Below are positions 1 to 51,096 of a stretch of DNA of 51,096 nt, one piece after another. Both the position numbers and the translations under genes were made by a program. How positions within the stretch are numbered: position 1 is the first letter of the stretch; each line of letters begins with the position of its first letter. This DNA is from an uncultured Bacteroidia bacterium (GTDB lineage Bacteria; Bacteroidota; Bacteroidia; Bacteroidales; UBA932): assembly GCA_902794005.1 (NCBI GenBank), contig CADBFO010000011.1:1-51096 (forward strand), in the 5' to 3' direction. Below the pieces are notes generated by a model. It made no database searches, was not told the origin of the DNA, and was given only the letters and a program-made list of their open reading frames with translations.

Positions 1-963
1 CGAAACGCCGTTGGATTTGAGATAGACGTTATAGAACCAGTTCTGTACTTTTTCTATCCAGCCGACTTTTTTCCCTCTCCAGTAGGTTCTGGATTCGGTA
101 TAATCTTTTTTTGCCCGTTCGCAGATTGTCTCCGTCCAGGCCATGAATTCGTCCTCCGGAAGCAGTCCCCCGGCATTGGAGAGCACATAAGGAAGGACGG
201 CGAGGTATCCGCTGTAACGAACGGCGGCATTCCCGGATTCCCGGCAACAGGCATAGCCCCAGAAAGAGGCTTCCGCCTCGCTGGTTACACCCGCAAGATG
301 TCCCATTTCGTGGGCGACCACATAAGGATACTCGTAATGGAGAATATCCCGGTTGACCTGGGATTCGCAGAAGAAAGGGCCCATATAGCCCTGTACCATC
401 ACGGCCGAAAAGAGAGGGTTCAGAAGGGGCTTCTTTACGCCCTGCCACTTCCGGAGAGGGACATAGCCGTAGGAAGTCACTTTCGAGGAATAGTACTCCC
501 TCACCTCTTCCTGCAGGGCCTTGTCGTCATAGCCATCGGCCTCCAGGGCGGCGAGGTTGAGCTCTTCCGAAAAACGTTCCAGAAAATCCATGAACGCCTC
601 CCTGTCATAATGGATACTCCGGATTCCGTTTCTTGCGTAGAGCCCCGTCCTGTAGTAATTGTTTCCCCAACCCATATAGCACCACACATAGAGCCACATC
701 ACCACCGTGGCAGTCTTTCCCAGCCAGCGCGTAAAGCCTTCCTTCCGCCTGACGGCCTTCACGAGGATATCCACCAAAATGACGATGAAGGCAATAACGG
801 CTATCTCCTCAAGGGAAAAGGGAAATCGTGCTCCGAGCCAGGAAAGAACGGTACTTATCGCGGGATAAAGCTGCGCGGCATAAAAGTCTGCCACGCCTGT
901 CCACAGGCGGCAGGCAATGCAGAATACCAGCAGAAGCAGTCCTATGACGGTGCTTTTCTTCAT
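1..963 (-). CDS. DUF3810 family membrane metalloprotein (3' end cut by window)
   Basis: Reading leftward from the ATG at 963 there is an uninterrupted frame to the window edge (321 codons, no stop reached). The N-terminus has about three hydrophobic segments (roughly residues 5-20, 45-70 and 78-95), followed by a soluble domain. A zinc-protease HExxH motif (HEMGH) lies at residues 218-222, preceded by PYVVA, and a Glu-containing EAEASFWGYA segment follows and could supply the third zinc ligand. This layout is typical of the DUF3810 family, whose substrate is unknown. The start lies 4 bases after the TGA that ends the small gene upstream, so the two look co-transcribed. A long rightward open frame over the same bases is an antisense shadow. 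Family is fairly sure; activity is inferred. Confidence 0.85.
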   Translation of the reverse strand, partial: MKKSTVIGLLLLVFCIACRLWTGVADFYAAQLYPAISTVLSWLGARFPFSLEEIAVIAFIVILVDILVKAVRRKEGFTRWLGKTATVVMWLYVWCYMGWGNNYYRTGLYARNGIRSIHYDREAFMDFLERFSEELNLAALEADGYDDKALQEEVREYYSSKVTSYGYVPLRKWQGVKKPLLNPLFSAVMVQGYMGPFFCESQVNRDILHYEYPYVVAHEMGHLAGVTSEAEASFWGYACCRESGNAAVRYSGYLAVLPYVLSNAGGLLPEDEFMAWTETICERAKKDYTESRTYWRGKKVGWIEKVQNWFYNVYLKSNGVS

Positions 964-967
964 CGCA

Positions 968-1287
968 TCAGTAAAGGTAAGCAAATTCCGTCACATCCCC
1001 AAAAGCCGTCAGGATTTCTTGCCGGGGGCTTATCAGGACGGCGACAAAAAGAGCCCGGGATCACCTCTTTTCAAACCAGAAGTGATGTCCGCAGCCGATG
1101 GATACCATACGCCGCCGTGCAGACTATAGTGATAGCGGATCTGCTGCAGCAGCCGCCCGTCACGGGCGTAAATCTCCAAGGCATTAATCCGGCCGTCCAG
1201 AAAATGAGCACTGAAAGCAGTTTGAGCCGTAAGCTGGACGAAAGACAGAAAAAAGAGAGATAAAAGAGGAACAGTCAAACATTTCAT
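968..1287 (-). pseudogene. Frameshifted gene for a small secreted protein
   Basis: From the ATG at 1287 the frame encodes a Sec signal peptide (MKCLTVPLLSLFFLSFVQL, cleavage after TAQ) and a plausible mature protein, but it stops at 1033. A second frame continues it with natural-looking protein (VAVLISPRQEILTAFGD...) and ends in TGA at 970-968, only 4 bases before the DUF3810 start. Adding one base within the CCCGGG run at about 1054-1059 joins the two frames into about 105 residues. I therefore read this as one gene carrying a one-base deletion, either real or an assembly error. No family is recognised. The start near 1296 (TTG) that extends the frame by three codons is less likely than the ATG. 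Confidence 0.5.
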
Positions 1288-1311
1288 GGCGTGCAATTAA
1301 TCATTTTTTGA

Positions 1312-1319
1312 TAATTTTG
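1312..1319 (+). promoter_or_regulatory. Bacteroidota -7 promoter box
   Basis: TAATTTTG matches the TAnnTTTG consensus exactly. It ends only 4 bases before the ATG at 1324, so transcription would begin at or next to the start codon. No good TTTG -33 box is seen at the usual 19-21 base spacing. Confidence 0.5.
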
Positions 1320-1323
1320 CACC

Positions 1324-1551
1324 ATGAGAAAAATCCTGAGCTTTTTTTTAATCTTCTTTTGCATCAACGCACTGGCCGGAGATTTTGACTGCATCGTAGT
1401 CCGCGAGCGGAAGAAGGAAGATGCTCCGCTGCACCATCTGGACAATTACCTTGAAAACTGGTATGTACCCAATTTGGGCTATGTCCGTCACGACGTGTAT
1501 GACGAAAACATGGTTCTGGAACAGTCGGAAGTGCTTGTAAGGATTCAATAA
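1324..1551 (+). CDS. Small secreted hypothetical protein (75 aa)
   Basis: No family recognised. The first 18 residues form a clear signal peptide (MRKILSFFLIFFCINALAG), leaving a mature chain of about 57 residues rich in acidic and aromatic residues (DNYLENWYVPNLGYVRHDVYD). It contains no catalytic motif or cysteine pair. A perfect TAnnTTTG box immediately upstream and the signal peptide support it as a real gene, although it is short. It stands alone, divergent from the frameshifted gene at 968-1287. Confidence 0.55.
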   Translation: MRKILSFFLIFFCINALAGDFDCIVVRERKKEDAPLHHLDNYLENWYVPNLGYVRHDVYDENMVLEQSEVLVRIQ

Positions 1552-1688
1552 AGCACTGCCTCTTTCATGCTGAAATCATCCCGGGGAATAATCGGTTCGG
1601 ATTGATTTGCAGTATGGCACAAAATTAGAAATAAAGCCGGAGAGGGCCTATCAAACAGATGAGTATTTTAGAAACAAACATGGGAAAT

Positions 1689-2219
1689 ATGAAAAAATTA
1701 GCCTGCATCATTTCTGCCATCTTTATGGCCATCAGTTCCTTTGCGCAGAACTCAGACATTCCTGTCATCAAGGAAATTGCTACTGTCGAACAGGACGGTT
1801 TTTCGTCCCTGGATCTTTTCAACATGCCTTCGGACGGAGAAAATCACTACTACCTGTGCGTCGGATCCCTCGCCCACGGGGATGAGGTTGTCCAGATTCT
1901 GTTCGACCCGGTTTTCAAGCTGTTCATTCCCCTGGGAGACTCGTTGGACGAAGCCCTCGAAACGTTGGGAAAGATGCAGGAGCTCTTCAAACAACCCGTG
2001 AATTCTTCCATGGAGATGCCCGGCTGTCTGGCTTTCGGCTTTCCCAACGATCACCTGGAAACAGTGAAAGTCACCTATCGCCGGCCCATCCTTACGAGGA
2101 AACTGGAATTCAGCCTGGAGCGTGAAGGGTACATTCGGGCCACCTATGTAGCCAAGTCAGACATTGGCTCCATCGTGACCAGCGCCAAGATTCACAAAAA
2201 ACTGTTCCCCAAAGAATAA
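1689..2219 (+). CDS. Secreted hypothetical protein (176 aa)
   Basis: No family recognised. The ATG at 1689 is chosen because it opens directly onto a standard signal peptide (MKKLACIISAIFMAISSFAQ, cleavage after FAQ). In-frame ATGs at 1659 and 1680 would place 10 or 3 extra residues before it. The mature part is a mixed alpha/beta-looking domain with a repeated Leu/Glu helix around residues 85-105 (DEALETLGKMQELF), then a basic strand-rich end. It is probably periplasmic. The stop is 8 bases from the stop of the convergent holin-like gene. Confidence 0.65.
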   Translation: MKKLACIISAIFMAISSFAQNSDIPVIKEIATVEQDGFSSLDLFNMPSDGENHYYLCVGSLAHGDEVVQILFDPVFKLFIPLGDSLDEALETLGKMQELFKQPVNSSMEMPGCLAFGFPNDHLETVKVTYRRPILTRKLEFSLEREGYIRATYVAKSDIGSIVTSAKIHKKLFPKE

Positions 2220-2227
2220 GGGCTTCG

Positions 2228-2833
2228 CTACTTCCCGGCGGGGAGTCTTTTCCTCTTCTCTTTTCTGCCTTTGAACAGTCTCCAAAGGGTGGAAACGACG
2301 GAACCTACGCCGAAGCCCATCCTTCCGGCGCTTTCCCCGGTCAGGCGCAGCCCTTCGTTGAAAAGATGGGAAGGCGTGTAGAAATTGCGCGCCTGCTCGA
2401 GGTTTTGCCGAAGGGTTTCCTCCTGCACGCGGATATCGCCCTCCGTCTCGGCTATGGCCGTGTCCAGCGACTGGATATCGGCCTCGGTGCGGCCGGGGGT
2501 GATAATGCCCGAATACAGGGAAACGAACGTATTCTTGAACAGGCGGCCCCGCAGGAGCAGCAGAATCACCGCCAGCACCAGCAGGACCCCGGCCACGATG
2601 AAAGCGCCCAGGGCGTAACTGCCCAGGAGTTCCCCGATCCACATCACAATGCCGAAGGACAGCGTGAGAAGGAATACGCCGGCCACGGCTAAAATGACAA
2701 GGAGGGCGCCGATGGCGGTGGTTCCTTCCGACAGCCCCTTGACCGTGCGGAGTTTGACATTGTCCAACTGTTTGTCCAGATAGATTTTGGAATCCTGGAA
2801 CAGTTTTTCTACCGGTTCAGTAAACTGGCTCAT
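2228..2833 (-). CDS. Holin-superfamily-like inner membrane protein
   Basis: A 201-residue protein with an amphipathic N-terminus, two long transmembrane helices (about residues 40-62 and 70-95), then a Glu/Gln-rich predicted coiled coil (about 115-150) and a very basic tail. This resembles the housekeeping phage_holin_3_6/DUF1469-type membrane proteins of Bacteroidota and does not imply a phage. An in-frame GTG at 2881 would lengthen it by 16 residues, but that codon overlaps the predicted -7 box, so the ATG at 2833 is preferred. It may influence envelope organisation; the function is unknown. Confidence 0.65.
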   Translation of the reverse strand: MSQFTEPVEKLFQDSKIYLDKQLDNVKLRTVKGLSEGTTAIGALLVILAVAGVFLLTLSFGIVMWIGELLGSYALGAFIVAGVLLVLAVILLLLRGRLFKNTFVSLYSGIITPGRTEADIQSLDTAIAETEGDIRVQEETLRQNLEQARNFYTPSHLFNEGLRLTGESAGRMGFGVGSVVSTLWRLFKGRKEKRKRLPAGK

Positions 2834-2880
2834 ATGTTTGGAAATGAAGGATTTCAGAAAATCAGGGTTACTATTTTTCA

Positions 2881-2888
2881 CAAATATA
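2881..2888 (-). promoter_or_regulatory. -7 promoter box for the holin-like gene
   Basis: On the minus strand these bases read TATATTTG, a perfect TAnnTTTG. Transcription would start near 2876, leaving a leader of about 40 bases before the ATG at 2833. It also rules out the GTG at 2881 as start. The divergent hypB has only a weaker match (CAATTTTG at 2931-2938). Confidence 0.55.
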
Positions 2889-2963
2889 CTAAAAAAGGGC
2901 TTAAAATTTTTCCAAGTAAAGAATTTTTACCAATTTTGTGTGATAAATACTAATAACCAAACC

Positions 2964-3638
2964 ATGGATCCCGTCAAAGTCATTGAGATCAAAAAGAGTA
3001 TATTTGCCGATAACGACGAAGATGCCGCCCGCCTCCGGAAGGAACTCAAGGAGAAAGGCGTCTTTCTTCTGAATCTCATGTCGTCGCCCGGCAGCGGCAA
3101 AACCACCACCCTCATCCAGACCATCGGCCGGCTCAAGGACCGGATCCGCATCGCCGTCATGGAGGCCGATATCGACTCCGATGTGGATGCCGTCAAGATC
3201 AAGGAAGCCACGGGCATCCCCTCCATCCAACTCCATACCGGCGGCATGTGCCACCTGGACGCCGAAATGACCCGCCAGGGCCTTGACAACGTGGATCTGT
3301 CCCAGGTCGATCTCGTCATCCTGGAAAACGTAGGCAATCTGGTCTGCCCGGCCGAATTCGACACCGGAGCCGTATGCAACGCCATGATCCTCTCCGTCCC
3401 CGAAGGAGAAGACAAGCCGCTCAAATACCCCCTGATGTTCTCTGTCTGCGATGTGGTGGTCATCAATAAGATGGACGTGCTCCCCTACTTCGACTTCAAC
3501 CTGGAAAAATGCAAGGAGTACATCCACATGCGCAATCCCAAGGCACAGGTGATTCCCATCTGCGCCAAAACCGGCGAGGGAGTGGACGCCTTCGCCGCCT
3601 GGCTGCTTGAGCAGGTCTGCAACTGGAAAAAACAATAA
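2964..3638 (+). CDS. hypB: Hydrogenase nickel incorporation GTPase HypB
   Basis: A SIMIBI-class GTPase that delivers Ni(II) with HypA during [NiFe]-hydrogenase maturation. Visible in the 224 residues: P-loop SSPGSGKT (40-47), the metal-site pair Cys96-His97 (GGMCHLDAE), Cys128 in the switch region (ENVGNLVCPAEF) and the guanine-specificity NKMD (168-171). The N-terminal CxxCGC high-affinity nickel motif and the His-rich stretch found in some HypBs are absent, so only the G-domain metal site remains. The ATG at 2964 is used because the upstream in-frame residues do not resemble HypB. It is the first gene of a five-gene run that includes hypA, but no hydrogenase subunit or HypCDEF gene is present in the window. 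Confidence 0.93.
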   Translation: MDPVKVIEIKKSIFADNDEDAARLRKELKEKGVFLLNLMSSPGSGKTTTLIQTIGRLKDRIRIAVMEADIDSDVDAVKIKEATGIPSIQLHTGGMCHLDAEMTRQGLDNVDLSQVDLVILENVGNLVCPAEFDTGAVCNAMILSVPEGEDKPLKYPLMFSVCDVVVINKMDVLPYFDFNLEKCKEYIHMRNPKAQVIPICAKTGEGVDAFAAWLLEQVCNWKKQ

Positions 3639-3648
3639 AACCGACTAT

Positions 3649-6480
3649 ATGCCTGAGATGTCAAAGAAATTTGTCCCCAAGCATTTTGGTGACAAAAATC
3701 CCAACCCTAAGCTTATCAAACTGGTCCGCCACATTACGGACCGCATTCCCGGAAAAATCAAGATGACGACGGAAGCCCCCGAATACTGGGGCCTCGCATG
3801 CATCTTCGAGGACGAGATGGATCCCATCACCCGGGAAGCCTCCCTGGACTTGCTGCTGGACATGCTTCCGGGCAATCCCTTCAAGGTGCGCAAGCACTGG
3901 ACCCGGGACCAGCTTCACGAGATGAACCGCAGGAAGCACTATGCCTCCTCGGAGGCCGATTTCGACGCCCTGCTGGACAAACTGGCCTATTTCGGCATGC
4001 TGGAATACGACTACGGAGACCATTACACCAACGGCTGCGGACCGGATGAAGGCACCACCTTCGAGCGGAAAGACCGCATCTACTGGGTTCCCATGTTCGT
4101 TCCCGGCAGCGCGGAATACACCAACATGAATGTGGAACTCATGGACAAGCATCCGGAACTGGCCATGTTCTTCGAGCGCATGACCTTCCTCCCGCTGGAG
4201 AAAATCACCCCGATGGTGCCCATGGGCGGCTCCGGTATCGGCATGCACGTGATTCCGGTGGAGAAAGCCATCTCCATGGAAAACCAGTCCATCGACATCG
4301 AGCACATCTCCTACTGGCTCAAGAAATATGAGGGGCATCTGGGCGTGGGCATCTGCAGTTGCCGTTACGGCCGGAAAAAACTGGACGAAGGCTGCGCCGA
4401 CGACTACCGCGACTGGTGCATCGGCGTGGGCGACATGGCCGACTATCTCCGGGAAACCGGCCGCGGCCACGACATCACCTACGACGAGGCCATGGCCATC
4501 CTCAAGAAGGCCGAAGACCACGGTTTCGTGCATCAGGTCACCAATATCGACGGTGAGGGCAAGATTTTCGCCATCTGCAACTGCAACGTCAAGATTTGCA
4601 ACGCCCTGCGCACCTCCCAACTGTTCAATACGCCCAACATGAGCCGCAGCGCCTATGTGGCCGAGGTGGATCCCAAGAACTGCGTGGCCTGCGGCCGCTG
4701 CGTGGAATACTGCCCCGCCGGCGCCGTGAAACTGGGCCAGAAACTCTGCACCCACAGCGGCCCCGTGAAGTATCCCAAGCACGAACTGCCGGATGCGACC
4801 GCCTGGGGCCCCCACAAGTGGACGGAAGACTACCGCGACAAGAACCGCATCAACTGCTACGAAACCGGCACCTCGCCCTGTAAGACCGCCTGCCCGGCCC
4901 ATATCGCCGTTCAGGGCTATCTGAAAAAGGCTGCCGAGGGCAAATACACGGAGGCGCTGGAACTCATCAAGCGGGAGAACCCGTTCCCGGCCGTGTGCGG
5001 ACGCGTGTGCAACCGCCGCTGCGAAGATGCCTGCACCCGCGGCACCATCGACCGCGCCGTGGCCATCGACGCCGTGAAGAAATTCCTCGCGGAAAGGGAC
5101 CTCCATGCCGAAACCCGCTTCGTCCCTGAAGTGAACATCTGCTCCAACGTGCAAGACCGCTGGGAGGAAAAGATCGCCATCATCGGCGGCGGCCCTGCCG
5201 GCCTGTCCTGCGCCTACTACCTGGCCACCATGGGCTACAAACCCACGGTGTTCGAGCGCAACGAAGAGCCCGGCGGCATGCTCCGCTACGGCATTCCTTC
5301 CTACAAACTGGGCAAGGATGTCCTGAAGGCCGAAATCGACATCATGAGAGAAATCGGCGTGGATATCCGCACCGGCGTGGAAGTGGGTAAGGATGTCACC
5401 ATCGCAGGACTCCGCGAACAGGGCTACAAGGGCTTCTACGTGGCCATCGGCTGCCAGGGCGGACGCCTCCCCGGCATTCCCGGTGAAACCCTCTGCGGCA
5501 CCACTACCGCCATCGATTTCCTGCACAAGGCCAATTGCGGCGACGTGAAGGTCGAGGGCAAGGTGGTCGTCGTGGGCGGCGGCAACGTGGCCATCGACGC
5601 GGCCCGCGTAGCCATCCGAAGCGGCGCTTCCGAGGTGACCATGCTGTCCCTCGAAACCGAGGACATCATGCCCGCTTCCCTGGAAGAGCGCGCCGAGGCC
5701 CGCGAAGACGGTGTGGTACTGAATCCCGGCTGGGGCCCGAAGGAGGTCCTGGGAGAAGACAAGGTTACCGGCATCGTGTTCAAAAAGTGCACGTCCGTCT
5801 TCAACGCAGAGCATAAGTTCGCCCCGGAATATGACGAAAACGAACTCATTACCCTGGAAGCCGACATGGTCATCTTCGCCATCGGCCAAACCGTGGTCCT
5901 GAAAGACCTGCTCAAAGACACCAAGGTGGAATTCTTCCGCGGCGTCTATCCCGTGGCCGACAAACTCACCTACCAGACGGCCGAACCGGACATCTTCGTG
6001 GGCGGCGACGTGTTCACCGGTCCCAAGTTCGCCATCGACGCCATCGCCGCCGGCAAGGAGGCCGCCGAGTCCCTGCACCGCTTCGTGCAGCACGGACACA
6101 TGACCATCGGCCGGAACCGGAGAGATTTCATCGAACTGAACAAGCAGGATATCGTGGTGGAAAGTTACGACAACGGCTCCCGCCAGGATCCCGGCGTGGT
6201 TCCCGTGACCGGCAAGTTCCAGGAATACCAGGGTACCCTGACCGAGGAACAGGTGCGCAAGGAAACGGCCCGCTGTCTGGGCTGCGGCGCATCCGTCGTG
6301 GATGAGAACAAGTGCATCGGCTGCGGCATCTGCACCACCAAGTGCGGCTTCGACGCCATCCACCTGCATCGCGTACATCCTGATGCCAGCATCATGCGCA
6401 CTTCCGAAGACAAGTTCGGCGGAATCCTGCCATACATGATCAAGCGAACCGGCAACATCCTGTTCAAAAAGAACAAGTAA
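3649..6480 (+). CDS. Large Fe-S/FAD NAD(P)-dependent oxidoreductase (GltD/NfnB-like)
   Basis: A 943-residue soluble flavoprotein. The N-terminal third has a helical region, then cysteine-rich CSCRY...EGC and CNCNVKIC segments (about 230-320). Next come a CVACGRCVEYCPAG ferredoxin motif (about 344), a GltD/DPYD-type Fer4_20 domain (CKTACPAH... to CNRRCEDAC, about 410-465), an FAD-binding GGGPAG (about 513) and an NAD(P)-binding GGGNVAIDAA (about 642). The C-terminal ferredoxin segment has CLGCGA and CIGCGICTTKC (about 875-900). This modular build is that of enzymes moving electrons between NAD(P)H and ferredoxin or another low-potential partner. It starts 10 bases after hypB, and its stop overlaps the hypA start (TAATG), so translation is coupled to both nickel chaperones. 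The physiological substrate cannot be read from the sequence. The alternative start at 3658 is also possible. Confidence 0.85.
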   Translation: MPEMSKKFVPKHFGDKNPNPKLIKLVRHITDRIPGKIKMTTEAPEYWGLACIFEDEMDPITREASLDLLLDMLPGNPFKVRKHWTRDQLHEMNRRKHYASSEADFDALLDKLAYFGMLEYDYGDHYTNGCGPDEGTTFERKDRIYWVPMFVPGSAEYTNMNVELMDKHPELAMFFERMTFLPLEKITPMVPMGGSGIGMHVIPVEKAISMENQSIDIEHISYWLKKYEGHLGVGICSCRYGRKKLDEGCADDYRDWCIGVGDMADYLRETGRGHDITYDEAMAILKKAEDHGFVHQVTNIDGEGKIFAICNCNVKICNALRTSQLFNTPNMSRSAYVAEVDPKNCVACGRCVEYCPAGAVKLGQKLCTHSGPVKYPKHELPDATAWGPHKWTEDYRDKNRINCYETGTSPCKTACPAHIAVQGYLKKAAEGKYTEALELIKRENPFPAVCGRVCNRRCEDACTRGTIDRAVAIDAVKKFLAERDLHAETRFVPEVNICSNVQDRWEEKIAIIGGGPAGLSCAYYLATMGYKPTVFERNEEPGGMLRYGIPSYKLGKDVLKAEIDIMREIGVDIRTGVEVGKDVTIAGLREQGYKGFYVAIGCQGGRLPGIPGETLCGTTTAIDFLHKANCGDVKVEGKVVVVGGGNVAIDAARVAIRSGASEVTMLSLETEDIMPASLEERAEAREDGVVLNPGWGPKEVLGEDKVTGIVFKKCTSVFNAEHKFAPEYDENELITLEADMVIFAIGQTVVLKDLLKDTKVEFFRGVYPVADKLTYQTAEPDIFVGGDVFTGPKFAIDAIAAGKEAAESLHRFVQHGHMTIGRNRRDFIELNKQDIVVESYDNGSRQDPGVVPVTGKFQEYQGTLTEEQVRKETARCLGCGASVVDENKCIGCGICTTKCGFDAIHLHRVHPDASIMRTSEDKFGGILPYMIKRTGNILFKKNK

Positions 6481-6830
6481 TGCACGAACTGGGCATCGTA
6501 TTCTACATTATCCGGGACGTCAAGCAGGCGGCTCTGGAACACAGCGTCCAGAAGGTATCCGGCGTGGTGATGAACATCGGCGAGGTGTCCACCATCATTC
6601 CGGATTATCTTACAGACTGCTGGCGCTGGGCGGCCGACAAGGAGGATCTCCTCCGGGGGGCGGAACTCAAAATCAACACCATCCCCGCCGTCACTTACTG
6701 CGAAGACTGCCACGCCGAATACGGAACGGTCGCCCATGGCAAAATATGCCCCCGCTGCGGAAGCGAACACACCTGCCTTCTGAGGGGCAATGAAGTGGAA
6801 ATCAAAGAAATAGAAGTACCTAACGAATAA
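6480..6830 (+). CDS. hypA: Hydrogenase nickel chaperone HypA
   Basis: A nickel-binding partner of HypB. The 116-residue protein begins MHE, so His2, the nickel ligand of the family, is present. The zinc-ribbon ligands are Cys74/Cys77 (CEDC) and Cys90/Cys93 (CPRC). Length and ending are normal for HypA. Its ATG shares a base with the stop of the oxidoreductase gene. Separation of hypB and hypA by a flavoprotein gene, with no hydrogenase nearby, is unusual. Confidence 0.93.
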   Translation: MHELGIVFYIIRDVKQAALEHSVQKVSGVVMNIGEVSTIIPDYLTDCWRWAADKEDLLRGAELKINTIPAVTYCEDCHAEYGTVAHGKICPRCGSEHTCLLRGNEVEIKEIEVPNE

Positions 6831-6834
6831 AAAT

Positions 6835-7185
6835 ATGTCTTGTTTTATCGCTCCCCTGGTGGCGGCCGTCGCCACTACCGCCATCCGTAAAACCCGTGCC
6901 AAGGCCGTCAAGGCTCCCGGCTCCTCCCCTTTCCTGCATCACCTTCCGGACCTGGAGAAGATGCTGTGGGGCGGCACCCTCATGCTCATCGTGGACCATG
7001 TCATCAACGGAGAACTCACCTGGGCCTTCCCCTTCTTCACAGCACTGGGGGAAAGCGGCGGCGCATCCCTCATGCTCCGGGAAATCCTGACGGTGGGCGT
7101 TCCCATGGCGCTGATCCTGATCGCCGCCTGGGCCGTTTGGGCCGTCGCAAAAGACAGAAAAGTTTCCAAACAACTCAATAACTAA
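6835..7185 (+). CDS. Small membrane protein of the hyp/DUF5692 operon
   Basis: No characterised family. The 116 residues start MSCFIAPLVAAVATTAI, a hydrophobic stretch followed by a basic RKTRAKAVK linker. There are then two likely transmembrane helices (about 43-60 and 84-106) separated by an aromatic loop, and a basic C-terminus. It lies 4 bases after hypA and 12 bases before the DUF5692 gene, so it is probably a partner subunit of that membrane protein. Confidence 0.7.
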   Translation: MSCFIAPLVAAVATTAIRKTRAKAVKAPGSSPFLHHLPDLEKMLWGGTLMLIVDHVINGELTWAFPFFTALGESGGASLMLREILTVGVPMALILIAAWAVWAVAKDRKVSKQLNN

Positions 7186-7197
7186 AACCAACAAACC

Positions 7198-8295
7198 ATG
7201 TTTTTCCAAGTGTATGGGGCAAACGCCCTCTCTCAATGGGGAATGCTCATCGTGGTCCTTCTGGGCCTGATTCTCCTCAATGAGTTCGCCCGTCGCACCA
7301 AACTGGGCGGCATCATCACCTTCCTGGCCATTCCGCTGGTCCTGACCGTTTACTTCCTTGCCATCTGGTTCGGCGTTCGCAACGGCAGCCAGTGGGCGCT
7401 TGAAAACCAGACCCATGTTTACATGCAGGGCTGGTTCCACTACGCCAAGCTGTATGCGGCCACGGCCGGGTGTATCGGCTTCATGATGATCAAGTACAAA
7501 TGGGGAATCGGTGCCAAGCACTGGTTCAAACCCTTCCCGTTCATCATCGTCGGCATCAACATCCTCATCGCCTGCGTATCCGACTTCGAATCGGCCGCCA
7601 TGGGCTGGAACAAGTGGTGGCTCACTTCCGAAGGCGTATGGCAGTACGGCGGCTGGCACAATGTGATGAACGGCGTCGCCGGCCTCATCAACATCATGTG
7701 TATGACCGCCTGGTGGAACGTCTATCCTTCCAAAGACAAGAAAGACATGATCTGGGCCGACATGACCTGGGTTTACATCATCATCTACGATATCTGGAAC
7801 TTCGCCTACACCTACAACTGTCTGCCGACGCACAGCTGGTACTGCGGTATCGCCCTGCTCCTCGCCCCCACCGTGGCCGCTATCCTTTGGAACCGCGGAG
7901 GCTGGATTCAGAACCGCGCCAATACCCTGGCCATCTGGTGCATGTTCGCCCAGGTATTCCCGCTGTTCCAGGAAACCTTCAAGAACGGTCAGCAGTGGTT
8001 CAGCTGGGCTACTTTGCCCGTGCTTTATCCCGAAGGTGTGGATACCATTGCCAAACTGTATGCCGCTGCCGGCGGCGAAGCCGCTACCGTGGGAACCACC
8101 GTGGATCCTTCCACAGTGGCAGCCAACCCCAACATGATGATTTTCATCAGCGCCCTGGCCCTGGTGACCAACCTCATCGCCATCTGCTACATCGCCTATG
8201 TCTCCAAGAAGCGTCACATCAACCCGTACAAGGAAGACGTCTTCGTGGACCAGAAGTACTACAAGGACGCCATGGCCCGTGCCGACCTGTCCTAA
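7198..8295 (+). CDS. DUF5692 family polytopic membrane protein
   Basis: A 365-residue inner-membrane protein with about 8-9 hydrophobic helices. It is unusually rich in Trp (WGIGAKHW, WNKWWLTSEGVW, TAWWNVYP), with conserved-looking acidic and aromatic residues in the loops (DMTWVYIIIYDIWNFAY). I recognise it as DUF5692; the function is unknown. It is the last gene of the hypB-oxidoreductase-hypA operon and is followed by a strong hairpin terminator. Transport or membrane electron transfer in support of the nickel or redox genes is only an inference. Confidence 0.8.
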   Translation: MFFQVYGANALSQWGMLIVVLLGLILLNEFARRTKLGGIITFLAIPLVLTVYFLAIWFGVRNGSQWALENQTHVYMQGWFHYAKLYAATAGCIGFMMIKYKWGIGAKHWFKPFPFIIVGINILIACVSDFESAAMGWNKWWLTSEGVWQYGGWHNVMNGVAGLINIMCMTAWWNVYPSKDKKDMIWADMTWVYIIIYDIWNFAYTYNCLPTHSWYCGIALLLAPTVAAILWNRGGWIQNRANTLAIWCMFAQVFPLFQETFKNGQQWFSWATLPVLYPEGVDTIAKLYAAAGGEAATVGTTVDPSTVAANPNMMIFISALALVTNLIAICYIAYVSKKRHINPYKEDVFVDQKYYKDAMARADLS

Positions 8296-8332
8296 ATCCT
8301 GACTCACAGATACCTCTGTATCAATCACTTTC

Positions 8333-8369
8333 AAATAATCCTCTGCGCAAAAAGCGCAGAGGATTATTT
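8333..8369 (+). terminator. Hairpin terminator after the hyp/DUF5692 operon
   Basis: A 16-base perfect stem (8333-8348 with 8354-8369) around an AAAAA loop. Arms read AATAATCCTCTGCGC and its complement. No long T-run follows, but the 3' arm ends ATTATTTA. Its 29-base core recurs with one mismatch at 13835-13863, on the other side of the glpABCT operon. Confidence 0.75.
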
Positions 8370-8413
8370 ATAACATACTCAGTGACAGGACTTTACGCGC
8401 CAGGTGAAAGAGA

Positions 8414-8445
8414 TTTGTTTTACCGGGAAAATATGGGTAAATTTG
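8414..8445 (+). promoter_or_regulatory. Promoter of the glpABCT operon
   Basis: TTTG at 8414-8417 and TAAATTTG at 8438-8445, with exactly 20 bases between: a full match to the Bacteroidota TTTG/TAnnTTTG promoter. The start of transcription should fall near 8450. This excludes the ATG at 8447 and supports the ATG at 8468 as the glpA start. Confidence 0.75.
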
Positions 8446-8467
8446 TATGATTAAGAATACGCACACG

Positions 8468-10063
8468 ATGAATCCCAACGAATTTGACGTTATCATCATC
8501 GGCGGCGGCATCACCGGGGCCGGAACCCAGCGGGACTGTGCCATGCGCGGGCTCAAGACGCTCCTGATCGAACGCTCGGACATCGCGACCGGAGCTACCG
8601 GCCGCAACCACGGCCTGCTGCACTCCGGCGCCCGTTATGCGGTGAACGATTCCGAATCGGCCGAAGAATGCATCCGTGAAAACAGGATTCTCCGGAAAAT
8701 CGCCGCCCATTGCATCGACGAGACGGGGGGGCTGTTCATCACCCTCCCGGAAGACGATCCGGAGTACCAGAATACCTTTGTGGAAAGCTGTCTGAGGGCC
8801 GGGATCGAGGCCGAGGTTATCGACCCTGAACTGGCCCGCCGCTGGGAGCCCACGGTGAATCAGAATCTGACAGGAGCCGTGAAGGTCCCTGATGCCAGCA
8901 TTGACCCTTTCCGGCTGTGTGCCGCCAATATGCTCGATGCCAAGCTCCGCGGAGGCCAGGTTCGCCTGCATACGACGGTTACCGGCTTCATCAAGGAAGG
9001 AGACACGGTACGGGGCGTTCATACACGCAATGCCCAGACAGGGCAGGTTAATGATTTTTATGCCCGCATCATCGTGAATGCCGGCGGGGTCTGGGCACAG
9101 GAAATCGCGGCCATGGCCGGTGCGCAGATTAGTCTGTACCCGGCCAAGGGCTCCCTCCTGATTTTTGCACACCGGGTGAACAAACATGTCATCAACCGTT
9201 GCCGCAAGCCCTCCAATGCCGATATTCTTGTCCCCGGAGACACCGTCTGCATCGTGGGGACCACCTCATCCCGCATTCCTCTTGATGCCTGCGACGAGGT
9301 AGCGGTCACGCCCGAAGAAGTGAACCTGCTGATCACGGAAGGGTCCAAACTGGCTCCCGTCCTCTCCTCTACGCGCATCCTGAGAGCCTATGCCGGCGTG
9401 CGTCCGCTGATCAGCACGGACAAAGATGACAGTGGCCGCAACATCACCCGCGGCTTTGTAATCCTGGATCACGAGTCCCGGGACGGGATAAAAGGCCTTG
9501 TGAGCATTTGCGGAGGAAAACTGACCACATACCGGCTGATGGCGGAAAAAACCACGGATCTGCTTTGCCGAAAACTGGGCAACGAAAAAAAATGCATGAC
9601 GGCCGTTTCGCCACTGCCTGGATCGGAAGAAGGATCGTACGAGAAAGTGGCCCAAAAAATCTGGGAAACGCCTTCCACCGCCCAGAAAGCGGCCGCTTTC
9701 CGCATGGGGACCCGCGCCTTCCGGATGCGCAGTTCGGACCGCTGGAACGACGCCCTTGTCTGCAAGTGCGAAGAAGTGTCCGTCGGCGAAATCAACGGGG
9801 CCATCGAAAGGATGGATGCATCCACCCTCACAGACCTCCGAAGGCGCACGCGGCTGGGAATGGGGCCCTGCCAGGGAGAATTCTGCGCCTGCAGGGCAGC
9901 CGGCCTGCTGGCAGCCTCGCATGGTTGTATAGACCGGGAGAGAGAAGATCTGAACCAATTCCTTCAAGAGCGCTGGAAGGGCAATTTCCCCATCGGCTGG
10001 GGAGACACGCTCCGGGAAGCGGAATATACCCAGTGGGTGTATAAATTCGTTCTGGGCCTATGA
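8468..10063 (+). CDS. glpA: Anaerobic glycerol-3-phosphate dehydrogenase subunit A
   Basis: The catalytic FAD subunit oxidising sn-glycerol 3-phosphate to dihydroxyacetone phosphate. In the 531 residues: FAD motif GGGITGAGTQRD near the N-terminus, RNHGLLHSGARY and a DAO fold. A C-terminal BFD-like [2Fe-2S] domain carries CKCEEVSVGEI and GPCQGEFCACRAAG. The ATG at 8468 is preferred to 8447, which lies within the promoter start region. It overlaps glpB by ATGA, and glpB overlaps glpC the same way, indicating translational coupling and equimolar GlpABC. GlpC should carry electrons on to menaquinone. Confidence 0.95.
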   Translation: MNPNEFDVIIIGGGITGAGTQRDCAMRGLKTLLIERSDIATGATGRNHGLLHSGARYAVNDSESAEECIRENRILRKIAAHCIDETGGLFITLPEDDPEYQNTFVESCLRAGIEAEVIDPELARRWEPTVNQNLTGAVKVPDASIDPFRLCAANMLDAKLRGGQVRLHTTVTGFIKEGDTVRGVHTRNAQTGQVNDFYARIIVNAGGVWAQEIAAMAGAQISLYPAKGSLLIFAHRVNKHVINRCRKPSNADILVPGDTVCIVGTTSSRIPLDACDEVAVTPEEVNLLITEGSKLAPVLSSTRILRAYAGVRPLISTDKDDSGRNITRGFVILDHESRDGIKGLVSICGGKLTTYRLMAEKTTDLLCRKLGNEKKCMTAVSPLPGSEEGSYEKVAQKIWETPSTAQKAAAFRMGTRAFRMRSSDRWNDALVCKCEEVSVGEINGAIERMDASTLTDLRRRTRLGMGPCQGEFCACRAAGLLAASHGCIDREREDLNQFLQERWKGNFPIGWGDTLREAEYTQWVYKFVLGL

Positions 10064-11193
10064 GATTTGACACTGTCATCATCGGCGGAGGCCTGGCCGG
10101 ACTCACGGCCGGCATCGCCCTGCAAAGGGAAGGTAAGAGTACCGCCATCATCAGCACCGGACAGAACGCCCTGCATTTCTTCTCCGGGAGCTTTGAATCC
10201 GTCGTGGAAAAAAACGAGCGGATGATCGACTTCTTTGCCAAGGCCGGCATCCCGCTCCACTATGCCCCGGGCGTGCGCCTGATGCCACTGGGTTCTTTCC
10301 GGCCGTCAGCCCTGTGCCTGGAAGACACGGACATCTTCCCTACTGCAAAAGTAGGGAGCAAAGTGCTCATCGTCAATTTCATGGGCTATCACGATTTCTT
10401 TTCCACCTTCCTGGCCGAAGGCCTGGAGAAAGAAGGGATGCAGTGCCGCATTCGCCTGTTGGATCTTCCGGAGCTGGAGCCGCTCCAGCGCAGTCCCGGC
10501 GGCATGCGGTCTGTCCAGATGGCCCGCATCCTGGACCCCATCTGGGAGAAATTTGTCCAGGAAGTGCGGCTGCTGATCAAGGACGAGGACATCGTGGTCA
10601 TTCCCCAGGTTTTCGGTCTCAAGGATCCTTCCACCCCGGGGCTTATCCGGGAAGACCTTCCGGTGCGGGCAATCTTTGCCGGCACGCTTCCGCCATCGGT
10701 TCCCGGCATCCGCACCCAGCAGCTGCTCGGACGCAACTACGAACGCCTCGGAGGAACCTACCTGAAAGGAGACCATGCTCTGAGAGCCCTGACCAAAGAC
10801 AATCGCATCATCGGTGTCAGTACCAAAAATCTGGATCGACACTATTTGAAGGCCGATACTTTCATCCTGGCCAGCGGCAGTTATTTTTCCAAAGGACTAC
10901 GATCCAACCCCTTTGAAATCACCGAGCCCGTCTTTGACCTTGATGTCAATTATTCCCCGGAAAGAAGCGACTGGTACAACCCGAAATTTGCGGCCGACCA
11001 GCCCTATATGCACTATGGCGTAAAGACTGACGAGAACCTGCATGCCATCAAGGGCGGAACAGTGATTCAGAATCTGTATGCCATCGGCTCTGTCATGGGT
11101 GTCTCACACCCCCGCTTCGGATTCGGCGCCGGCCTGGCCATCCGAAGCGCATTCCATGTCACGGACCAAATCGTTCAGGAGAGCAAAGTATGA
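10060..11193 (+). CDS. glpB: Anaerobic glycerol-3-phosphate dehydrogenase subunit B
   Basis: The second flavin subunit of the anaerobic dehydrogenase. The N-terminus has VIIGGGLAGLTAGIAL, a dinucleotide-binding motif, and FILASGSYFSKGL and GFGAGLAIRSA are family-typical later segments. At 377 residues it is slightly shorter than the E. coli protein (about 419). It lies between glpA and glpC with ATGA overlaps on both sides. Confidence 0.93.
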   Translation: MRFDTVIIGGGLAGLTAGIALQREGKSTAIISTGQNALHFFSGSFESVVEKNERMIDFFAKAGIPLHYAPGVRLMPLGSFRPSALCLEDTDIFPTAKVGSKVLIVNFMGYHDFFSTFLAEGLEKEGMQCRIRLLDLPELEPLQRSPGGMRSVQMARILDPIWEKFVQEVRLLIKDEDIVVIPQVFGLKDPSTPGLIREDLPVRAIFAGTLPPSVPGIRTQQLLGRNYERLGGTYLKGDHALRALTKDNRIIGVSTKNLDRHYLKADTFILASGSYFSKGLRSNPFEITEPVFDLDVNYSPERSDWYNPKFAADQPYMHYGVKTDENLHAIKGGTVIQNLYAIGSVMGVSHPRFGFGAGLAIRSAFHVTDQIVQESKV

Positions 11194-12401
11194 AAATCCA
11201 GGAATACACCCAAAGCAAGTACAACTTCGAAGAGTGTATGAAGTGTACAGTCTGCACCGCCTATTGCCCTGTCCTGCAGGTTAATCCCCTGTTTCCCGGC
11301 CCCAAGCAGTGCGGCCCCGACGAAGAGCGTCTGCGTCTGAAAGACCCTTACTTCTTCAATACTGCGCTCAAATATTGCATGAACTGCAAACGCTGCGAGG
11401 TAGCCTGCCCGTCCGGCGTCAACGTAGCGGCTCTGATTCAGTCCGCCCGCATCCATTATGACCATACACCGCCCAAAGTACGGGACCGTATCCTGGCATC
11501 CACAGACTTTATGGGGAAAATGGCGAGGCCTGTCGCCCCCGTCGTCAATGCCGTAACCGGGCTGGGCATTACCAAAACGGTTCTGGATGCCACCCTGAAA
11601 ATTGATCACCGGCGCAGTTTCCCCCGATACAGCGGAAGCAGTTTCACGGCCTGGCTCAAGCGACACCGGAAAGAGCAGGCAGCCTTTGAGGAACAAGCCG
11701 CCTACTTCCACGGTTGCTATGTCAATTACAACCATCCACAACTTGGGAAGGATTTGGTCAAGGTTCTCAACGCCCTGGGGGTGGGAGTCCAGTTGCTGGA
11801 AAAAGAAAAATGCTGCGGCATTGCGATGATTGTAAACGGGATGAGCGCCCGCGCGGCCCGCAATGCTTCCGTCAACATCGCCTCCATCCGGAAGGCGGTG
11901 GACAAAGGCTTGAAAGTGCTTTCCACCTCCTCCACATGCGTCCTCACCCTACGGGACGAATATCCGGAACTGCTGGGGATCGACAACGATTCCGTCCGCG
12001 AAGATATCCTCCTGGCCACCCGATTCATCTTTGAGAGAATGGAAGCGGGCGCCACGCTGCATTTCAGGCCGGACTACCACAGGCGTATTGCCTACCACGT
12101 CCCCTGCCACCTGGAGAAATTGGGATGGGGCGTGTTCTCGGAACGGCTTCTGCGACGGATCCCCGGAGTGGAATTCACCCTGCTGGATTCCAACTGCTGC
12201 GGCATTGCCGGCACCTACGGCTTCAAAAAAGAAAATTACGAGGCCGCCCAGAACATCGGCGCCCCCCTGTTCGACCAGATTCGCTCCGTCGATCCGGAGG
12301 TCGTAGCCTGCGACTGCGAAACCTGCAAATGGCAGATTGAGATGAGTACCGGCTACCCGGTCATGAACCCCATCTCCATCCTGGCCGAAGCCCTGGAATA
12401 A
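11190..12401 (+). CDS. glpC: Anaerobic glycerol-3-phosphate dehydrogenase subunit C
   Basis: The Fe-S electron-transfer subunit linking GlpAB to the quinone pool. The 403 residues contain two [4Fe-4S] motifs (CMKCTVCTAYCP about 16-27 and CMNCKRCEVACP about 66-77). Two CCG-type domains follow (EKCCGIAMI and DSNCCGIAGTYG with CHLEKLGWG), as in GlpC and heterodisulfide-reductase-like subunits. It overlaps glpB by 4 bases, and glpT follows after 15 bases. Confidence 0.95.
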   Translation: MKIQEYTQSKYNFEECMKCTVCTAYCPVLQVNPLFPGPKQCGPDEERLRLKDPYFFNTALKYCMNCKRCEVACPSGVNVAALIQSARIHYDHTPPKVRDRILASTDFMGKMARPVAPVVNAVTGLGITKTVLDATLKIDHRRSFPRYSGSSFTAWLKRHRKEQAAFEEQAAYFHGCYVNYNHPQLGKDLVKVLNALGVGVQLLEKEKCCGIAMIVNGMSARAARNASVNIASIRKAVDKGLKVLSTSSTCVLTLRDEYPELLGIDNDSVREDILLATRFIFERMEAGATLHFRPDYHRRIAYHVPCHLEKLGWGVFSERLLRRIPGVEFTLLDSNCCGIAGTYGFKKENYEAAQNIGAPLFDQIRSVDPEVVACDCETCKWQIEMSTGYPVMNPISILAEALE

Positions 12402-12416
12402 ACAAAACGACAAGAT

Positions 12417-13790
12417 ATGCTCAAATTCCTCCGACAGCCGGCCTACCTTCCGGCACAGACCGGCTCCGAGGCCGATGCGAAATACAAACGGCTGCGCCTG
12501 CAAGTGTTCATCGGCGCTTTTATCGGATATGCCGGCTTTTATCTGGTGCGCAAAAATTTGTCCATGGCGATTCCTGCCCTGGCACCGCTGGGGTTCGACA
12601 AGACGGAACTGGGATTTGTCCTGGGCCTGAATGCCGCCGCCTACGCGCTTTCAAAATTTTTGATGGGCAGTGTGAGCGACCGCTCAAACGCCCGGGTGTT
12701 CCTCCCCCTCGGCCTTGTCCTCTCCGCCATCTCCATGTGCTTCATGATTGTTCCCATCCAGGCCATCGGCGCAGAACACAAAGCACTGGCGATCCTGGTG
12801 ATGGGCGTGCTGAACGCACTGGTGGGTTGGTTCAACGGAATGGGCTGGCCTCCTTGCGGCCGCGTGATGACGCACTGGTTCTCCCCCAATGAGCGCGGCA
12901 CCATGATGAGCATCTGGAACTGCGCGCACAACATTGGCGGCGCACTGGTCGGGCCCATGGCCACCTACGGCGCCGTGTGGTTCGGCAGCTGGTTCTACGG
13001 GGCCCATACGGAACTGTACTTCCTTATCGGCACCTTTGTCTTCCCGGCCGCCGTCGCGCTTTTCATCGCCCTGCTCACCTATATCCTCCTGCGCGATACG
13101 CCGCAATCCTGCGCTCTTCCGTCCGTGGAAGAGTGGAGAAACGACTATCCCAAGAATTACTCCGCCAAACACGAGGAGACCCTTACCGCCAAGGAAATCT
13201 TCTTCCAGCATGTGCTCAACAACAAGTTCCTGTGGTACATCGCCCTGGCCAACGCCTTCGTTTACATGGTGCGCTACGGCTGCCTGGACTGGGCCCCCAC
13301 CATCCTGACAGAGAAAGGCATCGACCTCAAAAGTGCCGGCTGGGCCTACTTTGCCTACGAGTTTGCCGCCATTCCAGGGACCCTTCTGTGCGGCTGGCTG
13401 TCCGACAAACTCTTCCACGGCAAGCGAGCCCTTCCCACCATACTGTTCATGGCTCTGGTGCTGGTTTTCATCCTTTTGTACTGGGCATTTATCGACAACC
13501 TCACCGTGGTAATCATCAGCCTCATCGGCATCGGTTTCTTCATTTACGGACCCGTCATGCTCATCGGCGTACAGGCCCTGGATCTGGCCCCGAAAAACGC
13601 GGCCGGCACCGCCGCAGGCCTCACCGGTTTCTTCGGATACTTCCTGGGAACCTTTATCCTGGCCAATACGGTCATCGGCTGGGTGGCACAGCAGTTCGGC
13701 TGGGGCTGGACCTTCATGCTGCTGGTAGGCGCCTGCATCCTCGCCATTCTTTTCATGGGCCTCACCCTCAAAGAAGAACGCCACGCATAG
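12417..13790 (+). CDS. glpT: Glycerol-3-phosphate:phosphate antiporter GlpT
   Basis: A major facilitator transporter of 457 residues with about 12 transmembrane helices. Family landmarks are GFYLVRKNLSMAIPAL in helix 1, SKFLMGSVSDRSNAR after helix 2 and FNGMGWPPCGRVMTHWF, all typical of the organophosphate:phosphate antiporter group and closest to GlpT. The operon position after glpABC fits G3P uptake. A related hexose-phosphate transporter is the alternative, but the context argues for GlpT. Confidence 0.92.
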   Translation: MLKFLRQPAYLPAQTGSEADAKYKRLRLQVFIGAFIGYAGFYLVRKNLSMAIPALAPLGFDKTELGFVLGLNAAAYALSKFLMGSVSDRSNARVFLPLGLVLSAISMCFMIVPIQAIGAEHKALAILVMGVLNALVGWFNGMGWPPCGRVMTHWFSPNERGTMMSIWNCAHNIGGALVGPMATYGAVWFGSWFYGAHTELYFLIGTFVFPAAVALFIALLTYILLRDTPQSCALPSVEEWRNDYPKNYSAKHEETLTAKEIFFQHVLNNKFLWYIALANAFVYMVRYGCLDWAPTILTEKGIDLKSAGWAYFAYEFAAIPGTLLCGWLSDKLFHGKRALPTILFMALVLVFILLYWAFIDNLTVVIISLIGIGFFIYGPVMLIGVQALDLAPKNAAGTAAGLTGFFGYFLGTFILANTVIGWVAQQFGWGWTFMLLVGACILAILFMGLTLKEERHA

Positions 13791-13832
13791 CGGGCGGTGG
13801 CAAGTAAACACCTATCCCACAACACTTTACGC

Positions 13833-13865
13833 AAAATCCTCTGCGCAAATAGCGCAGAGGATTTT
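13833..13865. terminator. Bidirectional terminator between glpT and glpF
   Basis: A 14-base perfect stem (13833-13846 with 13852-13865) around AAATA, with A-rich and T-rich flanks, so it can end transcription from both convergent operons. The core at 13835-13863 matches the hairpin at 8337-8365 in 28 of 29 bases. Confidence 0.8.
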
Positions 13866-13890
13866 ACATAATTGACTGGTATTCAACCGC

Positions 13891-14637
13891 TTAACAGCCA
13901 CTGAAAACAAGCAGGTAAAGGCCGGCGGCGATGGCGGCGCCAACCATAGGGCCGCACACCGGGATCCAGCTGTAGGACCAGCCGCTGTCGCGCTTGCCGG
14001 CGATGGGAAGCACGGCGTGGGCGCAACGGGGACTCAGGTCCCGGGCCGGGTTCAGGGCGTAACCGGTGGTTCCGCCAAGGGACATGCCGATGCTCATGAT
14101 CAGACAGGTCACTGGCCAGGAGCCGAGGGAACCGGTGGAAGCAGCCACACCGTCCACCTGGAAGGCATTTCCGCTGAAGCCGAGCGCCAGGATGACAAAC
14201 ACCAGGACACAGCTTGCAATAACCTCGCACAGAAAGTTGCGGTAGGGATTGCTGATGGCTGGCATGGTGCAGAAAGTGCCCAGAATGGTGTCGGGGTCAT
14301 CGGCCGTAGCCTTGTAGTGGTCTTTGTAAAATACCCAGACCAGGGAGGCACCCGCGAAGCCGCCCAGCATCTGAGCGACGATATATCCGAGGACAGAAGC
14401 CCAGGGGAAGCTTCCGGCAATGGCCAGCCCCAGCGTGACGGCAGGATTCAGATGGGCGCCGGAAACAGGTCCCGCAACGAGGACACCCATCATTACGGCC
14501 AGTCCCCAGCCCAGGGCAATCACCACCCATCCGGCACCTTTGGCCTTGGATTTGTTCAACGAAGTGGCAGCGCACACGCCGTTACCCAGCAGTACCAGCA
14601 CCAGCGTGCCGATAAATTCAAAAATATACTGTGTCAT
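13891..14637 (-). CDS. glpF: Glycerol uptake facilitator (aquaglyceroporin) GlpF
   Basis: A 248-residue MIP-family channel with six membrane spans. Both pore motifs are present, NPAV after SGAHL (first half) and NPARDLSPR (second half). The Asp after the second NPAR is the residue usually linked with glycerol-permeable members. It starts 11 bases after the glpK stop, so glpK and glpF are co-transcribed leftward, ending at the shared terminator. Confidence 0.93.
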   Translation of the reverse strand: MTQYIFEFIGTLVLVLLGNGVCAATSLNKSKAKGAGWVVIALGWGLAVMMGVLVAGPVSGAHLNPAVTLGLAIAGSFPWASVLGYIVAQMLGGFAGASLVWVFYKDHYKATADDPDTILGTFCTMPAISNPYRNFLCEVIASCVLVFVILALGFSGNAFQVDGVAASTGSLGSWPVTCLIMSIGMSLGGTTGYALNPARDLSPRCAHAVLPIAGKRDSGWSYSWIPVCGPMVGAAIAAGLYLLVFSGC

Positions 14638-14648
14638 CGTCCATTGAA

Positions 14649-16130
14649 TTATTTACTGACCGTGCGGCCGATGGCGTCGGCCCAACCTGCCTTGGCGGCG
14701 GTCATATCGGCGCCGGACGGCAGGAAGCAACGTTCTGCCTGCCACTGGGCCTTGATTTCGTCCAGGGAGTTCCAGTAGCCTACCGCGAGGCCGGCCAGGT
14801 AGCAGGCACCCATGGCGGTGGTCTCGGTAACCACCGGACGCACCACGGAAGCGCCCAGGATATCGGCCTGGAACTGCATCATCATGTTGTTGCGGGAAGC
14901 GCCGCCGTCCACTTTCAGTTCGGCCAGCGGAACGCCGGCGTCCTTCTCCATGGCCTGCACGATGTCCATCGTCTGGAATGCAATGCCTTCCAGCGCCGCA
15001 CGGGCAATATGGGCCGATGTGGTGCCGCGGGTGATTCCGCAGATGACACCATGGGCATACTGGTCCCAATAAGGGGCTCCCATACCGGTAAGGGCCGGCA
15101 CAAAATACACGCCGCCATTATCCGGGACGGAAGCCGCCAGGGCTTCCACCTCGGAAGAGGAGCGGATGACGCCCAGCCCGTCGCGGAGCCACTGAACCAC
15201 AGACCCGCCCACGAAGATGGAGCCTTCCAGGGCGTAATTCACGCTGTCCCCTATCTTCCACGCCACGGTAGTAAGCAGGTTGTTTTTGGAAAGGATGGGT
15301 TTGGCACCCGTATTCATGAGAAGGAAACAACCGGTTCCATACGTATTCTTTACGGAACCGGGCTCCGTACACATCTGGCCGAAAAGGGCGGCCTGCTGGT
15401 CACCGGCGATGCCGGCGATGGGGACCTCATGGGCGAAGATGGTGGTCTTGGTGTGGCCATACACTTCCGAAGAAGACTTCACGGCCGGCATCATGGAAGC
15501 AGGAATGCCCAGAAGGTCCAGCAGCTCCTGATCCCATGCCAGGGTATTGATATTGAAAAGCATGGTGCGGGAGGCGTTGGACACATCGGTGATGTGTACT
15601 TCTCCACGGGTTAGCTGCCATACCAACCAGCTGTCCACCGTTCCGAAGCGCAGTTTTCCTGCCGCGGCTTTCTCACGGGCTCCCGGCACATGGTCCAGAA
15701 TCCATTTGATTTTGGTCGCAGAAAAATAGGCGTCGATGATAAGGCCCGTTTTCTGACGGATCTTTTCCACCAGCCCATTTTCCTTTAATGTGTCACAGAA
15801 GGCCGACGTGCGGCGATCCTGCCACACGATGGCATTGTACACGGGGGCACCGGTTTCCGCATCCCAGACGATGGTGGTCTCGCGCTGGTTGGTAATGCCG
15901 ATACCGGCGATATCTTTTCCGTTGATGCCGATTTCGGAAATAGCCTGGGCGATCACCGCCGCCTCACTGGACCAGATTTCCATGGGATTGTGCTCCACCC
16001 ATCCGGGCTGTGGGAAATACTGGGTAAACTCCTGCTGGGCCACGGAACGGATATTGCCATCGTGGTCGAATACAATGGCCCGGGAAGAACTGGTTCCCTG
16101 ATCGAGGGACAAAATATACTTATTGGTCAT
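14649..16130 (-). CDS. glpK: Glycerol kinase
   Basis: An FGGY-family kinase making sn-glycerol 3-phosphate from glycerol and ATP. The N-terminus [19 protein letters not shown] holds the phosphate-binding DQGTSS motif. Further landmarks are [16 protein letters not shown] and [13 protein letters not shown]-like and [14 protein letters not shown] segments. The ATG at 16130 matches the usual family start; ATGs at 16148 and 16142 are possible but reach further into the upstream gene. It overlaps the upstream hydrolase by 11 bases, and a GGAAG stretch precedes the start. Confidence 0.94.
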
Positions 16131-17103
16131 AGACGCTTCCATCTTCAATCATGTTGTGGACGGTCTTCAGAAAATTGGAAACCTTGGCGATGTAAGTCTC
16201 AGGGTCTTTCTGATAGGAATTGGCATGAACGGCGCCATGGCACACGTACATTTCCTTGTAACCCTTCTTCTTGGCGTCGTAGCACATCTGGAGATTGTCG
16301 AACGGAACGAAGTCGTCGGCATCGCCGTGGATGAAGAGCATGGGACGGTCACACTTGGCCACCTGCTTCACGGAAGAAGCCTCCCAGAAGCCCCAGCCGT
16401 AGTTTTTCTTGGTCACGAGGCTGGCGCTGTTGAGCACATCCTTGGGGATGAAGCCGAAACTCTCCTTGCGGTTGTTGTTGAACTGGATGGCGACGGAGGC
16501 GTAGCCGCAGTCCTCCACGAAGCACTTCACATAGTCCGGGAGGGGTTCGCCGCTGGTCATCATCACAGTGGCGGCCCCCATGGAGACGCCGTGCAGCACC
16601 ATGAAATCGTCTTTGAACTCATTGTGGGCCACCTCGATCCATTTCAGCATATCCAGACGGTCTTTCCAACCCATCTGGACTTCATCGCCCTCGGAATAGC
16701 CATGATACTGCAGATCCGGGAACAGGACGTTGTAATTGAGGAGGTCACGGTACATGCGCACCAGATAGAGGAAAACGAAGTGGTTGTCGGTATAACCGTG
16801 CACCACGATAGCGGTTCCCTTCGCCTCTTCCGGCTTGGCGGCCGGCACATAGCAGGCGTGCAGTTTATAACCCTCGTCGCTGGTAATCCAGCTGTCTTTC
16901 AGGATCCCCTGGGCTTTAAGCCCGTCATACCAGGCAGTGGAGCCCGGCAGCAGAGAATCGGCTTTGTGACGGGTGCGCTCGATATCGTCCACGCCGTGCG
17001 GCGTAGGTTTGAGGGCATAATCGGACATGTACTTGCCCGCCAGACAACTGTTCAGCGAAAGGGCCACGAGGCCGATGGTGAAGATATGGATGAACTTTTT
17101 CAT
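16120..17103 (-). CDS. Lipoprotein alpha/beta hydrolase
   Basis: A 327-residue hydrolase exported as a lipoprotein (signal [20 protein letters not shown], lipidated Cys20). The fold shows the oxyanion segment VVHGYTDNH, the nucleophile elbow GVSMGA (Ser) and [12 protein letters not shown] with its Asp; a likely catalytic His lies in [10 protein letters not shown]. It belongs to the serine aminopeptidase S33/dienelactone-type group, so esterase, lipase or peptidase activity cannot be separated. It lies between an Omp85-type gene (3 bases upstream) and glpK (overlap). This raises the possibility that it frees glycerol from an ester, which is an inference. Confidence 0.8.
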
Positions 17104-17106
17104 GGA

Positions 17107-18459
17107 TTAGAACTGATAGTTAATGCCGATACCCAGCCACAAGCCGGCATCCAGCGGTTTATACAGACACTTGGCCAGTTCCACGGAAACGATGAAGTTC
17201 TGGTTCATGGCAATCTTGAGGCCGGCGCCGGCGCTGGAGATGAAACTGCCCACCTTGGTAGCGTCGTAGAGTTGATTCAGCGTCATATACGTATCGGCCG
17301 ATACGGTTTTGGCCTTTTCAAACGCTGCGGAGCGATAAGACTTGGTGATGATACCGGCGTCGAAGAACGGGTTCACGGCAATGTAGAAGTACTGGTTGAA
17401 GAGTTTGAAACTGACCAGTTTCACACGAAGTTCGATATTGGCCCAGGCCATGCCCTCGGTAAGAATACGGTTCTCGCGCAGACCGCGGATGGTGTTGGAG
17501 GAGCCGAAGCCTTCGGAAATCATGTTGCGCTGCACAAGCAGCGGATTGTTCTGGATCATGTACAGCGGCGTTTCACCGGCGATGGTCTGCTGCCAGGCCA
17601 GACGGTAGGCGAACACGGGGTCTCCGGCAGGGATATGGATGGGAATATCCACATAGTGTCGGAAATAGGCACAGGCCTTGAGGTACTTGTGCTGAAGGAC
17701 ATTGCCGTTCAGGTAGGCCTCCGCCCAGATGCCATGGTTCGGGGCGGCCTCGATGTCACGGGTATCATACACCAGACCGGCATTGATTTCCAGGGCATTG
17801 CCGCCGTCCTTCTCGCTGTCCGTGATGATTCCCAGCTTCTGGTAATCTTTGTACAAGGTGGCATCCTTGTCGTAATAATGCTTTTCGTCGGAACCTTTGA
17901 CCATGTATCCCTTATCCTGCATGTCTCCGATCTTCCAGTTCCAGAAGTTGATGCCGGCGGCCCAGTTCAGGTGGTCCGTGATGTGGCCCTGGAAATTGGC
18001 CAGGATGCGCAGCATCTTGCGGCTCATGCCGAAGTAATTGATATTGGTATCCTTGTTGGTCCAGTAAGTGTTATAGGATTCCGGAAGGTTGGCCAGCGAA
18101 GCCGGACCGTTGAAACCCCAGAAACTGTACAGAGGATCGTTCACATAGGTTACGGATGCATTGACACGCATGCCGGAGATAAGATATTTGGAGTCGTAGG
18201 CCAGGTACAGACGCATACGCTGGCTCTTGGTGAAATAGGATGCCTCCCAACTGATCTTGTGGAGCGGATCCGGATAGGTGGAGCCGTCACCATAATAATA
18301 AACGTCTCCGAAAGCACCGGCCTGGAAGCCATTGTCAACGGAATAGGTGGCCGTAGGCAGAAGGCCGAAACTCCAGCCCTTCTTCATTTCTTTCTCTTTC
18401 TCCTGCGCCATGGCGGTAAAACCGGCCAACAGCAGGATCATGCACATTAATTTTTTCAT
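17107..18459 (-). CDS. Omp85/BamA-type outer membrane barrel protein
   Basis: 450 residues with a signal peptide (cleavage after AMAQ) followed by alternating amphipathic strands rich in aromatic residues. It ends in the outer-membrane signature GLWLGIGINYQF with C-terminal Phe. A central GSSNTIRGLRENRI resembles the [V/I]RG[F/Y] motif of the Omp85 surface-antigen barrel (PF01103). There are no obvious POTRA domains, so it is a short, barrel-only member. The ATG at 18459 begins the signal peptide; longer in-frame versions run into unrelated sequence. It is the first gene of a leftward operon with the hydrolase, glpK and glpF. Function is unknown. Confidence 0.75.
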   Translation of the reverse strand: MKKLMCMILLLAGFTAMAQEKEKEMKKGWSFGLLPTATYSVDNGFQAGAFGDVYYYGDGSTYPDPLHKISWEASYFTKSQRMRLYLAYDSKYLISGMRVNASVTYVNDPLYSFWGFNGPASLANLPESYNTYWTNKDTNINYFGMSRKMLRILANFQGHITDHLNWAAGINFWNWKIGDMQDKGYMVKGSDEKHYYDKDATLYKDYQKLGIITDSEKDGGNALEINAGLVYDTRDIEAAPNHGIWAEAYLNGNVLQHKYLKACAYFRHYVDIPIHIPAGDPVFAYRLAWQQTIAGETPLYMIQNNPLLVQRNMISEGFGSSNTIRGLRENRILTEGMAWANIELRVKLVSFKLFNQYFYIAVNPFFDAGIITKSYRSAAFEKAKTVSADTYMTLNQLYDATKVGSFISSAGAGLKIAMNQNFIVSVELAKCLYKPLDAGLWLGIGINYQF

Positions 18460-18528
18460 TTTGATAAGATTAGATTTATAGTTTAGCGTTATTTTCTCTT
18501 TAATTCCGCTAAGATAATAAAAAATTCG

Positions 18529-18536
18529 TACCTTCG
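18529..18536 (+). promoter_or_regulatory. -7-like box before the His-rich protein gene
   Basis: TACCTTCG is a TAnnTTTG variant with one C, as seen before several other genes here. It ends 4 bases before the GTG at 18541, again implying a very short or absent leader. Confidence 0.4.
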
Positions 18537-18540
18537 CATT

Positions 18541-18885
18541 GTGAAAAGAAACATCCAGAGTGTTTTCCTTCTGTCGGTCATCCTGCCGATATTCCTGTTT
18601 GCACCTTTTCACCACCATCATCAGGCCGACACCGCGCTCTCCTGCCACGACGGCGTGGCCCATCAGCACCACTCCGGGCACATCACGGTCGAGGGCTCCC
18701 TGTCTGAATGCCTTATCTGCCAACTCCTGGGTCAGGTATATATCCCCGCTCCCATCCTGAATGTAAGTTTGTTCAGTCTGCTTCTGCAGGACGGTGAAGA
18801 ATTGATCTTCCAAGCGGCAGACGCCGCCTCTTTCCTGCGGCATTCTCCGCGTGCGCCGCCGGTTTCGTCTTTTTTCCCGGCGTAA
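18541..18885 (+). CDS. Small His/Cys-rich secreted protein, probable metal binder
   Basis: A 114-residue protein starting at GTG with a signal peptide (KRNIQSVFLLSVILPIFLF). It is followed by FHHHHQAD, SCHDGVAHQHHSGH and SECLICQLL, a dense His cluster and a CxxC. Such short His-rich exported proteins often precede TonB receptors in Bacteroidota, and here the receptor starts 33 bases downstream. It probably binds zinc, copper or nickel in the periplasm; the metal is not determined. A downstream basic/Pro-rich tail ends SSFFPA. Confidence 0.65.
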   Translation: MKRNIQSVFLLSVILPIFLFAPFHHHHQADTALSCHDGVAHQHHSGHITVEGSLSECLICQLLGQVYIPAPILNVSLFSLLLQDGEELIFQAADAASFLRHSPRAPPVSSFFPA

Positions 18886-18918
18886 ACCATTTTTCCAACA
18901 AACTCACAACAGACAAAA

Positions 18919-20922
18919 ATGAAAAAGACTTTTTTTTCTGTACCGTTGCTATGCCTGTGCATAGCGGCAGGTGCACAAGAGCCTGATTCCACCGACGTCT
19001 TCTTCCGCCATCTTGAGCTGGGGGAAGTGGTGGTAACAGGCCTGGTGGGAGACACCCGCGTAAAAGAGATGTCCTCCCCCGTCACGGTCGTGCAGGCCGC
19101 AGACCTGATGGCCCGCGCTTCCACCAACATCATCAGTTCCATTGCCCGCGAGCCCGGTCTGGGAGAAATCACCACCGGCGGAGGCATCTCCAAGCCCGTC
19201 ATCCGCGGCCTCAGCTACAACCGCGTGGTCGTGGTGAGCAACGGCATCCGCCAGGAAGGGCAGCAGTGGGGAGACGAGCACGGAATAGAGATTGACGGTG
19301 CGGGCGTCCATTCCGTAGAAATCCTGAAAGGGCCCGCCTCGCTCATGTACGGGTCGGATGCCCTGGCCGGCGTCATCATCTTCCGCCCCGAGCCGCAGGC
19401 GATGCCGGGCACGGTGAGCGGCAGTTTCTCCGGCGAGTATCAGAGCAATAACGGCCTGCTGGCCTATTCCCTGGGTCTCCGGGGCAACCACGGAGGCTGG
19501 GTATGGAATGCCCGCTTCTCCGACAAATATGCCCACGCCTACCGGAACAAGGCCGACGGTTCCGTCTCCAATTCCGGCTTCCGCGAACGGGCGGCGCAGG
19601 CCATGGTGGGCAAGAATGCCTCCTGGGGCTACGCCCGCCTCACGGCCAGCTATTTCCATCTTACGCCCGGCATGGTGGAAGGAGAAGGTAACAATTACGG
19701 ATACACGCCGGTCCTGCCTTTCCAGCATGTGCAACACTATAAAGTAGTGAGCGACAATACGGTAAACTTGGGTCCGGGCAGTCTCAAAATCCTTCTGGGA
19801 TGGCAACAGAACCGCCGCCGGGAGTTTGAGGAAAGCAGCTCGGAGGCCGGTCTGGACTTTCGCCTCAACACCCTCAACTACGACGTAAAATACCAGGTTT
19901 CCCTGGACGAAGGCTGGAAACTTTCCTCCGGCATCGGAGGAATGCTCCAACAGTCGGAAAACCTCGGAGACGAATACCTTATCCCCGCCTACAGGCTGGC
20001 CGATGCCGGCGTTTTCGTCACAGCCTCCAAGAGTCTGGGCGCCTGGACCCTTTCCGGAGGTCTCCGGGGAGACATCCGCTGGCTTTCCAGCGAAGCCCTG
20101 GAAGAGCGTTTCACCGCTTTCCGGAGGCGGTTCAGCGGCATCACGGGCAGCATCGGCGCCGTCCGGCCCCTGGGAGAGCATTTCACCTTGAAGCTCAATG
20201 CCGCACGGGGATTCCGCGCCCCCAATCTTTCGGAACTGGGTTCCAACGGAGAGCACGAAGGCACCTTCCGCTATGAACTGGGCAACCGGGACTTGAAACC
20301 CGAATACAGTCTTCAGGGGGATGTCGGGCTGGATTTCACCTCAAAATATGTCTCGGTGACATCGGCCTTTTTCATGAGCCGGATCAGTAATTACATTTTT
20401 GCCGGGCGCACCGGAGAATATACTGAAGAGGAGATCCCCGTCTATGCTTTCCGCAGCGGAACCGCCCATCTGAAGGGCGCCGAAATCTTCCTGGACATCC
20501 ATCCGGTACACAGCCTGCATCTGGGCACGGCTTTCTCCTGTGTCTATGCCCACGAATCGGCCGGAGATAATCTTCCCCTCATTCCGGCGCCCCGCCTGTT
20601 CTCGGAAATCAAATATGAGATCACCCACGACGGACGCCTTTTCAGCAATGCCTATGTCACCCTCAACCTGGACTGGAATCTCCGCCAGGACCGTTTCTAC
20701 GGAAAAGACCAGACCGAGACGGCCACTCCGGCCTATGCCCTTCTGGGCGCATCGGCCGGGACCGAGATCTTCATCAGGGGGCGGAAATGGGCGTCACTGG
20801 TCCTGATGGGAAGCAATCTGACCGACGCATCCTACATCCCGCACCTAAGCCGCTTCAAAAATATCGGCATTCATAACATGGGAAGAAATATTATTTTAAA
20901 GATTCTCGTACCAATCGGATGA
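18919..20922 (+). CDS. TonB-dependent outer membrane receptor
   Basis: 667 residues: signal peptide to about residue 19 (AAGAQ) and a short TonB-box-like region (LGEVVVTG). A plug domain (about 45-150) carries PVIRGLSYNRVVVVSNGIRQEGQQWGDEHG and VEILKGPASLMYGSDALAGVI. A 22-stranded barrel follows (NAARGFRAPNLSELGSNGEHEG is a typical strand-loop) and the chain ends near LKILVPIG. It has no SusC-type carboxypeptidase-like N-domain, so it is a classic metal/cofactor-type receptor. The upstream His-rich protein suggests a metal ligand. Its last 4 bases overlap the start of namZ. Confidence 0.9.
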   Translation: MKKTFFSVPLLCLCIAAGAQEPDSTDVFFRHLELGEVVVTGLVGDTRVKEMSSPVTVVQAADLMARASTNIISSIAREPGLGEITTGGGISKPVIRGLSYNRVVVVSNGIRQEGQQWGDEHGIEIDGAGVHSVEILKGPASLMYGSDALAGVIIFRPEPQAMPGTVSGSFSGEYQSNNGLLAYSLGLRGNHGGWVWNARFSDKYAHAYRNKADGSVSNSGFRERAAQAMVGKNASWGYARLTASYFHLTPGMVEGEGNNYGYTPVLPFQHVQHYKVVSDNTVNLGPGSLKILLGWQQNRRREFEESSSEAGLDFRLNTLNYDVKYQVSLDEGWKLSSGIGGMLQQSENLGDEYLIPAYRLADAGVFVTASKSLGAWTLSGGLRGDIRWLSSEALEERFTAFRRRFSGITGSIGAVRPLGEHFTLKLNAARGFRAPNLSELGSNGEHEGTFRYELGNRDLKPEYSLQGDVGLDFTSKYVSVTSAFFMSRISNYIFAGRTGEYTEEEIPVYAFRSGTAHLKGAEIFLDIHPVHSLHLGTAFSCVYAHESAGDNLPLIPAPRLFSEIKYEITHDGRLFSNAYVTLNLDWNLRQDRFYGKDQTETATPAYALLGASAGTEIFIRGRKWASLVLMGSNLTDASYIPHLSRFKNIGIHNMGRNIILKILVPIG

Positions 20923-22091
20923 ATATCAACATCTTATACCCTTTGCTGACAGCCCTGCTCCTGATGGGCTGCCGGCATCCCCTGCAAAACGGAGACGAGC
21001 GGACGGAAGTGTATCTTCCCCTTCTGGAAGGCAGGAAGGTGGCTGTTTTCAGCAACCATACCGGCATGGTGGGAGACCGCCATCTGCTGGACATCCTGCT
21101 GGAGAACAAAGTGGACGTTTCCGCCATCTTCTCCCCGGAACACGGATTCCGCGGAAAGGCCGATGCCGGGGCCGGCGTCAGCGACAGCACCGATCCGGAT
21201 ACCGGCATTCCCATCCTTTCGCTCTACGGCAGCGGCGGAGAAGTGCGCCCGTCGGCCGAGGCCATGTCCCGCTTCGACGTACTGGTGGTGGATATCCAGG
21301 ATGTAGGGCTGCGGTTCTACACCTACTACATTACCCTCTGCCACCTGGTGGATGTCTGCGGAGAGTTCAACAAGGAAGTCATCATCCTGGACCGCCCCAA
21401 TCCCAACGGGCATTATGTGGACGGTCCCGTCCTGGACATGCGCCTGAAAAGCGGTGTAGGCCATCTTCCCATTCCCGTGGTACACGGGCTCACCCTGGCC
21501 GAACTGCTGGGCATGGCCCAGGGTGAAGGATGGCTCTCGGAGGCCGGAAACCATTGCAAAGTTACCCCTGTCCTGTGCAAGAATTACACGCACGGAACAC
21601 CCTGCGAGATTCCCGTCGCCCCCAGTCCCAACCTGCCCACGCTGCAGGCCATCTACCTCTATCCTTCCCTGTGCCCCTTCGAAGGAACGGTGGTGAGCCT
21701 GGGCCGCGGTACCGACAAGCCTTTCCAGCAATACGGCCATCCCGCCATGGAAGGCCGGTACACATACAATTTCACCCCGGAGAGCCGGCCAGGCGCACAG
21801 AATCCTCCCTTGAAAGGCCAGGTCTGCTATGGCGTGGACCTTTCGGCGCTGCCGGACGCCCGCACAATCGGCCTGGACCTCTCCTTTGTCATCGACGCCT
21901 ACACCATCCTCCGCGAAAAGGGGCTGGCCGATGGTTTCTTCTCCCCTTTCTTTGACAAGCTGATGGGGGTTACATGGGTACGCGAAATGATTGAACAAGG
22001 GTGCAGCGCCGCCCAAATCCGCCAGCGCTGGACGCCGGAGGTGGAAGAATTCAAAATGCTCAGAAAGAAGTACTTGCTGTATGAAGAGTAG
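20919..22091 (+). CDS. namZ: Exo-beta-N-acetylmuramidase NamZ family (DUF1343) lipoprotein
   Basis: A 390-residue lipoprotein (lipobox near residues 15-18, LLMGC) of the DUF1343 family, which releases MurNAc from the non-reducing end of peptidoglycan fragments. Family segments are visible: GRKVAVFSNHTG, FSPEHGFRG, VVDIQDVGLRFYTYY, DRPNPNG, GRGTDKPFQQYGHP. Its ATG overlaps the TonB receptor stop (ATGA), so it is translationally coupled to that receptor. It faces anmK, 8 bases away, which handles a related sugar, so peptidoglycan recycling is a reasonable role. Confidence 0.88.
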   Translation: MNINILYPLLTALLLMGCRHPLQNGDERTEVYLPLLEGRKVAVFSNHTGMVGDRHLLDILLENKVDVSAIFSPEHGFRGKADAGAGVSDSTDPDTGIPILSLYGSGGEVRPSAEAMSRFDVLVVDIQDVGLRFYTYYITLCHLVDVCGEFNKEVIILDRPNPNGHYVDGPVLDMRLKSGVGHLPIPVVHGLTLAELLGMAQGEGWLSEAGNHCKVTPVLCKNYTHGTPCEIPVAPSPNLPTLQAIYLYPSLCPFEGTVVSLGRGTDKPFQQYGHPAMEGRYTYNFTPESRPGAQNPPLKGQVCYGVDLSALPDARTIGLDLSFVIDAYTILREKGLADGFFSPFFDKLMGVTWVREMIEQGCSAAQIRQRWTPEVEEFKMLRKKYLLYEE

Positions 22092-22099
22092 GCTGCCTG

Positions 22100-23164
22100 T
22101 CAAACTTTAAAGAGCATGCCGCCGATGTTGTCGCGCGCGGCACCGGTGACTGACGAGAGGCAGGACGGCCTGTCCAACAGATACAACACGCCCAGGAAGG
22201 CGAAGATAAGCGCTTCCTTGTATTCTACGATGGCCGGCTCCGGAACAACGATTTCGCAGCCGGTCTTCTCTTTCATCCTCCGGAGCAGGAATTTGTTATA
22301 GGCGCCCCCGCCGGTGACCAGGATGCTCTTCCCGGGTTCAACCACCCGGGCCAGTTGTTCGGCACAATGTTCATAATATGTGCGGAGCAAGTCCTCCAAA
22401 GGAAGCCCGGCGCTGTCCAGAAGAGGAAAAACCCGGTTTTCCACCCACTCCCGGCCCAGCGACTTGGGATAAGGCCGCGCATAATAATCCAGCGCATTGA
22501 GCCTTTTAAGCAGGACTTCACACACCCTCCCGCCGGCAGCCAACTCCCCGTCCCTGTCCATTTCCAGGCCGATGCTGCGGCAAAACCGGTTGATCACATA
22601 ATTCACTGGAGAAATGTCAAAGGCAATGCGTTTCTCCCCCTTGCGATACGAGATATTGGAGAAACCTCCGATGTTCAGACAATAGTCATAATCGCCGAAA
22701 AGAAGGTTGTCGCCAACAGGAACCAGCGGTGCGCCCTGTCCGCCCAGCATGATATCCAGCCTGCGGAAATCCGAAACGGTGGGAATCCCCGTCTCTGCCG
22801 CGATGGCAGCCCCGTCCCCGATCTGGAACATCAGCTTTTTCTCCGGTTCGTGGAAAACGGTGCTGCCATGGGAGGCGACGATATCCGGCCTCACACCGAA
22901 TTCGGCCATGAAATCGTTCACCCTTTCCCCCAGAAAACGACCGTAGGCGCTGTGGAAAGCCACGAACTCCAAAGCAGACATCCGCTGGACATCGGCCCGG
23001 AGCTTCCGGGCAAGGTCTTCGGGGTATCCATATCCCTTGGCACAGTCGATGGTGAAAGTCCATTTTCCGCCCCGGCAGTCGAAGGTGGCACAGCAGACAT
23101 CCAGGCCGTCCACGGACGTTCCCGACATAAGGCCGATGCTTTGCATGGGTAAAGTCTGTTTCAT
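22100..23164 (-). CDS. anmK: Anhydro-N-acetylmuramic acid kinase
   Basis: A 354-residue ASKHA-fold kinase that converts 1,6-anhydroMurNAc to MurNAc 6-phosphate in wall recycling. Landmarks: GLMSGTSVDGLDVC at the N-terminus, VASHGSTVFHEP, FQIGDGAAIAAETGIPTVSDFR, CLNIGGFSNIS, ILVTGGGAYNKFL and the conserved ending GAARDNIGGMLF. The start at 23164 gives a short MKQTLPMQSI lead; an internal Met (MQSIGLMSG) seven residues in is the alternative. A near-match -7 box (TATATTTA) lies at 23169-23176 on this strand. Confidence 0.94.
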   Translation of the reverse strand: MKQTLPMQSIGLMSGTSVDGLDVCCATFDCRGGKWTFTIDCAKGYGYPEDLARKLRADVQRMSALEFVAFHSAYGRFLGERVNDFMAEFGVRPDIVASHGSTVFHEPEKKLMFQIGDGAAIAAETGIPTVSDFRRLDIMLGGQGAPLVPVGDNLLFGDYDYCLNIGGFSNISYRKGEKRIAFDISPVNYVINRFCRSIGLEMDRDGELAAGGRVCEVLLKRLNALDYYARPYPKSLGREWVENRVFPLLDSAGLPLEDLLRTYYEHCAEQLARVVEPGKSILVTGGGAYNKFLLRRMKEKTGCEIVVPEPAIVEYKEALIFAFLGVLYLLDRPSCLSSVTGAARDNIGGMLFKV

Positions 23165-23174
23165 GTGGTAAATA

Positions 23175-23198
23175 TACGGATTATTTTCCGTATCTTCG
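23175..23198. promoter_or_regulatory. Divergent promoter region with dyad, anmK / FNT-like gene
   Basis: ATACGG (23175-23180) and CCGTAT (23188-23193) form an imperfect dyad between the divergent genes. The right arm runs into TATCTTCG at 23191-23198, a -7-like box for the rightward gene. It could be an operator or simply an AT-rich spacer; there is no further evidence. Confidence 0.3.
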
Positions 23199-23217
23199 TG
23201 AGGTAAAAATACGAACC

Positions 23218-23784
23218 ATGAACAGACAATCCCTTTTCTCCGGTTTCCTTATCGGCCTTGGCGCCTGCGGCTTCCTGGCCCTCGGCGGCCTTCCCGGGGC
23301 CGTCATCTTCGCATTCGGCCTGATCGGCGTGGTCCTTTCCGGGACTCCGCTCTATACCGGACGTGCCGGCGTAATGCCGCTCAAGGAAACGCCTGACCTT
23401 GTAAAAATCTGGCTTTTCAATGTGCTGGGCTGCGTATTGCTGGGCCTTCTGGTCTGGTCGCTGGGCGGAGAATCGGCAGAGCGGGCCCAGACGATCGTCG
23501 AAGGACGGCTGGCCCAGGGGCCCTGGCGCGGATTCCTCCGGGCCGTAGGCTGCGGACTCATCATCGACATTGCCGTATGGCTGTACCGCACCAAGCAGAA
23601 TATCCTTCCCGTGCTCTTCGGCGTGCCGCTGTTCATTGTCTGCGGGTTCTACCACTCCATCGCCGACGTGGTGTACATCGTCGCCGCCTGGAACTGGACG
23701 CCGGACCTGCTGTGGTATTACCCCCTCATCGTCCTGGGAAACTACGCCGGCTGCAATATCCGACGCATTACGCTGGGACAATAA
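23218..23784 (+). CDS. Short formate/nitrite transporter (FNT)-like channel
   Basis: A polytopic membrane protein of 188 residues with about five to six helices. The segments CGFYHSIADVVYI and PLIVLGNYAGCNIRR resemble the FNT-family GFEHSIANM and LGN-xxGG motifs around the central pore, which suggests permeation of small anions such as formate, nitrite or hydrosulfide. FNT proteins are usually 250-290 residues, so this is a reduced or divergent member. It stands alone, upstream of tRNA-Arg. Confidence 0.6.
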   Translation: MNRQSLFSGFLIGLGACGFLALGGLPGAVIFAFGLIGVVLSGTPLYTGRAGVMPLKETPDLVKIWLFNVLGCVLLGLLVWSLGGESAERAQTIVEGRLAQGPWRGFLRAVGCGLIIDIAVWLYRTKQNILPVLFGVPLFIVCGFYHSIADVVYIVAAWNWTPDLLWYYPLIVLGNYAGCNIRRITLGQ

Positions 23785-23789
23785 CTTTT

Positions 23790-23823
23790 TTTGTTCACCA
23801 TCCGGATTTTTTTACTATATTTG
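23790..23823 (+). promoter_or_regulatory. Promoter of tRNA-Arg
   Basis: TTTG at 23790-23793 and a perfect TATATTTG at 23816-23823, spaced 22 bases. Transcription should start near 23828, about 13 bases before the tRNA. Confidence 0.65.
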
Positions 23824-23840
23824 CAATCCTTTACCGGGAT

Positions 23841-23912
23841 GCCCCTGTAGTTTAAAGGATAGAATAACGGATTCCGGTTCCGTTGGTCCCGGTTCGATTC
23901 CGAGCGGGGGTA
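23841..23912 (+). tRNA. tRNA-Arg (anticodon CCG)
   Basis: The cloverleaf folds by eye. Acceptor arm GCCCCTG (23841-23847) pairs with CGGGGGT (23905-23911), with a G-U closing pair. The D arm is GTTT/GAAT with loop AAAGGATA. The anticodon stem ACGGA/TCCGT holds the loop TTCCGGT, which gives anticodon CCG. The T arm is CCCGG-TTCGATT-CCGAG with one C-A mismatch. Discriminator A; CCA is not encoded. It reads CGG codons. Confidence 0.9.
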
Positions 23913-23913
23913 C

Positions 23914-23946
23914 AAAAGAGTCAGGCGTTTAAGTCTGGCTCTTTTT
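23914..23946 (+). terminator. Intrinsic terminator of tRNA-Arg
   Basis: AAAAGAGTCAG and CTGGCTCTTTT form an 11-base stem with one G-T pair around a 10-base loop, and the run of T continues past the stem. It starts one base after the tRNA discriminator. Confidence 0.75.
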
Positions 23947-23981
23947 CATTGTTCAGACGTTCATATTACAAAAAAATCAAC

Positions 23982-23989
23982 TATTTTTG
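23982..23989 (+). promoter_or_regulatory. -7 promoter box of the kinase/ABC operon
   Basis: TATTTTTG matches TAnnTTTG. It lies 29 bases before the ATG at 24019. No clear TTTG -33 box is seen. Confidence 0.5.
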
Positions 23990-24018
23990 CAATATACTAC
24001 TCTGATGAGCTTAACAGC

Positions 24019-24873
24019 ATGAATATGAGAAAGATCGATATCAGCCAGTGGACCCAAGTGGGAGAAGGAGGCAATGGCGTCACTTATGAGAACCCGGAAG
24101 ACCCGGATATCCTTCTGAAAGTGAACAAATCGCAATTAAACAGCCTGGAGATAATCGAGCAGGAATTCAAGCTGTCGCGGGCCGTGGCGGAACTGGGATT
24201 CCCCACCCCTGCCTTGCATGAGATTGTCCTTGTGGGAGATGCCTACGGGGTTATTCAGGAACGTATCAAGGAGAAGAAGTCCCTTTTCCGCATCTGTCAC
24301 GACGAGCCCCGGCGAATAGAAGAAATGGCCAGGCTGTTCAGCTCCCTGGCCAAGCAGCTGTTCAGCACCCCCTGCAACACGGAATTTTTTCCGAGCCGGA
24401 AGCAAACTGCGGCCAAAGGCCTGGCGATGGCCGCTTTCGTCAGCAGGAAGAACCGGACCACCCTGCAGAAGTTCCTCGAGTCTGTCCCCGAAAACACCCA
24501 CTGCGTGCACGGAGATTTCCATCCGGGAAATGTGATTCTCTCCGCAGGAAAGCCCTATTGGATAGACCTGGGCCGCTTCGCCTGGGGAGACCCCATGTTC
24601 GATATCGGCCATCTTTACCTGTCCTGCGTAGTGTATTCCAAAATGAAGCAGGCACGGGATATCTTCCACATGACACGCGGTCAGCTCCTGCTCTTCTGGG
24701 ATGTCTTTGCCAAGGATTATACCGGCCTGGAAGACCATACGGCGTTTGACCGGGAGGCCGCCCGTTTTGCCGTTGCCGACATGGTTTCGCGCGTCTATTA
24801 CCAAAAACCCACCTGGCTGGAGAACCTCTTTTTCAGGTTCCAACTGGGCTCTTTGATGAATAATTTCGAATGA
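24019..24873 (+). CDS. Aminoglycoside-phosphotransferase-fold small-molecule kinase (TIGR02172-like)
   Basis: A 284-residue APH/choline-kinase-fold protein. Visible are an N-lobe ATP loop (VGEGGNGVTYE), a lysine in ILLKVNKSQ, the catalytic loop CVHGDFHPGNVI (about 163-174, Asp and Asn) and the metal-binding IDLGRFAWGDPMFDIG. The family is not mainly antibiotic resistance: many members phosphorylate sugars, choline or amino alcohols. The stop overlaps the start of the ABC transporter gene (ATGA), so the substrate may be something that transporter imports. A start at 24025 (MRKIDI) is equally possible. Confidence 0.8.
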   Translation: MNMRKIDISQWTQVGEGGNGVTYENPEDPDILLKVNKSQLNSLEIIEQEFKLSRAVAELGFPTPALHEIVLVGDAYGVIQERIKEKKSLFRICHDEPRRIEEMARLFSSLAKQLFSTPCNTEFFPSRKQTAAKGLAMAAFVSRKNRTTLQKFLESVPENTHCVHGDFHPGNVILSAGKPYWIDLGRFAWGDPMFDIGHLYLSCVVYSKMKQARDIFHMTRGQLLLFWDVFAKDYTGLEDHTAFDREAARFAVADMVSRVYYQKPTWLENLFFRFQLGSLMNNFE

Positions 24874-26327
24874 TGAACAACAAACTCTGTCACTGTATCT
24901 GCGGAATCCTGCTCCTGGGAATCCTGACTGCCTGTACGGAAAAAAAAGAACCTGTCAGGCAGCTCAAGAGCGAGGCGGATCTCTCCGGCGTGATTTTAAC
25001 CACATCGGCCGGCACCTACTACGACCAGAAGTACTCAGGCCGGGATGACCTTACGCTCTTTCGCGTGAACACGGAGGCCGACGCCATCCAGGCGCTCCGG
25101 CAAGGGAAGGCCGATGTCTTCGTAACCGACGAGGTGGCCCTGAACGAAGAGGCCCAGGAGCGTCTGAATGTCTCGCTGGCCTTTCTGGGAGAGGAGTATT
25201 TTGACGTCGCCTTTGCCGTACGCAAGGGGAACGAAGTCCTGTTGGAACAGATGAACCGTTTCCTGGCCGCTTCCAAGGCCGACGGCAGCCTGGATGCCGT
25301 CATTTCCCATTGGCTGCACGGGACCCCTGCTCCCGAATTCCCTTCTCAAGCCCTGGAATCCAGCACCAGCGCGCTCAGGTGCATTACAGCCACCAATCTG
25401 GAGCCCGTCTGCTTTCTGGCAGACGGCGGCGAGTGGCAGGGCATGGATGCCGATATCCTCCGGCGCTTTTCCATCTGGAGCGGCCGTCCTTTCGAGATGA
25501 AATTCCAGGACTTCGGCTCGGCCATCGTCGCCTTGAGCACGGGCCAGTGTGACATTGTGACCGCCTGCCTGTTCATTACCGAGGAACGCAAGAAATCGGT
25601 GGATTTTACCATTCCCTATTACAAGTGCCATCCCGGCTACTTTGTACGGAATACAGAACAGAAGACAAATCTGAGCCTGACAGAGCGTCTGAAAATGAAC
25701 CTGATAACAGAACGGCGCTGGAAACTGATTACGGACGGCCTGCTGGAAACCCTCAAAATCACGCTCCTGTCCATCCTGCTGGGGACGATTCTGGGTGCCG
25801 GGATATGCGCATGCCGGCGCAGCAGCCGCAAATGGCTTCGCTCCCTGGCCGGGCTGTACGGAGATTTCATCAACGGAATGCCCACGCTGGTGCTGCTCCT
25901 CATCATGTTCTATGTCATCTTTGCCCAGACCGGTCTGGACGCGTCCACGGTGGCGATTATCACCTTTGCCCTTTGTTTTGCCTCGTCGGCCGGCAGCATT
26001 TTCGACACAGCCATCTCCTCCGTGCCCGTGGGTCAGACCGAAGCCGGTCTCAGCCTGGGCTTCACACCTTTCAAGACTTTCACGGGCATCGTTTTCCCGC
26101 AGGCGTTGCAAAAAGGCCTTTCGCTTTACACGGGGGAATGCGTATCCCTTCTGAAGAGTACCTCCATCGTAGGATACATTGCCATCCAGGATCTTACCCG
26201 TGCCAGCGACCTCATCCGCAGCCGCACCTTCGACGCGCTGGTGCCGCTTCTGGTGGTAACCATCCTTTATTTCGCCCTCGCCTGGGTTATCCGCTTTGTG
26301 TTGAACCTTTTCCTGAAAAAGAAGTAA
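24870..26327 (+). CDS. Polar amino-acid ABC transporter: substrate-binding lipoprotein fused to permease
   Basis: 485 residues. A lipobox (LTACT, Cys about 22) starts a lipoprotein. Residues about 35-150 resemble the second half of a family-3 binding protein. A fuller binding domain follows (about 165-270: [30 protein letters not shown]), then a HisM/GlnP-type permease (about 290-480) with [17 protein letters not shown] and the EAA loop [23 protein letters not shown]. Tethered binding-permease fusions are known for amino-acid transporters; the partly doubled binding region is less usual. It overlaps the kinase gene, and the ATPase gene follows 1 base after its stop. Confidence 0.85.
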
Positions 26328-26328
26328 T

Positions 26329-27402
26329 ATGATAAGCATCAAGCACTTAAGCAAGACTTTCAAGAATCCCGGCGGCACTACCCTGACGGTGCTCAAAGAC
26401 GTCAACTGCGAGATTGACAAGGGAGAGGTCATCAGCATTATCGGTCCTTCCGGAACCGGAAAAAGTACGCTTCTGAGGGCCATCAACATGCTGGAGCCCC
26501 CTACGTCCGGAGAAATCTGGGTGGACGGGGAAAACATCACCGCCAAAGGATATCCGCTGCACAAGATGCGCCGGAAAATGGGAATGGTGTTCCAGAGCTT
26601 CAACCTCTTCGAGCACATGACGGTGCTGGAGAACATCATCTATGCCCCCATGAAACTGTTGAGTCTCCCGGATGACCAGGCCAAACAGGAGGCAATGGAA
26701 CTGCTCAGGAAGGTGGGCCTGGCCCAGAAGGCCGACGTGTACCCTTCCTCCCTCTCCGGAGGGCAGAAGCAGCGCGTGGCCATCGCCCGCTCGCTGGCCA
26801 TGCACCCCGAAGTCGTGCTCTTCGACGAGCCCACATCGGCCCTGGACCCGACGATGGTGGGAGAAGTGCTCAGCGTCATCCGGTCGCTTGCCAAAGAGGG
26901 CCTCACCATGCTCATCGTCACCCACGAGATGCGTTTCGCCCGGGATGTCAGCACCCGCATCTTCTTCATGAACGAAGGCATCATATACGAAGACGGAACG
27001 CCGGAGCAAATCTTCGAACATCCGGTACACAGCGCTACAAAAGCCTTTGTCAACCGGATTCAGAAACTGACTTATGAGATTGATTCGGACGCCTTCGACT
27101 TTCTTCAGATGGAGACGGAAATCAAACAGTTCTGGATCAAATACAACTTGCCGGACAAGGTGGATGTGGCCGAAGAAATCGCCATCGATATGCTCCATAA
27201 ACACTTGAAGGCCTTCCGTCCCCTCACTTTCCGCCTCAGCTACACCGAACTCTCTTCGGAAACGGCCATGGACTTCATGGTGGAAGGGCTCTCCTCTTCC
27301 CCCATCACAGACCCCTCGGTCCTGGATGGAATCCGTGCCAAAGCCCGTGCCCTGATAGAGGAACCGACAGCGAAAGGCTTCCGCATCAAGATTCTTCTGT
27401 GA
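26329..27402 (+). CDS. ABC transporter ATPase (GlnQ type) with C-terminal extension
   Basis: 357 residues. The first 240 are a normal polar amino-acid ATPase: Walker [10 protein letters not shown] (39-47), Q-loop VFQSFNLF, signature LSGGQKQR, Walker [13 protein letters not shown] and the switch His in VTHEM. About 115 further residues (from [11 protein letters not shown]) form a domain not found in ordinary GlnQ. This part has an acidic helix ([15 protein letters not shown]) and beta-strands ending FRIKILL, and loosely recalls an anti-sigma/HATPase-like fold; it may regulate the transporter. It is in the same operon as the fused binding/permease protein. Confidence 0.88.
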
Positions 27403-27403
27403 C

Positions 27404-27712
27404 ATGCCGAACAAGGTAAAGCTTACAGCCGTTCGGAAGACGGAATATCCGGACCTGATGGCCCGGTACGAGAACCCCATTCCGCATACCTGCGACGTGC
27501 AGGTCGGGCAAAGCTGGATTTCCGAGAACGGGCAGCGGCCCGAAGGCTTGTGCGCATCGGCCTGGGAGTCGATGCGGACATTTGTGGAAGACCTGGCGGC
27601 CGGAAAGGGCAACTTCTTTGACGGCTGGATGAAGAATCCGATGAGCGCGATGCTCTCCTGTAACGACGGCTTCCGTCCCGTGAGTTTTTATCTGGAAGTC
27701 ATCGAGGACTAA
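27404..27712 (+). CDS. TIGR04076 family protein
   Basis: A 102-residue protein of the TIGR04076 type, judged from VKLTAVRKTEYPDL, the central GLCASAWESM and the family-like ending SCNDGFRPVSFYLEVIED. Cys residues at about 30, 50 and 87 may bind a metal or be redox active. Function is unknown. It starts 1 base after the ATPase stop, so it is probably the last gene of that operon, and it faces the BASS gene 5 bases away. Confidence 0.75.
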   Translation: MPNKVKLTAVRKTEYPDLMARYENPIPHTCDVQVGQSWISENGQRPEGLCASAWESMRTFVEDLAAGKGNFFDGWMKNPMSAMLSCNDGFRPVSFYLEVIED

Positions 27713-27717
27713 AAAAA

Positions 27718-28563
27718 TTATCGCTTCCGGACAATCCCGACATAAATCAGCAGAACGACATTCATCATCAGCGAGTAAAGGATGGCGGGAATGGCCATTT
27801 CCTCGCTGGCAAAGATGAATGGACTGGATGCTATGGCAATGGCCTGGGCGGCGTTCTGCATGCCCACCTCAATGATTACGGTCCGTCGTTGGCGGCTGTC
27901 CGTCCTCACCAGGCGGGAAAGAAGGGACGAGCAGCCGATGGCCAGCAGAATCAGGGCCGTCACACACAGTCCCAGCACGCCGATATTGTCCAGAATGGTC
28001 CGGTGATGCTGGATATAGAAGACTGTAATCAGGATCAGCAGCAGCGGGAAAGCGAGTTTGCCCAGCACCTTGTCGGTTTTCCGGGCCGCCTCCGGCCAGG
28101 CGTAATGAAAGCCGATTCCCAGGAGCACGGGAAGGAGCATCAGCACCAGATTCTGCTTGATGAGGTTTCCGACAGGAAGACTGATGCCCACGCTCTCCCC
28201 CACCAGATTGGTGGCCACGCTCATGATCAGCGGAATGGTAAAGAGGGTAATGACGCTGCTGAGGGCCGTCAAGGTCACGGAAAGGGCCACATCTCCTCCG
28301 GCCAGTTTGGAAAAGACATTGGAAGAACTGCCTCCCGGGCAGCAGGCAATGAGAATAAGGCCGATGAAGAACACCGGCGCAAGGTTGAAGGCCTGGGCCA
28401 GGCCCAGCGCAATGAGCGGAAGGAGCACCAGTTGTCCGAACAGGGCAACGAAAATGGGCCAGGGATGCCTGAAGACCTTCCCGAAATCTTCGAACTTGAG
28501 CGAAAGGCCCAGGTCGAACATCAGAAGGGTCAGGATGGGAAGAACAATCCAGATGGCCATCAT
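27718..28563 (-). CDS. Bile acid:sodium symporter (BASS) family transporter
   Basis: A 281-residue membrane protein with 8-10 helices. Family marks include CCPGGSSSNVFSKLAGGDVALSVTLTALS and, near the end, EVGMQNAAQAIAIA, the crossed helix motif holding the sodium site. Substrates in this family range from bile acids to small carboxylates and cannot be assigned. The ATG at 28563 is chosen because it overlaps the ridA stop as TGATG; a GTG at 28584 would extend it into ridA. Confidence 0.85.
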   Translation of the reverse strand: MMAIWIVLPILTLLMFDLGLSLKFEDFGKVFRHPWPIFVALFGQLVLLPLIALGLAQAFNLAPVFFIGLILIACCPGGSSSNVFSKLAGGDVALSVTLTALSSVITLFTIPLIMSVATNLVGESVGISLPVGNLIKQNLVLMLLPVLLGIGFHYAWPEAARKTDKVLGKLAFPLLLILITVFYIQHHRTILDNIGVLGLCVTALILLAIGCSSLLSRLVRTDSRQRRTVIIEVGMQNAAQAIAIASSPFIFASEEMAIPAILYSLMMNVVLLIYVGIVRKR

Positions 28564-28943
28564 CAGCCTTTGGAAGCAATGCACTCAATCTCCACAAGGG
28601 CGCCCTTGGGAAGGGTTTTGACGGCCACGGCGCTGCGTGCGGGGAAAGGCGCGGTGAAGAACTGGGCATAGACTTCGTTCATGGCGGCGAAGTCACCCAT
28701 ATCGGCCAGGAAAACGGTGGTTTTCACCACATTCTCGAGTTTCAGACCGGCGGCTTCCAGAATGGCCCGGGCATTGGTAAGGCTCCGGTGGGTCTGTTCC
28801 TTCACGCCGCCCTCCGGGAAGGCGCCCGTAGCAGGGTCAATAGGCAGTTGCCCGGAAACGAAAACAAGGCCCATCCCACTGTCGATGGCCTGGCTGTAAG
28901 GGCCGATGGCGGCCGGCGCTTTTTCTGTATTGACTGATTTCAT
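28563..28943 (-). CDS. ridA: RidA family enamine/imine deaminase
   Basis: A 126-residue RidA/YjgF protein hydrolysing reactive enamines and imines made by PLP enzymes. Landmarks are APAAIGPYSQAI, FVSGQLPIDP, TNARAILEAAG and the conserved active-site region PARSAVAVKTLPKGALVEIECIA with its Arg. The ATG at 28943 follows a promoter box at 28960-28967. It is translationally coupled to the BASS gene. Confidence 0.92.
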   Translation of the reverse strand: MKSVNTEKAPAAIGPYSQAIDSGMGLVFVSGQLPIDPATGAFPEGGVKEQTHRSLTNARAILEAAGLKLENVVKTTVFLADMGDFAAMNEVYAQFFTAPFPARSAVAVKTLPKGALVEIECIASKG

Positions 28944-28959
28944 CGTTGCGAAGTTTTCA

Positions 28960-28967
28960 CAAATGTA
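28960..28967 (-). promoter_or_regulatory. -7 promoter box of ridA
   Basis: On the minus strand these bases read TACATTTG, matching TAnnTTTG. The predicted leader to the ATG at 28943 is about 12 bases. Confidence 0.5.
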
Positions 28968-28988
28968 CATTTTTTCGCCGAAAATAAC

Positions 28989-28996
28989 TAACTTCG
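28989..28996 (+). promoter_or_regulatory. -7-like box before the 83-aa protein gene
   Basis: TAACTTCG, the TAnnTTCG variant, lies 34 bases before the ATG at 29031 and is divergent from the ridA promoter. Confidence 0.4.
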
Positions 28997-29030
28997 CACA
29001 GAGGAATCTGCAACGAAAAACGCAATCATA

Positions 29031-29282
29031 ATGGAAAACAGAGAATTACAAGTGTGGTGGTCATCTCTTCCCATCAGCGAAAAGGAAAGAATCGCAAGAA
29101 AAGGACTCTCAAAAAGAACGGCCGACGGAAAAGTGGACGACAGCCTGGTATTCTATCCCGCCTGCACTGTCTGGTGGAACAATCTGGACATCAAGCAGAA
29201 AGAAACCATCTACCGGCACTGCGTTGCCAAGCACGGCGACGAACTCAAAGAGTGGAAAGAGGGCAACCCGTACGGAGATTAA
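29031..29282 (+). CDS. Small conserved hypothetical protein (83 aa)
   Basis: No named family recognised. An 83-residue soluble, Trp- and Lys-rich protein with no signal peptide. Two similar halves are visible: VWWSSLPISEKERIARKG and VWWNNLDIKQKETIYRHC, each a WW(S/N)(S/N)L-x-I-x-x-K-E helix start. An internal duplication of a helical unit seems likely. The stop lies 3 bases from the stop of convergent dtd. Confidence 0.7.
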   Translation: MENRELQVWWSSLPISEKERIARKGLSKRTADGKVDDSLVFYPACTVWWNNLDIKQKETIYRHCVAKHGDELKEWKEGNPYGD

Positions 29283-29285
29283 ACC

Positions 29286-29738
29286 CTATTCCCTGTTTTG
29301 GGTGTCCATGCAAATGGTCACCGGCCCGTCGTTCACGAGGGCCACTTTCATATCGGCCCCAAATTCTCCGGTGCCCACCGGCTTTCCCAGCGCGGCGGAA
29401 AGGGCGTCGCAGAACTTCCCGTAAAGGGGAATGGCCAGTTCATGCCCGGCGGCTCCGATGTAGGAAGGCCTGTTTCCCTTCTTGGTAGAAGCCATCAGCG
29501 TGAACTGACTCACCACCAGAACCTCTCCTCCCGCATCCAGTACGCTGCGGTTCATCACGCCCGCCTCATCATCGAAGATGCGAAGGCCCGCGATTTTCTT
29601 CACCAGCCACTCCACATCTTCCGGCCCGTCCGCATGGCCGATTCCCAGCAGAACCAACAGACCCGGTCCGATGGAAGATTTCACCGTCCCGTCAATGGTG
29701 ACGGAGGCTGAAGATACTCTTTGGATTACTGCACGCAT
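29286..29738 (-). CDS. dtd: D-aminoacyl-tRNA deacylase
   Basis: Removes D-amino acids wrongly loaded on tRNA. In the 150 residues the signature motifs are [11 protein letters not shown] (SQFTL) and [13 protein letters not shown] (NxGPxT), which build the cross-subunit active site; the start MRAVIQRV is canonical. It overlaps the carbonic anhydrase gene by 13 bases and ends a leftward run of six closely spaced genes. Confidence 0.96.
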
Positions 29739-30277
29739 GACTGTACCTCCGCCAGTTCTCCCGTGGCCGAATCGATAATGAAGCCGCGGACCGTCACGTC
29801 CGACGGGATGAGCGGGTGGTCCACAATGGCGGCTACGGTATCACGGACCGACTTCTCGGTGTCGTGGAAACCTTCCAGCCAGGCATTCAGATCGATGTCT
29901 TTTCTTTCCAACGCCGCTTCCGGGATGCCCCGCCGCAGCATTTCCTCCCTGAAATGCGCAAAGTGCATATGACAGGCGCCGCAAGTGGTGTGTGCCACCA
30001 CCATGATCTCCGTCACACCCAGCTCATACACCGCCACAATCAGGCTGCGCATGGCCGAATCCCACGGCGAAGGAATCACGGCGCCGGCATTCTTGATAAT
30101 TTTCGCATCCCCGTTCTTCAACCCCAGAGCGTCCTGCAGCAGCACCGAAAGGCGCGTGTCCATACAACTGAGTACCGCCAGCTTTTTGTCCGGGAACTTA
30201 TCGGTAAGGTGTTTCTCATAGCCCTTGGAGGCCACGAATTCGCGATTGTACGCAAGAACTTGGTCGATACTGCCCAT
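29726..30277 (-). CDS. Beta-class carbonic anhydrase
   Basis: A 183-residue beta-carbonic anhydrase interconverting CO2 and bicarbonate. The zinc ligands are Cys38 (LSCMDTR), His96 and Cys99 (AHTTCGACH); the Asp40-Arg42 catalytic dyad is intact. The ATG at 30277 starts [11 protein letters not shown], whereas longer frames run into YccF sequence. In this organism it may supply bicarbonate for carboxylations. It is co-transcribed with yccF and dtd. Confidence 0.9.
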
Positions 30278-30282
30278 ATACT

Positions 30283-30651
30283 TTAAAGGATTACTTTGCC
30301 AAACGGGAAAATGGAGCCCACAGCCATCTTGAAATGCTGCATCCCCCAGGGAATGCCCACGATGGTGATACAGAAAAAGAGACCGCAGGTCAGATGGATG
30401 AGGGCAATTTCCCACCAGCCGAGCAGGATCCAGATCAGATTCATCAGCACCGACACGCAGCCCGGCTCGCCGGGACCGTTCACCAGTTCGTGCCCGAACG
30501 GCCACAGAGCATAAGTTCCCAACTTGAACAACTGGACACCAAAGGGTATGCCGATGATGGTGATGCACATCAAAAGGCCCACCATGTAGTAAATCAGGGC
30601 GATGAGAATACCGCCCAGGATGAGCCAGAGCAAATTCCCGAAGAATTTCAT
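30283..30651 (-). CDS. yccF: YccF family inner membrane protein
   Basis: A 122-residue protein made of two repeated hydrophobic YccF units: LWLILGGILIALIYYMVG...CITIIGIPFGVQLFKL and LIWILLGWWEIALIHLTCG...CITIVGIPWGMQHFKM. Each ends with the IGIP(F/W)G motif. Function is unknown. It is 5 bases upstream of the carbonic anhydrase gene. Confidence 0.92.
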   Translation of the reverse strand: MKFFGNLLWLILGGILIALIYYMVGLLMCITIIGIPFGVQLFKLGTYALWPFGHELVNGPGEPGCVSVLMNLIWILLGWWEIALIHLTCGLFFCITIVGIPWGMQHFKMAVGSIFPFGKVIL

Positions 30652-30664
30652 ATCTTACCGTACC

Positions 30665-30952
30665 TTATAATTCCTTGAGTGCTCTAGCCAGTTGATCGGG
30701 GCAGCTCGTGCCGCGTCCCTTGCAGTCAATGCCTTCCAGAAGGCCGATGACCTCCTCCATCTTCCTGCCTTCACAGAGCCGGGCAAGCCCTTTGGTGTTT
30801 CCGTCGCAGCCTTTGACGATTTCCACCCGGCGGATGATGTCGCCTTCGGTCTGGAGATTAATCTGCGTGGAGCACGTCATGCCGCAGGTTGTGAAGCAGG
30901 TGCTGCGAATACCGTCTGCAGTGGTATCAGATAGTTTGTTTACGTTGTGCAT
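30665..30952 (-). CDS. TSCPD domain protein (TIGR03905 type)
   Basis: A 95-residue cysteine-rich protein. It has MTCSTQI, a GCDGNTKGLARL segment and the naming motif GRGTSCPDQLARALKEL near the C-terminus. Stand-alone TSCPD proteins resemble the C-terminal zinc-binding domain of vitamin-B12-dependent ribonucleotide reductases; their role is unknown. The ATG at 30952 is used; a longer frame to 30997 would overlap the upstream gene. Confidence 0.85.
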   Translation of the reverse strand: MHNVNKLSDTTADGIRSTCFTTCGMTCSTQINLQTEGDIIRRVEIVKGCDGNTKGLARLCEGRKMEEVIGLLEGIDCKGRGTSCPDQLARALKEL

Positions 30953-30986
30953 TGTTTGTTGTGGTTTAGAGTGACTGTCGGGCTTC

Positions 30987-31508
30987 CTAAAAATCAATCG
31001 CGATGGGGTCGGCTGTGAAAGAGTTGATGGTTGCCTTGGCGTCCTTTAGGAAAAACACGGCGGTGTTTCCGTCATTCTCGTCATACATGGAACGGAGGCC
31101 GGGATTGGCATCCAGCATGGCTTTCTTCACTTCTACGCGAGTGTCTTCCACAAGCGTTGCGCTGATGCGGAGCCATCGGCCTTCATCGGCCCTGTAGGCA
31201 CAGATGGCCACCTTGGGGTTGGCGGCAATCTGTTTGGCCACGTTCTTCACATAGCCGGTCTGGATATAGAGTTTTCCCTCGATGATTTCGGCCGTGCCGA
31301 AAGGACGCACCTGGGGAGCGTCTCCGTCCACCGTCGCGAGGAAATAGACGCCTGCCGCATGCAGGAAATCTCTTGCTTGTTGCATATTGTCCTGGTTCTT
31401 CGATTGATACTCTGCCGGAATGACCAGCTGCTGATTCTTCTGCCGGCCTTTGGGACCGCACGAAATGATGGACAGCAGCACTGCTGTTGCCAATAGAATT
31501 CTTTTCAT
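30987..31508 (-). CDS. Lipoprotein with pyridoxamine-5'-phosphate-oxidase-like FMN-binding domain
   Basis: 173 residues. The signal peptide with lipobox (LLSIISC, Cys17) is unusual for this mostly cytoplasmic fold. The rest (about 40-173) is a split-barrel PNPOx-like domain: FLATVDGDAPQVRPFGTAEIIEGKLYIQTG and NPKVAICAYR...WLRISATLVED. It probably binds FMN or a related flavin outside the inner membrane. It follows the aldo/keto reductase gene after 3 bases, which suggests a redox pairing. Confidence 0.8.
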   Translation of the reverse strand: MKRILLATAVLLSIISCGPKGRQKNQQLVIPAEYQSKNQDNMQQARDFLHAAGVYFLATVDGDAPQVRPFGTAEIIEGKLYIQTGYVKNVAKQIAANPKVAICAYRADEGRWLRISATLVEDTRVEVKKAMLDANPGLRSMYDENDGNTAVFFLKDAKATINSFTADPIAIDF

Positions 31509-31511
31509 TGT

Positions 31512-32348
31512 CTATACTACAGTTTCAGGGTTATACTTCAGGGCATCTGACGGCCAGCCTTCCAGATTATGGCCCGTGTCAAGACAGCGGATCGCCGCCA
31601 TCTCGTCCTGCGACAGGTCAAAGTCCAGCGTGTCCAGATTCTGGATCATCCGCTCTTTGTGGACGGACTTCGGAATGACGATGATCCCCTGCTGCGTGAG
31701 AAAGCGGAGTGCAACCTGCGCGGCAGTCTTACCGTGTGCGGCTCCGACCTCGGTCAGAACCGGATTCGTGAAGATGCCGTTCAGGCCTTCGGCCAGCGGA
31801 CCCCAGGATTCGACGACGGTTCCGGCATCGGCCATCTTCGAAATCATCGGCCGCTGCTGGTAGAAGACATGGGTCTCTATCTGGTTCACGGCAGGGATCA
31901 TGGAGGCCTCCCGGACCAATTTCTCGAACTGTCCCGGGTAGAAATTGGAAACGCCGATGCTCCTCAGATACCCTTCCTTGACCAAATCTTCAAAGGCGGC
32001 CCAGATGTCTCCGTCGTTTCCCATCGGCCAGTGAATGAGCATGAGGTCCAGGTAGTCCAGCCTCATCCGCCGGAGAGATCCCTTCACATTCTCCTTGGCC
32101 TGGGCATAAGTGGGCCGTGACTGGCATAGTTTGGATGTTATGAAAACCTCATCCCTGGGAACGCCGGACTTGCGGACGGCAGCGCCCACCATCGCCTCGT
32201 TTTCATAGTACTGGGCGGTGTCCAGGGAACGGTATCCTACGCTAAGGGCATCCAGGACGCAGCGTTCTGTGACGGACGGATCCACCATATAGACGCCATA
32301 GCCGATGATCGGCATATCAATGCCGCAGTTGAGTTTTACGTTCTGCAT
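31512..32348 (-). CDS. Aldo/keto reductase
   Basis: A 278-residue NADPH-dependent reductase with a TIM barrel. The catalytic tetrad is visible: Asp in SLDTAQYYENE, Tyr in the same segment, Lys in ITSKLCQSR and His in DLMLIHWPMG. The NADP-binding region is IVIPKSVHKERMIQN. The ATG at 32348 is used because the GTG at 32360 falls at the predicted transcription start. It is the first gene of the run leading to dtd. Confidence 0.9.
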   Translation of the reverse strand: MQNVKLNCGIDMPIIGYGVYMVDPSVTERCVLDALSVGYRSLDTAQYYENEAMVGAAVRKSGVPRDEVFITSKLCQSRPTYAQAKENVKGSLRRMRLDYLDLMLIHWPMGNDGDIWAAFEDLVKEGYLRSIGVSNFYPGQFEKLVREASMIPAVNQIETHVFYQQRPMISKMADAGTVVESWGPLAEGLNGIFTNPVLTEVGAAHGKTAAQVALRFLTQQGIIVIPKSVHKERMIQNLDTLDFDLSQDEMAAIRCLDTGHNLEGWPSDALKYNPETVV

Positions 32349-32364
32349 AAATGTATTCACTTCC

Positions 32365-32372
32365 CAAATTTA
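32365..32372 (-). promoter_or_regulatory. -7 promoter box of the aldo/keto reductase operon
   Basis: On the minus strand these bases read TAAATTTG, a perfect match. A TTTC at 32392-32395, 19 bases upstream, may serve as -33 box. The leader to the ATG at 32348 is about 12 bases. Confidence 0.6.
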
Positions 32373-32850
32373 CTAAAAAACCTCCGAATGAGAAAATCAA
32401 TCCGACGGAATCTCCGGCTTCCGCCCCTTGCGGCTGCACGGCTTCTTGGATTTCTGCAGGAACTTCCGGAAGGAAACGGGCTTTCCGTGCCCCTCGGAAT
32501 GCCGCCGGTAAGCTTCACTGCACGCCCTCCCGTGGTGCGTTCATTCAAGTTGTCTGTACTGCATTCTTTTATGCGAAGATGGCGGCAAGTCTAAGAAGCT
32601 GTTTTGCAGCACCGTGCTTCAAGAGTTGAAGCACAGTTTTGAGCGTGGGAAGCCGATAATGTGCCTGAGGCGGGGTTACGGCAGTGGGGTAAAGCACAAA
32701 AATTTCCTCCGGTGGCCTGAAGTGTGCTTCAAGTCTTGAATCTCGGCCGTGAAAATGGGAGCGGCACGGCAAAAACAACTTCGTCCGCCGGTCCGGAGTG
32801 TTGCACCGGGTCACCGGGAAAGCGAGGCTGCTGAAAAACGAAAGTCGCGC
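32373..32850. other. Non-coding, hairpin-rich intergenic region
   Basis: About 480 bases with no convincing gene, unusually long for this compact window. Short open frames exist on both strands (for example 32569-32814 on the minus strand), but they have low-complexity basic or shadow-like composition and no start context. It holds repeated GTGCTTCAAGnnTTGAA units and a perfect hairpin (see the repeat entry), and the base composition is mixed GC-rich. It could encode a structured RNA, be an intergenic repeat element or be the remains of a decayed gene. Confidence 0.45.
32614..32740. repeat. Two copies of GTGCTTCAAGnnTTGAA, one a perfect hairpin
   Basis: GTGCTTCAAGAGTTGAAGCAC at 32614-32634 has 9-base arms around GAG. 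At 32724-32740 the same 17-base unit recurs as GTGCTTCAAGTCTTGAA. The second copy lacks the closing GCAC arm. Units are 110 bases apart in the same orientation, although each unit is itself nearly palindromic. Confidence 0.6.
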
Positions 32851-33057
32851 TTACATCAGCAAGCGGATGAGGCGTCCGTCACGGACGAAGATTTCGGGGT
32901 ATTTGAAGAAGAGGGCCCAGATCTGGGCCTCGGTGACGGGGGTGCCGTCTCTCCGCACATGGAGGCGGCGGGCGTTGATTTCACGCGCCAGCCGATCGGC
33001 ACTCATCCCGCAGCCTTGCGTGGAGAGCAGCCATACCATTGCTTCTTCAATTTTCAT
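32851..33057 (-). CDS. Small winged-helix/HARE-HTH-like protein (68 aa)
   Basis: A 68-residue protein: MKIEEAMVWLL, then SADRLAREINARRLHVRRDGTPVTEAQIWALFFKYPEIFVRDGRLIRLL. The helix, helix, basic hairpin and final FVRDGRLIRL pattern fits the HB1/HARE-HTH winged-helix domain, in which MSADRLAREIN is the recognition part. As a lone domain it may bind nucleic acid or act as an adaptor to a partner. A perfect -7 box ends 7 bases before its ATG. It is divergent from the PuuD-like gene. Confidence 0.65.
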   Translation of the reverse strand: MKIEEAMVWLLSTQGCGMSADRLAREINARRLHVRRDGTPVTEAQIWALFFKYPEIFVRDGRLIRLLM

Positions 33058-33064
33058 GACAGGG

Positions 33065-33072
33065 CAAAATTA
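33065..33072 (-). promoter_or_regulatory. -7 promoter box of the small HTH gene
   Basis: On the minus strand these bases read TAATTTTG. It ends 7 bases before the ATG at 33057, predicting a leader of only a few bases. Confidence 0.55.
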
Positions 33073-33084
33073 GAAAGAATTTGC

Positions 33085-33092
33085 TATATTTG
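33085..33092 (+). promoter_or_regulatory. -7 promoter box of the PuuD-like gene
   Basis: TATATTTG, a perfect match, 17 bases before the ATG at 33110. It is arranged back to back with the leftward box at 33065-33072, so the two promoters overlap and may compete. Confidence 0.6.
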
Positions 33093-33109
33093 GCCATCTG
33101 AACAAAGAA

Positions 33110-33811
33110 ATGATGCGAAAACCAGTCATAGGAATGCTGCCCATCTGGGACCCCGACAAGGAAGCCCGGATGTTCCCGCCCTACCTGGAAGGTATCAAGG
33201 CAGCCGGCGGCTCTCCCCTTGTTTTCCCCGAAACCACACACAAAGAAACGCTTAAACGCTATATTGAGCGGTCCGACGGAATCGTCTTTACCGGCGGATA
33301 CGACATAAGTCCCGCGCTCTATGGGATGAAAGATGAAACGGGCGGGCTGGTTGAGCCCTTCCCGAAGCGGGATGAGATGGAATCCTTTGTCCTGGAAGAG
33401 ACCCTCCGGGCCGATAAACCCATCCTGGGAGTGTGCCGCGGCCTCCAGTTCATCAACGCCGCCCTGGGCGGAACGCTGTATCAGGACCTCCCCATCCAAC
33501 ACTCCTCCGGAATCAAGCATCAGCAGGAAGAGCCCTTCGAAGAGCCTGTGCATGACATCATGCCGGAAGGACCGCTCAAAGAACTCGCCGGAAAAAACAC
33601 ACTGAAAGTAAACAGCCTCCATCATCAGGCCGTCCGCACCCTGTCCCCGGAACTTGAACCCATGGCCACCAGCCCGGACGGGCTCATAGAAGCCGCATAC
33701 ATGCCCTCCAGGACCTTTGTCTGGGCCGTACAGTGGCATCCGGAATTCCTGTTCCGGAACAGTCCCGTGAATCTGGCCATTCTCCAGGCCTTTATCGACG
33801 CATCCCTCTAA
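33110..33811 (+). CDS. Class I glutamine amidotransferase, gamma-glutamyl-GABA hydrolase (PuuD) type
   Basis: A 233-residue peptidase C26 family enzyme. The nucleophile Cys109 sits in PILGVCRGLQFINAALGG, the catalytic His-Glu pair in VQWHPEF, and FTGGYDISPALYG is the family oxyanion region. It hydrolyses gamma-glutamyl amides; the exact substrate is unknown, as no polyamine genes are adjacent. fabD starts 12 bases after its stop. Confidence 0.88.
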   Translation: MMRKPVIGMLPIWDPDKEARMFPPYLEGIKAAGGSPLVFPETTHKETLKRYIERSDGIVFTGGYDISPALYGMKDETGGLVEPFPKRDEMESFVLEETLRADKPILGVCRGLQFINAALGGTLYQDLPIQHSSGIKHQQEEPFEEPVHDIMPEGPLKELAGKNTLKVNSLHHQAVRTLSPELEPMATSPDGLIEAAYMPSRTFVWAVQWHPEFLFRNSPVNLAILQAFIDASL

Positions 33812-33823
33812 ATTCATAACGAA

Positions 33824-34693
33824 ATGAAAACCGCATACATTTTCCCCGGCCAGGGTTCCCAATTCCCTGGAATGGCCCAGGATCTTTACGCCGGGAACAA
33901 GGACTTGATGGAGAAAGCCAACCGCATCCTCGGCTTCCGCCTCACGGACATTATGTTCGAAGGAACGGCCGATGAGCTAAAGGCCACCCGCGTCACCCAG
34001 CCGGCCATTTTCCTGCACAGCGTCCTTCTGGCCCTGGGCCGGCAGGAGCAGCCGGACATGGTGGCCGGACACTCCCTGGGCGAATTCTCCGCCCTGGTGG
34101 CCGCCGGAGCCGTCAGTTTCGAGGACGGCCTGCGTCTTGTGGCCCTCCGCGCCAGCGAGATGCAGAAATGCTGTGAAAAGGCCCCCGGCGCCATGGCCGC
34201 CGTCATCAACCTTCCGGACAGTGTCATCGAACAAGTGTGCGCCGGCATTCCCGGCGTGGTTCCGGCCAATTACAACGCTCCGGGCCAGGTGGTCATTTCC
34301 GGAGAGGAAGCAGCCGTGGACGAGGCCTGCGCACAGCTGAAGGCGGCCGGTGCCAAGCGCGCCCTCAGGCTTCCCGTGAGCGGCGCCTTCCACTCCCCCC
34401 TCATGGAGCCGGCCCGCGCAGAACTGGCCAAAGCCATCGACGGAACGCCCGTCCATGCGCCCCGCTGCCCCATCTACCAGAACGTATCGGCCCGGCCCAC
34501 CACGGACCCGTCCCTGATCAAAGAGAATCTCCTGAAACAGCTCACTTCCCCCGTCCGCTGGACGCAGACGGTTCAGAATATGCTGGCCGACGGGGCCACC
34601 ACCTTCGCAGAACTGGGTCCCGGCACCGTTCTTCAAGGTCTCGTGAAACGGATCGCCGGCCCTGAAGCAGTTGAGAATCTTACGATTGTCTAA
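33824..34693 (+). CDS. fabD: Malonyl-CoA:ACP transacylase
   Basis: A 289-residue fatty-acid-synthesis enzyme that loads malonyl groups onto acyl carrier protein. Motifs: FPGQGSQFPGM at the N-terminus, GHSLGEFSAL with nucleophile Ser84, RA in ALRASEMQ and the catalytic His in SGAFHSPLM. Other fab genes are not in the window. The last 4 bases overlap the end of convergent gph. Confidence 0.95.
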   Translation: MKTAYIFPGQGSQFPGMAQDLYAGNKDLMEKANRILGFRLTDIMFEGTADELKATRVTQPAIFLHSVLLALGRQEQPDMVAGHSLGEFSALVAAGAVSFEDGLRLVALRASEMQKCCEKAPGAMAAVINLPDSVIEQVCAGIPGVVPANYNAPGQVVISGEEAAVDEACAQLKAAGAKRALRLPVSGAFHSPLMEPARAELAKAIDGTPVHAPRCPIYQNVSARPTTDPSLIKENLLKQLTSPVRWTQTVQNMLADGATTFAELGPGTVLQGLVKRIAGPEAVENLTIV

Positions 34694-35349
34694 CAAAGAA
34701 GCATCGAGCGAAGCTCGTTCACATTCTTCGCGAAACGGTAATCGTCCGAAGGGCCCATCGGCCTGTAGCCCCAACTGACCGCAATGGCGTCAATTCCGCC
34801 GTTGCGGGCCGTTTTCATATCCGTGCCGGAATCCCCCACCATCACCGCCTCTTCCGGGCCGACGGCAAGCCTGCGCAGCACCTCGCCCACAATTTCCGGA
34901 TCCGGCTTCAGGGGACAGCCGTCGCGGTTCCCCAGGACAGCCACAAAAGGAATGTCCCCGAAAAACGCATGAACCAGATGTTCCGTTCCGCTTTGGAACT
35001 TGTTGGACGCAACGGCCAGGGAGGCCCCGGCGGCATGGAGGTCCCGCAGCAGTTCCACCATGCCGGAATACGGCCGGGTGTGGACGTCAATATGAGCCGT
35101 GTAGTAGTTCTTGAAATCGGCCAGGGCACTGTCTATCAGGGATTCATCGGCCTGCAAGCCTTCCGGAAGAGCCTGCGTGACCAGGTTGCGGACACCGTGG
35201 CCCACCATCCTGCGGTACTGCTCCATATCGTGCAGAGGAAAACCGCGGACCGAAAGGGCGTAATTCACAGCTTCTCCCAAATCTTCCAGGGTATCGATGA
35301 GCGTCCCGTCCAAATCGAAGAGGACGGCTTTGTATCGGCTTTGCATCAT
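34690..35349 (-). CDS. gph: HAD-family phosphoglycolate phosphatase-like hydrolase
   Basis: A 219-residue HAD phosphatase: motif I FDLDGTLID, motif II VASNK, motif III KPDPEIV and motif IV VGDSGTDMKTARNGGI, with an alpha-helical cap between I and II. Length and cap fit Gph/PgmB-like enzymes; phosphoglycolate is the usual assignment, though substrates vary. The first of two ATGs (35349, 35346) is used. Confidence 0.85.
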   Translation of the reverse strand: MMQSRYKAVLFDLDGTLIDTLEDLGEAVNYALSVRGFPLHDMEQYRRMVGHGVRNLVTQALPEGLQADESLIDSALADFKNYYTAHIDVHTRPYSGMVELLRDLHAAGASLAVASNKFQSGTEHLVHAFFGDIPFVAVLGNRDGCPLKPDPEIVGEVLRRLAVGPEEAVMVGDSGTDMKTARNGGIDAIAVSWGYRPMGPSDDYRFAKNVNELRSMLLC

Positions 35350-35366
35350 TTTATAAGAATAGATGC

Positions 35367-35394
35367 CAAAAATACAAAAATTTGCTTAAATTTG
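35367..35394. promoter_or_regulatory. Divergent promoters of gph and nifJ
   Basis: On the minus strand 35374-35367 reads TATTTTTG (gph, leader about 13 bases). On the plus strand TAAATTTG at 35387-35394 serves nifJ, with a leader of about 50 bases. Both match TAnnTTTG. Confidence 0.6.
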
Positions 35395-35448
35395 TATGCT
35401 ATATGTCAAACAGTAAAAATTACTAATTACATAAACCTCTAACTTATT

Positions 35449-38400
35449 ATGGCAAAAGAAAAAAAATTCATCACCTGTGATGGTAACTATGCCGCCTCGA
35501 ACATAGCGTATCTGTTCAGCGAGCACGCCGCCATTTATCCGATCACTCCCTCCTCCACGATGGCAGAGAACATCGACGAGTGGGCCGCCCACGGTAAAAA
35601 GAACCTTTGGGGCGAAACCGTAAAAGTGACGGAAATGCAGAGCGAGGCCGGTGCCGCCGGTGCCGTACACGGTTCCCTCCAGGCTGGTGCTCTTACCTCT
35701 ACTTTCACCGCTTCCCAGGGACTTCTCCTGATGATTCCCAACATGTACAAGATTGCCGGTGAAATGCTGCCCACTGTTTTCCACGTGAGCGCCCGCGCCC
35801 TGGCCAGCCACGCCCTCTCCATCTTCGGTGATCACCAGGATGTGATGGCCTGCCGCCAGACCGGCTTCTGCATGCTGGCCTCCGGTTCCGTCCAGGAAGC
35901 CCAGGACCTGGCCGCCGTCGCGCACCTGAGCGCCATCAAGGCCAGCCTGCCGTTCCTGCATTTCTTCGACGGTTTCCGTACCAGCCATGAGATTCAGAAA
36001 ATTGAAGCCCTGGACGAAGATGCCCTCCGCAACATGGTTTCCACCAAGGCCCTCGCCAAATTCCGCGAGCGCGCCCTGAACCCGGACGCCCCCGTCACCC
36101 GCGGTACCGCCCAGAACGGAGACGTCTATTTCCAGGCCGTTGAAACCCGCAACCAATACTACGAGGCCGTTCCGGACATCGTAGCCCGTTATATGGGAGA
36201 AATCACCGAACTCACCGGCCGCAGTTACAGGCCCTTCGAGTATTATGGTGATCCCACCGCCGAGAACATCATCGTCGCCATGGGTTCCGTCACCGAAACC
36301 ATCAAGGAAACCATCGACTATCTCGCCGGCCGCGGCCGCAAGTTCGGCCTCATCACCTGCCATCTGTATCGTCCGTTCTCCGAGAAGTACTTCTTCTCCG
36401 TTCTCCCGAAGAGCGTCCGCCGCATCGCCGTCCTGGACCGCACCAAGGAGCCCGGTGCCGTAGGAGAACCGCTCTTCACCGACGTGAAGGCCCTCTTCCA
36501 GGGCAAGGACAACATGCTCATCATCGGCGGCCGTTACGGCCTGTCCTCCAAGGACACCACCCCCGCCCAGATTGTCGCCGTCTATGACAATCTGGAAATG
36601 AAGGAACCCAAGTCCGACTTCACCATCGGCATCGTGGACGATGTCACCTTCAAGAGCCTGCCCATCAAGAGCGAGGTTTCCATCGTGAAGCCCGGCACCA
36701 CCGAGTGCAAGTTCTACGGTCTCGGTTCCGACGGCACCGTCGGCGCCAACAAGAACACCATCAAAATCATCGGCTCCCACACCGAGCTTTACAGCCAGGC
36801 CTATTTTGACTACGATTCCAAGAAATCCGGCGGTTACACCTGCTCCCACCTGCGCTTCGGCCAGCAGCCCATCAAGGCTCCCTATCTGGTGAACACCCCC
36901 GACTTCGTAGCCTGCCATGTTCCTTCCTATCTGAAGAAATACGATGTCCTGAAGGGCATCAAGGATGGCGGCACCCTCCTGCTGAACAGCCTCTGGGACG
37001 AGGAAGAGACCATCCAGAACATCCCGGACAACGTGAAAGCCATCATCGGCCGCAAGCACATCAAGGTGTATATTATCAACGCTACCAAGATTGCTGCCGA
37101 AATCGGCCTTGGCAACCGTACCAACACCATCCTCCAGAGCGCCTTCTTCAAGATTACGGGCATCATCCCTTACGAGGACGCCGTGAAATACATGAAGGAC
37201 GCCATCGTGAAGTCCTATGGCAAGAAGGGCGAAAACGTGGTGAACATGAACTATGCGGCCGTTGACCGCGGCGGGGAATACACCGAACTCCACGTCCCGG
37301 CCGAATGGGCCAATCTCACTGCCAAGTTCGAGAACCCCAACAAGGACCGCCTGGCTCCCGCTTTCGTAAAGGACATTGCCGACATCGTGAACGCACAGGC
37401 CGGTGACACCCTTCCCGTGAGCGTCTTCATGCCGTATGCCGATGGCACCATGCCCTCCGGTACCGCTGCCTTCGAAAAGCGCGGAGTGGCCGTGAACGTA
37501 CCCACCTGGGATGCCGAAAAATGTATCCAATGCAACACCTGCGCCTTCGTTTGCCCGCATGCCGCCATCCGTCCGTTCCTTCTCACCGAGGAGGAGGCCG
37601 CCAAGGTTCCCGCCAACGTGAAACTCGCACAAGGCAAGGCCAACCTGAAGGATTACAAGTATGCCATCGCCATCTCCGTGGACGACTGCACCGGTTGCGG
37701 CAATTGCGTGGATGTGTGTCTGGCCAAACCCGAAAAGGCCCTCAAGATGGTTCCTTACATCAATGACAAGGAAGACCAGGCCGCCTTCGACTATCTGAAC
37801 AAGAAGGTGGGCTATAAGGAGTATGTGGACAAGAAGGCCAACATGAAGAACAGCCAGTTCGCACAGCCTCTGTTCGAGTTCTCCGGCGCCTGCGCAGGTT
37901 GCGGTGAAACCCCGAACATCAAGACCATCACCCAGCTCTTCGGAGACCACATGATGATTGCCAACGCCACCGGTTGCTCCTCCATCTACGGTGCCTCCTT
38001 CCCGGCCAGCCCGTATTGCACCAACGCGCAAGGACACGGTCCCGCATGGGCCAACTCCCTGTTCGAGGACTTCTGCGAATTCGGCCTGGGCATGAAGCTC
38101 GGTTCCGACCGCGCCCGCGAAACGGTTGCCGCCGCCATGAAGAAAGCCCTGGAATGCGAATGCTGCAGCCAGGACATCAAGGCCCTCGCCGCCAAGTGGC
38201 TGGAAGCCCCTCAGGATGCCGCCGTCACCCGCGAAGTGGCCGACAAGATTGTCCCGCTCGCCAAAGACTGTGAATGCGACGCCTGCAAGAAACTCGTCGA
38301 GTACCAGCACTTCATCCCGGCCCGCAGCCAGTGGATTTTCGGTGGAGACGGTGCTTCCTACGATATCGGTTACGGCGGTCTGGACCACGTGCTGGCCAGC

Positions 38401-38973
38401 GGCGAGAACGTGAACGTCCTGGTTCTGGACACCGAGGTCTATTCCAACACCGGCGGACAGAGCTCCAAGGCCACTCCGGTGGGCGCCATCGCCAAGTTCG
38501 CCGCTTCCGGCAAGAGAATCCGCAAGAAGGACCTGGGCATGATGGCCATCAGTTACGGTTACGTCTATGTGGCGCAGGTAGCCATGGGCGCTTCCCCGGT
38601 CCAGTTCTTCAACGCCGTCAAGGAAGCCGAAGCATACGACGGTCCTTCCCTCATCATCGCTTACAGCCCTTGTATCAACCATGGCCTCAAGGCCGGAATG
38701 GGCCTGAGCCAGAAGGAAGAGAAACTGGCCGTAGAGTGCGGCTACTGGCATCTCTACCGTTACAACCCGGCTCTCGAGGGGACGGACAAGAATCCGTTCA
38801 CCCTGGACAGCAAGGAACCCGACTGGACCAAGTTCCAGGATTTCCTCAAGGGTGAGGTCCGCTTCGCATCGCTTTACAAGATGTTCCCGGAGAGCGCTGA
38901 CGAACTCCTCCAGAAGACGGAAGAATTCGCCAAGGTGCGCCTGAACACTTACAAGCGCCTGGCGGGAAAATAA
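35449..38973 (+). CDS. nifJ: Pyruvate:ferredoxin (flavodoxin) oxidoreductase, single chain
   Basis: A 1174-residue homodimeric-type PFOR making acetyl-CoA, CO2 and reduced ferredoxin from pyruvate. It starts with the pyruvate-binding domain (YPITPSSTMAE), followed by the CoA-binding and gamma domains. A 2[4Fe-4S] domain has CIQCNTCAFVCPHAAIRP (about 693) and CTGCGNCVDVCLAKPEKA (about 746). The proximal cluster is CAGCGETPN (about 815) and the TPP-binding region is GGDGASYDIGYGGLDHVL...DTEVYSNTGGQ (about 965-1005). It is the central catabolic enzyme of the window, with its own promoter and terminator. Confidence 0.97.
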   Translation: MAKEKKFITCDGNYAASNIAYLFSEHAAIYPITPSSTMAENIDEWAAHGKKNLWGETVKVTEMQSEAGAAGAVHGSLQAGALTSTFTASQGLLLMIPNMYKIAGEMLPTVFHVSARALASHALSIFGDHQDVMACRQTGFCMLASGSVQEAQDLAAVAHLSAIKASLPFLHFFDGFRTSHEIQKIEALDEDALRNMVSTKALAKFRERALNPDAPVTRGTAQNGDVYFQAVETRNQYYEAVPDIVARYMGEITELTGRSYRPFEYYGDPTAENIIVAMGSVTETIKETIDYLAGRGRKFGLITCHLYRPFSEKYFFSVLPKSVRRIAVLDRTKEPGAVGEPLFTDVKALFQGKDNMLIIGGRYGLSSKDTTPAQIVAVYDNLEMKEPKSDFTIGIVDDVTFKSLPIKSEVSIVKPGTTECKFYGLGSDGTVGANKNTIKIIGSHTELYSQAYFDYDSKKSGGYTCSHLRFGQQPIKAPYLVNTPDFVACHVPSYLKKYDVLKGIKDGGTLLLNSLWDEEETIQNIPDNVKAIIGRKHIKVYIINATKIAAEIGLGNRTNTILQSAFFKITGIIPYEDAVKYMKDAIVKSYGKKGENVVNMNYAAVDRGGEYTELHVPAEWANLTAKFENPNKDRLAPAFVKDIADIVNAQAGDTLPVSVFMPYADGTMPSGTAAFEKRGVAVNVPTWDAEKCIQCNTCAFVCPHAAIRPFLLTEEEAAKVPANVKLAQGKANLKDYKYAIAISVDDCTGCGNCVDVCLAKPEKALKMVPYINDKEDQAAFDYLNKKVGYKEYVDKKANMKNSQFAQPLFEFSGACAGCGETPNIKTITQLFGDHMMIANATGCSSIYGASFPASPYCTNAQGHGPAWANSLFEDFCEFGLGMKLGSDRARETVAAAMKKALECECCSQDIKALAAKWLEAPQDAAVTREVADKIVPLAKDCECDACKKLVEYQHFIPARSQWIFGGDGASYDIGYGGLDHVLASGENVNVLVLDTEVYSNTGGQSSKATPVGAIAKFAASGKRIRKKDLGMMAISYGYVYVAQVAMGASPVQFFNAVKEAEAYDGPSLIIAYSPCINHGLKAGMGLSQKEEKLAVECGYWHLYRYNPALEGTDKNPFTLDSKEPDWTKFQDFLKGEVRFASLYKMFPESADELLQKTEEFAKVRLNTYKRLAGK

Positions 38974-38989
38974 CCCGCTGTGAATAAAG

Positions 38990-39019
38990 AATCGGTGGCC
39001 GGAAGGTCACCGATTTTTT
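38990..39019 (+). terminator. Intrinsic terminator of nifJ
   Basis: AATCGGTG (38990-38997) pairs with CACCGATT (39008-39015), followed by a run of T. It reaches the stop codon of the convergent lysR-like gene. Confidence 0.8.
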
Positions 39020-39272
39020 ATAAGTCAAACGCCTGATTGGCAAGGTCATAAGCCTTTTGAATGCGCTGGGCATAGCCCAGGAAAGTCTCCCCTGCCGGCG
39101 TAAGCCTGAGTTCCGCCCCCCGGAGGAAGAGCGCCTGTCCGACGGTTTTTTCCAATGAAGCGATCTGGGCGCTCACCGCAGGCTGGGTCACTCCCAGTTT
39201 CCTGGCGGCCCGGGTGAAACTGCCCTCGCTGACGAGAGCAAGAAATGCACGAATTTTGCTGTCTTCCAACAT
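39018..39272 (-). CDS. LysR-type regulator reduced to its DNA-binding domain (84 aa)
   Basis: An 84-residue protein holding the complete LysR winged helix-turn-helix: MLEDSKIRAFLALVSEGSFTRAARKLGVTQPAVSAQIASLEKTVGQALFLRG...LTPAGETFLGYA, then a short linker helix (IQKAYDLANQAFDL). The roughly 200-residue ligand-binding domain is absent and the stop is clean. It is therefore a stand-alone HTH protein and not a damaged edge, although an old truncation is possible. It could act as a ligand-independent autoregulator at the palindrome at its own divergent promoter. The stop falls within the nifJ terminator. Confidence 0.85.
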   Translation of the reverse strand: MLEDSKIRAFLALVSEGSFTRAARKLGVTQPAVSAQIASLEKTVGQALFLRGAELRLTPAGETFLGYAQRIQKAYDLANQAFDL

Positions 39273-39278
39273 ATTGTC

Positions 39279-39298
39279 ACAAATTTAATTAAATTTGT
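39279..39298. promoter_or_regulatory. 20-base perfect palindrome with divergent -7 boxes
   Basis: ACAAATTTAATTAAATTTGT is its own reverse complement. It contains TAAATTTG on the plus strand (39290-39297, for the M16 peptidase gene) and TAAATTTG on the minus strand (39287-39280, for the lysR-like gene). A dimeric regulator bound here would block both promoters at once. Confidence 0.6.
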
Positions 39299-39327
39299 AT
39301 TTGGAAACCATTTTTATTACAAATAAT

Positions 39328-42192
39328 ATGAAGAAAACCTTTATTACCCTTGCCGCCCTTGCCTTGACCGCTGTCATGGCTGTGGCGCAGCAACCCACCC
39401 GCGAGCAGATGGAAGCCTACCTCTCCCAGATGCCCCAGCTTCCCAATTCCGACCAGGTCAGAATCGGCAAGATGGAAAACGGGCTCACATATTACATCCG
39501 TCACAACGAGCTGCCCAAGGGCCGCGCAGAATTCTACCTGGCCACCGACGTCGGTGCAATCCAGGAGATTCAGCCCGCCCAGGACGGCCTGGCCCACTTC
39601 CTGGAGCACATGTGCTTCAACGGAACCCAGAACTTCCCGGAGAAGAGCATCCTGAACTACCTCCGCAGCATCGGCGCGGAATTCGGCCGCAACATCAACG
39701 CCTCCACCGGCTTTGAAGAAACCCAGTACATGCTCAACAACATCCCCGTGGAGCGTGAGAGCGTGGTGGACAGCTGCCTGATGATTCTCAGGGACTATTC
39801 CCACTTTGTGCTCAACGAGCCCAAGGAGATCGATGCGGAACGCGGTGTCATCATCGAGGAACGCCGCCAGCGCCGCAACGCCGGATGGCGCACCATGGAA
39901 CGCAGTCTCCCCTATTACTTCGGCGAGGAGTCCAAGCTGGCACAGTGCACCCTCATCGGCCTGCAGGAGCACCTGGAAACCTTCGAGTACCAGAGCCTCA
40001 ACGATTTCTATCACACCTGGTATCACCCCGGCAACCAGGCCGTCGTGGTGGTCGGCGACGTGGATGTGGACCGCACCGAGGCCAAGATCAAGGAATTCTT
40101 CGGCATCATTCCTCTCAAGGAGAATGCCCTTCCGAAACCCATCCAGAACATCGCAGACCACAAGGAACCCCGCGTAGGCATCCTTACGGATCCGGAGACC
40201 ACGGCTCCCTCCATCGAGCTCATCTGGCACAGCGAGGCCATGCCCGAGATTGCCAATGCCACCGCCATCGGCCAGGTGCAGGACCTGGTGAAAAGCCTCC
40301 TTTCCATGGTCATGCGCGAGCGCTTCGAGGACATCACCTCCAAGCCCACGTCCCCGTACCTGAGCGGCAGTTTCGGCATCAGCGACTTCATTTATGAAGA
40401 CATCGAGGCTGCCATGGGAGACGTCTCCCTCCGCGAAGAAAACATCCTCGGCGGTTTCCGCGACTATTACACGGAACTTATCCGTCTCAAGAAATACGGC
40501 ATCACCGAGGCCGAATTCAAGCGCGCCAAGGAGAATTACCTTTCCATGATGGAAACCCGCGTCAACCGCGCCTCCACACGCCAGAATCCCGAATTTGTCC
40601 GTCCTATCCTGAACAACTTCTTTGACAAGAAGCCCATCATGGAGCCCGATACGGAGAAGCAGATCGTTGAGGCCCTCTTCGGCCAGATCAACTCCGCCGT
40701 CATCAGCCAGACTGCCGCCCAGCTCTTCGGCGACGAGAATCTGGTGATGATCTACAGCGGTCCCGAGAAAGAAGGTATCGCCACTCCCACTGCCGAGCAG
40801 CTTCTCGCCGTCATGGCCGAAGTGAACGCCGCTGACATCGCCGCTCCCGAAGGAGAGGACATCCCGGAAGCCTTCCTGGATCCGGCCAAGCTCAAGGGCA
40901 GCAAGATTGACAAGACCGGCACCACCATCTACGGCGCCACCGAGTGGACGCTCAAGAACGGTGTCAAGGTGATTGTCCATCCTACCGACCTCCAGAAAGA
41001 CCAGATTCTCTTCACCCTCACCAAGCAGGGCGGTCTGAGCCTTGTTCCCACCGAGGACCTGGCCAGCTTCGACGACATCCTGGTGATGCTCTTCAACAGA
41101 AACTCCGGCGTCTCGTCCTTCTCCGGCACCACCGTGAGCAAGATGCTCACCGGCAAGAACCTGAGCGTGAGCCCCTTCATGGATGCGCTTGAGCACGGCA
41201 TCACCGGCCGCAGCACCGTGAAAGACCTGGAGACGGCCTTCCAGCTGATGTACCTGCAGTTCGTGGATCCCCGCTTCGATCCCGAAGAGTGGCAGAACGG
41301 CGTGGACCAGGTCAACGCCATCCTTCCCAACCTGGTGAACCAGCCCAATTACAAGCTCCAGACCGAGCTCTACAAGACCCTCTACGGCAACCATCCCCGA
41401 AAGGAGATGATCTCTGCCGAAAAGGTAGCCAAGGCCAACCTTGCCACCCTGGAGAAGAACTACCGAAAACTCTTTGCCGACGCTGCCGGAGCCTCCCTGG
41501 TCATCGTGGGCGACGTGAACCCCGAGGCCCTGAAGCCGATGGTGGAGAAGTATGTGGGATCCCTGCCCAAGGGCAAGAAGGCCCAGAACTGGGTTGACAC
41601 CCACGAGGATATCGTGAAGGGCAACATCCAGAATATCTTCGACGTGGACATGCAGACCCCCAAGAGCACCGTCCTTCAGGTGTACAGCGCCGACATTCCT
41701 TATTCCGATGAGAAATCGGTCGCCATGGAGGCGATCTCCTACATTCTGGACATGCGCTATGTCGAGAGCCTGCGTGAGGAAGAAGGCGGCACCTATGGTG
41801 CCAGCACTTCGGCCCGCCTGGGACGCCGTCCCAAGGAGACTGCCCTTATCCAGGTTTACTTCGACTGCAAGCCCGCTCTCTGCGACAAACTGCGCGAACT
41901 TGCCGTCAAGGGCATGAAAGACCTGGCAGCCAATGGTCCCACCGACGAAGAAGTGAACATGGCCAAGCTCAATCTGCAGAAGAACATTCCCGAGAGCCGC
42001 CAGAACAACAGCTGGTGGAAGAACGGCATCGAATTGTATCTCCTGTACGGAACCGACCGTGACGTCCTCTACGAGGCCGCCGTCAATGCCCTGAACAAGG
42101 AACTCATCCAGAACACCCTGAACGAGGTCCTGGGCCAGGACAACTTCATCGAGATAGTGATGAAGCCCGCCAATACCGCCGAGGCCGAATAA
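39328..42192 (+). CDS. M16 family zinc metalloprotease (insulinase-like), secreted
   Basis: 954 residues with a signal peptide (MKKTFITLAALALTAVMAVAQ). There are four M16 half-domains. The inverted zinc motif HFLEH is at about residue 90, with a downstream Glu in EIDAERGVIIEERR. The second half starts near GATEWTLKNGVKV and carries the Arg/Tyr pair near LREEEGGTYGAS, as usual for the non-catalytic half. Two-repeat M16 proteins of this length are common in the Bacteroidota periplasm and degrade peptides. The ATG at 39328 begins the signal peptide and follows the palindromic promoter. Confidence 0.93.
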   Translation: MKKTFITLAALALTAVMAVAQQPTREQMEAYLSQMPQLPNSDQVRIGKMENGLTYYIRHNELPKGRAEFYLATDVGAIQEIQPAQDGLAHFLEHMCFNGTQNFPEKSILNYLRSIGAEFGRNINASTGFEETQYMLNNIPVERESVVDSCLMILRDYSHFVLNEPKEIDAERGVIIEERRQRRNAGWRTMERSLPYYFGEESKLAQCTLIGLQEHLETFEYQSLNDFYHTWYHPGNQAVVVVGDVDVDRTEAKIKEFFGIIPLKENALPKPIQNIADHKEPRVGILTDPETTAPSIELIWHSEAMPEIANATAIGQVQDLVKSLLSMVMRERFEDITSKPTSPYLSGSFGISDFIYEDIEAAMGDVSLREENILGGFRDYYTELIRLKKYGITEAEFKRAKENYLSMMETRVNRASTRQNPEFVRPILNNFFDKKPIMEPDTEKQIVEALFGQINSAVISQTAAQLFGDENLVMIYSGPEKEGIATPTAEQLLAVMAEVNAADIAAPEGEDIPEAFLDPAKLKGSKIDKTGTTIYGATEWTLKNGVKVIVHPTDLQKDQILFTLTKQGGLSLVPTEDLASFDDILVMLFNRNSGVSSFSGTTVSKMLTGKNLSVSPFMDALEHGITGRSTVKDLETAFQLMYLQFVDPRFDPEEWQNGVDQVNAILPNLVNQPNYKLQTELYKTLYGNHPRKEMISAEKVAKANLATLEKNYRKLFADAAGASLVIVGDVNPEALKPMVEKYVGSLPKGKKAQNWVDTHEDIVKGNIQNIFDVDMQTPKSTVLQVYSADIPYSDEKSVAMEAISYILDMRYVESLREEEGGTYGASTSARLGRRPKETALIQVYFDCKPALCDKLRELAVKGMKDLAANGPTDEEVNMAKLNLQKNIPESRQNNSWWKNGIELYLLYGTDRDVLYEAAVNALNKELIQNTLNEVLGQDNFIEIVMKPANTAEAE

Positions 42193-42232
42193 ACCCGTTA
42201 CAGCCAATCAGCTGTACTCTAATCACTTACAG

Positions 42233-42267
42233 AATAATCCTCGTTCAGTTTTTGAACGAGGATTATT
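42233..42267. terminator. Terminator after the M16 peptidase gene
   Basis: A 15-base perfect stem, AATAATCCTCGTTCA with its complement, around GTTTT. The outer ten bases of the arm (AATAATCCTC) are the same as in the hairpin at 8334-8368, but the inner part differs. Confidence 0.75.
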
Positions 42268-42344
42268 GTATAACCGGCACAGTTTCAACCTTCTATCAAT
42301 CACAGATTTCGGAGGCCGAAGGCCGACTGACACGTGGGCCTATA

Positions 42345-42380
42345 TAAAACAGGCTGTGACCATGGTCACAGCCTGTTTTA
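42345..42380. terminator. Long palindrome at the end of the ferredoxin gene
   Basis: Two 17-base arms, TAAAACAGGCTGTGACC and its exact complement, are separated by AT. The ends are A-rich on one side and T-rich on the other. Read leftward, it lies 20 bases after the ferredoxin stop and can act as its terminator. Together with 42233-42267 it insulates the convergent genes. Confidence 0.7.
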
Positions 42381-42400
42381 TGCAGAGCCTCAGTGAGGCC

Positions 42401-42574
42401 CTAAGCCTCGCTGATGGCTTCGTTGGGGCAAGTGCCCTCGCAGGCGCCGCAATCGATGCATTCGTCGGCGTTGATGACATAGGAAGCATCACCGGCGGTG
42501 ATGGCACCTACCGGGCAAACATCTGCGCAGGAGCCGCAGGAGACACAAAGGTCGGGATTGATAATTCTAGGCAT
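42401..42574 (-). CDS. Small 2[4Fe-4S] ferredoxin (57 aa)
   Basis: A 57-residue bacterial-type ferredoxin. It has the two cluster motifs CVSCGSCADVCP (residues 10-21) and CIDCGACEGTCP (39-50), arranged as two similar halves. It probably accepts electrons from NifJ or exchanges them with the large oxidoreductase. The protein is acidic apart from a single N-terminal Arg, and its start MPRIINPD is typical. Confidence 0.93.
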   Translation of the reverse strand: MPRIINPDLCVSCGSCADVCPVGAITAGDASYVINADECIDCGACEGTCPNEAISEA

Positions 42575-42627
42575 AGTAAATAAAAGCTTTTATTGTTGTT
42601 GTATTATATTTCTATATTTCCAGCATG

Positions 42628-42635
42628 CGAAGATA
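42628..42635 (-). promoter_or_regulatory. -7-like box of the ferredoxin gene
   Basis: On the minus strand these bases read TATCTTCG. The predicted leader to the ATG at 42574 is about 50 bases and AT-rich. Confidence 0.45.
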
Positions 42636-42644
42636 GGCATTAAA

Positions 42645-42676
42645 TTTGATTTTGAAAAGAACTGTAACTAACTTTG
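42645..42676 (+). promoter_or_regulatory. Promoter of the DUF1573 lipoprotein gene
   Basis: TTTG at 42645-42648 and TAACTTTG at 42669-42676 with exactly 20 bases between, a full consensus. It ends 5 bases before the ATG at 42682, so the transcript is predicted to be leaderless or nearly so. Confidence 0.75.
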
Positions 42677-42681
42677 TGTTC

Positions 42682-43839
42682 ATGAAAATGTCTTTTGTAA
42701 CCTTCATAGCCGCCTTTGCCCTGGCCAACTGTGGAAGCCGTTCAGCAAATAACGGGCCAGGAATGGAATATATTGCCCCGGTACAGGAAATGGCCGCCTC
42801 CATGGAGGCCGAGCCTGTTGAGGAGCCTGTTGCCGTCATTACGTGGGACAAGACCGTGCATGACTTCGGGGACGTCTCCGTAGCGGACGGTCCCCTCGAC
42901 TGCACGTTCACCCTCACCAACACCGGCAAAGACCCCATCGCCATCTTCGAGGTGGTTTCCTCCTGCGGCTGCACCGACGTCAAATGGACCAAAGAGCCCA
43001 TCCTCCCCGGGAAAACCGGAACCATATCGGCCACCTATAAGAATGAAGACGGGGCCATGCCCTTCGACAAAACCCTGACGGTGTACGTCTCCGGTGTGAA
43101 AAGGCCCGTCATCCTGCGGTTGCGCGGCGTGGTGCACGAGAAGAAAAAGTCCCTGAGCGAGCTCTACGGAGCACAAAAGCTCGGGGCTTTTGGCCTGAAG
43201 GCCCGCCAACTGAAAACCGGCACCCTCAAACAGGGCCAGAGCACCAGCGAAAGCGTCACTGTGGCCAACCTTGGGAAAAAGCCCCTCGCGGTCACTTTTG
43301 CCGGCGTTTCTCCGCAGCTCAGCCTTGGCGTGGAGCCCAATCCCATCCCGGCCGGAAGCACCGCCACGCTGCATTACACGGTAAAGGCCGATCCCTCCCT
43401 CTACGGCAAAAACCTTTACACCGCCACTCCGGTTCTCAATGGAAAAAAGGCCGATGCCTCCCTGGAAATCACCACCTGGACGCAGGAGAACTTCGGCGCC
43501 ATCACGGCCGGCCAGCGGGACAACGGACCCATCCCCTACTTCGAGACCAGCACCTTCAACTTCGGCATCGTCCCCAAAGGAAAAACGGTGGAAGTCACGT
43601 TTAAATGTACGAATAAAGGCGCCGAGCCCTTCCACATCTACAAGGCCGATGCGGAATCCCCCGCCCTCTCCCTGGCCGCCCTGCCGGAGGACATCGGCGG
43701 CAATCAAAAAGGAAGCGTCCGCTTTACGCTGGACACTTCCCTCTTGGGCAAAGGGGAAAATGTACTCATGGTGAGTCTCACCACCAATTCCCCGCTGCGG
43801 CCGCTGGTGAATCTGTTCGTGGCCGGAGAGATCCGTTGA
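42682..43839 (+). CDS. DUF1573 lipoprotein with tandem Ig-like domains
   Basis: 385 residues with a lipobox (FALANC, about Cys16). A DUF1573 domain follows (about 55-150), with VHDFGDVSVADG and the marker SSCGCTDVKW. Then there are two ASH/Ig-like domains (GTLKQGQSTSESVTVANLGKKPL... and FNFGIVPKGKTVEVTFKCTNKG...). Cell-envelope function is unknown. The ATG at 42682 directly follows the promoter; the in-frame TTG at 42646 lies inside it and is rejected. The stop codon touches the stop of the convergent gene with no gap. Confidence 0.88.
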   Translation: MKMSFVTFIAAFALANCGSRSANNGPGMEYIAPVQEMAASMEAEPVEEPVAVITWDKTVHDFGDVSVADGPLDCTFTLTNTGKDPIAIFEVVSSCGCTDVKWTKEPILPGKTGTISATYKNEDGAMPFDKTLTVYVSGVKRPVILRLRGVVHEKKKSLSELYGAQKLGAFGLKARQLKTGTLKQGQSTSESVTVANLGKKPLAVTFAGVSPQLSLGVEPNPIPAGSTATLHYTVKADPSLYGKNLYTATPVLNGKKADASLEITTWTQENFGAITAGQRDNGPIPYFETSTFNFGIVPKGKTVEVTFKCTNKGAEPFHIYKADAESPALSLAALPEDIGGNQKGSVRFTLDTSLLGKGENVLMVSLTTNSPLRPLVNLFVAGEIR

Positions 43840-44766
43840 TTAAGATGCCGGAACCGGAACAGCCAAGGCAAAACTGAACGCTGCTTCCTTGCCCAGCTCA
43901 TCGGCCACCTTCACGACGAATGACATGCTGGTTCCGGTGGAGGAAGCCTCATAGCTGAAATTCTGCATAAGGGAAGTCAGGGTGAGTTCCACGGACGTCT
44001 TTCCCTTCAGGTCCTTGGCGGCCGGAAGATTGAATGCCGACGAGGTACTCTCATTCATCAGGTCAATGACGGCCGATGATGTGCCGCTGCGCCGCTTGAT
44101 GTAGTTCAGGATTCCTTCGTCGGTGCAATTCTCAAGGGAGAAAGTAAGAGCTGCAATTTTTCCGAATGCAGTGACCTTTATCACCAACGTCTCGGAGCCG
44201 CCGCGAACCAGGCTGTACGGCAAAGAATTGTTGGAGGTAAGTTCTACCTCCGGGCCGGAAGTCCAGTTGAATCGGACATCCTTGGAAAGGGTGTTTTGGG
44301 CCTTGTCCGTCACGGAAATCCTGAAAGAGAACTTGGAGGCGTTATCCAGCGGAGAATCACTGGCCAGCTCCTCCAGCAGTTTGGTGAAATCAAGCGTGAA
44401 GGCCGTGCCGGTTTTGGGAGAGTCGCTCAAAAAGCCCATTTTGGTAAGGGCAGAGGACGCTGTAGCGTCGTTCACCAGGTCCATTACGGGCTCCTTGCCG
44501 GCCGTTCCCTTGTTGGAGGAGTTGCCAATCATCTTGTTGGCCACCCCCACCAGGGTACTGGGGATGGAAAGGGTTATCTGAAAGGATGAGACTCCCTCGG
44601 GAACCGAGAGGGCCAGCTTGGCATCCATATCCTTTACAATTTCCATTTCGGAGAAACTGTCATTGGCCTGCCAGGCGATGGAAGGCTTCTGGCTGCTATC
44701 CTGGTTATTCTTCTGGCACCCCACGAGAAGGAGTGCAGCAAGGGCGATAAGAAAATACTTTTTCAT
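43840..44766 (-). CDS. Lipoprotein of unknown function with two similar domains
   Basis: 308 residues with a lipobox (LLLVGC, Cys17). Two roughly 130-residue units follow that share a pattern: a strand-rich start, a (V/I)(I/M)DL(V/M)N(D/E)(A/S)T(A/S)S segment, a Leu-rich helix and a (F/S)F(R/V)(I/V)(S/K)V-type final strand with AQNTLSKD or ADELGKEAAFS. An internal duplication of an Ig-like or carbohydrate-binding-like fold is likely. It is Ser/Thr-rich and probably surface or periplasmic. No family is recognised. The ATG at 44766 starts the signal peptide. Confidence 0.7.
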   Translation of the reverse strand: MKKYFLIALAALLLVGCQKNNQDSSQKPSIAWQANDSFSEMEIVKDMDAKLALSVPEGVSSFQITLSIPSTLVGVANKMIGNSSNKGTAGKEPVMDLVNDATASSALTKMGFLSDSPKTGTAFTLDFTKLLEELASDSPLDNASKFSFRISVTDKAQNTLSKDVRFNWTSGPEVELTSNNSLPYSLVRGGSETLVIKVTAFGKIAALTFSLENCTDEGILNYIKRRSGTSSAVIDLMNESTSSAFNLPAAKDLKGKTSVELTLTSLMQNFSYEASSTGTSMSFVVKVADELGKEAAFSFALAVPVPAS

Positions 44767-44801
44767 AACTGTAGAATTATCTTTTCCAACTAATGGCGCG
44801 A

Positions 44802-44833
44802 CAAAGATAACAATTCTGGGACAATTCAGCAAG
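44802..44833 (-). promoter_or_regulatory. Promoter of the two-domain lipoprotein gene
   Basis: On the minus strand TATCTTTG (44809-44802) has a near-match CTTG (44833-44830) exactly 20 bases upstream. The leader to the ATG at 44766 is about 30 bases. Confidence 0.6.
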
Positions 44834-44858
44834 AATTGGAAATGTGCCCATTTATTAC

Positions 44859-44866
44859 TAATTTTG
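44859..44866 (+). promoter_or_regulatory. -7 promoter box of parE
   Basis: TAATTTTG, a perfect match, 23 bases before the ATG at 44890. It may also drive the acyltransferase and ligase genes, which follow closely. Confidence 0.55.
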
Positions 44867-44889
44867 TAAATTAGAGTAAAAGGCTACAC

Positions 44890-46800
44890 ATGGCAGAGAT
44901 TACCAATCATACTTACAACGACGACGCCATCCAGACCCTGGAATGGAACGAGCATATCCGCCGCAGGGCGGGCATGTATATCGGCCGGCTGGGGAACGGA
45001 GACCGCCAGGGAGACGGCATCTACGTGCTCCTGAAGGAAATCATCGACAACTCCATCGATGAGTTCTCCATGGGATTCGGCAAAAAGATCGATATCGTCA
45101 TCGAGGACAAGACCGTGACGGTGCGGGATTTCGGCCGCGGAATTCCGCTGAACAAGGTGGTGGACGCCACCTCCAAGCTCAACACCGGCGGCAAGTTCGA
45201 CGATACCAACTTCAAAAAAAGCGTCGGTATGAACGGTGTGGGCACCAAAGCCGTGAACGCCATGTCGGTGGATTTCTACGTTGCCTCTTACCGTGACGGC
45301 CAGTGCTCCTTCGCCCATTTCACCCGCGGCAAGCTGCTGGAAAGCGACATTGTTCCCAGCACGGAGAAAAACGGCACCTTCATCCGCTTCACCCCGGACG
45401 AGGAAATGTTCAACGACTTCTCCTTCCACATGGAGTTCGTGGAAAGCATGGTGAAGAACTATTCCTACCTCAAGAAGGGCCTCACCCTCAACCTGAACGG
45501 CACTCCGTACAAGAGCGAGAACGGCCTGCTGGACCTGGTGACCGAGAACATGAGCGAAACGCCCCTGTACCCGCTGGTCCATCTGGAAGGGGAAGATATT
45601 GAGATTGTCCTCACCCACGGCAACAGTTACGGCGAGAACATCGCCACTTTTGTCAACGGCCAGAACACCCGTGACGGCGGCACCCACCTGGCCGCCTACC
45701 GCGAGGCCATCGCCAAGACATTCAAGGATTTCTACAAGAAAGACTATAAGCCCGAAGATATCCGCCAGGGCATTGTGGGCGCCATCTCCATCCAGATCCA
45801 GGAGCCCATCTTCGAAGGCCAGACCAAAACCAAACTGGGCTCCACCTACATGTGGGAGAAGCAGGTGAAGGCCAAGGACGGCTCCACTTCCGTGGACCGC
45901 GGTCCCACCATCCGAACCTATGTGAACGACTTTGTCACCAAGAACCTCAACGATTACCTGCACATGCACATGGAAATCGTTCCGGTTATCGAGGACAAAA
46001 TCAAAGCGTCCCAGGCAGAACGCGAGGAAATTGCCGGGGTGCAGAAGAAAACCCGCGAGAGGGCCAAGAAAACGGCTGTTTACAACCGGAAACTGCGGGA
46101 CTGCCGCTATCACTTCTCGGACACCAAATTCCCCAAGGGGATGGAAGACCAGAAGGAACTCAGTTCCATCTTCATTACGGAGGGTGATTCCGCATCCGGT
46201 ACCATCACCAAAGTGCGCAACGCCAACAACCAGGCCGTGTTCAGCCTCCGCGGCAAGCCCATCAACTGCTTCAAGGAAAGCCGCAAGCGGGTGGCGGAAA
46301 ACGAAGAGCTCAACCTTCTCATCGCCGCCCTGGGCGTGGAAGAAGACCTGGACAACCTCCGTTACAACAACATCATCGTGGCCACCGATGCCGATGACGA
46401 CGGCATGCACATCCGCATGCTGGTGCTCACGTTCATCATGAAATACTATCCGGAACTCATCCGTCGCGGGCATGTCTATATCCTGCAGACACCGCTGTTC
46501 CGCGTTCATAACAAGAAAGAGCGCCGCTACTGCTACACCCAGGAAGAACGCGACAAGGCTGTGAAAGATCTCAAGACGGGGGTGGAAATCACCCGCTTCA
46601 AGGGCCTGGGAGAAATCTCGTCGGATGAGTTTGTCGATTTCATCGGCGAAAAAATGCGCCTGGATACGGTCAAACTCTCGGACGAAGAGTCCATCCAGAC
46701 CATCATGGAATTCTACATGGGCATCAACACCTATGAACGCCAGCACTTTATCATGGATAATCTCCGAAGCGAGAAGGAACTGGAAGACGTAAACATCTAA
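44890..46800 (+). CDS. parE: DNA topoisomerase IV subunit B
   Basis: A 636-residue type IIA topoisomerase ATPase subunit. GHKL motifs: EIIDNSIDEF, RDFGRGIP and SVGMNGVGTKAVNAMS; transducer region QNTRDGGTHLAAY; Toprim motifs ITEGDSASG and ATDADDDGMHI. Length and the missing GyrB-type insertions fit ParE better than GyrB. In many Bacteroidota parC follows; here it does not, and an acyltransferase gene follows after 3 bases. Confidence 0.9.
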   Translation: MAEITNHTYNDDAIQTLEWNEHIRRRAGMYIGRLGNGDRQGDGIYVLLKEIIDNSIDEFSMGFGKKIDIVIEDKTVTVRDFGRGIPLNKVVDATSKLNTGGKFDDTNFKKSVGMNGVGTKAVNAMSVDFYVASYRDGQCSFAHFTRGKLLESDIVPSTEKNGTFIRFTPDEEMFNDFSFHMEFVESMVKNYSYLKKGLTLNLNGTPYKSENGLLDLVTENMSETPLYPLVHLEGEDIEIVLTHGNSYGENIATFVNGQNTRDGGTHLAAYREAIAKTFKDFYKKDYKPEDIRQGIVGAISIQIQEPIFEGQTKTKLGSTYMWEKQVKAKDGSTSVDRGPTIRTYVNDFVTKNLNDYLHMHMEIVPVIEDKIKASQAEREEIAGVQKKTRERAKKTAVYNRKLRDCRYHFSDTKFPKGMEDQKELSSIFITEGDSASGTITKVRNANNQAVFSLRGKPINCFKESRKRVAENEELNLLIAALGVEEDLDNLRYNNIIVATDADDDGMHIRMLVLTFIMKYYPELIRRGHVYILQTPLFRVHNKKERRYCYTQEERDKAVKDLKTGVEITRFKGLGEISSDEFVDFIGEKMRLDTVKLSDEESIQTIMEFYMGINTYERQHFIMDNLRSEKELEDVNI

Positions 46801-46803
46801 AAT

Positions 46804-47385
46804 ATGGCAAAAGTCAAATCGGAAGTGGCCCCCCGCTGGGCCAAATTCTGCGGATGGCTCCTCAGGAAAATGGGCTGGGAAAGCGTAGGCGGCCCCATGA
46901 AGGAATCCAAAGCTATCGTGCTGGGTGTCCCCCACACCACCGTATGGGATTTTCTGGTATGCTACCTTTTCTATACCCAGTTTGGGAAAGTGGCCCATAT
47001 CATGATCAAGAAAGAATTCTTTTTCTGGCCCCTGGGCCCCATCCTGAGGGCCTGCGGCGCCGTTCCGGTAGAGCGCAGCTCGGCCGCAAGCATGGTCAAG
47101 AGCCTTATCCACGCCATGGAAGATGCCCCGGAATTCCACCTGGCCATCGCCCCGGAAGGGACGCGCAAGGCCACCCGGAACTGGAAGAGCGGTTATCATC
47201 TCATTGCCCGCGAAACCGGTGCCACCGTCTATCTGGGCTACTACGACTGGGGCCGCAAGCGCATCAGCGTTGGAGAGCCCTTTGAACTCACCGACGACCC
47301 CAAGGCCGACATGAAGCGCATCTACGAGCACTACCGCCCGCTCGGCCTGCAGGGACTTCACAAAGACAAATTCATCGTTCCCTAA
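46804..47385 (+). CDS. PlsC-like 1-acylglycerophosphate acyltransferase
   Basis: A 193-residue acyltransferase with the HX4D catalytic motif (PHTTVWDF, residues 43-50), IMIKKEFFFWPLGPILRACGAVPVER as substrate/acyl-binding segment and APEGTRKAT (EGTR). It has no long membrane anchor, so it is a compact member of the family. It probably acylates a lysophospholipid using the acyl donor made by the ligase encoded 12 bases downstream. Confidence 0.88.
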   Translation: MAKVKSEVAPRWAKFCGWLLRKMGWESVGGPMKESKAIVLGVPHTTVWDFLVCYLFYTQFGKVAHIMIKKEFFFWPLGPILRACGAVPVERSSAASMVKSLIHAMEDAPEFHLAIAPEGTRKATRNWKSGYHLIARETGATVYLGYYDWGRKRISVGEPFELTDDPKADMKRIYEHYRPLGLQGLHKDKFIVP

Positions 47386-47397
47386 ACCCCCACCCGT

Positions 47398-49116
47398 ATG
47401 GCAAAAAAAATCAAGAGCCCCTACAAAGCCTGGCGCAAATATCGCCATCGCGAGAATACTTGCACCACGCTCCACAAGGTATTTGACTACGCCACCACCA
47501 ACTATGCCAAAAGAATCGCCTTCCAATATGTGGACGGCGGTCAGAAATATACCTATTCCGAATTCAAGGCCAAAGTGGAACATCTCTCCCAGCGCATGTC
47601 CCGCTACGGGATCAAGCACGGAGACCGCGTGGCCATCCTGTCACAGAATATGCCCAACTGGGTGGTGGCCTTCTTTGCCGCCACCGCCTACGGCCGCATC
47701 GCAGTGCCCATGCTCCCGGACAGTTCCGAGAACGAGGTCAGCAACATCCTCTCCCATTCGGAATCCAAAGTCCTGTTCATCTCGCAACGCCTGATGGACA
47801 AACTGAGCGAGGCCTGCAAGGAAAAGCTTACCCTGGTCATCGATATCGAGACGTTCGAATTCCTCAAGAAGGACAAGAACGATTTCCGCTGCAACGGCTG
47901 GGTGAAAGACCCGCTGCCGGACGACCTTGCCACCATCATCTACACCTCTGGGACCACCGGCAAGGCCAAGGGCGTGATGCTGAGCCACCGCAATATCTGC
48001 GCAAACCTGGCCGCCTCCTTCAAAGCCCAGCCGGCCTTCAAGAAAGACCGTTTCCTGAGCATCCTGCCGGCGGCGCACGCCTACGAGATGAACGTCTCCA
48101 CCCTGTACTCGTTCTATGTGGGCGCCACCTGCTACACGCTCCAGAAGCCGGCGGCTCCGGCCATCCTGATTCCGGCCATGAAGAAAGTGAAGCCCACCAT
48201 TATCTGTTCGGTTCCCCTGATCATCGAAAAAGTGGTGAAAAACAGCGTGCTGCCCACCATCCAGAAGAGCCGCGTCCTGTCCTGGGCCGACAAGAAAATA
48301 CCCAAGATCCTGCACTGGTTCATCGGCCGGCGGATGGTTTCCACTTTTGGCGGAAAGCTCTCTTTCTTCGGCGTGGGCGGTGCCAAACTGGATCCCGCCG
48401 TGGAAAAGTTCCTCATCGAATGCCACTTCCCCTATGCAGTGGGTTACGGGCTTACGGAAACCGCACCGCTGGTATGCAACTTCATGGTAAACAAGCGTAA
48501 GCGCCTGGGCTCTATCGGCGTAGCAGCCTACAATGTGGAGGTGCGCCTGGACAATGTCAATCCCGCCAACGGCGAGGGCGAAATCGTATGCCGCGGCAAC
48601 AACGTGATGCTGGGCTATTACAAAGATCCGGAACGCACCATTCAGGTTCTGGACGACGAAGGCTGGTTCCACACCAACGATATCGCGACCGTTGACAAAG
48701 ACGGCTACTACTACATCAAAGGCCGCTTGAACAACACCATCCTGGGACCTTCGGGAGAAAACATCTATCCCGAAGAGATCGAGCAGGTCATCAACAATAT
48801 CGAAGGCGTGGAAGAATCGCTGGTGATGGAACGCGACGGCAAACTGGTGGCCCTCGTAAAGTTCCAGGACAACGCCATCGACTGGGACCAGGCCTATGAA
48901 GACAAATTCTTCGAGGAACTGGAAGCCCGCAAGAAATCCGTTCTGGAATGGGTGAACAAGACCGTGGGAAAGAATTCCAAGATTGGAGAAGTGGATGCCA
49001 TGAAGGAGCCGTTCGAGAAAACGGCCACCCAGAAAATCCGCCGCTTCAAGTACAAGGATTCCCACGGCGACGAGCCAGAGAAACCCACGGAAGAAGGACA
49101 GGAGAAAACAGACTGA
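47398..49116 (+). CDS. AMP-forming long-chain fatty acid-CoA/ACP ligase
   Basis: A 572-residue ANL-superfamily adenylating enzyme. The phosphate-binding loop is IIYTSGTTGKAKGVMLSHRN; others are GYGLTETAPLV, the hinge segment GWFHTNDIATVDKDGYYYIKGRLNN and GENIYPEEIE. The conserved lysine region is TATQKIRRFKYK. The acidic tail (SHGDEPEKPTEEGQEK) is extra. Pairing with the PlsC-like gene resembles the two halves of E. coli Aas. It faces the GDSL gene with 2 bases between stops. Confidence 0.9.
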   Translation: MAKKIKSPYKAWRKYRHRENTCTTLHKVFDYATTNYAKRIAFQYVDGGQKYTYSEFKAKVEHLSQRMSRYGIKHGDRVAILSQNMPNWVVAFFAATAYGRIAVPMLPDSSENEVSNILSHSESKVLFISQRLMDKLSEACKEKLTLVIDIETFEFLKKDKNDFRCNGWVKDPLPDDLATIIYTSGTTGKAKGVMLSHRNICANLAASFKAQPAFKKDRFLSILPAAHAYEMNVSTLYSFYVGATCYTLQKPAAPAILIPAMKKVKPTIICSVPLIIEKVVKNSVLPTIQKSRVLSWADKKIPKILHWFIGRRMVSTFGGKLSFFGVGGAKLDPAVEKFLIECHFPYAVGYGLTETAPLVCNFMVNKRKRLGSIGVAAYNVEVRLDNVNPANGEGEIVCRGNNVMLGYYKDPERTIQVLDDEGWFHTNDIATVDKDGYYYIKGRLNNTILGPSGENIYPEEIEQVINNIEGVEESLVMERDGKLVALVKFQDNAIDWDQAYEDKFFEELEARKKSVLEWVNKTVGKNSKIGEVDAMKEPFEKTATQKIRRFKYKDSHGDEPEKPTEEGQEKTD

Positions 49117-49118
49117 TT

Positions 49119-49841
49119 CTAAAGAACTTCCGCGCCCACGACTTGCTCCCATAGAGTAGCCATGCGGCGATGGCCGGCGGCGGTGGGATGAATGCCGTCC
49201 CAAATCCACCAGGTGTCGGTGGCCCCGGCGGGGAGGCTTTCGAACAATTCATCGAAGGGGACCAAGACTGCCCGGAACTCCGCTGCGAGTTCCCGCACTG
49301 CGGTCCCCATTTCTTTTATGCGGGCGGCGCGTTCAGGATAGTCTTCGCGCGTACGCATCGTGCCGACCGGAGCCAGAAACGGGGTGCACAGCACCAGTTT
49401 GCAATCGGGCAACACTTGCCGCGTATGGGCCAGCAAGGCACGAAACTCGGCCTTCCAGGCCGTGATATCCTCCGTCTGTGCGGAATCGTTGACGCCCACC
49501 AGGACGGAAAGGACATCCGGCCTGAGGGAGATGATATCGGCATCCCAGCGGGCGGCAAGGCCGGCGAGAGAGTCTCCGCTGATACCCCGGTTGTGGAATT
49601 CCATCCCGACGGACGGATAGGCCGACTGCCAGTCACTGGCCACCAGCATCATGTAACTGTGACCGTAGATATGGTTGGGATCCGTGAGGTTGCGCTTCGC
49701 GGCAGGGGTGTTGCGTCCGCCGCTGGCTCCCCACCCTCCGTCCGTGATGGAATCCCCCGCGAAGACAAAGGTCTGGGCCTTCAAAGGAGACAGGAAACAC
49801 AGGGCCGACAACAAAAGGACGAGAGAATGACGCGTGCGCAT
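49119..49841 (-). CDS. Secreted SGNH/GDSL esterase
   Basis: 240 residues with a signal peptide (LVLLLSALCFLSPLKAQ). The four SGNH blocks are present: FAGDSITDGG (Ser), HNRGISGDS (Gly), VLVGVNDSA (Asn) and WDGIHPTAAGH (Asp, His). It probably deacetylates or de-esterifies a carbohydrate or lipid in the periplasm or outside the cell; the substrate is not known. The ATG at 49841 is used; a longer frame begins within promoter sequence. Confidence 0.88.
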   Translation of the reverse strand: MRTRHSLVLLLSALCFLSPLKAQTFVFAGDSITDGGWGASGGRNTPAAKRNLTDPNHIYGHSYMMLVASDWQSAYPSVGMEFHNRGISGDSLAGLAARWDADIISLRPDVLSVLVGVNDSAQTEDITAWKAEFRALLAHTRQVLPDCKLVLCTPFLAPVGTMRTREDYPERAARIKEMGTAVRELAAEFRAVLVPFDELFESLPAGATDTWWIWDGIHPTAAGHRRMATLWEQVVGAEVL

Positions 49842-49869
49842 ATTGAAACGTGTTTTTCGGATATCTTGT

Positions 49870-49877
49870 CGAAGATA
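49870..49877 (-). promoter_or_regulatory. -7-like box of the GDSL esterase gene
   Basis: On the minus strand these bases read TATCTTCG. Leader of about 25 bases to the ATG at 49841. Confidence 0.45.
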
Positions 49878-49926
49878 CAGCAATTATTCCGGATTTGCAA
49901 CATAACAGCCCTGGCCGGATTCCAAG

Positions 49927-49963
49927 AAAAAAGGAGGGAAACCGTCACAGGGTCTCCCTCCTT
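49927..49963 (-). terminator. Intrinsic terminator of the rpsF-rpsR-rplI operon
   Basis: Reading leftward after the rplI stop: AAGGAGGGA, a partly paired loop, TCCCTCCTT, then a run of T. This is a 9-base GC-rich stem with a T tract, the most classical terminator in the window. Confidence 0.85.
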
Positions 49964-49985
49964 ATTCGCGATCCACAACCGTGGA

Positions 49986-50477
49986 TTATTCGGCAATCAC
50001 ATTGAATTTGAAGCTGCCCTTGATGGCTTTGTAAATCTTTACGGCGGCCTCGTACTCACCGAGTTCCTTCACCTCGCCGGCGAGGATGGTGATGTCCTTC
50101 TTGTCGATGTTCAGACCCTTGGCGTTCAGCGCCTCGGCGAGGTCCATGGTGGTGACGCTGCCATAGAGCTTGCCGCTCTCGGACACTTTCACCTTCAGTC
50201 CCACGGTCTGGGCATTCAGGGTAGCGGCAAGAGCCTCGGCGTCAGCGACAAGCTTGGCCTCTTTGTGGGCGCGCTGGCGGAGGGTTTCTGCATGCTGCTT
50301 TTTCACGGACTCGGTAGCGACAGTGGCGAAGCCCTGCGGTACCAGGTAGTTCATGGCATAACCGGCCTTTACTTTGACGATCTCACCGGCGTAGCCCAGG
50401 TTGTAACCGGCCTTTACTTTGACGATCTCACCGGCGTAGCCCAGGTTGGCTACATCTTTCTTGAGCAAAATTTCCAT
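49986..50477 (-). CDS. rplI: Ribosomal protein bL9 with an internal tandem duplication
   Basis: Ribosomal protein bL9 of the large subunit, 163 residues instead of about 148. The excess is exactly one extra copy of NLGYAGEIVKVKAGY: residues 11-25 and 26-40 are the same. They are followed by AMNYLVPQGFA and a normal long linker helix and C-terminal domain (VGLKVKVSESGKLYGSVT...GEYEAAVKIY). The duplicated part belongs to the N-terminal domain that contacts 23S rRNA. The frame stays open and the DNA copies are identical, so the event is recent or is an assembly artefact. It starts 8 bases after rpsR. Confidence 0.95.
   Translation of the reverse strand: MEILLKKDVANLGYAGEIVKVKAGYNLGYAGEIVKVKAGYAMNYLVPQGFATVATESVKKQHAETLRQRAHKEAKLVADAEALAATLNAQTVGLKVKVSESGKLYGSVTTMDLAEALNAKGLNIDKKDITILAGEVKELGEYEAAVKIYKAIKGSFKFNVIAE
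50359..50448 (-). repeat. Perfect 45-base tandem repeat inside rplI
   Basis: Bases 50359-50403 and 50404-50448 are identical over 45 bases with no spacer. 45 is a multiple of three, so the frame is kept. There are no synonymous differences between the copies. Confidence 0.95.
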
Positions 50478-50485
50478 AAGGCAGA

Positions 50486-50755
50486 TTATTTAAGGAGATC
50501 AGTTACATACGGGAGAAGAGCAAGGGAGCGGGCCCGCTTGATGGCCTTGGCAACCTTACGCTGGAACTTGAGCGAAGTACCGGTGATGCGGCGAGGGAGA
50601 ATCTTACCCTGCTCGTTGAGGAACTTCTTCAGGAACTCAGGATCCTTGTAATCTACATACTTGATACCGGCCTTTTTGAAACGGCAGTATTTCTTCTTGC
50701 GAACCTCTACGGTCGGGGGGTTCAGATAGCGGATTTCTTTATTTTCGTTTGCCAT
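50486..50755 (-). CDS. rpsR: Ribosomal protein bS18
   Basis: Ribosomal protein bS18 of the small subunit, 89 residues, with the conserved core [62 protein letters not shown] in recognisable order. It is preceded by a canonical AGGAGG, unlike its neighbours. In Bacteroidota ribosomes bS18 with bS6 and bS21 helps hide the anti-Shine-Dalgarno, so this signal may let bS18 control its own synthesis. Confidence 0.97.
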
Positions 50756-50763
50756 AATTTTGT

Positions 50764-50769
50764 CCTCCT
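50764..50769 (-). promoter_or_regulatory. Strong Shine-Dalgarno before rpsR
   Basis: AGGAGG on the minus strand, 8 bases from the ATG at 50755, in the gap between rpsF and rpsR. Almost no other start in the window has such a site; rplI, in the same operon, has none. Strong sites upstream of bS18 and bS21 genes are a reported feature of several Bacteroidota classes. Confidence 0.85.
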
Positions 50770-50772
50770 AAA

Positions 50773-51096
50773 TTATTCAGCAGCGGGAGCTTCCTCGGCG
50801 GCGGGAGCAGCCTTGGCAGCCTTGTTGGTGCGGCGCTTTTCTGCATAGGCCACTGCGTCTTTGTCGAGAGCGACAGTGAGGAAGCGGATGATGCGCTCGT
50901 CACGGTGATACTGAGTTTCGAGGGTGGCAACGAACTGGCTGTCGGCCTTGAACTCGATCAGGTAATAAAAACCTGTGGTCTTGTGCTGGATGGGATAAGC
51001 GAGCTGACGCAGGCCCCAATCCTCCTGGTACACAACCTCACCGCCATTGTCGGTGATGAGCTTGACGTACTTGGCAACCGCTTCCTTCATCTGGGT
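50773..51096 (-). CDS. rpsF: Ribosomal protein bS6 (5' end cut by window)
   Basis: Ribosomal protein bS6, 107 residues visible; the frame runs off the window, so the usual 15-20 N-terminal residues are missing. The apparent first Met (51090) is internal. Core GEVVYQEDWGLRQLAYPIQHKTTGFYYLIEF is typical. The C-terminus is an Ala/Glu-rich tail (AAPAAEEAPAAE), common in Bacteroidota bS6. It is the first visible gene of the rpsF-rpsR-rplI operon. Confidence 0.95.
   Translation of the reverse strand, partial: TQMKEAVAKYVKLITDNGGEVVYQEDWGLRQLAYPIQHKTTGFYYLIEFKADSQFVATLETQYHRDERIIRFLTVALDKDAVAYAEKRRTNKAAKAAPAAEEAPAAE

Follow-up and report, generated by a model that had tools for sequence, protein, structure and literature searches.

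A hypB-isrA-like-hypA-DUF5692 operon of mostly ruminant Bacteroidales and its candidate role in nickel-dependent reduction of C=C bonds

What do the nickel chaperones HypA and HypB serve when the gene between theirs encodes not a hydrogenase but a large Fe-S flavoprotein? The question is raised by a contig of 51,096 nucleotides (the window, CADBFO010000011.1) from an uncultured member of the Bacteroidales, whose genome comprises 2.06 Mb in 57 contigs and is 88.96% complete. Five genes on its + strand are concerned: hypB (2964-3638; TIGR00073, 239 bits against a cut-off of 121.2), an IsrA-like Fe-S flavoprotein of 943 residues (3649-6480; Fer4_20, Pyr_redox_2 and several Fer4 matches), a divergent hypA (6480-6830; PF01155, 105.6 bits), a small membrane protein of 116 residues (6835-7185), which has no family over cut-off and is optional in the operon, and DUF5692 (7198-8295; PF18948, 9.6e-129), by hydropathy a polytopic, Trp-rich membrane protein. 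These are the genes and families that the original prediction had placed between 2964 and 8295, and its spacings of -1 to 12 bases agree with the 10, -1, 4 and 12 bases measured from hypB to DUF5692. Its terminator at 8333 stands in part: a terminator-like hairpin with a perfect 15-bp stem and an AAAAA loop can be read on the + strand at 8334-8368, but is absent from the list given by a consensus terminator scan.

How far this arrangement extends was assessed from a scan of genome contigs with the flavoprotein, which matched at least 596 stretches, at least 416 of them with an encoded relative at E<=1e-3, possibly counting partial homologs; the best 80 of these were retained. They are 86-97% identical in the best segment, and their genome titles are all Bacteroidales, Bacteroidia, Bacteroidetes or Paludibacteraceae. 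Ruminant-type labels (RUG, which we take to stand for rumen uncultured genome, Tb.RUG, RGIG, Red_deer and Reindeer) are carried by 67 of the 80, many of them specifying stomach compartments of goat, sheep, yak, roe deer or buffalo; the remaining 13, UBA and SRR bins, give no host, and ruminant genomes are heavily sampled.

In these best 80 loci, HypA lies 3' of the flavoprotein wherever there is room for it (78/78) and HypB lies 5' in 78/79, with the small membrane protein found in 61 loci and DUF5692 in 67. All five genes stand in order at 54 loci. Eleven have hypB-flavoprotein-hypA-DUF5692 without the small membrane protein, six have HypB-flavoprotein-HypA alone and five have these three plus the small membrane protein; at two the contig ends at the flavoprotein, and at two no HypB was seen (none within 2.9 kb upstream of the flavoprotein in L052, and no room for it in L086, with just 166 upstream bases). 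Several of the absent small membrane protein or DUF5692 genes fall at contig ends, and in five loci (L053, L095, L103, L115, L127) there is no DUF5692 in the 4.4-10 kb after the flavoprotein. Gaps within the unit are as long as 346 bases ahead of hypA and 201 bases behind hypB. Flanking genes, by crude ORF calls and with many flanks shortened by contig ends, are common to at most 6 of 81 neighborhoods. Median dN/dS against the window copy is 0.09 for HypB (55 of 71 pairs with defined dS), 0.08 for the flavoprotein (71 of 80), 0.14 for HypA (61 of 77), 0.25 for the small membrane protein (48 of 57) and 0.09 for DUF5692 (53 of 54). Since the order is kept in related loci and the median for every gene is at or below 0.25, the grouping exceeds what chance would give: the five genes are one tight, real, conserved and coherent operon.

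Some features of individual neighborhoods deserve mention. NADH-linked [FeFe]-hydrogenase genes (hydB, hydA, hydC-like) adjoin the unit in 2 of the 80 loci (L088, 13205-17358, between hypA and DUF5692; L103, about 5754-9819), a hint of H2 or NADH as electron source. In the window, a glycerol cluster lies downstream of the operon (8447-16148); the + strand carries glpA, glpB, glpC and a gene for a GlpT-like transporter, the - strand glpK (14649-16148) and a gene of the aquaporin family (13894-14637). A tie between the operon and these glycerol-3-phosphate genes was rejected, as GlpA/GlpC matches occur in only 3 of the 80 loci.

In a sample of 395 genomes from across the phylum, a flavoprotein match at E<=1e-100 was found in the window's own genome only; the gene thus appears confined to a branch that such an even sample barely touches. 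The order hypB-flavoprotein-hypA-DUF5692 recurs on a Subdoligranulum variabile replicon (OY725877.1), at 72, 62, 52 and 55% identity, and leaves no space there for the small membrane protein. It is one of two plasmid records matching the flavoprotein at E<=1e-50, the other being a partial match. This replicon (L128; 267 kb) is recorded as a mobilizable plasmid, a possible transfer route for the operon.

Part of the answer is already in print. The available text of PMC10134865 describes IsrA of Acetobacterium wieringae ISORED-2 as a putative isoprene reductase strongly induced by isoprene, more so than any other protein that isoprene induced (LFC 10.7); the case for its own activity rests there on proteomics and comparative genomics. 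Alongside IsrA, the isr operon encodes a ferredoxin, HypB and two copies of HypA; the genome has neither a NiFe hydrogenase nor hypCDEF. For 988 IsrA homologs, among whose holders Bacteroidetes are listed, the same text gives neighbor fractions of 0.73 for HypA, 0.56 for HypB, 0.4 for DUF5692 and 0.21 for TetR, and it suggests that IsrA receives nickel from HypA and HypB, possibly at a six-Cys site. In the literature searched, the word DUF5692 occurs in this paper alone. For strains Y (isoprene) and N (1,3-butadiene), an announcement describes a putative diene reductase cluster of isr-like make-up (PMC12509576). The original prediction had taken the system to be undescribed; this does not hold, because the IsrA/clade 9 group, its HypA/HypB/DUF5692 neighborhood and the nickel idea all appear in the available text of PMC10134865, so that with PMC12509576 the general idea had already been published. 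The window's operon is a probable new branch of this group, with the clade 9 neighbors hypA (78/78) and hypB (78/79) beside the flavoprotein in loci with room. What it adds is a mostly ruminant Bacteroidales branch, a constant DUF5692 partner and the absence of three classical nickel markers from the 51 genomes searched.

The chaperones themselves keep their metal-ligand residues. HypB, a GTPase, has no His-rich N-terminus and retains Cys96-His97...Cys128, all three residues being invariant in 72/72 aligned rows; in HypA, His2, Glu3 and both CxxC motifs are invariant in 78/78 (short or interrupted rows were removed before counting). The available text of PMC10134865 states that these residues are metal ligands, in line with the original prediction that the ligands are intact. 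HypA is over the Pfam cut-off and below that of the NCBIfam equivalog TIGR00100 (73.3 against 88.1 bits), and it is the sole HypA match in the window's genome. Across 51 operon-bearing genomes, HypA (PF01155) was matched in all, with a single match in 48: G577 has two true copies, G570 a second sub-threshold match and G541 a gene split into two matches. The two copies in G577 belong to two hypA-DUF5692 pairs on different contigs (C134 and C152), which suggests duplication of the unit or mixed bins. HypA alone is not a marker of the unit, because many genomes of the order have it (58 of 149 sampled at E<=0.001, 50 over cut-off); a genome of the window's genus (G008) and another of its family (G126) have no HypA match, no DUF5692 and no full-length flavoprotein.

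Do HypA and HypB then work for a classical nickel enzyme encoded elsewhere? The genomes searched were MAGs, the window's own (89% complete) and 50 from the 80 loci. The NiFe large subunit (PF00374) was matched neither in the former nor in any of the latter, and HypD (PF01924) and urease alpha (PF00449) in 0/51 of these MAGs; the positive controls matched in known holders each time. The absence covers these three markers. Two candidates were rejected on this basis, maturation genes for a NiFe hydrogenase elsewhere (large subunit and HypD) and a urease maturation set (urease alpha). A complete NiFe set everywhere and an unconserved order would both speak for maturation genes placed by chance, and neither was found; one of the two original readings, that of a self-contained operon without hydrogenase, is thereby supported, the order being conserved in the best 80 loci. 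There may still be some other nickel enzyme, such as lactate racemase or CODH/ACS, that HypA and HypB serve as general nickel chaperones, the adjacency to the flavoprotein being due to chance or shared regulation. Although the incompleteness of the window's genome and the scope of the marker search leave some room for this, the three absent markers, the single HypA in 48 of 51 genomes, its position beside the flavoprotein at every locus with room and the same gene order in a Bacillota replicon argue otherwise, and we consider this explanation very unlikely.

The flavoprotein is the more probable client, and its sequence offers a candidate place for the metal. An N-terminal CxC...C...C...CxC...C region is followed by [4Fe-4S] motifs, an FAD/NAD(P) core and a C-terminal [4Fe-4S] motif; this is the clade 9 architecture, an N-terminal region of about 340 residues, a Fer4_20/Pyr_redox_2 core and a C-terminal Fer4. 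Residues ~397-881 form a GltD/NfnB-like core (PDB 9bov_A, 1.1e-84; 8oh5_C, 6.1e-78). For residues 1-394, the PDB matches listed (60 of 64, E<=1) all fall within 306-393, a ferredoxin motif, and the Pfam matches are ferredoxin models at 315-367. Cys236, 238, 249, 257, 310, 312 and 317 are invariant in all 81 aligned flavoproteins, from the window, 79 of the 80 loci and Subdoligranulum (L125, with a split match, was left out). By published coordinates only, Cys236/238, Cys310/312 and the motif at 345-355 correspond at a constant offset of 56 to the CxC motifs at 180/182 and 254/256 and the first ferredoxin motif (289-300) that the available text of PMC10134865 gives for IsrA; on these coordinates, both CxC motifs of the IsrA Cys6 "cluster V" site are present in the window's flavoprotein. 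The C-terminal motif departs from the offset, a shift that would fit the 26-residue insertion given for IsrA at 756-782 in the same text. The AF2 model of the flavoprotein is poor (pLDDT 54.3).

Another possibility is that the flavoprotein is an Nfn/Stn-like electron-transfer or bifurcating module, with DUF5692 or another partner doing the chemistry. Its core does match Nfn/Stn subunits, DUF5692 accompanies it in all 51 genomes, and hydAB genes adjoin the operon at two of the 80 loci. Against this, the operon contains no NfnA/NfnSL-like gene, DUF5692 is also found in genomes without the flavoprotein, and the seven invariant N-terminal cysteines lie outside the Nfn-like core; we regard such a module as unlikely.

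DUF5692 is a constant genomic partner in the mostly ruminant Bacteroidales branch. PF18948 was matched in all 51 operon-bearing genomes searched, and coordinate comparison places it beside hypA in 43; in G567 it lies ~7.9 kb from hypA with hydBA-like genes between, and in seven (G545, G547, G548, G571, G578, G585, G590) on another contig, the hypA contig ending within about 1 kb in G547 and G548. In the order sample it was found in 8/149 genomes, the window's own included, 7 of them over cut-off; comparing 51/51 with 7/148 in a Fisher test yields about 3e-40, a figure that ignores relatedness and is not a probability. The AF2 model of DUF5692 is helical (mean pLDDT 68.4). The small membrane protein, with no family at E<=0.001, has conserved LEKMLWGG and DH..NGE stretches.

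DUF5692 also occurs outside the operon. Two genomes of another family (G001 and G120, loci L003 and L004) carry it at 79-81% identity with no full-length flavoprotein and no HypA match, a sign either that the operon was lost or that DUF5692 has a role of its own; in G051 and G042, distant DUF5692 and HypA are on separate contigs; and a Latilactobacillus replicon has a copy of 33% identity, for which an incomplete gene table lists no hyp gene within 6 kb. The cases of G001, G120 and Latilactobacillus argue that DUF5692 is not dedicated to the flavoprotein. The distant DUF5692 of G024 and G042 (L015, 9567-10974; L016, 9659-11120) adjoin a TetR regulator and have no hypA or isrA-like gene beside them, which suggests a wider role for DUF5692.

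These distributions bear on the clients named in the original prediction, the oxidoreductase or the membrane pair. The former is the one already proposed in the available text of PMC10134865, and the latter is not favored. That DUF5692 and the small membrane protein might be the nickel client, or a nickel importer feeding HypB, is suggested by the presence of membrane proteins within a nickel-chaperone operon, by invariant Cys/His in DUF5692 and by the conserved DH pair of the small protein. This is nonetheless improbable in our estimation: the small protein is lacking at 11 loci where the other four genes are all present and has no room in the Subdoligranulum operon, DUF5692 is present in genomes without a HypA match, and no transporter family was matched.

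The reading that we think somewhat probable is that of a self-contained, IsrA-type nickel-dependent reductase operon for unfunctionalized C=C bonds. To judge from the Nfn/GltD-like core, electrons from NAD(P)H (or ferredoxin) would enter at the NfnB/GltD-like FAD center and would pass along a [4Fe-4S] chain to an N-terminal metal site with Cys ligands, for which Cys236, 238, 249, 257, 310, 312 and 317 are the candidates. HypB and HypA, as chaperones, would load nickel into this site. By analogy with IsrA, the reaction there would be reduction of an unfunctionalized C=C bond, probably a conjugated one, in a lipophilic substrate. As a guess, DUF5692, alone or together with the small membrane protein, might deliver or anchor a membrane-soluble substrate or couple the enzyme to the membrane. 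In the rumen, such a system could act as an electron sink or in detoxification of plant-derived dienes (terpenes, unsaturated fatty acids).

The substrate could be terpenes or conjugated fatty acids. Terpenes are proposed as substrates for IsrA homologs in the available text of PMC10134865. Among the testable candidates, the boldest would be conjugated fatty acids from rumen biohydrogenation: the operon would be a rumen Bacteroidales system hydrogenating conjugated dienoic/trienoic fatty acids, with a nickel IsrA-type reductase and DUF5692 supplying the lipid. For this speak the mostly ruminant source of the operon (67 of 80 titles labeled, from heavily sampled hosts), the suspicion that uncultured Bacteroidales take part in biohydrogenation (PMC4353346, available text) and the oleate hydratase that neighbors the IsrA homologs of A. 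woodii and A. fimetarium (PMC10134865, available text). No word starting with "linole" occurs in PMC10134865, and no other paper linking biohydrogenation to such an oxidoreductase or to HypA/HypB was found in the literature searched. In the steer study of PMC4353346, as far as its available text goes, Bacteroidales 16S sequences were fewer after flax and after echium oil, which makes this reading less likely, and Butyrivibrio and others rose after flax. Biohydrogenation is also a small electron sink, taking 1-2% of rumen H2 use (PMC9533493, available text). Also counted against the idea are the heavy sampling of ruminants, the lack of any conserved lipid gene beside the unit in 81 neighborhoods and the lack of oleate hydratase (PF06100) in all 51 genomes. 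Saturation via oleate hydratase was rejected on this last count, which lends nothing to direct reduction of conjugated fatty acids and does not refute it either. Overall, the fatty-acid proposal is doubtful.

If a nickel-loaded Fe-S C=C reductase is indeed encoded here, the clients known to nickel biology would extend beyond the hydrogenase/urease set, and annotation could no longer take HypA/HypB to indicate a hydrogenase. The enzyme may hydrogenate C=C bonds in plant-derived molecules in uncultured rumen bacteria, and since it is frequent in ruminant Bacteroidales, rumen electron-sink or biohydrogenation chemistry has a concrete candidate in this branch. Were the fatty-acid proposal true, there would be a new client class for nickel chaperones, and genes responsible for saturating dietary fat in ruminants would be identified.

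How does the operon compare with known systems? The HypA and HypB of NiFe-hydrogenase maturation likewise keep the metal-ligand residues; the operon's genomes differ in having no HypD or NiFe large subunit match (51 genomes), and the window's HypA in falling under the NCBIfam equivalog cut-off. With NfnB, StnA and GltD (PDB 9bov, 8oh5, 9n5u, 4ylf) the flavoprotein shares the core at residues ~397-881 (E 4e-61 to 1e-84), whereas its N-terminal region with the seven invariant cysteines is left uncovered by the matches to these proteins; no NfnA/NfnSL-like partner gene is present in the window's operon, and we know of no HypA/HypB association for this family. IsrA (VUZ27132.1; 901 residues, against 943 here) likewise has a GltD/NfnB-like core, and the CxC/CxC and ferredoxin positions are shared at the offset of 56, by published coordinates only. 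In both systems hypA and hypB adjoin the flavoprotein and NiFe hydrogenase was not found. With one hypA and no ferredoxin gene, where isr has two hypA and a 4Fe-4S ferredoxin gene, the window's operon is isrA-like rather than isr proper; its order is hypB-isrA-like-hypA, with the small membrane protein and DUF5692 added, and its branch is mostly ruminant Bacteroidales.
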